Virus record (IMG/VR): IMGVR_UViG_3300006805_000151
Location: 1 to 24,706 of that record
Direction: 5' to 3' (one strand)
DNA from: a virus
DNA length: 24,706 nucleotides
Part shown: positions 1-24,706 of the stretch, one piece after another
Position numbering within the stretch: position 1 is the first letter of the stretch
Layout of the letters: the number at the start of each line of letters is the position of its first letter
Notes under the pieces: generated by a model
Database searches by the model: none
What the model saw: the letters and a program-made list of their open reading frames with translations, nothing else
Told to the model about the DNA's origin: nothing
Program-made: the position numbers and the translations under genes

Positions 1-462
1 AATAGTCATCTTGTTAGGGTAAGGGGTAGTTATGGTCCCGGCGGAGTCAAGGGCGGGTGCTTGTTTTTGGTATCTAAATGCAACACTAGACACATCACTG
101 TCCTTAGTGTTTAGCACGTAGGTTTCACCGTCATCGAGCACAGTCAGCCATGCAGCCCTGTCACCATTAGACACTTGTTCTGAATCGTCAGGGTCTATTG
201 CATCTAGAGCCATCTCATCACCATTATCAAACTTGATATGGCTTATATGGTTATCGTCGTAATTTGTAGGGAGCGTAGCCACGCCATTACTTATAGCAAG
301 GGTGGCGGTAGTTCTTGCGAACCTCCACGGATACGCTCCATATGCCTCGTTAAGAGTTTCCTGAATAAAATCTGCCCGAGGAACTGACGTGGTCGAATTA
401 ACCGTCCGTTCACCAAGCAGATAAGCAAGAGTTGTCAAAAAGTTGGTTTGGTTTAAAGCCAT
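1..462 (-). CDS. Head-tail connector/adaptor-like protein (partial, C-terminus outside window)
   Basis: An open frame of 154 codons starts with ATG at 462 and runs off the window without a stop. The N-terminus begins MALNQTNFLTTLAYLLGER and is followed by a segment containing NEAYGAYPWRFAR. This arrangement (a short helical N-terminus, then an aromatic 'YPWRFA' stretch, then a beta-rich region) is typical of adaptor or tail-terminator-like proteins encoded just after phage capsid genes. The preceding gene's TAA lies directly against this ATG, so translation is probably coupled. The connector role rests mainly on position downstream of the capsid gene and on this sequence style. It is likely but not proven. 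Confidence 0.55.
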   Translation of the reverse strand, partial: MALNQTNFLTTLAYLLGERTVNSTTSVPRADFIQETLNEAYGAYPWRFARTTATLAISNGVATLPTNYDDNHISHIKFDNGDEMALDAIDPDDSEQVSNGDRAAWLTVLDDGETYVLNTKDSDVSSVAFRYQKQAPALDSAGTITTPYPNKMTI

Positions 463-837
463 TTAGAATTCCCTACAGACTCGCCACTCTGGGAAGGCAT
501 CCCAAAGTTGCTTCATCGCTTTTTGTTGGTCGCCCTTGTTTTTTCCACTCATCTCGGTCTGAAAACTAGGGTCTAATCTTATGATGTTTTGGTACACTGG
601 CCCAAACAGCTTCATTGAATTTCGCATAGTTCCTGACTTTGACGCGGCGAATTTGTTTTCGTTCTTGAGCCGGAGCTCTTTGCAAGCCGCCGAGTGACCA
701 TGTTCTAACTCTTTTAGCCAGGGCTTGATCTCTAGTGTGAAATCTTTTATGAGTCGCCATTTCTCCGGGCGGGGAGCCATCTCTATTTTTTCGATGGCCT
801 TGAGTTGCTTTTCGCGTTGTTCAGGTGTTAACTTCAT
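463..837 (-). CDS. Small head/tail-region protein of unknown function
   Basis: 124 residues, beginning MKLTPEQREKQLKAIEKIEMA. The ATG at 837 is chosen over an upstream ATG at 921 because GGAGG lies six bases before it and the longer version would overlap the capsid gene. The protein is highly charged and mostly helical, with a Lys/Glu-rich first 60 residues, and ends in a Trp-containing segment (LWDAFPEWRVCREF). It lies between the major capsid gene and the connector-like gene, where neck or head-completion proteins are usual. I do not recognise a domain. Its stop codon abuts the next start. Confidence 0.75.
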   Translation of the reverse strand: MKLTPEQREKQLKAIEKIEMAPRPEKWRLIKDFTLEIKPWLKELEHGHSAACKELRLKNENKFAASKSGTMRNSMKLFGPVYQNIIRLDPSFQTEMSGKNKGDQQKAMKQLWDAFPEWRVCREF

Positions 838-855
838 ATAATTCCTCCATGGCCA

Positions 856-893
856 GGTCCCACCTAAGTGAGACCCGCTAGGAAGAATCCTAG
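856..893 (-). terminator. Two tandem hairpins after the capsid gene
   Basis: Two inverted repeats lie back to back: GGTCCCAC (856-863) with GTGAGACC (868-875), an 8-bp stem with one mismatch and a CTAA loop; and CTAGGA (878-883) with TCCTAG (888-893), a perfect 6-bp stem that includes the capsid stop codon. There is no T-run, so a complete intrinsic terminator is unlikely. They may act as a transcription attenuator, an mRNA stabiliser or a processing site that lets capsid mRNA outnumber the downstream message. Confidence 0.45.
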
Positions 894-1819
894 AAGAATA
901 CCCTACCTTGAGCGTTGGCAAGTTCGTTCAAAGCTTCGACGGTTACTTCCGTAATCATCTCTTTAGCTTCGAAGTCACCAGTAATAGCCAAGTCTTTGGT
1001 AAATGGTTTTCGATACCAAGCAGTTGCCCAAGTATCTTCTGTAAGAGCCAAGACATCGAAGCCTGGAGTTGCAGTAGTACCATAGTCACCTGAACGTGTA
1101 ACGTGTCGGTGTGGGAACAGTTTAACCATCTTTGCTGCGTCGCTTTGGTAAACGTCAACAGCTAATACAAGACGGCGGTCCTTAATATCAACTTGCTTTG
1201 TAGCACCTGCGGTAAATGCTGAAACGCGTCTTTTACCTTTCATGTTCGAGTAAACAGAGTCTACCTGAGCACCTTGGTTCCAAACAGATTCAAACATATC
1301 ATTAAGGATAGTCTCAGTAAGAGACACACCAGAATAGTTAGAACTGTTGGTTGTGATCCAGCTTTTAACACCACGAAGACGACGAGCAGAAGCAGCTGAG
1401 TTTGAAGCAACACCAGATGCGATGGTACCACGAATCAGAGCAAGCTCAATATCGTTCTTAAGGGCTTTCATTTTCTTCGTGAGTTCACGACTCATACGGT
1501 TGCCACTAACACGACGAAGGTTGCCAGCAGTTTCTGAACCAGTGATCTTAGCAGTTTTTGCAAAGATTTGAGTCACGTTCTGCGGACGAGTTGGGTCGTT
1601 GCTAGCGTCAGCTGGTGCATCAGCACCTTCAGCCTGGGCGTTGTCGCCTACAGCTTCTAACGTGTCGATTGTCCACTCATGAAGAGTATTTTGTGCTGTG
1701 CCTTGTTTGATACCACTCAAGAGTTGAGTATCAGTTGGCTCCAGCATGTTCATAGCATCGATAAGGTCTTCCCTACGAGCTACATCTGGGTAAGTATATA
1801 CATAACCACCTACAGCCAT
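890..1819 (-). CDS. Major capsid protein (SU10/DUF5309-like)
   Basis: 309 residues beginning MAVGGYVYTYPDVARREDL. This is the structural subunit of the phage head. The opening, the segment IDTLEAVGDNAQAEGADA, the central NRMSRELTKKMKALKNDIELAL helix region and a C-terminal part rich in AITGDFEAKEMITEVTVEALNE match the pattern I know for the SU10-type (DUF5309) major capsid family, which has the HK97 fold. Length is right for the family without a large delta domain. It follows the scaffold-like gene, as usual. A GGA element lies nine bases before the ATG within an A-rich leader. Family assignment is by recognition, not alignment. Confidence 0.88.
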   Translation of the reverse strand: MAVGGYVYTYPDVARREDLIDAMNMLEPTDTQLLSGIKQGTAQNTLHEWTIDTLEAVGDNAQAEGADAPADASNDPTRPQNVTQIFAKTAKITGSETAGNLRRVSGNRMSRELTKKMKALKNDIELALIRGTIASGVASNSAASARRLRGVKSWITTNSSNYSGVSLTETILNDMFESVWNQGAQVDSVYSNMKGKRRVSAFTAGATKQVDIKDRRLVLAVDVYQSDAAKMVKLFPHRHVTRSGDYGTTATPGFDVLALTEDTWATAWYRKPFTKDLAITGDFEAKEMITEVTVEALNELANAQGRVFF

Positions 1820-1866
1820 TTTTTTATTTCCTTTGTTTTTTTATTTTTGTTAAATAACGAATTAAC

Positions 1867-1893
1867 TTAGCACTTTTTCTTTTTTCTACCCAT
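1867..1893 (-). CDS. Possible 8-codon leader peptide MGRKKKKC
   Basis: A minimal open frame with ATG at 1893, four consecutive lysines and one cysteine, ending in TAA. An AGGAAGG element lies upstream with about seven bases of spacing, as good as for the real genes here. It sits between the scaffold-like and capsid genes. It may be a translated leader, a ribosome-holding element for the capsid mRNA, or chance. No homology can be claimed for so short a peptide. Confidence 0.25.
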   Translation of the reverse strand: MGRKKKKC

Positions 1894-1905
1894 GGTAATA
1901 CCTTC

Positions 1906-2724
1906 CTAAAATACTTTGCCGTCCTTTTCCCAAGAGTCGAATAACTCGGCAAATGCGTCAAGGTCATTTCCTTTAGCAAGGCGGCGCGCTAATTGTTTGT
2001 CAGCTTCTGAGCTTTCACTCTTTGGTTGCTGACCACCATCACCTACAGCGGCGACTTTCTGAGTTTCAATATGAACTTTGGCGTTTTGGTTGCCTTCTGC
2101 TTTCGCGGCGTTCAGCTTCTCTGGGGCGATGCCTAGGGCGTCTCGGACGACCTTTGCTGCCTCAAATGAGTCACTCTCCTTACCTGCGTAAATATCCATA
2201 AGGCGCTGGTTCTCCACCAGTTGGCGTACAGCGGGGTTCGTTGCAAGCTCTGGCAAGATTTTTTCAGCCGCTTCGAGGGCAGCGTACTCAACACGTCTCA
2301 TGTAATCACGTTTATCAGATGCATAACTAGCGCGGTCTTCCAAATACTGTTCGTACTGGGAGCGATCCATGTTAGTTATGTTGCCTTCGTCGTCAACTTC
2401 TGGCATTGGGCCATTGTATTCAGTCGGAGGCAAAGGGAGAAACTTCTTCCACTCATACTCATCGGTTGGATTTTCAGTTTGTGTTTCTGTTTTTGAAGGT
2501 TCTGCTTCGGGATCTGTAGGAGTTTCTGGATTCTCCGGTTCGCCTTGTGGCTCTTCGGGATTCTCAGGAGTCTCTACTTTTGGATCTTCCTCAGCTGTTT
2601 GTGTTTGTTTTTCCGGTTCAACTGATTTTGGTTGTTCCGGTTCTGGTGTTTGTTTTTCTGGAACGTCTACTCGTTCCTCTGACTGGATTGTATCGAACAA
2701 TCCGTCTAGTTCATCTGGGTCCAT
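1906..2724 (-). CDS. Capsid scaffolding-like protein
   Basis: 272 residues. The first ~90 are extremely acidic and rich in Pro, Glu and Thr (repeated PE/PENPE-type segments), the middle is a helical segment of Asp/Arg/Tyr character (about 110-160), and the C-terminus is a short mixed-charge helix ending DSWEKDGKVF. Position directly upstream of the major capsid gene, disordered acidic N-terminus and basic/helical C-terminus fit a head-assembly scaffold, which guides capsid assembly and is then removed. GGAG sits seven bases before the ATG. No protease gene is seen nearby. The role is inferred from composition and position. Confidence 0.72.
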   Translation of the reverse strand: MDPDELDGLFDTIQSEERVDVPEKQTPEPEQPKSVEPEKQTQTAEEDPKVETPENPEEPQGEPENPETPTDPEAEPSKTETQTENPTDEYEWKKFLPLPPTEYNGPMPEVDDEGNITNMDRSQYEQYLEDRASYASDKRDYMRRVEYAALEAAEKILPELATNPAVRQLVENQRLMDIYAGKESDSFEAAKVVRDALGIAPEKLNAAKAEGNQNAKVHIETQKVAAVGDGGQQPKSESSEADKQLARRLAKGNDLDAFAELFDSWEKDGKVF

Positions 2725-2753
2725 TGGGGTTCTCCATGTAAGCTATAAAAGCA

Positions 2754-2990
2754 CTACGTAATATTTTTATTTGTTGGCTTTAAATAGAATCCAACGCCAC
2801 ATCTAGGGTTAACACATCCATGGTAAACTGCATCACCAATAGTGTCCTCCGGCTCGGCTCTAAGCTGTACGTGCTTACAGTCGATATCATTAATGGGCTT
2901 GTTTTGAGCCACATCAATCACGAAGTCATTTAAATCATTGTTACTGTCATTATAACTCAAAGCGCTTGTGTTGTCAACATTATTTTTCAT
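2754..2990 (-). CDS. Small protein with possible Cys/His metal site
   Basis: 78 residues. The N-terminal 40 are Asn/Asp-rich and probably disordered. The C-terminal half holds a Cys-Lys-His and a His-Gly-Cys-x4-Cys pattern (CKHV ... YHGCVNPRCGVGFYLKP), which could bind zinc, although the spacing is not a standard ribbon. The ATG overlaps the end of the preceding gene by 11 bases and has no well-spaced SD, so expression probably depends on coupling. A perfect consensus promoter for downstream genes lies inside its first codons. Function unknown. The true start could be internal (a GTG near residue 27). Confidence 0.55.
   Translation of the reverse strand: MKNNVDNTSALSYNDSNNDLNDFVIDVAQNKPINDIDCKHVQLRAEPEDTIGDAVYHGCVNPRCGVGFYLKPTNKNIT
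2949..2977 (-). promoter_or_regulatory. Perfect consensus promoter before scaffold and capsid genes
   Basis: On the minus strand TTGACA (2972-2977) and TATAAT (2949-2954) are separated by 17 bases, matching the sigma70 consensus at all twelve positions. Transcription would start near 2943 and read the small gene remnant, the scaffold and the capsid genes. It is embedded in coding sequence, as expected for a booster promoter giving extra capsid mRNA. Confidence 0.75.
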
Positions 2991-3285
2991 CTTCTTTGGC
3001 TTGCTCGATTCTCTCGTTTATTTTAGCAACGCGCTGGGGCGCACAAGCTAGACGAAACTTGTTAATCATTTTCTTATATGCACGTAAGTCGGCAAGGGCA
3101 TTGACGTAGCCAACGTGGTCCTTTAGGAACTTATCACTCGTTATATCGTTGACAATCTTATTTATTTCTTGTGTAGCAAATTCTACCCAGAGTCTACCGG
3201 TGTCTTGTTCTAAGAACTGTGCTGCGAGGGCAGCTTCTCTAAGCTGTTGCTCCAGCCTGGTTATTTCCTGGTTGTCCTGTTCCAC
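2980..3285 (-). CDS. Helical protein encoded over the portal 3' end
   Basis: About 101 residues, strongly helical and charged, with an N-terminal heptad-like segment (NQEITRLEQQLREAALAAQF) suggesting a coiled coil. I choose GTG at 3285 because AGGAG is six bases upstream. An ATG two codons earlier (3291) touches the SD directly and is too close. The gene overlaps the end of the portal gene by about 47 bases in another frame. A head-assembly accessory role is plausible from position but no family is recognised. Confidence 0.65.
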   Translation of the reverse strand: MEQDNQEITRLEQQLREAALAAQFLEQDTGRLWVEFATQEINKIVNDITSDKFLKDHVGYVNALADLRAYKKMINKFRLACAPQRVAKINERIEQAKEDEK

Positions 3286-5224
3286 TTGCATCTCCTATCA
3301 TTGGGTTTTCTAGTTGGCCCTGCTTAGCACCAGCCTCAGCTGCCTGAGTTACCAAGTTGGTATCATGCATAGAGGATGGCTGGAAGCCATAGCCTTCTTC
3401 GATTTGTGCCTGAATATCAGGCGGGGCGTCCTTATAGGACATGTTAATAAACTCTTTTGGATCTGGTGGTTGCTCTGGTGGTACCTCAACATTATTATCC
3501 AATAACAACCTGTCGAAGTCTCTAACAGAGTAAAGCTCTGCCTTCTCACGAGATATCTCAACAAAATTAAACCGAGGTACATCTGCTGGCGTCTTAAACA
3601 CCGCAGCTTGTTGCATAGCTTGGTTCTGTAAGGCTATAAGTTCCTGAGTAAGCTGGGAGCTCATGTCACGCTTATCAGCTTTACTGAGCGGGATCATAGA
3701 GTCGTCATCAATGTCGAGCTCCATTTCGCCCTGGTAATCAGATGGCATGATAAGATCTGGTACAACTCTACCTTGGTCTACGCGCTTGATCTCTTCAGGG
3801 TCGTCAGCGAACTGTTGCAGATTAGAGAGCCATATGCTACCGACAGTCTTCATCGACTGCTTAAAGTTATCTCGGAAGAAACCTATCTTGGTTGTTGCTG
3901 CCTCGGTGATACGACGAACACCATATGCAGTACCTTGCGTTTTGTCATTCCCGTCGTTCGGAGTGCCAGCAGCGTAAGGAGAGAATGTCGCAGCGTCAAC
4001 ACCACGTTCGATAACACTCATGACAGCAGACAGCTGCGTTGGGTTGGGTTCTGGGAATTTAAATTGTTTTGGCTCAGTACCGGTAAAGGTGATCTCGCCG
4101 CCTGGCTCAATGATAAAGTCATTAGTCAATGTACCATCTTCGTACATAATCATAGACTCAATCGAGAGATTCCAGTTGTCTAAGTAGTGATTAAACAGAT
4201 CATTCGTGGCTGATTGGAGAGTACGGTTGTTCTCAAATAGTGACTCACCAAATACTGAGTAAGACTTCTTACGGAGGTAGAATGGTACTACCGGGTATTT
4301 GTCGTGCCAGTAAGGCATAGATGTAGGGCGTATTTCAACCCAGTTTGTGTCTTCTGGGGCGGTTGCATCAGCACGGCCTTCTGCGTAAGTAGTTAGTGTA
4401 ATGCCTTCAGCAGTTCGCTCATAACACTCATAATAGGTAATCATATCTAGGCTATCGTCAGGAGAAACAATCTCTGCTTCATTCGCGACCCTATCGCGTG
4501 ATACGTTCTGTGCCTCAAACTCGGTGTCGTATCGTAAGTCTGTTTGGCACTTATCAAGATCAACATATAAACCAGAGGACTCAAGATCACTCTTAGTTTC
4601 ACGGCCTCTAACAATAAGATATGGCATCTTTCCCCAGCGCTTAGCTTCAGCGGGGAAGACGTTGAAATAGTTTATGCCCTCGAATTCGTTATGGCCCTGC
4701 TTAGTGGTTTTCGCAACACGAGCAGTGTTGTCCATAGTACCAGTTTCGTCCCACTGCCGGGCATACGTTCTTTTCTCTTCAAACGCCCAGCTCGCATACG
4801 CGTAGCCAGTACCAGTCACAACTGCATCTACTAATGGGTCAAATACCTTGAGCTTCATTGGCTCGTCGTGTTGGCAAAGGTATTCTTTTTGGAGCTTAGC
4901 CTCTATACGTTTCTGCCGGCCGAGGGTAGTCTCAGGTATCTGGAAGTTACCAGTCTCGTCATCAAGCTCTACCTCTCCCTGTATAGCGACATTGAAAAAT
5001 GGCACGACATCAGACATTTGCGCGATGAGATCCCACGCCTTGCTCGCAAGAATAGGGAGATATACTTTAGATTTCCATGGTGAATACTTCTTAGTATTCT
5101 GTACGGCATACATGATGTCGTAATATTTACGAGCATTTTCAAACATTTGGCGTTGTTTGTTTTTACGATTCTCAAATCGCTGTTGCCAAACAGACGCGGA
5201 GGTCTTTTTAATTTCCTTGGACAT
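3239..5224 (-). CDS. Portal protein
   Basis: 661 residues. The portal is the dodecameric ring at one capsid vertex through which DNA is packaged and ejected. The sequence shows a basic N-terminus, an early helical segment with SPWKSKVYLPILASKAWDLI, a long central part with beta strands and a YECYERT segment, then VPFYLRKKSYSVFGESLFEN and TQGTAYGVRRITEAAT, both typical of P22/DUF-type portals, and a Gln/Gly/Ala-rich tail. Length is normal for this class. AAGGA lies upstream of the ATG, and a promoter begins about 80 bases further upstream. Terminase, portal, scaffold, capsid order supports the call. Confidence 0.85.
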   Translation of the reverse strand: MSKEIKKTSASVWQQRFENRKNKQRQMFENARKYYDIMYAVQNTKKYSPWKSKVYLPILASKAWDLIAQMSDVVPFFNVAIQGEVELDDETGNFQIPETTLGRQKRIEAKLQKEYLCQHDEPMKLKVFDPLVDAVVTGTGYAYASWAFEEKRTYARQWDETGTMDNTARVAKTTKQGHNEFEGINYFNVFPAEAKRWGKMPYLIVRGRETKSDLESSGLYVDLDKCQTDLRYDTEFEAQNVSRDRVANEAEIVSPDDSLDMITYYECYERTAEGITLTTYAEGRADATAPEDTNWVEIRPTSMPYWHDKYPVVPFYLRKKSYSVFGESLFENNRTLQSATNDLFNHYLDNWNLSIESMIMYEDGTLTNDFIIEPGGEITFTGTEPKQFKFPEPNPTQLSAVMSVIERGVDAATFSPYAAGTPNDGNDKTQGTAYGVRRITEAATTKIGFFRDNFKQSMKTVGSIWLSNLQQFADDPEEIKRVDQGRVVPDLIMPSDYQGEMELDIDDDSMIPLSKADKRDMSSQLTQELIALQNQAMQQAAVFKTPADVPRFNFVEISREKAELYSVRDFDRLLLDNNVEVPPEQPPDPKEFINMSYKDAPPDIQAQIEEGYGFQPSSMHDTNLVTQAAEAGAKQGQLENPMIGDASGTGQPGNNQAGATA

Positions 5225-5278
5225 TAATGTTCCTTTTTGTTTTGAGGAGTGTTGTTTCTAGTACATTTTGATAATAAC

Positions 5279-5307
5279 ATTATACCGCAAAACAGTTATG
5301 TTTGCAA
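5279..5307 (-). promoter_or_regulatory. Promoter before the portal gene
   Basis: TTGCAA (5302-5307) and a perfect TATAAT (5279-5284) are 17 bases apart on the minus strand. The expected start near 5272 gives a leader of about 48 bases before the portal ATG. The site separates the surface-modification genes from the head genes, so head genes can be expressed independently. Confidence 0.72.
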
Positions 5308-5309
5308 GA

Positions 5310-5996
5310 CTATTGGTATCGTAAGTTAATAAGTTCGTTGTGAACACCGATCTCTTTTATCCTGTCAGCGCCTATTTCTTTGTAGATACTTGTAGCTTTT
5401 CTTACATTACCGAATTTGTTTTTCTTCTCATAATCTTCACGCTCAGTAGTATATAGCCTTATGTGGCATTTGTTTTGCTCATCGTCAGCTCCGTAGATAG
5501 GTGACTCAAAGCTTGGGGTAGACACTAGAACAGATCCACCGGGGGCTAGAACCTTGTCAATACCTTTTAAAACAGTCTGGACATCTTCCACGTGCTCGAT
5601 ACACTCAAAGAATGTTACAACATCGAACTTCTCGCCGGCTTTGGCAAAGTGCTCTAGCCATGACTCGATAGTGCCCTGATAGAATAGAGCTGGTAGGCCT
5701 AGTTTTCTGGCTCTCTCTCTTGCAATCTCAATACCGTCCTTCGTGAGGTCCACGCCAACCACTGAGACACCAAGTTGTGTGGCACAGGTGAGTAGAAAAG
5801 AACCATCCAGACAGCCGAGGTCAAGTACGCTTTTCGGAGCCAGTTCTTCGACTTGGTCGAATGCCCACCCGAAGCGCGGGATGAACTCGTTGACCTTTGT
5901 AAATATCTTCTCTGATATTGGTTCGAAGTGGTGGTGTTCATAGAATTCTTCGTACTCATATTTATCAAAATCTTTCTCTGTGTGCTTACCGATCAT
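5310..5996 (-). CDS. SAM-dependent methyltransferase (class I)
   Basis: 228 residues of a Rossmann-fold methyltransferase. Motif I is VLDLGCLDGSF (57-67), the acidic end of strand 2 is VVGVDL (79-84), the post-II motif is FFECIEHVED (129-138), and APGGSVLVSTPS (151-162) is the strand-5 region. This resembles the UbiE/Methyltransf_11/23 group, often found with glycosyltransferases where it methylates sugars or lipids. The start overlaps the preceding glycosyltransferase piece by 11 bases, so they are co-translated. The substrate is unknown. With its neighbours it may decorate virion glycans or host surface glycans. Confidence 0.8.
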   Translation of the reverse strand: MIGKHTEKDFDKYEYEEFYEHHHFEPISEKIFTKVNEFIPRFGWAFDQVEELAPKSVLDLGCLDGSFLLTCATQLGVSVVGVDLTKDGIEIARERARKLGLPALFYQGTIESWLEHFAKAGEKFDVVTFFECIEHVEDVQTVLKGIDKVLAPGGSVLVSTPSFESPIYGADDEQNKCHIRLYTTEREDYEKKNKFGNVRKATSIYKEIGADRIKEIGVHNELINLRYQ

Positions 5997-6549
5997 GGCT
6001 TTTAATCACCTCGTCCCACTGCTTAGCGACGTCTGACCAATCGGTATTCTCCACTGGCACGCCAGTCTTACCCTCTTTCAGGGCAGAAACTACAGCAGCT
6101 ATAAATTTTTCTTGTTTGTATTGGTCTGTATAAATCTTTTGTGTTTTGATAATATCACCGCATTGGACGGTCTCGTTGAGGGCGGCTACTCCGGTAACGA
6201 CTGGATAGCATCCAGCCTCCTGGGCTTTGAGCGCCGTAATGCAATGTATTTCTGGGAACTCAGTTGGATAGGCCCAGACTTGGATGGACCGCATAGCTTT
6301 TGCGAGCTCAACATGTGATACACGTCCGTGGACGGTAACTCCGCTGTCTTTAAGTTCTTCAAAGAGTGCTTCCATCCTGACGTAGAAATCATCTTCACCT
6401 TGGAGGGCAGTCCATGATTCCCACCCGTAATATACGTCAAGGGTAGCATCAGGTACTTGCTCCCTAATTTTCGGCCACATGCCGAGCAGACACTCAAGTC
6501 CTCTGTAATATGCGCTAAAATACCCAACACTATTCTTCCTCTTTTTCAT
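5986..6549 (-). CDS. C-terminal (donor-binding) half of a GT-B glycosyltransferase
   Basis: 187 residues matching only the back half of a family-4-type glycosyltransferase: it opens at SVGYFSAYYRGLECLLGMWP (the usual 'Y-S-S-DRGL-LL-WP' start of the second Rossmann domain), continues with PDATLDVYYGW, VTVHGRVSHVELAKAM, and PTEFPEIHCITALKAQEAG, the nucleotide-sugar region. The second Glu of the E-x7-E motif is Lys here (codon AAA), which could weaken catalysis. No acceptor domain is present. The missing half matches the end of the 563-residue protein at 8174-9865. AAGGA lies just before the ATG, which overlaps groEL by 20 bases. Confidence 0.78.
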   Translation of the reverse strand: MKKRKNSVGYFSAYYRGLECLLGMWPKIREQVPDATLDVYYGWESWTALQGEDDFYVRMEALFEELKDSGVTVHGRVSHVELAKAMRSIQVWAYPTEFPEIHCITALKAQEAGCYPVVTGVAALNETVQCGDIIKTQKIYTDQYKQEKFIAAVVSALKEGKTGVPVENTDWSDVAKQWDEVIKSHDR

Positions 6550-8092
6550 TATCCTTCTCCGTAGTTATTAGTACGCCAGTAGTCAGAGCTGATCCAGCCA
6601 CGGATACTGCATTTGTTACGGCCTGTTTGATTACCATTGCTGGGTCAATAATACCGTGTTCTTTTAAGTCAATAAGCTCTCCGCTGCCCATTACATCAAA
6701 ACCTTTACCAAATTCTGTCAACTGTTCTAGTCTTTCGCCCCAGCGTTCGCCAGCGTTAGACATGAGTACTTTAAAAGGTGCAAGTAAAGCCTCTTTTAAT
6801 AGTTCTGAGCCAGGGTCTGTGTCTGTAATTCTTCTAGCTAATTCAATGTATGTAGTAGCACCGCCAGGGACAATACCGTCTTTCATGGCTGCCTCTGTTG
6901 CTGCAACAGCATCATCTACGAGATATTTACGCTCTTCTGCTTCCATGTCTGTATTGCCACCTACACGGATTTGCCCGAGCTGGGCTCGGAGTTGAGCAAT
7001 ACGATGGACGATCTTACCTTTGTCAAACTTTGATTCTGCGGCATCAGCCTTAGCCTCTAGGTCTTTAACATAACTGTCAACCTTCTGCCCACCTGTGATA
7101 ATCGTTTCTTCTTGTGAGGAGACAATCTCTTCACATGTACCGAGATCTTCGAGTTTAGCTTCGTTGACCTTGCGGGGGAGCTTGTTGCCAAGCACGGTTG
7201 CGCCAGTTAAGGCTGCTAAGTCTTTTAACAACTCTATGCGATTATCACCAAAGCCAGGAGCTTTAATGCCGATTATCTCAAATTGGTTCGTCTGCGTTGA
7301 TAACAGTGCCTGATCTAGCAGATCATTTTTAAAGTCGTTACATATAATAACTATGCCATCTTTGCCAGAGTTGTAAAGCTCATCAAAGAGGCCGACTACA
7401 TCCCGGAGGCTTACTTCTTGATGTGCTAGGAGTATGGCTGGGTTCTTTACAGTGGTAGTCTGTGACCGAGAATCAGTAATCATTGAAGGGCTAATCACAC
7501 CTTTGTCGTATGTGTAACCTTCGCGGATCTCATATTCAGTCTCTGGCTTGGTGCCAATCTCTACCAACACCATACCATCTTTACCAAGCTTGTGGTACAT
7601 AGTACCGACCTCTTTACCAATATCTTTATTTTCACTAGATATGGTGGCAACTTCAATAGCCTGCTGTTTGGTCTTTACTGGCTCTGCTATATCTTTAAGG
7701 TACGTTAATACTTTTTCTGCTGCGTTGTCAAGTTCACGGCGGAGGACCATAGCGTTGTAGCCATTCTGAATCTTTGCCATCCCCTTATCCATCAAATGGT
7801 ACGCAAGGATAGTTGAGCTAGTCGTGCCGTCCCCAACATTATCATTTGTCTTGCTTGAACTAGACTTAATCATCTCAATACCCACTCTGGCGCCAGGAGA
7901 GGCGTCTAGGACGTCTTCAATGCTTTTTGCGACTGTGACCCCATCATGAGTTACAATCGGCTCACCGAACGCCTCTATGACAGCATTCTGCCCTTTCGGA
8001 CCGAGCGTTGTTGATACGGCTGTATACAAAAGCTTGGCACCTTCAAGTAGCTGTTCCTTTGCTTCTATGCCGGTTATGACTTGTTTCTTCAT
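6530..8092 (-). CDS. groEL: GroEL-type chaperonin
   Basis: 520 residues, nearly full length for a group I chaperonin (about 545 in Escherichia coli). GroEL folds proteins in an ATP-driven ring chamber. Visible features: TTLGPKGQNAVI (28-39), the ATP loop NVGDGTTSST (85-94) with Asp88 equal to E. coli Asp87, apical-domain GFGDNR (280-285), and VDDAVAATEAAMKDG (392-406) with Asp394 equal to Asp398. The usual third Gly of the GGG motif is Ala (PGGAT), and the Gly-Gly-Met tail is replaced by a short acidic end. No GroES-like gene occurs in this window. It overlaps the 36-codon gene upstream (ATGA) and the glycosyltransferase piece downstream. Phage chaperonins usually help fold capsid proteins. 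Confidence 0.95.
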   Translation of the reverse strand: MKKQVITGIEAKEQLLEGAKLLYTAVSTTLGPKGQNAVIEAFGEPIVTHDGVTVAKSIEDVLDASPGARVGIEMIKSSSSKTNDNVGDGTTSSTILAYHLMDKGMAKIQNGYNAMVLRRELDNAAEKVLTYLKDIAEPVKTKQQAIEVATISSENKDIGKEVGTMYHKLGKDGMVLVEIGTKPETEYEIREGYTYDKGVISPSMITDSRSQTTTVKNPAILLAHQEVSLRDVVGLFDELYNSGKDGIVIICNDFKNDLLDQALLSTQTNQFEIIGIKAPGFGDNRIELLKDLAALTGATVLGNKLPRKVNEAKLEDLGTCEEIVSSQEETIITGGQKVDSYVKDLEAKADAAESKFDKGKIVHRIAQLRAQLGQIRVGGNTDMEAEERKYLVDDAVAATEAAMKDGIVPGGATTYIELARRITDTDPGSELLKEALLAPFKVLMSNAGERWGERLEQLTEFGKGFDVMGSGELIDLKEHGIIDPAMVIKQAVTNAVSVAGSALTTGVLITTEKDNEKEEE

Positions 8093-8199
8093 ACTTTATC
8101 CCAGTCTCTTGTTGCAAGATTGAATTGATACAACTCACCGTCATCGCTGAGGCCGAGTATGCGGCCAGTGTTGTCACTGATTATCTGAATTATTTTCAT
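8089..8199 (-). CDS. 36-residue protein between glycosyltransferase and groEL
   Basis: A short frame encoding a protein that starts MKIIQIISDNTGRILGLSDD and ends ATRDWDKV. Support is strong for its size: AAGGAG lies seven bases before the ATG, the start overlaps the glycosyltransferase end by 26 bases in another frame, and its TGA overlaps the groEL ATG (ATGA), so groEL is translationally coupled to it. The sequence looks like a single two-stranded beta unit ('G-I-L-G-L-S-D-D-G-E-L-Y'), as in small phage proteins of unknown role. It travels with groEL in the gap between the two glycosyltransferase halves. Confidence 0.7.
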   Translation of the reverse strand: MKIIQIISDNTGRILGLSDDGELYQFNLATRDWDKV

Positions 8200-9865
8200 C
8201 GAACTGCTCCTTCTTGATTCCATTTCCTATTACCCGGGAATTCCGGTCATCCACGTTTTTGTATAAATCCCGGTGATAATTACTCTTAAACATATATGTC
8301 ACATCTGGATAGTTTTTGACCATGTCTTCAGGGAGAACATCGTGTATGTCAGCAAGCTTGACGTGGGCGTTTATCTTCTCAAGGTATTTCGGAGCGCGCC
8401 AGGAGATGAATATATTAAACTCATCACGGACGTCAATCTCCTTCCATGGACGATAATGTACCCAAGGTGGGGCATCTGCGTTAACCGGGTCTTCTTCGTA
8501 AGTCTCGCCATACACGGTTACGTCATACCCAAGTTTGGCCAGTTCTCTTGATAAGTAAACGACAGCTTCTTCTGACCCACCCATACCTTTATCAAGTGTT
8601 GATGGTCCCCATTCCTCGTAGCCTTGACCACAAAATATGACAATAGATTTCTCACCCCATGCTCTTGGCTGTGTCACCATTTGACGGAAGTTTAATATTC
8701 TTGTATCGTACTTTATATCATCGACGAGTGCGTTGAACAGTGCTTCATCTCGTATAAAGAATTTACGAATCTTAGGGAGCAGATTCACAAAGTTCTCTGC
8801 TTCTGCTTCGTTCTTAAAGTCAGAAAGTAACTCTTGGGCCTGAGGGTTTGTTGGTATTTTCAAAAGCCACTTAAGAGCGTCATTATAGTTACCAAGGCTA
8901 AAGTCAGCTTGCGCACCTATTAAACATGCACGTTCGCGGCTTGATGGATCATATACTGATAATGTTTGTGGGTCGGGCTTTGTCTCAGATACGTGTATCC
9001 ACTCCAGTGCCTCTTCCCAGTTCTTTTGGTCTGCCTCGTATTGGGCAAGTAGCCAATACGCCATGGGGTATTCTGGCTTTAATGTCATGCATTTTGTAGC
9101 GTATTCAAGAGCAAGATCATGCTTCCCAAGGTGGTAGGCACACTCACTAATAACAGCAAGGGCTCGGTAAGAATCTTCAATTGATCCGCCCACTTTTAAA
9201 TAATCACTTAGCAACTCCGCGGCCTGGTTATAATTGCCGAGGCTAAATTCTGACATGCCCAAGTAGTGGAGATACCGGGGGTCTTCAGTAGCTTTGTATG
9301 CCTCTTTAAGTATCTCGTGGTTACGAACAATAGCTTCTTGCGTATGTTCAAAACTTGTGTTGTGCTTAACCTCTAGGTCAACTCTGCCACTTACATACTT
9401 GTCGTCTTTAATAAGTGTCTCATGTACCCATCCGCGCCACTCAAACCCAGCAGCCCTACGGATTAGTCGTTCACGCCAGTGGCGAGTTACACAGTTGCCG
9501 CGCTCATCTTGAGCGTAGTTATATGGCAAAAACACAGCATCTAGTTCGTTGTCTACTGCGTACTGAACGAGCTTAGGTATCTCCTCAAATGGGAATGTGT
9601 CATCTGCATCTATCCAAAAGAAATAGTCAGTGGTACACATCTCAAGATTAGCGTTACGGGCGTCATCAAAACGATTGTTCCACTCACGGTACGCTATATT
9701 GATGTGCTCGTCTGGCCACGCCTTTTTTAACTTGTTGGCAGTTGGTTTATCAGAAACAGTTAGGTTTATCTGGTCAAAATAAACAGCCTGTCTGAGAATG
9801 TCTGTAACCTGCTCATACTCATCCTTAACGATCATCTGTAGTGCTACAGTTGGTCCATCTTTCAT
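8174..9865 (-). CDS. GT2 glycosyltransferase fused to TPRs and the N-terminal half of a GT-B enzyme
   Basis: 563 residues in three parts. Residues 5-170 are a GT-A (family 2) domain with MIVKDE at the start, the DxD-type DADD (86-89), and HWRERLIRRAAGFEWRGWVHE. Residues about 190-350 hold tetratricopeptide-like helices (PRYLHYLGMSEFSLGNYNQA, MAYWLLAQYEADQKNWEEAL). Residues about 405-563 are the first Rossmann domain of a GT-B enzyme (SIVIFCGQGYEEWGPSTL, GMGGSEEAVVYLSRELAKLG, VIGNGIKKEQF), where the protein stops at the interdomain linker. The missing second domain resembles the protein at 5986-6549. GGAG precedes the ATG. A role in glycosylating virion or host surface is likely; substrate unknown. 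Confidence 0.85.
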   Translation of the reverse strand: MKDGPTVALQMIVKDEYEQVTDILRQAVYFDQINLTVSDKPTANKLKKAWPDEHINIAYREWNNRFDDARNANLEMCTTDYFFWIDADDTFPFEEIPKLVQYAVDNELDAVFLPYNYAQDERGNCVTRHWRERLIRRAAGFEWRGWVHETLIKDDKYVSGRVDLEVKHNTSFEHTQEAIVRNHEILKEAYKATEDPRYLHYLGMSEFSLGNYNQAAELLSDYLKVGGSIEDSYRALAVISECAYHLGKHDLALEYATKCMTLKPEYPMAYWLLAQYEADQKNWEEALEWIHVSETKPDPQTLSVYDPSSRERACLIGAQADFSLGNYNDALKWLLKIPTNPQAQELLSDFKNEAEAENFVNLLPKIRKFFIRDEALFNALVDDIKYDTRILNFRQMVTQPRAWGEKSIVIFCGQGYEEWGPSTLDKGMGGSEEAVVYLSRELAKLGYDVTVYGETYEEDPVNADAPPWVHYRPWKEIDVRDEFNIFISWRAPKYLEKINAHVKLADIHDVLPEDMVKNYPDVTYMFKSNYHRDLYKNVDDRNSRVIGNGIKKEQFDENNSDNQ

Positions 9866-9875
9866 ATTATCTCCG

Positions 9876-10157
9876 TTATAATTCTCTTTGTTTTCTTGCT
9901 TCGTTAACTGTGCGATTTATTATCTTAAGCGATCTGTGAAATTTCTTCAGATCACCGCTTGCTTTGCCGAACCGCCATAACTGTTCTAGCTCATGTACTT
10001 CTTGGGTGTCTACAAAGTAAAGAACTTCACGCTTGTAATCGTTCGGATCTTGCCTTGTGCCCACTACATTGAAACCGTTAAGGTGTAGGAACGCTGCAAA
10101 CGGAGTATCGCTTGTACGATAAGGCTCAATTAACTGGTCTTCCTGTGTCGGGGTCAT
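9876..10157 (-). CDS. DUF5659-like small protein
   Basis: 93 residues. The centre reads TPFAAFLHLNGFNVVGTRQD, then REVLYFVDTQEVHELEQLW, then a Lys-rich helix FHRSLKIINRTVNEARK. This matches the plan of DUF5659-type phage proteins: a short alpha/beta fold with a 'DxxLAAyLlanGf' style start and a C-terminal helix reaching DNA or a partner. The gene overlaps the end of the terminase gene by 32 bases. Function unknown; packaging-associated from position. Confidence 0.7.
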   Translation of the reverse strand: MTPTQEDQLIEPYRTSDTPFAAFLHLNGFNVVGTRQDPNDYKREVLYFVDTQEVHELEQLWRFGKASGDLKKFHRSLKIINRTVNEARKQREL

Positions 10158-11472
10158 AGTCTCTTTTCCTTTTTACTCTGTTATTAGGGTTTGCTTTATC
10201 AAGCGCCAGGTAGCGTAATGCGTCCATGGCGTGGTTGAACTTATCTTCTGCTTTATTCAATATTTCTCCATGATCGTCAACTTCCCACGAGTAGCTTTCG
10301 AACTCAGTTATAGTTGATTTGCATGAACCACGAATAAATAGTTTTGGTTTGCCGGTGCCTTCACGAACTGGTAGTAGTGAGCCGAGTTCTTTGATACCGT
10401 TAAATATCGAATCAGCACCTTTTTTACTACCAGTAATACGGAAGCCTCGACGTCTCAAAGACTCAAGCTCGAACCGAGCGGCGCCATCACCGATGATACG
10501 GGTAAATCTATCGTCACCCATCTTGTCTCTAAGTACGTGAATAAGTGGCTCTAGGTCAAGGTCTGTCTTATAAACCTCATCATAGATCCACCAGTTACCC
10601 TCTTGGTCAATAAACACAAAGCACGCGGCGGTGGGGTCAGTCATACCAAAGTCGATACAGAGATTGTATGTACCGTATTGTGACATCTGAGCATCAAACT
10701 TAGAGCCGGGTAGAACGTGTATATCTGATTTAAAGTCCTTATATACAAGGCGTGAAGGATTGACGAACTCAGCTAACCATTCCTGGTTGAACTGATCGAG
10801 CTTGCCTTCGATTTCATGAATCTTTCGTTCATTCTCAAACTCTTTAGCTGGGAAATAAATATTATCTTGCGCCGTAGCATGAGAGAAATAGTATAGCTCG
10901 GGGTTCGCTTGAGCCAACTTAACAAGGTCGTAGAAGTGGTTTTGTACACCGTTTGGTGTTGAGATAAAAATACACCACCCGTCGCGGTCGGCTAGAGATG
11001 CTCGTAGGATAGTGTCGTATAGGTATTTACCATCCGGCATGAAGGCGTACTCATCGAGCACGGCGCCCATGATACCGGTACCTCGAAGTGAATCAGGGTT
11101 ATCGGCACCTTTTAGCTCGATACGAGTTGGCGGTAGTTCTGGATCATGGTTGACTGTAATCTCGCCACTAACCGTAGGGATTTTAATGCCTGATAAGTGA
11201 TCGAATGTAATCGAAAGCTCTTGCTCGTTGAACGTCATAAAGTCACCCTTATAACGCTTACAAATATCACGCCAATAAATAGATTTAGCTTGCTTATATG
11301 TAGGAGCTATTATGTAGTATGTACCCTGTCGGAGCATACCTTCTAGCACTACCTTTTCCCAGACAGCAACAGACTTACCAGTACGGCGCCCCCAGTTGAG
11401 GACTTTATACCGGTGTGTATCAGACAAGAACTCAGCTTGTTTTGGGTGTGGGTTGGGGAGTAATAATGCCAT
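10126..11472 (-). CDS. terL: Terminase large subunit
   Basis: 448 residues, the ATPase/nuclease motor that packages and cuts phage DNA. Walker A is GRRTGKS (28-34), Walker B is MGAVLDE (135-141) with catalytic Glu141, coupling motif is FISTPNG (169-175). The nuclease domain has its acidic residues at Asp274 (CIDFGMTDP), Asp329 (IIGDGAA) and Asp417 (FNHAMDALRYL). Length and motif order are normal. The N-terminus begins LPNPHPKQAEFL, the adenine-binding segment. The SD is weak, but the gene follows its own promoter with a short A-rich leader. The likely small subunit gene lies 8 kb away. Confidence 0.96.
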   Translation of the reverse strand: MALLLPNPHPKQAEFLSDTHRYKVLNWGRRTGKSVAVWEKVVLEGMLRQGTYYIIAPTYKQAKSIYWRDICKRYKGDFMTFNEQELSITFDHLSGIKIPTVSGEITVNHDPELPPTRIELKGADNPDSLRGTGIMGAVLDEYAFMPDGKYLYDTILRASLADRDGWCIFISTPNGVQNHFYDLVKLAQANPELYYFSHATAQDNIYFPAKEFENERKIHEIEGKLDQFNQEWLAEFVNPSRLVYKDFKSDIHVLPGSKFDAQMSQYGTYNLCIDFGMTDPTAACFVFIDQEGNWWIYDEVYKTDLDLEPLIHVLRDKMGDDRFTRIIGDGAARFELESLRRRGFRITGSKKGADSIFNGIKELGSLLPVREGTGKPKLFIRGSCKSTITEFESYSWEVDDHGEILNKAEDKFNHAMDALRYLALDKANPNNRVKRKRDYDPDTGRPVN

Positions 11473-11504
11473 TTTTCATATTTTTGATTTTTTAGATTAC
11501 TTCC

Positions 11505-11533
11505 ATAGTAGCACAGATTTAGTATTTTGTCAA
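11505..11533 (-). promoter_or_regulatory. Promoter of the packaging/head operon
   Basis: TTGACA (11528-11533), 17 bases, then TACTAT (11505-11510), with TGC directly before the -10 (extended -10). Transcription would begin near 11498, about 26 bases before the terminase ATG. The T-run of an intrinsic terminator ends two bases upstream of the -35, insulating this operon from the tRNA/RNA region. Confidence 0.82.
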
Positions 11534-11534
11534 T

Positions 11535-11563
11535 ATTAAAAGGGACCCACGCGCTAGGGTCCC
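11535..11563 (-). terminator. Intrinsic terminator upstream of the terminase operon
   Basis: On the minus strand GGGACCC (11557-11563) and GGGTCCC (11542-11548) form a perfect 7-bp stem with an 8-base loop, followed by TTTTAATATT. It ends the minus-strand transcript of the tRNA/RNA region and the 61-codon gene just before the terminase promoter. The 85 bases between this and the next gene hold only a small hairpin (AACGG/CCGTT at 11601-11614). Confidence 0.85.
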
Positions 11564-11649
11564 AGTTGTCCTGCTTTGCCGTAGTTGCTTAGCGGTATGC
11601 AACGGCCCGCCGTTAAACATCACAGGATCATAAGCATTTTACCAAGCTT

Positions 11650-11835
11650 TTAAAGTAATTGCAAGAGCTTTTCGCGGAAGGATGGGTCCTCTACGCAACG
11701 TGTAACTATAACAAGGAGTTGTTCGGATACGTTGATAGTATACATACGCTGTCCGTTCACAACACCGTATGGCATACCACGATAGCCTAATTTCTGAGGC
11801 TGTGGTTTCTTAACTGATTTATTTCTCTTTGACAT
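11650..11835 (-). CDS. Small basic protein, 61 residues
   Basis: The first 20 residues are very basic (KRNKSVKKPQPQKLGYRG), then GVVNGQRMYTINVSEQLLVIVTRC and a helical end. AAGGA with seven bases of spacing precedes the ATG, so I consider it real. The basic tail could bind RNA or DNA. It lies immediately after the large candidate RNA (11846-12355) and may be expressed by read-through of its terminator. That position makes an RNA-binding partner role conceivable, but no family is recognised. Confidence 0.65.
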   Translation of the reverse strand: MSKRNKSVKKPQPQKLGYRGMPYGVVNGQRMYTINVSEQLLVIVTRCVEDPSFREKLLQLL

Positions 11836-11845
11836 AATATTCCTT

Positions 11846-11873
11846 AAAAACTACCCATAGGTGAATCCCATGG
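11846..11873 (-). terminator. Terminator-like hairpin ending the large candidate RNA
   Basis: On the minus strand CCATGGG (11867-11873) pairs with CCTATGG (11855-11861), seven pairs including one G-U, with a five-base loop, followed by GTAG and five T. This resembles an imperfect intrinsic terminator and sets a likely 3' end for the RNA started at the 12362 promoter. Four bases between stem and T-run make it weaker, allowing read-through into the 61-codon gene. Confidence 0.5.
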
Positions 11874-12355
11874 CATACCGCCTTTCAATGCTGCTTCCAC
11901 CCAAGTTTCCCCAGGTGACTCTCACAAAGTCCAGCAAATACCCCACGTTTAGACACATCACACCCCCCTCCGCACTAATCTGATTCGAACAGTTCAATTA
12001 TGCAATGGTTGATTTCCTTATGTAGAATAGTAGGGGGTGAACCTCGTCGGCCAGCATTACTGCCGCCTCTCTCCGCTTTTGATTATTACGGACCAGAGTA
12101 TCCCTTTCGGGACGCTTCCGATGGCCTTAGCCGTGCGTAGCAACTTATTAGGCGACTACGGGTAGATTTTAAAGAACATTTCGTGACCACATGGGCGCAT
12201 AGGGAGCATACAGAGCTCAACCTTAAGGGTGTTGCCACCCCGCCGGCTTCTTGCTAAGCAGAGACTCATTCCACTAGCCTTGTATCGCCCCGTCGGGCGC
12301 CTACACGCGCAAGTGACCACAAATTAAGTTACATGTTTCATATTTTTATGATACT
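11846..12355 (-). ncRNA. Large structured RNA candidate (~510 nt)
   Basis: A 510-base stretch with no plausible gene, bounded by a promoter (TTGACT-17-TAGTAT ending at 12362) and a terminator-like hairpin. Visible stems: a GNRA hairpin GGGTG-GCAA-CACCC (12227-12240), another GNRA hairpin TCCC-GAAA-GGGA (12101-12112), a long-range 7-bp helix CACCCCC/GGGGGTG (12033-12039 with 11961-11967), a three-way junction closed by GCTG/CAGC (11890-11935), and a T-loop-like CTG-TTCGAAT-CAG near 11980-11992. The nine-base TGTGGTCAC occurs twice, 130 bases apart. Size, GNRA loops and position beside phage tRNAs recall the GOLLD and ROOL ornate RNA classes, but I cannot show sequence identity to either. tmRNA and RNase P signatures were not found. 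Confidence 0.6.
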
Positions 12356-12361
12356 GTATCC

Positions 12362-12390
12362 ATACTAGCACAAGCGGTTTAAAAAGTCAA
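12362..12390 (-). promoter_or_regulatory. Promoter of the large candidate RNA
   Basis: TTGACT (12385-12390) and TAGTAT (12362-12367) with a 17-base spacer ending TTGTGC, so TGC directly precedes the -10. It points into 500 bases of non-coding sequence, starting near 12355 and just after the tRNA-Gln gene. Confidence 0.78.
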
Positions 12391-12407
12391 TAGTAAAGTT
12401 TTCCACA

Positions 12408-12481
12408 TGGCTTCGAGGGTAGGACTCGAACCTACATTGCAAGGGTCAAAACCTTGTGGCCTACCTTTAGCCGACCTCGAA
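12408..12481 (-). tRNA. tRNA-Gln (anticodon UUG)
   Basis: A 74-base cloverleaf on the minus strand. Acceptor TTCGAGG pairs with CCTCGAA, D arm GGCT/GGCC, anticodon stem CAAGG/CCTTG with loop TTTTGAC (anticodon TTG), T arm GTAGG-TTCGAGT-CCTAC, discriminator G and encoded CCA. It is the last tRNA of the Pro-Asn-Gln run. Confidence 0.92.
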
Positions 12482-12484
12482 ATA

Positions 12485-12560
12485 TGGCTCCAGAGCTGGG
12501 GTACGATCCCAGAACCTTCCGATTAACAGTCGGATGCTCTACCAGTTGAGCTACTCTGAA
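12485..12560 (-). tRNA. tRNA-Asn (anticodon GUU)
   Basis: A 76-base cloverleaf. Acceptor TTCAGAG/CTCTGGA, D stem GCTC/GAGC, anticodon stem TCCGA/TCGGA with loop CTGTTAA (anticodon GTT), T stem CTGGG/CCCAG, discriminator G and encoded CCA. The T loop is ATCGTAC rather than TTCGANY: positions 54 and 58 are A and T instead of T and A, a swap of the usual reverse-Hoogsteen pair. It lies three bases upstream of tRNA-Gln, so both are processed from one transcript. Confidence 0.92.
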
Positions 12561-12563
12561 ATA

Positions 12564-12637
12564 TGGTCAAGGTACGTAGAATCGGACTACGGATTGAGGT
12601 ATCCAAGACCCCCGTGTTACCACTACACTATACCTAG
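12564..12637 (-). tRNA. tRNA-Pro (anticodon UGG)
   Basis: A 74-base cloverleaf. Acceptor CTAGGTA pairs with TACCTTG with a T-T mismatch at the second pair, D stem GTGT/ACAC, anticodon stem GGGGT/ACCTC with loop CTTGGAT (anticodon TGG), T arm CGTAG-TCCGATT-CTACG, discriminator A, encoded CCA. The T-run of the upstream terminator ends a few bases before its 5' end, so this tRNA group is probably made by read-through. Confidence 0.88.
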
Positions 12638-12642
12638 ATATT

Positions 12643-12661
12643 AAAAAAGGCCCCGTAGGGC
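12643..12661 (-). terminator. Short GC terminator with UNCG loop
   Basis: On the minus strand GCCC-TACG-GGGC (12650-12661) forms four G-C pairs closed by a UACG (UNCG-type) tetraloop, followed by C and six T. It ends the small RNA that starts near 12805. The stem is short, so some read-through into the tRNAs is expected. Confidence 0.68.
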
Positions 12662-12805
12662 TTACTTTATAACAATACGAAATCAACCCTACGCGATGGT
12701 TATATCCTGCGGTTGATTGTTATAATGTTTTGTCATAATCGAGAAAGGAGGGAGCCAGTTTGCTTTTTGGGGAGTGAAGAATTACTGGCTAAAAAGAACC
12801 ACTAT
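12643..12805 (-). ncRNA. Small RNA candidate carrying an anti-Shine-Dalgarno sequence
   Basis: About 165 bases with its own promoter and terminator and no good gene. Stem 1 pairs GCCAGT/ACTGGC (12784-12789 with 12754-12759). The linker after it contains CCTCCTTTCT (complement of 12742-12751), ten bases identical to the anti-SD tail at the 3' end of bacterial 16S rRNA. Then a long hairpin pairs TTATAACAATCAACC (12711-12725) with a copy interrupted by seven extra bases (12667-12688). The UNCG terminator closes it. Such an RNA could bind SD sequences of mRNAs. The strand is set by the promoter and terminator; function is inferred. Confidence 0.55.
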
Positions 12806-12811
12806 GTTTTT

Positions 12812-12840
12812 ATACTAGCACAGATCTTCGTAAATGTCAA
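12812..12840 (-). promoter_or_regulatory. Promoter of the anti-SD small RNA and tRNA run
   Basis: TTGACA (12835-12840) and TAGTAT (12812-12817) with a 17-base spacer ending CTGTGC, giving the TGC extension. It begins about 50 bases after the CAU tRNA and reads the small RNA and, by read-through, tRNA-Pro, -Asn and -Gln. Confidence 0.82.
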
Positions 12841-12890
12841 TACCTTTTTTCCGTTTATAAGTTCTCACCCTGTGACAGTTAGCACAAACT

Positions 12891-12966
12891 TGGTAGCAGA
12901 TGTCGGAGTTGAACCGACCTGGTCTGGCTTATGAGGCCAGCTAGCTCACCGGTGCTACAATCTGCG
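12891..12966 (-). tRNA. tRNA with CAU anticodon (Met, possibly initiator-like)
   Basis: A 76-base cloverleaf with encoded CCA. Acceptor CGCAGAT pairs with ATCTGCT except that C1 faces U72, D stem TAGC/GCTA, anticodon stem CTGGC/GCCAG with loop CTCATAA (anticodon CAT), T arm GTCGG-TTCAACT-CCGAC, discriminator A. An unpaired 1-72 position and A11-U24 recall initiator tRNAs, but the three G-C pairs of the initiator anticodon stem are absent. Elongator Met, initiator Met and Ile2 (modified CAU) cannot be told apart here. Confidence 0.88.
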
Positions 12967-13112
12967 TTATCACGGTGGGGGCTTAAATGTGTATTTGGCT
13001 GGGCTCTAAACATTGGAGTGACCAGGACCAGCCGGGGAGTGATTTTTACCGTCCGAAGCCCCCATTGCTGAAGCGATAGCCTCTGTATATAGTGACGGAT
13101 TTATTTCACTAC
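12967..13112 (-). ncRNA. Structured leader RNA before the CAU tRNA
   Basis: About 145 bases between a promoter and the tRNA with no convincing gene. Perfect stems: TAGTGA/TCACTA (13090-13111), GGGGGCTT/AAGCCCCC (12977-12984 with 13056-13063), and inside it GGCTGG/CCAGCC (12997-13002 with 13028-13033). Three nested or adjacent perfect stems in a short stretch suggest a folded RNA, either a separate small RNA released when the tRNA is processed or a leader that aids processing. No known family is recognised. Confidence 0.5.
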
Positions 13113-13118
13113 CCCCCT

Positions 13119-13147
13119 ATGCTATCAAGCTTGTGCTTGTCTGTCAA
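13119..13147 (-). promoter_or_regulatory. Promoter of the CAU tRNA unit
   Basis: TTGACA (13142-13147) and TAGCAT (13119-13124), 17 bases apart, directly after the redoxin stop codon. Start expected near 13112, at a GGGGGG run, giving the structured leader and the tRNA. Confidence 0.78.
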
Positions 13148-13152
13148 GTACT

Positions 13153-13389
13153 TTATGCAAGATTCAAAGAACGAGCCAATGCGCCAATGTTACCGCCAGA
13201 GATAACTGAATCACCCACCTCAATCATAGGTACCTGCTGGAACCCTGAGCGCTGTATAACATGAGTCATAGCTTCAGGCTCTTGGTCTACATCAATCTCG
13301 GTATAGGGTACATTTTTACGGGACAACCAAAACTTCACAGCTTTGCATGGTCCACATGTTTTACGGGTGTATATCTTTACTTCTGGCAT
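13153..13389 (-). CDS. Glutaredoxin/NrdH-like thiol redoxin
   Basis: 78 residues with the redox motif C12-G-P-C15 near the N-terminus (VKIYTRKTCGPCKAVKFWL), the cis-proline segment QQVPMIEVGD and the C-terminal SGG turn. This is the small glutaredoxin/NrdH fold. CGPC is more thioredoxin-like than the CPYC of glutaredoxins, which is common in NrdH-type redoxins that supply electrons to ribonucleotide reductase. No reductase gene is in the window, so it may serve a host or distant phage enzyme. AAAGGA precedes the ATG with normal spacing. It stands alone among RNA genes. Confidence 0.88.
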   Translation of the reverse strand: MPEVKIYTRKTCGPCKAVKFWLSRKNVPYTEIDVDQEPEAMTHVIQRSGFQQVPMIEVGDSVISGGNIGALARSLNLA

Positions 13390-13426
13390 GGTATTCCTTT
13401 ATTTTTGAGGGTCTGAACCCCCTTAT

Positions 13427-13748
13427 CCGTGGTTGGAGTGGGGAGGCCAACAGAAACCTACGGAGATTTATTTGTTTTTATATCGAGATGTAGAAGTTTG
13501 CGGGAGCGGCTTCAGGTCGGGTCTGGGACTTTCTTAGAAGCACTTGGCTCAGCGGGGTTCGTGTGACAGGCTGAGATCGTGGTGCTGCGGCTCTTCTACA
13601 ATGCTCCTCGGGTTATCGACTTATCGCTGCAAGCAACGAACCACTTACGTCCGGTCGAGGCTGTCTACTCGTTGCCGGTTCGCCATAACCAGTGAATGGT
13701 CGGGGAGTTGTACTTGCCGTTGGATTCGCTTGGAACGGCTAACCAAGT
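13427..13748. ncRNA. Structured RNA candidate with four nested-hairpin domains (~320 nt)
   Basis: A GC-rich non-coding stretch packed with nested perfect inverted repeats. Domain 1: CCGT/ACGG with GTTGG/CCAAC inside (13427-13463). Domain 2: TGTAGAAG/CTTCTACA (13489-13600), then AGCAC/GTGCT, then CTCAGC/GCTGAG. Domain 3: CTCC/GGAG (13604-13707), GGTTAT/ATAACC, GCAACGA/TCGTTGC. Domain 4: ACTT/AAGT with GCCGTT/AACGGC (13712-13748). So many stacked helices in order argue for a functional RNA. Strand is undetermined: minus would make it the long leader of the redoxin gene. A 147-codon plus-strand frame through it looks like a shadow (Cys/Arg/Ser-rich, no SD). Confidence 0.58.
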
Positions 13749-13768
13749 CTCGTTATAAAGGTGATTTT

Positions 13769-13828
13769 GATAAACCTTATGTTTATCTATTGACAAAAAG
13801 TATCTGGTGTGATACAATGTATGTATCA
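13769..13828 (+). promoter_or_regulatory. Promoter with two inverted-repeat operators
   Basis: TTGACA (13790-13795), 17 bases, TACAAT (13813-13818). A 7-bp inverted repeat GATAAAC-CTTAT-GTTTATC (13769-13787) ends two bases before the -35, and TGATACA-ATGTA-TGTATCA (13810-13828) covers the -10 and start site. Both are 19-bp dyads with five-base centres and similar half-sites (TGATAMA), the size expected for a helix-turn-helix dimer. This looks like a repressed or regulated promoter. No repressor gene is identified in the window. Confidence 0.7.
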
Positions 13829-13836
13829 ACGAGATT

Positions 13837-13866
13837 GGGAGTACCGCGAGGGCTCCCTTACTTTTT
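13837..13866 (+). terminator. Promoter-proximal terminator
   Basis: GGGAG (13837-13841) pairs with CTCCC (13853-13857), with CC-GCGA-GG stacked inside (GNRA loop), followed by TTACTTTTT. It lies only about 15 bases after the start of the regulated promoter, so most transcripts would be about 45 bases long unless terminator read-through occurs. The 11-base TATCAACGAGA occurs just before it (13824-13834) and again just after (13877-13887). Confidence 0.65.
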
Positions 13867-13933
13867 GGGGAAGATTTATCAACGAGACAAATCTAATACC
13901 CATTCAATCATAAGCGTCATAAAAAAACAAGTC

Positions 13934-13962
13934 TTGACATTTGTGTCTAAGTGTGCTAGTAT
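13934..13962 (+). promoter_or_regulatory. Promoter of a ~105-nt small RNA
   Basis: TTGACA (13934-13939) and TAGTAT (13957-13962) with a 17-base spacer ending GTGTGC (extended -10). Start expected near 13968, followed after about 80 bases by an intrinsic terminator, so the product is a short RNA. Confidence 0.82.
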
Positions 13963-13964
13963 GG

Positions 13965-14070
13965 AGGTCGAATCGCTCGTTCGCTAAAGGAACTATTCTG
14001 CCCGAGTCTAGTAACTGCGACTGTGTAACAACCTAGGGCAAAAGAGCCTCTTCGACCTGAGGCTTTTTTT
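13965..14070 (+). ncRNA. Small RNA with terminator-loop pseudoknot potential
   Basis: A short promoter-to-terminator unit with no gene. The eight-base loop of the terminator, TTCGACCT (14051-14058), is perfectly complementary to AGGTCGAA at the expected 5' end (13965-13972), so the RNA could close as a pseudoknot or prevent terminator folding. A middle stem pairs TGCCC/GGGCA around AGTC/GACT. This could be a stable small RNA or an attenuator controlling read-through into the tail genes. Confidence 0.6.
14045..14070 (+). terminator. Intrinsic terminator of the small RNA
   Basis: AGCCTC (14045-14050), loop TTCGACCT, GAGGCT (14059-14064), then seven T. A clear rho-independent terminator, ten bases before the next -35. 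Confidence 0.88.
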
Positions 14071-14080
14071 AATTTTACAC

Positions 14081-14109
14081 TTGACATCTCGCTAATGTTT
14101 TGCTACTAT
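14081..14109 (+). promoter_or_regulatory. Promoter of the tail-fibre operon
   Basis: TTGACA (14081-14086), 17 bases ending TTTTGC, TACTAT (14104-14109). Start near 14116. It reads a 210-base leader and then the fibre genes at 14327-18891. Confidence 0.83.
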
Positions 14110-14116
14110 TGTTACA

Positions 14117-14216
14117 GAGGAAACCTTCCTCAAATACAAAAATGCTCCCCAGAGCACCCAAGTCCCGAAGAGGGCAAAGTCGCGGCGATTTAGTTATCGG
14201 AACCCCCGACGCCGCG
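14117..14216 (+). promoter_or_regulatory. Structured leader of the tail-fibre operon
   Basis: The 210-base leader starts with a perfect hairpin GAGGAA-ACC-TTCCTC (14117-14131) at the expected 5' end. A second strong hairpin pairs CGCGGCG (14181-14187) with CGCCGCG (14210-14216) and stacks on TCGG/CCGA (14197-14200 with 14206-14209), eleven pairs in all with a nine-base bulge. A 5'-terminal hairpin often protects mRNA from decay. The second could control translation or stability. No T-run follows. The remainder (14217-14326) is AT-rich without further features. Confidence 0.55.
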
Positions 14217-14326
14217 CAAACCTTGTTTGATAGTTTTCGCCAAAGGAAAGTTATTAAACTTTGAAAGTTGATATGAATATTTTTCAAAAAATAAAAACAA
14301 AAATACAAACAAACAAGAAGGATGCT

Positions 14327-14572
14327 ATGTCAAAAAGTGACTTTTATGAAGATGTTGCAATAGCTGGGCGCAACACCAATTACGCTGAGAAGTTTATTAG
14401 AGAATCTCAGGACGAGAGCAACAACCCCACTATCGGCGGGGAGGATTACAGTGACCCATCTCTACAACGACAAGAAGGTGAAACACAACAGGAATACAAC
14501 GAACGCGTACCTGTAGCACTGCAACCAGTGCAGCCCAACCCAACCAAGAGTTACCTCGGTAACGATCTTTAA
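14327..14572 (+). CDS. Small tail-region protein of unknown function
   Basis: 81 residues beginning MSKSDFYEDVAIAGRNTNYA. I choose ATG 14327 because AGAAGGA lies a few bases upstream; a longer frame from a TTG at 14261 adds a Lys/Asn-rich stretch and has no SD. Polar, with a Gln/Glu/Asn-rich middle and Pro-rich C-terminus (ALQPVQPNPTKSYLGNDL). Probably largely unstructured. First gene of the fibre operon, so a tail or adaptor role is possible. Confidence 0.65.
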   Translation: MSKSDFYEDVAIAGRNTNYAEKFIRESQDESNNPTIGGEDYSDPSLQRQEGETQQEYNERVPVALQPVQPNPTKSYLGNDL

Positions 14573-14584
14573 TAAGAGGTTCTC

Positions 14585-14962
14585 ATGATCTTCCGTTTCG
14601 TCCGCGTTCAGATGATTGTTAAGTGGTTGAAAGATAATTTCAACGACTATCAAACTCCCGCGCCACGAGACGGATGGCGTGACTACCTTAGTGATAATGG
14701 TGGAGTTGGTGGTACGCTTCATGATTTGGAGAGTAGCTACCTAGCGGCGCAAGGCTTCACAGAAGGCAAACTTTCGGAGCGCTGGGTACAACTTACAATG
14801 GCGAGTACCGAAACACCAGATCTTAGAGCGAACTGGCGACAACGGCTACAAGCTTTCTTCCAAAGAGCTTTCAACCCATCTGGTGGTAGTTATTTGGTAC
14901 AAGAGGACGGAAGCTCCAAGTTTACCCTCGAAGCTGGCGGTGGCTCAATCATACTAGAATAG
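14585..14962 (+). CDS. Small tail-region protein, 125 residues
   Basis: AAGAGG with good spacing precedes the ATG. The sequence has an amphipathic N-terminal helix (FRFVRVQMIVKWLKDNF), a polar middle with GWRDYLSDNGGVGGTL, and the segment ERWVQLTMAS, ending in a Gly/Ser-rich strand-like tail (SKFTLEAGGGSIILE). No family is recognised. It sits directly before the fibre gene and could be a fibre-attachment or base protein. Confidence 0.7.
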   Translation: MIFRFVRVQMIVKWLKDNFNDYQTPAPRDGWRDYLSDNGGVGGTLHDLESSYLAAQGFTEGKLSERWVQLTMASTETPDLRANWRQRLQAFFQRAFNPSGGSYLVQEDGSSKFTLEAGGGSIILE

Positions 14963-14972
14963 GAAAACAAAA

Positions 14973-17021
14973 ATGGCAGACTCAAAAATTTCAGCACTCT
15001 CCCAAGCAACACCTGCTTCTGGTGATATGATCCCAGGTGTAAAGTCTGGTGCTAACAAGAAGTTTGATGTTGGTGAGATGCCAGTATCAACAAGCCAACA
15101 AACGGCCATTGATACATCATCTACTCCCCGGCTTACTGGTGGTATTTCTTACAGACAAACCGGCCTTTCTAATTGGTTTACTGCATTACTCGCAGCAACT
15201 TCAGCAGCTCCTATTGATGTAGTTGTTGTAGGTGATTCAATAAATGCTCTTGGTTCAATCTATGTACCACCTCCTCCTGGTGGGTTTGAACAACTGCTTA
15301 ACCAACAACTTGGCGTTAGCGAGACAATCAACGTACCAATCGGCGTTTATGGTCAAGCAGATTATTCTCCTACAGCAACCACAACACAGGGTTCCGTAAC
15401 ATCAACAGCTCTTGGTGGCTTTGGATCATCTCTCTCTAATGGTCAGGTATTAACTCATGTGGCTACCTGTACTGGTGTTAAAATAGCATATCGCACAGAT
15501 CCTTCATACGGCACATTAACTGTCCGCGATGGCGCTGGTGGTAGTGTGCTTGGCACGATAAACTGTGCTGCAACTGCAAAATCAGGTAACATTGCCACAT
15601 ATACTGGCCTTTCAAACGGTTCCCACACCATCCACATTACCTCATCGGGTAATACGGTTGTTGAAATCGTTAAACCAACTTATGGTCATAAAGTTCACAT
15701 TTGGAACTGTTCACATTCTGGGTATAAATCAGCTGACTATACAAGTAATACGTACCTCGCTCTTGACCTTATCGACACGCTTGAAACAGCTGGTACACTA
15801 AAATTAGTTATCATCGCCACCGGGGCGAACGATAATGGTGGTTCTGGCTATGCCACCGATATTCCTGCCTTGATCTCAGCAGTTGCCGCACATACTTCAG
15901 CAGACAAAGCGCTATGGTTCCCTTATATATCAGGAGCTTTGCCATTATCTGAATATACTGCCGCCCGCACAGCAGCATATGGTACCGGATTACCAGTCAT
16001 CGACTCTTCAACTGTCGCAGCCACGTCATATGGCTTAGACGGTACTCACCCAGACGCGTGGCAAAAAAGAATGCTTGCCATTCAACAAACAGCTGTGCTT
16101 GGTGGTGATCCAATAGGTGTACTTATCCGGCAAATCCAAGATCCAGATAGACCAGGTGGTCTCAGGATTACCTCTCCTACAGGTACTGGTACTGAATTTG
16201 GCTATGTTAGTGCTTTACTTTCAATATTTGCTGACATGCCGGGACCAGGCTGGGCTTCTGGCGATGGTACAACAGCGTTCGGGGACACAACATTCGCACG
16301 TAAATCAGCTGCAAAATGGTCACTTAACAACGGTAAAGGTACTCTTGAAGGCAACCTTGGGCCAGCAATCAACGCTCAAACAGGTACTTCGTACACACTG
16401 GCGCTCTCAGACGCTGGTAAGATGATAACACGCTCTAATGCAGGTGCTTCTACCCAAGATCTCCCCTCAAACGCTACAGCAGCAATCCCTATAGGGACAA
16501 TGATCCACATACTCAATATTGGCGCTGGTGCTGTAACCGTTCAAGCTGGATCGGGGGCAACACTAACTGGTGCAAACACTGTTCTACAGCAAGATGAGCG
16601 AGCAATGGTCGTGAAAACATCTACAAACGGCTGGCAAATAACCGCTCCTTCTCCTCTAACAGCAACATCAACTACAACCTTGACAAATAAAAGGGTTACT
16701 CCACGCGTTGGATCAACAGCGTCCAGTGCTACTCCAACAATCAACACAGATAATGTTGATGCATACTCTATAACCGCCCTCGCAGCTGATATAACATCCA
16801 TGACAACCAACTTATCTGGTACTCCGACGAATGCTCAAAAACTTATAATTAGAATAAAAGACGACGGCACCGCTCGTGCAATTACATGGGGATCAGGGTT
16901 TGAAGCTAAGGGCGTTGCCCTCCCAACAACTACCGTTATCTCTAAAGTATTGACAGTAGGATTTATATATGACACTGTAACCTCAAAATGGGGTTGTGTA
17001 GCATCAGCTCAGGAGGCATAA
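14973..17021 (+). CDS. Tail fibre with SGNH/GDSL hydrolase domain
   Basis: 682 residues. The N-terminus (ADSKISALSQATPASGDM) is a phage fibre attachment-type start. From about 80 it is an SGNH hydrolase: block I VVVVGDSIN with nucleophile Ser89, block II Gly near 250, block III TGAND with Asn286, block V DGTH with Asp356 and His359. A beta-rich insert of about 100 residues (130-235) resembling a carbohydrate-binding module lies between blocks I and II. The C-terminal third is repetitive Thr/Ser/Ala-rich fibre, ending with IRIKDDGTARAITWGSGF, known from other fibres. It probably deacylates or cleaves surface polysaccharide during host recognition. Confidence 0.85.
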   Translation: MADSKISALSQATPASGDMIPGVKSGANKKFDVGEMPVSTSQQTAIDTSSTPRLTGGISYRQTGLSNWFTALLAATSAAPIDVVVVGDSINALGSIYVPPPPGGFEQLLNQQLGVSETINVPIGVYGQADYSPTATTTQGSVTSTALGGFGSSLSNGQVLTHVATCTGVKIAYRTDPSYGTLTVRDGAGGSVLGTINCAATAKSGNIATYTGLSNGSHTIHITSSGNTVVEIVKPTYGHKVHIWNCSHSGYKSADYTSNTYLALDLIDTLETAGTLKLVIIATGANDNGGSGYATDIPALISAVAAHTSADKALWFPYISGALPLSEYTAARTAAYGTGLPVIDSSTVAATSYGLDGTHPDAWQKRMLAIQQTAVLGGDPIGVLIRQIQDPDRPGGLRITSPTGTGTEFGYVSALLSIFADMPGPGWASGDGTTAFGDTTFARKSAAKWSLNNGKGTLEGNLGPAINAQTGTSYTLALSDAGKMITRSNAGASTQDLPSNATAAIPIGTMIHILNIGAGAVTVQAGSGATLTGANTVLQQDERAMVVKTSTNGWQITAPSPLTATSTTTLTNKRVTPRVGSTASSATPTINTDNVDAYSITALAADITSMTTNLSGTPTNAQKLIIRIKDDGTARAITWGSGFEAKGVALPTTTVISKVLTVGFIYDTVTSKWGCVASAQEA

Positions 17022-17164
17022 TGATTTACCAATTAGAGTGTCCAAATTGCCTGGCTATTAACGAAATAGAGTCAGAAGAAGCAGTTATACAGTGGAGTTG
17101 CGATAGTTGCAACGCCCGCCCACTTAGCTCTCTTCCCACCGACGAAGAAGGGAATCTTATCTAA
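17021..17164 (+). CDS. 47-residue zinc-ribbon peptide
   Basis: Starts MIYQLECPNCLAINEIES and has two Cys-x2-Cys knuckles (CPNC, CDSC) 20 residues apart, a classic zinc-ribbon layout. AGGAGG lies four bases before the ATG. Its start overlaps the fibre stop (TAATG) and its stop overlaps the next start the same way, so all three genes are co-translated. Its role between two fibre genes is unknown. Confidence 0.82.
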   Translation: MIYQLECPNCLAINEIESEEAVIQWSCDSCNARPLSSLPTDEEGNLI

Positions 17165-18891
17165 TGGCTACTCTCTATATGGCTCCCGGTGGTGGTAATT
17201 GGAACGGTGCTAACTGGGCCACAACTTCAGGTGGCACAGCAACAACTACGCCCACCGCTGCCGACGACTGCATACTCGACGCTAACTCTGGTAACGTGAC
17301 GGTTAACTCCGGCTCAGTATGCCGTAGTTGGACGGTGAATGGCTACACTGGCACAGTCACACACACCGCGGCAGTAAATATAGCAATCGGTGACGCAACA
17401 GCCGGCGCAGGCAATAAAGCCCTCGATTTTGCTACTACTGGGTGGACATACACGCTCGGCAACGCAACTACCTCGTCATTCACGTTTGTATCGACTTCCG
17501 GTACACAGCAGACCGTTAATTTCAATGGGAAAACCCCCGGCAACGTGACTTTCCAAGGTATAGGCGGTTCTTTTATTCTGGGTAGTGCCCTCAATGCTCC
17601 ATCAATTACGTTGGTTATAACGCAGTGCGCGTTTGATAGTAGCAACTATAATATTGATGTCGGAACGTGGAACTCATCGGGCGCCTCTGTGCGCTCTATA
17701 ACGCTTGGCACCTCAACAGTGACTGTTTGGGCGGCGAGTGGTACACCATTCACTCAGAACACAACAACAAACCTTACTTTTAGTGGGGCAAATGCTACAT
17801 TTGTTATCGCTTCGGTAGGCACAAGTGACAGGACTTTTGCTGGAGGAGGACTAACATACGGGACATTAACATATGATGTAGCTAATTCACCTGGTAGACT
17901 CATTGTTACAGGAGCTAACACCTTCACTACCACAAACTTTGGCAGCGGCAGACCTATCCGTTTACCGGCCTCAACAACTAATACCACAAGCAACTTTAAT
18001 GCCACTGGGGTTAACAATACTGCCAGTAATGGCTTTGTATACAGTGGTGGTGGGTATGCGGCATCTATCCCAGACTCAGCAGCAACATCCATTGCTGGGG
18101 ATATGGACATCCGCTTGCGAGTGGCAATTGATGATTGGGCCCAAACAGGGGCACAGCGTCTTTGTGCTAAATACGGAACGGCCACTAATAGGTCGTGGCG
18201 ACTCTATCATATCGCAGGTGTACTTACGTTTGACCTCTCAACCGATGGAACCAACAGTTCTGCCGGGACAGCAAGCGTGAATGTTTCAACAATTCCTCTT
18301 AATAGCGGAACAACATATTGGATAAGGGTAACTCGTGAAAAGTCCACAGGGAATATTAAATTCTATTATGCAGCTGACTCTACTACAATGCCCTCAAGTT
18401 GGACACAGATTGGTACTACACGTACCGCTAGCACCTCAGATATATATGACTCAGCAACTATTAACACAATCGGGGGGGAATCGACAGGCACAAACTCAGC
18501 AACGGGTAAATACTACTGGTACCAAGTACGAAACAACATTCTAGACGACGGCACAGGTATCCAGATAGACGCTAAATTCGCTGACAAAACATGGGGTTCT
18601 GATAGCTGGACTGAATCATCAAGCAACGCAGCAACTGTGACGTTGAACGCAGGAGCTGTGTACGGCGATGGTAGAATATATGTCGAATCAAGCTCGGCAG
18701 GATCGGCAGCAACATTGAGTAAATCATCAGGTACAGTATCATGTGACTACCTAGTCTTAAAGGATTCCGCCGCATCAGGTGGTGCGTCGTGGTATGCAGG
18801 GGCAAACTCAATTAGTGTATCAGGGAACTCAGGCTGGGTATTCACCGCCCCGCCCTCTACAAGCCCCGCTGCCTTCTTTGCATTATTCTAA
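17164..18891 (+). CDS. Tail fibre/receptor-binding protein with lectin-like domain
   Basis: 575 residues starting MATLYMAPGGGNWNGANW. Residues 1-300 are Thr/Gly/Asn/Ser-rich with repeated short beta strands, suggesting a beta-solenoid or repetitive fibre. Residues about 310-470 (MDIRLRVAIDDWAQTGAQRL, SWRLYHIAGVLTFDLSTDGT, YWIRVTREKSTGNIKFYYA) look like a concanavalin A/LamG-type jelly-roll that binds sugars. A short beta-rich C-terminus ends the protein, with a plain hydrophobic tail (AAFFALF). Translation depends partly on coupling. The host receptor is unknown. Confidence 0.75.
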   Translation: MATLYMAPGGGNWNGANWATTSGGTATTTPTAADDCILDANSGNVTVNSGSVCRSWTVNGYTGTVTHTAAVNIAIGDATAGAGNKALDFATTGWTYTLGNATTSSFTFVSTSGTQQTVNFNGKTPGNVTFQGIGGSFILGSALNAPSITLVITQCAFDSSNYNIDVGTWNSSGASVRSITLGTSTVTVWAASGTPFTQNTTTNLTFSGANATFVIASVGTSDRTFAGGGLTYGTLTYDVANSPGRLIVTGANTFTTTNFGSGRPIRLPASTTNTTSNFNATGVNNTASNGFVYSGGGYAASIPDSAATSIAGDMDIRLRVAIDDWAQTGAQRLCAKYGTATNRSWRLYHIAGVLTFDLSTDGTNSSAGTASVNVSTIPLNSGTTYWIRVTREKSTGNIKFYYAADSTTMPSSWTQIGTTRTASTSDIYDSATINTIGGESTGTNSATGKYYWYQVRNNILDDGTGIQIDAKFADKTWGSDSWTESSSNAATVTLNAGAVYGDGRIYVESSSAGSAATLSKSSGTVSCDYLVLKDSAASGGASWYAGANSISVSGNSGWVFTAPPSTSPAAFFALF

Positions 18892-19001
18892 TTTGTATTT
18901 TTCTAAAACAAGAGTATACTAATAATCCCAAACCTCCGTTTGGTACGGCTGTGCCTCACGCATAGCTAACAGCAAGAAAGCCCTGTGGTGGGGGATTTTT
19001 T
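18892..19001 (+). terminator. Structured terminator after the fibre operon
   Basis: An outer stem AATCCC/GGGATT (18924-18929 with 18992-18997) followed by a T-run encloses a hairpin CCAAAC-CTCC-GTTTGG (18928-18943) and GCTGT/ACAGC. This is more elaborate than a normal terminator. A TATACT box at about 18917 with a weak TTGTAT 16 bases upstream could make it a separate ~77-base RNA. Confidence 0.7.
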
Positions 19002-19330
19002 GTTTAATAAGTATTTGATCTCACCGTAGAGAAAAATTGACTGAGTATTTTTTTTGTTCAGAAAATAACAGATGGGACCCTAAAATAAAGGGGGGATGTT
19101 TGTATGTGGGGGTATGTTTTTTATAGTATAGGGTGATGGGACCCAAACGATTTCTGGGGGTGGCGTTATACCACACAGAAAAACATATATACCCCTTGTC
19201 AACTAGCAGGACATCGAGCTACCTCGTTGTCAATGTATATATATGATTGACAATACATACATATTATTATTCTACCCCTGTTAAGTGTATGCATATCTAT
19301 GACGTACAATATGTATTGTGCGACATTAAC
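19002..19330. other. AT-rich intergenic region with repeats
   Basis: No gene. Contents: a direct repeat GATGGGACCC (19071-19080 and 19135-19144); G-rich tracts between them; an inverted repeat TTGTCAAT-N11-ATTGACAA (19227-19253) whose centre is alternating TA; and a dyad ACAATA-TG-TATTGT near 19306-19319. It lies between the convergent ends of the fibre operon and the small terminase gene, where a packaging (cos/pac) or replication site could be. I cannot show which. Confidence 0.5.
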
Positions 19331-19840
19331 CTATTCTTCAGGTACAGTACTAGGTACTTGTGGCATGTAATGCGCGCCAATACGGACGCCTGTGAGGTCT
19401 AGTTTGACTTCAACTACCTTATGTGTTGATTCATTCTTCTGGACAGCCTTGCCTTCTGTCCTATCAATGATGTCTTGAGAGGCTTTTAAGGCGATTGATT
19501 CGTTCTCCGATTGCACTAATGACGCTATACGCTTCTTCGCACTCCCTACAACGCTTTTCTTATAGATACGGTACTTATCATTGTTTATCAACCTAGAAGC
19601 GTTCACAGACGCCTGTACGTCGCTCGTAGAGCTACCTATATGCATCTTATATGCCTCTCTTTTACCAACCTTGGGATTGTCAATTAACTCATCGTAGAAA
19701 GCTTTAGTCTTATCACTTATCTTAAGCTCTTCTGCTATCTCTTCTCTCTTTTGTTCTTTAGTAAGCTCAGGAGCATTCCCAGACTTTCTATTCCGGCCGC
19801 GATCCGCCCTCTGGTTGTTTACAGGTGTTTTATTTGCCAT
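19331..19840 (-). CDS. terS: Terminase small subunit-like protein
   Basis: 169 residues. A basic, disordered N-terminus (first ~30) is followed by FYDELIDNPKVGKREAYKMH and an HTH-like segment, then YRIYKKSVVGSAKKRIASLV with helical character, then IALKASQDIIDRTEGKA, a pattern known from phage small terminases, which recognise the packaging site and regulate the large subunit. A Val-rich beta segment closes the protein. AAGGA for its ATG lies in the end of the preceding 53-codon gene. It is 8 kb from the large subunit gene, unusual but seen in some phages. Probable rather than certain. Confidence 0.68.
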   Translation of the reverse strand: MANKTPVNNQRADRGRNRKSGNAPELTKEQKREEIAEELKISDKTKAFYDELIDNPKVGKREAYKMHIGSSTSDVQASVNASRLINNDKYRIYKKSVVGSAKKRIASLVQSENESIALKASQDIIDRTEGKAVQKNESTHKVVEVKLDLTGVRIGAHYMPQVPSTVPEE

Positions 19841-19845
19841 ATTGT

Positions 19846-20007
19846 TTATTCCTTATTACATATACAGTAAGTACTTATACAGTCATGACAGAACTCTGGT
19901 GGCATTTCAGGAGGTTCTATTTCCACATATATACATTCTTCTGTATCCGGCGCGATATCCTCATCAACCGGCTCTGTTTGTGGCTCTGGTATTGGTGTTG
20001 TTTCCAT
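19846..20007 (-). CDS. 53-residue acidic, Cys-rich peptide
   Basis: The N-terminal half is acidic and Pro-rich (METTPIPEPQTEPVDEDI). The end carries Cys residues in FCHDCISTYCICNKE, with C-x2-C and C-x-C pairs that could bind a metal. The TAA lies inside the SD of the terminase gene (AAGGAATAA), so translation is coupled. Support is its own strong promoter and this tight arrangement. The SD is weak (A-rich leader). Function unknown. Confidence 0.62.
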   Translation of the reverse strand: METTPIPEPQTEPVDEDIAPDTEECIYVEIEPPEMPPEFCHDCISTYCICNKE

Positions 20008-20052
20008 AGTTTTTGTTTATGCAAGCCAAGCTTGCTTCTTGCTTATGCTCCC

Positions 20053-20081
20053 ATTATATCAAATTACATCTGTTAAGTCAA
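20053..20081 (-). promoter_or_regulatory. Minus-strand promoter of the small terminase unit
   Basis: TTGACT (20076-20081) and TATAAT (20053-20058), 17 bases apart. Start near 20046, 40 bases before the 53-codon gene. It is divergent from the early promoter, whose -35 is only 19 bases away, so the two may be co-regulated. Confidence 0.8.
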
Positions 20082-20099
20082 GGTTTTTCATAAAAAGAC

Positions 20100-20128
20100 T
20101 TGACAATATGCTATCGCTTTGCTATGCT
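20100..20128 (+). promoter_or_regulatory. Early-operon promoter
   Basis: TTGACA (20100-20105) and TATGCT (20123-20128) with a 17-base spacer ending TTTGC (TGC extension). Start near 20135. It drives the small genes and SSB. Confidence 0.75.
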
Positions 20129-20218
20129 GTGATTAGTCAAGCAAGTTCAACACAATCAAATAAGACGATTGAAACCACTGCACTGACTACAAGTAAACTA
20201 AGTAACAGGAGAACTAAG

Positions 20219-20326
20219 ATGCAAGGCATTGTAGTCAAAGGCCGAAAGGCCACAAGGTTATCAGGAATAACTGTCAAACAAAATAAACAAATTGTCAAGG
20301 TTATATTCCTCAAGGAGAGCAAGTAA
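20219..20326 (+). CDS. 35-residue basic peptide
   Basis: Begins MQGIVVKGRKATRLSGITVK, ends with a basic strand-like KQIVKVIFLKESK. AGGAG lies seven bases before the ATG, and the TAA overlaps the next ATG (TAATG). As the first gene of the early operon it may be a small host-modifying protein. Its beta-like, strongly basic composition suggests nucleic acid or ribosome binding. This is inference. Confidence 0.62.
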   Translation: MQGIVVKGRKATRLSGITVKQNKQIVKVIFLKESK

Positions 20327-20577
20327 TGAAAGCCTCAACTATAGAATGGCATCTTGCAAGAGATGACCAAGTTAGGCTAGCCAAGTTCTGCGATAAGCGA
20401 AAGCTACACTCTAGTAAGTATGGCGACAACTACACGGTTGATGGTAAAGAATACTTCCAACTACTATATGTGTTCGATAATGATGGCTTTATACGTGTAG
20501 AGCTACGAGCTGGTGATACAAGGAGCTATACAGTAGCCGATCACTTCCAAGTGGTAGAGTACGAGGTAGGAAATTAA
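20326..20577 (+). CDS. Early protein, 83 residues
   Basis: Starts MKASTIEWHLARDDQVRLAK; alternating polar and aromatic residues predict a small alpha/beta fold (EYFQLLYVFDNDGFIRVELR). AAGGAG precedes the start. No family recognised. Co-translated with the 35-residue gene. Confidence 0.72.
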   Translation: MKASTIEWHLARDDQVRLAKFCDKRKLHSSKYGDNYTVDGKEYFQLLYVFDNDGFIRVELRAGDTRSYTVADHFQVVEYEVGN

Positions 20578-20578
20578 T

Positions 20579-20827
20579 ATGAAGAAGTCTTATATAGTAT
20601 ATGCAGTGGCACTACTCTTTATTGTGTTATTAGCAGGATACATAGCACGCCCTATCTCTCCGGCCGAAAAGGTATACAATGTATGTTGGAAACAACACTT
20701 TGAAACAAATGGCTGGGGTGAAGCATACTGTGGTGAGCTACAGGACCAGTATAAAATAGAGTTTTTGTGCAACAAAACAGGTGATAAATGCTGGACTGAG
20801 AAGAACGACCAGCTGGGAGGTATGTAA
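20579..20827 (+). CDS. Single-pass membrane or exported protein
   Basis: 82 residues. Residues 5-24 form one hydrophobic segment (YIVYAVALLFIVLLAGYIA) after a short Lys-containing start, either a membrane anchor or a signal sequence. The remaining ~55 residues are hydrophilic with four cysteines (VCWKQHF, AYCGE, LCNKTGDKCW), consistent with disulfides outside the membrane. Such small proteins early in phage operons often alter host envelope or block superinfection; that is inference. Confidence 0.75.
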   Translation: MKKSYIVYAVALLFIVLLAGYIARPISPAEKVYNVCWKQHFETNGWGEAYCGELQDQYKIEFLCNKTGDKCWTEKNDQLGGM

Positions 20828-20997
20828 TGCTTAAGATTGTAAAATACAAGAGCTGTCAAATACATTATGTAAATGCACTGTACAAATACGACATTTATGA
20901 TAATGAAGGCAGATGGATAACAAGTAAAAATAGACTGGCAGACTGTAAGAAGTACATTACAAATCTGCTATGGGCACGTAATAATGTACCATATTAA
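20827..20997 (+). CDS. Small early protein, 56 residues
   Basis: Begins MLKIVKYKSCQIHYVNALYK; rich in Tyr, Lys and Asn. The ATG overlaps the preceding TAA (TAATG) and GGGAGG lies six bases upstream, so it is almost certainly expressed. The pattern (beta strands, then a DCKKYITNLLW helix) suggests a small alpha/beta protein. Function unknown. Confidence 0.75.
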   Translation: MLKIVKYKSCQIHYVNALYKYDIYDNEGRWITSKNRLADCKKYITNLLWARNNVPY

Positions 20998-21007
20998 GGA
21001 GGGAGGC

Positions 21008-21166
21008 ATGACAAAGATAGCAACGTATATATGGGGAGTTACAACCGGCCTATGGCTTATGTTTGGAGTGAGTGTGATTATAAACCACACAGTAAAACCA
21101 ACTGATTGTACACAATACCCTATAGCAGTTTATAAACAAGAATTTATACCAAAGGAGTGTAGATGA
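21008..21166 (+). CDS. Small membrane protein, 52 residues
   Basis: Start at ATG 21008, after GGAGGGAGG; a longer frame from 20984 lacks an SD and overlaps the previous gene. Residues 5-28 (ATYIWGVTTGLWLMFGVSVI) form a single hydrophobic span. The tail has two Cys (DCTQYP, KECR). It overlaps ssb by four bases (ATGA). Like the 82-residue protein it may act at the host envelope. Confidence 0.75.
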   Translation: MTKIATYIWGVTTGLWLMFGVSVIINHTVKPTDCTQYPIAVYKQEFIPKECR

Positions 21167-21555
21167 GCAAATCAATGAATCAAGTAATACTAGTCGGTAA
21201 CTTAACACGCGACCCGGAGTTACGCACCACACCATCTGGACAGAGCGTTGTCAACTTCTCGCTAGCCTTAAACCGTTCTTATAAAGATAAAGATGGTAAC
21301 TGGCAAGAGGCTACAGACTTTGTTGATTGTCTCGCATGGGGCAAATTAGCAGAACAAGTACAAAAAGGTTGTTTCAAGGGTAATAGAGTTCTTGTTGATG
21401 GGCGTTTACAGACGTCATCATGGGAACAGGATGGTATCAAAAAGAATAAAACAGAAGTATTGGCAAACAGTGTGATGTTCTTGACACCACAAGCTAGTAG
21501 TGATGTAGTGGATATGACTAATGAAGAGCTTGCAAACCCTGATTTCGGTAACTAA
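21163..21555 (+). CDS. ssb: Single-stranded DNA-binding protein
   Basis: 130 residues of the bacterial SSB OB fold. It begins NQVILVGNLTRDPELRTTPS, continues with SVVNFSLALNRSY, the conserved Trp/Phe segment TDFVDCLAWGKLAEQV, then GNRVLVDGRLQTSSWEQDG. The usual acidic tail ending in Phe is only partly kept (ANPDFGN), so its contacts with host replication partners may differ. It protects ssDNA during phage replication and recombination and lies in the operon with the nuclease and helicase. Confidence 0.94.
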   Translation: MSKSMNQVILVGNLTRDPELRTTPSGQSVVNFSLALNRSYKDKDGNWQEATDFVDCLAWGKLAEQVQKGCFKGNRVLVDGRLQTSSWEQDGIKKNKTEVLANSVMFLTPQASSDVVDMTNEELANPDFGN

Positions 21556-21569
21556 GTTAGGAAGTTATT

Positions 21570-21806
21570 ATGAAGATACTCCAAAAGCAATCAAACAAGT
21601 ATTCAAGCGGGCAACGAGCCGTAACACTCGCAGAAAAGGAACTCGCAGTACATCGACTGTTAGAAGTGTGGGCACAAGTACCAGAGCTTAGGCTCGGCCA
21701 GATGATCTATGTGGCAGTATTTGGCAAAAACCCCGTTGATCTATTCAATGTAGAGGATGGTGAGCTGTTGCAAAGGCTAGAGAGACTTATCAGTGAGGAT
21801 GAGTAA
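21570..21806 (+). CDS. Small helical protein, 78 residues
   Basis: AGGAAG precedes the ATG. The C-terminal 45 residues read VPELRLGQMIYVAVFGKNPV then DLFNVEDGELLQRLERLISE, a pattern seen in small phage proteins of unknown function. The plan is helix, short strand-like segment, acidic helix. It is the last gene of the first early transcript before a new promoter. Confidence 0.75.
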   Translation: MKILQKQSNKYSSGQRAVTLAEKELAVHRLLEVWAQVPELRLGQMIYVAVFGKNPVDLFNVEDGELLQRLERLISEDE

Positions 21807-21814
21807 AAAAGCAC

Positions 21815-21843
21815 TTGCATAATTAAAGCGGTTGTGCTAGTAT
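21815..21843 (+). promoter_or_regulatory. Promoter of the nuclease operon
   Basis: TTGCAT (21815-21820), 17 bases ending GTTGTGC, TAGTAT (21838-21843). Start near 21850, giving a leader of about 150 bases before the nuclease ATG. Confidence 0.8.
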
Positions 21844-21844
21844 G

Positions 21845-21977
21845 GGAGTAGAGAACATAAAACTCTACTCCAGTTTGTACTTTTCACCCTAACCCACAAA
21901 TCAAATCAAGTCTTGATAGCTTCTCGACCAGAGCCAGATTGAAAGGCTGGACGTGGTGAAGGGTGTGAGGTACAAAC
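21845..21977 (+). promoter_or_regulatory. Structured 5' leader of the nuclease operon
   Basis: A ~130-base leader folds into a 5' hairpin GGAGTAGAG/CTCTACTCC (21845-21871, nine perfect pairs) and a long domain closed by GTTTGTAC/GTACAAAC (21873-21880 with 21970-21977), containing CACCCT/AGGGTG (21885-21890 with 21960-21965), ACCA/TGGT and CCAG/CTGG. Such an ordered multi-helix leader resembles a riboswitch or protein-binding element controlling translation of the nuclease. No known riboswitch is recognised and no terminator follows, so control would be at translation or RNA stability. Confidence 0.6.
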
Positions 21978-22003
21978 AAACAAACACAAATGAGGGTCTA
22001 TGA

Positions 22004-22909
22004 ATGATAATAAAATTCCCCGATGGTCAAGAAGTTGATGTAGTATATGAAGATCAAGGCCACACATACAATGTTTCACATAAGCTAGCAGCAAACAAGT
22101 GGAGTGAGCCACAGCCAACACACGGTATCACTGCGCCACTAGAACTTATACCAAAACCATTTTTAAAAGCTTGGGCAAGTAAACTAGGCGTTAACAAGAT
22201 GCTAGAGTTGATATTCGAGCAACCAGCTATTTATGAGCAACTAGCTGATTTCTGGAGTGATTACGACGCTAACGCCAACAATGAACGTACTGAGAACGAT
22301 AAGCCCGTATGCTCTGATTATATGCTTAAAAAGCGTTACCCGTGGTATACCCGCGCCAAATCTGCATTTAAAGATGCAAGTGATGAAGGCAAAGAGTTTG
22401 GCTCGTGGCTTCACGGCTCTATTGAAGACTTTTATAAGTCTGATCGCAAGACATCACCTATTGTATCCCCAGATGTGGAAAACATGTGGAATAGTTTTAA
22501 GTTATTCGATAACTTCTTTAAACCAAAGCCAGATGATGACGGTATTGAATTCCTCGTGTACTCCCAGAACTTTGGCTACTCCGGTATGGGGGACTTCAGG
22601 GGCATGATGAGTGGCAAGCACTGTATTGGCGACTGGAAGTCTACAAACAGATCATTCAGTAGTAAAGATGGTATTTCAGTTGATTATTTTTTCCAAGTAG
22701 GTGGACTCGCACAGGCCGAATTTGAGCGTACTGGCAAGTGGGTAGACGACCTATTTATAGCAAACTTCGATAAGAAGTCAGAAGACCCAAGAGTAATGTG
22801 GGCAAGCGAGTTTGGCATGGCACCAGTTGATGCAGCTCAAGCTTATGTTACTCTACACAACGCCTACCACACATGGACGTGGTGGGATTACAAATTTAAA
22901 AGAGGTTAA
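22004..22909 (+). CDS. PD-(D/E)XK superfamily nuclease
   Basis: 301 residues. Catalytic features: GYSGMGDFRG (191-200, Asp197) and CIGDWKSTN (207-215, Asp210-x-Lys212) form the D...D-x-K core. His137 (WLHGSIEDFY), Glu182 and a C-terminal YFFQVGGLAQA helix match RecB/Cas4-like exonucleases found with phage SSB and recombination genes. It probably resects DNA ends for recombination or replication. GAGGG lies about eight bases before the ATG. Long structured leader upstream. Confidence 0.82.
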   Translation: MIIKFPDGQEVDVVYEDQGHTYNVSHKLAANKWSEPQPTHGITAPLELIPKPFLKAWASKLGVNKMLELIFEQPAIYEQLADFWSDYDANANNERTENDKPVCSDYMLKKRYPWYTRAKSAFKDASDEGKEFGSWLHGSIEDFYKSDRKTSPIVSPDVENMWNSFKLFDNFFKPKPDDDGIEFLVYSQNFGYSGMGDFRGMMSGKHCIGDWKSTNRSFSSKDGISVDYFFQVGGLAQAEFERTGKWVDDLFIANFDKKSEDPRVMWASEFGMAPVDAAQAYVTLHNAYHTWTWWDYKFKRG

Positions 22910-22911
22910 AT

Positions 22912-23127
22912 ATGGTTAAAACTCCCCACGTAGACCGACCTGAAGGTTGGGAAGAAGAACAGGATAAAAAGATGGTTGAAAGAACAGCGAGTTATCCAGC
23001 AGAAACAGTTAAAGAAGCAAGAGAATTGGGCATTAACCCAGATAACTTTGAGACTATTGAAGAGCTCGATGACGCAATCGGAGTAGTTAAAACTCTGCGA
23101 GAAGCAGAAGAAAGTGAGAGTGAGTAA
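22912..23127 (+). CDS. Acidic small protein, 71 residues
   Basis: Strongly Glu-rich, with AETVKEARELGINPDNFETI resembling a small helical DNA-mimic or SAP-like plan, and a coiled acidic C-terminus (TLREAEESESE). AGAGG lies upstream of the ATG. Overlaps the next gene by one base (TAATG). No family recognised. Confidence 0.75.
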   Translation: MVKTPHVDRPEGWEEEQDKKMVERTASYPAETVKEARELGINPDNFETIEELDDAIGVVKTLREAEESESE

Positions 23128-23444
23128 TGGACAGATGTGAACCATCACAAGACTTAGTCAAGTCGAAACTGGCGGACGGGCCAAATATCGCTAGAGAAAA
23201 ATCAGCTATTCTAGGTGCAATGAACGACCTAGACACGGATATAAGCCAGTTATCAGATCAGTTATTTGGCTTAGATGATAAGTTATTCCCAGTGAGTAGC
23301 CAGACGCCAACAGAGGACATGGCTGTGCCAAGCCAGGAGTATGTTGGTAGTTCAGATCTTTACAACTACATAAGAAGGCTTAACGATACTGTTGTTAGCT
23401 TACAAGCAATAGTCAGAAGTATTCACCAGCGAGTAGAGGTTTAA
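23127..23444 (+). CDS. Helical protein, 105 residues
   Basis: Two helical parts flank a polar loop (PVSSQTPTEDMAVPSQEY). ISQLSDQLFGLDDKLF and YIRRLNDTVVSLQAIVRSI show heptad-like hydrophobic spacing, suggesting a coiled coil or oligomer. Found in the recombination/replication operon. Function unknown. Confidence 0.75.
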   Translation: MDRCEPSQDLVKSKLADGPNIAREKSAILGAMNDLDTDISQLSDQLFGLDDKLFPVSSQTPTEDMAVPSQEYVGSSDLYNYIRRLNDTVVSLQAIVRSIHQRVEV

Positions 23445-23445
23445 T

Positions 23446-23901
23446 ATGTACGAAACGTATACAGTAGAGCAAGTATTACCAACTGGCAAAACTCATAACA
23501 CATATGGGCAGGAATATCAAGTAAAGTTTGCCGAGAATGAAGCAAGCTTTAAGTTGTGGTTCCAAAAAGTACCAGAGGTAGGCAATAAGATTGATGGTAC
23601 TATAGATGGTTGGAAGTTTAAAAAAGCTCCAAGAGATCAACAATCTCCCCAACAGCAAGCTTCACGACCTCAATACAAAGCAGACCCTAAAGGTGATGGT
23701 ATGCGACAAGGTATGTGTGTAAACAACGCAGCTAACTTTGTTACAGCCGTAAAAGACCCCACACTTACCCCAGCACAGTGGGCCAAAGAAGTATGGACTC
23801 ACGCAAAGGCCTTGTATGATCTCGGTGATCTGGACCAAGAGTTGCCGGTTGAAGACGTTAAAACAGCTCCTAAGAACGTACAGGACGCGCTACTGTCATG
23901 A
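23446..23901 (+). CDS. OB-fold-like protein with helical C-terminus, 151 residues
   Basis: The first ~60 residues (GQEYQVKFAENEASFKLWFQ, then VGNKIDGTIDGWKFKKAP) look like a small beta barrel of the OB type. A Gln/Pro-rich linker follows, and the C-terminal part (QGMCVNNAANFVTAVKD ... WAKEVWTHAKALYDL) is helical. The plan is known from phage proteins encoded with nucleases and SSB, possibly a DNA-binding partner. Inferred from context only. Confidence 0.72.
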   Translation: MYETYTVEQVLPTGKTHNTYGQEYQVKFAENEASFKLWFQKVPEVGNKIDGTIDGWKFKKAPRDQQSPQQQASRPQYKADPKGDGMRQGMCVNNAANFVTAVKDPTLTPAQWAKEVWTHAKALYDLGDLDQELPVEDVKTAPKNVQDALLS

Positions 23902-24284
23902 ACGCAGACAAGATTATAGCCCAGCTCGACAAGTTCCAGGCTAATCTTTTCATCACAACCTCAAGTGGAGTCGAGCCCGCTACGCCAGACGTACTAAGTA
24001 AGAACCTTCTTTTTATTAGAGGTTTATTAGTGCGATTGGTCGAAGAGGTAGCTACGGCTGAAAAAGATTATCGCAGAAGTAAAGCAGCTCGGTTTGACAA
24101 GTTCTTAAAAGATGGTATGAAGAAGTCCCCAGCTATGGATATGTTGGAGATGGAGTCTGACCTGATTGAGAAGAAAGTCAACACGGAGCGCTTGAAAAAT
24201 TATATGAAATATGTTGATGGATTATGCAGCTCTATACAAAGTGTGCTTAAGGTCCAAATAGGATCAGATAAGAGTCAGTACTGA
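23898..24284 (+). CDS. Helical replication-operon protein, 128 residues
   Basis: Overlaps the previous gene by four bases (ATGA). Almost entirely helical: RGLLVRLVEEVATAEKDYRR and MDMLEMESDLIEKKVNTERL suggest a long coiled hairpin. Sequence style matches a common phage early gene family of unknown function. No catalytic motif seen. Confidence 0.78.
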   Translation: MNADKIIAQLDKFQANLFITTSSGVEPATPDVLSKNLLFIRGLLVRLVEEVATAEKDYRRSKAARFDKFLKDGMKKSPAMDMLEMESDLIEKKVNTERLKNYMKYVDGLCSSIQSVLKVQIGSDKSQY

Positions 24285-24285
24285 T

Positions 24286-24459
24286 ATGAAGTCTAGGAGG
24301 GAACGGATCAAGGAAGCTGTCAAGATGATAGCTGGCTATGAAGAAACAATACGCATGGCACTGTCCGCAGGTGACAAAGATGTTGCCAAAGAGCTAGAGA
24401 AGTCAAAGTGGGATGCATATAAAAAGTTGAAGGAGTTGGTATATGGCGCGATCAAGTAG
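24286..24459 (+). CDS. Small charged helical protein, 57 residues
   Basis: Begins MKSRRERIKEAVKMIAGYEE; a helical hairpin of highly charged residues with a central Gly-Asp turn (LSAGDKDVAKELEKSKWDAY). It starts two bases after the preceding stop and overlaps the helicase gene by 17 bases. No SD is obvious, so coupling from the upstream gene is probable. Its position directly before a replicative helicase makes a loader or helper role possible, but this is unproven. Confidence 0.65.
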   Translation: MKSRRERIKEAVKMIAGYEETIRMALSAGDKDVAKELEKSKWDAYKKLKELVYGAIK

Positions 24460-24706
24460 CGAAGAACGCGCACAGTCCAGCAAGACCAACAAAGTATTTG
24501 ACATTCTCATGGATGATGATGCTCTAGACGAGCTCGAACAAAAAGCCGAGCAGACAGAGATAGCATACTTGACAGAGTTTGAAGAAGAGGCTCTAGAATA
24601 CCTTAAAAACGAAGGAAAATACCAAGGCGTATCGACTGGGTACAAGCACATTGACGAGCTGCTTGGGTCGTTTTTGCCTGGTGAGTTGTTAACGCTTGGT
24701 GGTGAT
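24443..24706 (+). CDS. DnaB-like replicative helicase (partial, N-terminal part only)
   Basis: 88 codons, open at the window end. ATG 24443 follows AAGGAG with seven bases of spacing. After an acidic helical N-terminus of about 60 residues comes GVSTGYKHIDELLGSFLPGE and LLTLGGD, the characteristic start of the DnaB/RecA-type ATPase core; Walker A should follow just past the end. The N-terminal domain is shorter than in host DnaB. It probably unwinds the replication fork. Confidence 0.85.
   Translation, partial: MARSSSEERAQSSKTNKVFDILMDDDALDELEQKAEQTEIAYLTEFEEEALEYLKNEGKYQGVSTGYKHIDELLGSFLPGELLTLGGD

Follow-up and report, generated by a model that had tools for sequence, protein, structure and literature searches.

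A phage glycosyltransferase gene in pieces: groEL and other genes at a repeatedly split interdomain hinge

On the minus strand of the window, the whole 24,706-nt stretch of viral DNA analyzed here (IMG/VR record IMGVR_UViG_3300006805_000151), groEL and a 36-codon gene lie between two reading frames that look like the front and the rear of one glycosyltransferase. The locus thus raises the question of whether these frames are the halves of a single gene, what separated them, and whether GroEL takes part in joining their products. Related loci, designated by L numbers, supply most of the answer.

Gene layout and the unbroken homologues

The minus strand carries, in this order, terminase, a 93-aa ORF, a 563-aa protein, a 36-aa ORF, GroEL, a 187-aa protein, a methyltransferase, and an SU10-like portal. 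The features of the locus are listed with their coordinates, strand, and the evidence for each.

8174..9865, minus strand: N-half, 563 aa (ORF, Pfam, alignment to fused homologues, AlphaFold2 model of the fused L013)
8207..8212, minus strand: AAGGAG in the N-half codons for KKEQ, a putative Shine–Dalgarno sequence of the ATG at 8199 (sequence)
8089..8199, minus strand: 36-aa gene, the first of the inserted cassette (ORF, relatives)
6530..8092, minus strand: groEL, encoding a 520-aa group I chaperonin, cargo in the hinge (Pfam Cpn60 1.6e-45, PHROG groEL 5e-110, alignment of nine, PDB sequence matches)
5986..6549, minus strand: C-half, 187 aa, the second GT-B Rossmann (nucleotide-sugar) domain (ORF, Pfam, alignment, AlphaFold2)
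5310..5996, minus strand: SAM-dependent methyltransferase, the next gene in the same operon (Pfam)

The four reading frames from N-half to C-half and the short overlaps that join the genes, both described in the earlier note, are confirmed on the minus strand; the overlaps amount to 26 nt between the N-half and the 36-aa gene, 4 nt between the latter and groEL, 20 nt between groEL and the C-half, and 11 nt between the C-half and the methyltransferase gene. The N-half is composed of a GT2 domain (SunS/ThuS-like), TPR repeats, and the first GT-B Rossmann domain, which are recognized in Pfam as Glycos_transf_2, TPR, and Glyco_transf_4 (the last over profile positions 1–71 of 170 only), and it stops 8 codons past NGIKKEQF. 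The KKEQ codons read AAGAAGGAGCAG, and the AAGGAG sits just before the next ATG (8199); judging by this spacing, the end of the N-half may double as the ribosome-binding site for the insert. AAGGA(G) is retained in most loci of the groEL clade and is missing from the fused L013. For the 36-aa gene, an alternative 44-aa start exists at 8223, and the relatives favor the 36-aa start. Related ORFs are found at the same place in L005/L006, L010, L011, and L012; the gene has no Pfam, PHROG, or HNH match.

GroEL is full length (PHROG groEL positions 3–538 of 540) and has no GGM tail, and the GDGTT at 87–91 and Asp394 of its ATP site are invariant in nine loci. Of 279 phage GroEL records, the others listed share about 29–34% identity with it, and that of MW202497 shares 64%. 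The C-half belongs to the Pfam families Glyco_trans_1_4/Glycos_transf_1. A GGSE loop is present in the N-half, and an invariant Trp pair, W171 and W178, in the C-terminal helix of the C-half. An intron or intein as the interruption of the window gene is rejected: Rfam gives three tRNAs only and no intron RNA in the window, and none of the four window proteins has a Hint/intein profile in Pfam. An assembly accident does not explain the arrangement, since the same gene order with groEL in the middle also occurs in MW202497 and in nine IMG/VR contigs.

The earlier note had taken the 563-aa and 187-aa ORFs for the halves of one gene and had suggested a search for an unbroken homologue without groEL. 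Such homologues, in which the halves are fused at the same locus, were found in related phages (L013/L014, L015, L025, L026/L027, L032, and L036/L037). Herein, a single frame of about 735–761 codons spans both halves and is followed by the methyltransferase, as in the window; the 93-aa ORF precedes the fused gene except in L036, where the contig end cuts, and the portal is present where the contig reaches. The gene is also unbroken in the more distant phages L003, L016, L017, and L021, and likewise in cyanobacterial homologues of about 366 aa. In the alignment, the fused form reads through the junction as ...IIGNGIVREQFEHPKPDPNHKVGYFSAYYRG...; the split form ends at ...VIGNGIKKEQF... with a stop, after which the C-half restarts at MKKRKNSVGYFSAYYRG. 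The general pattern is NGIxxxQF-linker-VGYFSAYYRG for the fused form, and NGIKKEQF with a stop and M..NSVGYFSAYYRG for the split form. The proposed end points (VIGNGIKKEQF and SVGYFSAYYRG) are shown by this alignment with unbroken homologues to be the interdomain hinge.

The fused L013 and the lone C-half of the window were modeled. For L013, the AlphaFold2 model has a mean pLDDT of 94.5 and a pTM of 0.81. Residues 412–753 align over about 300 residues with the single-chain GT4 enzymes MshA (Z 29.8), PimA (Z 27.8), and BshA (Z about 27). GT4 enzymes are thus its best structural matches; MurG types do not occur among the matches listed, which does not count against them. A Foldseek search with the whole model gives SunS/ThuS (7msn, 7msk) as best matches; by domain type, these would relate to the GT2 domain and the helical region. 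The break maps in this model to the loop between helix 561–564 and strand 574–577. The C-half modeled alone (AlphaFold2 pLDDT 94.1) aligns only with second domains (PimA 179–364 and MshA 205–406), and its profile has no match among PDB sequences. Neither of the refuting results named in the earlier note was obtained. The C-half folds alone as a domain, yet its matches are confined to the second halves of GT-B enzymes; as modeled, it is a whole domain and half an enzyme. Nor do the halves appear as independent families, no orphan half being found from either side; the C-halves have an N-half upstream. N-half and C-half are hence one gene in pieces, because relatives have the unbroken gene at this locus and the modeled GT-B interdomain loop is the place of the break.

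The GT-B fold (GT4-like clan) is assigned from two Rossmann-like domains and the Glyco_transf_4 and Glycos_transf_1 profiles; that the N- and C-domains reside on separate chains follows from Pfam, alignment, and the C-half model. The C-domain lacks the canonical EX7E: the window has EIHCITALK, in which the first Glu is kept and the second is Lys. This Lys is also present in the fused L013, L015, and L003, and Glu is found in L016, L017, and L021. The Lys is not a consequence of the split, since fused members of the clade share it. Because it replaces the second Glu in this clade, fused relatives included, enzyme activity is uncertain, and the protein is therefore assigned a GT4-like fold rather than classed as a canonical retaining GT4.

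Recurrent splits and variable cargo at the hinge

A wider search yielded 141 distinct loci with the C-domain, 97 of them fused and 44 split at the hinge. The split N-halves terminate at NGI plus a short tail, and in most split loci the next gene begins at an overlapping ATG (TTATGA, ATGA, or TAATG). A tree of 139 loci requires at least five changes between the fused and split states, each forced by well supported branches, although such changes cannot by themselves separate splits from re-fusions. groEL is present in all ten members of one clade, which is nested among fused relatives; a careful tree of 30 rows also places this clade among fused rows and rejects a single shared split for the two nearest split clades (AU p 3.6e-6). 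As to direction, the linker argues for splitting, because the ancestral type survives in fused neighbors (KVKRDPHK in L015 resembles KVERNPHK in the outgroup L016) and not in the split forms. Two loci were not counted as hinge splits: L043, a near copy of the fused L042, is apparently split elsewhere, probably by a frameshift, and the divergent L071 also seems split elsewhere.

The genes between the halves differ widely. The groEL clade carries groEL with or without small ORFs; in L007, groEL is the only gene between the halves, and the junction is TAATG. Other loci contain an N4/N6 DNA methyltransferase (L029 and L038), another DNA methyltransferase (phrog_799, L191), SAM methyltransferases (free in L062, fused ahead of the C-half in L151 and L168), small ORFs (L028, L031, L033, L034, and L059), or HNH endonucleases (L158, L166, L175, L188, and L213), and others are split without cargo (L040, L060, L075, L128, L130, and L203). 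Fusion of a methyltransferase to the C-half is seen not only in L151 and L168 but also, as C-terminal extensions, in L073 and L047. In 14 records from relatives whose gene is fused or otherwise split, the search gave no chaperonin. A shared origin of the 36-aa gene and the 50–56-aa hinge ORF of L028–L035 is unsupported, as they have no profile similarity. Apart from its hinge cargo, L213 has an intein elsewhere in its C-half.

Five of the 19 HNH matches in the 1.4 Mb of these loci lie at the hinge. Partial copies of neighboring gene sequence accompany three of them: in L188, an orphan C-half start (MKNLKLFYGSSYDR) precedes the HNH gene; L213 has a shorter orphan C-half start, MRQHKIFWG; and in L175, the N-half tail recurs as a diverged second copy at the end of the HNH ORF. 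These partial duplicates may be traces of homing or recombination. In L190, two ORFs occupy a 611-bp gap and begin at the same ATG position; its sister is the cargo-free L203, followed by the cargo-free L128 and L130. In L190/L203, the split thus preceded the cargo, since the cargo-loaded locus is sister to a cargo-free one. One hinge in this glycosyltransferase family is a site that has been split repeatedly and loaded with differing genes.

Cause of the split, cooperation of the halves, and the place of groEL

The core of the earlier note, one gene in pieces, stands; its proposed cause, the entry of groEL, is unsupported in that form, groEL being one cargo at a repeatedly split hinge. That groEL and the small gene broke the glycosyltransferase by direct insertion, without a prior split or endonuclease step, is somewhat unlikely. 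It would fit that all ten groEL loci form one clade, inside which we know of no groEL-free split, and that L007 has groEL alone between the halves. However, splits at this hinge also occur in several clades that lack groEL there, in some of them without any cargo, and in the L190/L203 pair the cargo arrived after the split. An insertion scar was not found either: the search for repeats or scars at the groEL junctions, suggested earlier, gave, for nine of the ten loci, no direct repeats beyond those expected from shuffled sequence (the exception, L005, has a 10-nt direct repeat against a shuffled maximum of 9) and no informative repeats within 5900–9900, and no homing endonuclease gene (HEG) or scar remains at the junctions of the groEL clade. 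A second alternative places the split in the ancestor of the groEL phages and L028–L040, with the fused L013, L025, L015, L026, L032, and L037 arising by re-fusion. Re-fusion is documented in Alg14/Alg13-type GT-B pairs (PMC8993221), phages recombine, so that a fused allele could be re-acquired, and similar-looking small ORFs lie at the hinge in both split clades. We regard this history as clearly improbable: the small ORFs have no profile similarity, the best tree would require two separate fused clades, and fused neighbors bear the ancestral-type linker. For splitting in the groEL clade, HNH homing endonucleases are, by analogy with the HNH-bearing relatives, the best candidate agent.

The halves have stayed together under purifying selection. 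A C-domain partner is found in 35 of 36 N-half loci, and the remaining one stops at the contig edge. N-half, GroEL, and C-half are under purifying selection, with pS about 0.7–0.9 and pN 0.14–0.23, which are quoted instead of dN/dS because synonymous sites are mostly saturated. Motifs of both GT-B domains are retained about equally often in split and fused forms, and across the split loci the identities of the N and C parts are correlated (r 0.89). GroEL distances follow those of the N-half (r 0.81) but hardly those of the C-half (r 0.21), which could reflect exchange of the C-half. A two-chain enzyme formed from N-half and C-half is likely but unproven; it is supported by selection, kept motifs, correlated divergence, and the pairing of the halves. 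It is quite improbable that they no longer cooperate, with the GT2 domain alone accounting for the action of the N-half, and the C-half either decaying or in a new role. The GT2 and TPR part does resemble the complete enzymes SunS/ThuS, and the C-half folds alone, but motifs are retained in both the first GT-B domain and the C-half, which are under purifying selection, no locus with one half only was found, and within the groEL clade the C-half exceeds the other two genes in conservation, with a mean identity of 0.75.

GroEL itself was suggested to help the halves assemble, for which we found nothing in support. Its position between the halves, the translational coupling, and its presence in every member of the clade could be read as a functional tie to the glycosyltransferase, with GroEL required for assembling the two chains. 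This is very improbable: the hinge carries unrelated cargo elsewhere, and a specific role in assembly is unlikely because the other split clades manage without a chaperonin, none being present in their searched records. In addition, a search of eight groEL-clade records, several of them 42–44 kb long but possibly incomplete, gave no Cpn10 (GroES). Host GroES could be the partner of the phage GroEL, and the placement of groEL would give it expression with the late operon.

The preferred reading is thus a GT2-TPR-GT-B phage glycosyltransferase that was, with high probability, cut at the hinge into two coupled genes, between which groEL and the small gene settled. Herein, the cut at the loop between the two GT-B Rossmann domains would have produced two translationally coupled genes, whose chains may reassemble into one GT-B enzyme, as in other split GT-B pairs and HEG-split phage enzymes. 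The hinge would act as a recurrent landing site, as both domains stay intact when a stop/start junction is placed there, and any ORF with a coupled start and stop could thus be inserted or exchanged. HNH homing endonucleases, present at the exact site in five relatives, would be one driver. Most likely, groEL is a passenger: its product would have a separate role, in which it folds proteins of the phage or the host together with host GroES, and the gene would use the late operon for its expression. For the family as a whole, the hinge is probably a recurrent fission-and-cargo site, where independent splits at the same codons give a translationally coupled junction, HEGs and accessory genes (groEL, DNA and SAM methyltransferases) are loaded or exchanged, and the enzyme continues to work as two chains.

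Comparison with known systems and implications

In its N-terminal part, the window enzyme shares the GT2 and helical-repeat arrangement of the SunS/ThuS glycocin S-glycosyltransferases, and SPbeta yolJ is a distant sequence match. To our knowledge, SunS/ThuS have no attached GT-B pair and are not split.

Known genes-in-pieces include Aeh1 nrdA split by mobE, T4 topoisomerase gene 60/39 split by mobA, and gene 43A/43B of Aeromonas phages 25 and 44RR; HEG-split phage enzymes retain activity, and an HEG may also invade a gene that is already split (PMC2988022). As in these systems, the gene is continuous in relatives and cut by inserted DNA into adjacent coding regions that are both kept, stop/start overlaps couple translation, and relatives of the window bear HNH HEGs at the hinge. 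Unlike them, the window insert is groEL and the 36-aa gene instead of a homing endonuclease, and the cut coincides exactly with a domain hinge, one that was split several times and holds varied cargo. GT-B Rossmann domains on separate chains, as in the window, are known from Alg13/Alg14 and EpsE/EpsF, where the active site lies between them (PMC8993221). These pairs are MurG-related (GT1/GT28), whereas the window enzyme matches GT4 by structure, has an additional GT2-TPR part, is viral and repeatedly split, and has unrelated genes between its halves. In HEG islands, nuclease genes lie at the boundaries of phage genetic exchange (PMC10448857). The family of the window is similar in having HNH genes at a junction whose neighboring cargo varies between relatives, but this junction is inside what relatives have as a single gene. 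Like other phage-encoded GroELs, the window protein is a group I chaperonin in a tailed phage genome; unlike them, its gene is located inside a split enzyme gene, in genomes of ~42–44 kb, and GroES was not found (eight records). Our literature search gave no earlier report of split phage glycosyltransferases or of groEL with a glycosyltransferase in these phages.

The usual view of gene fission is that of an infrequent accident or of damage inflicted by a single homing endonuclease. In this enzyme family, one hinge is cut repeatedly, and fused, cargo-free split, and cargo-loaded forms coexist in related phages. These natural before-and-after pairs make it a system for how genes break at domain borders, how phages gain accessory genes such as groEL without harming the neighbors, and how a two-domain enzyme tolerates conversion to two chains, with the fused L013 and the split window pair being ready constructs for a direct biochemical comparison.

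Intein and homing endonuclease genes in related loci

Among related phages carrying the same glycosyltransferase, split or fused, the C-half (second GT-B domain) of locus L213 (4950-6389) is interrupted by an intein (PF14890, E 1.1e-23), which also has HNH_3. The insertion point is the Cys of EINC(ITA), a conserved motif. This locus additionally holds an HNH gene at the hinge, the linker between the two GT-B domains. In L175, the NUMOD3/HNH ORF (4320-5030) ends in a diverged second copy of the N-half tail, WHRDNVSKLPEEKVFITSNGL, which is a recoded duplicate adjoining the homing endonuclease.

Small ORFs at the hinge and neighboring genes

At the hinge in the window (8199-8089, minus strand), L005, L010, L011, and L012, there are very short ORFs that look like one blade of a propeller (YGLGxDGxLYYWN...W). 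The hinge of L028-L035, a groEL-free clade, holds a 50-56-aa ORF of similar appearance, for which kinship is not demonstrable. Directly ahead of groEL, L002 (5353-5643) and L009 carry an ORF with an HExxH motif; that of L002 matches phrog_1233, a PHROG of unknown function (E 1.8e-12).

In L047, L050, L073, L151, and L168, methyltransferases share one reading frame with either the C-half or the entire glycosyltransferase, and the free methyltransferase of the window (5310-5996) represents the same theme. Further features of the window are:
12411-12637, minus strand, three tandem tRNA genes
14973-17021, plus strand, long ORF (682 aa)
17164-18891, plus strand, long ORF (575 aa)
Neither long ORF has a match in Pfam.

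Divergence of GroEL and the two halves

Across nine loci of the groEL clade, GroEL divergence correlates with that of the N-half (r 0.81), as opposed to r 0.21 for the C-half. From this contrast, the C-half may have been swapped between phages.
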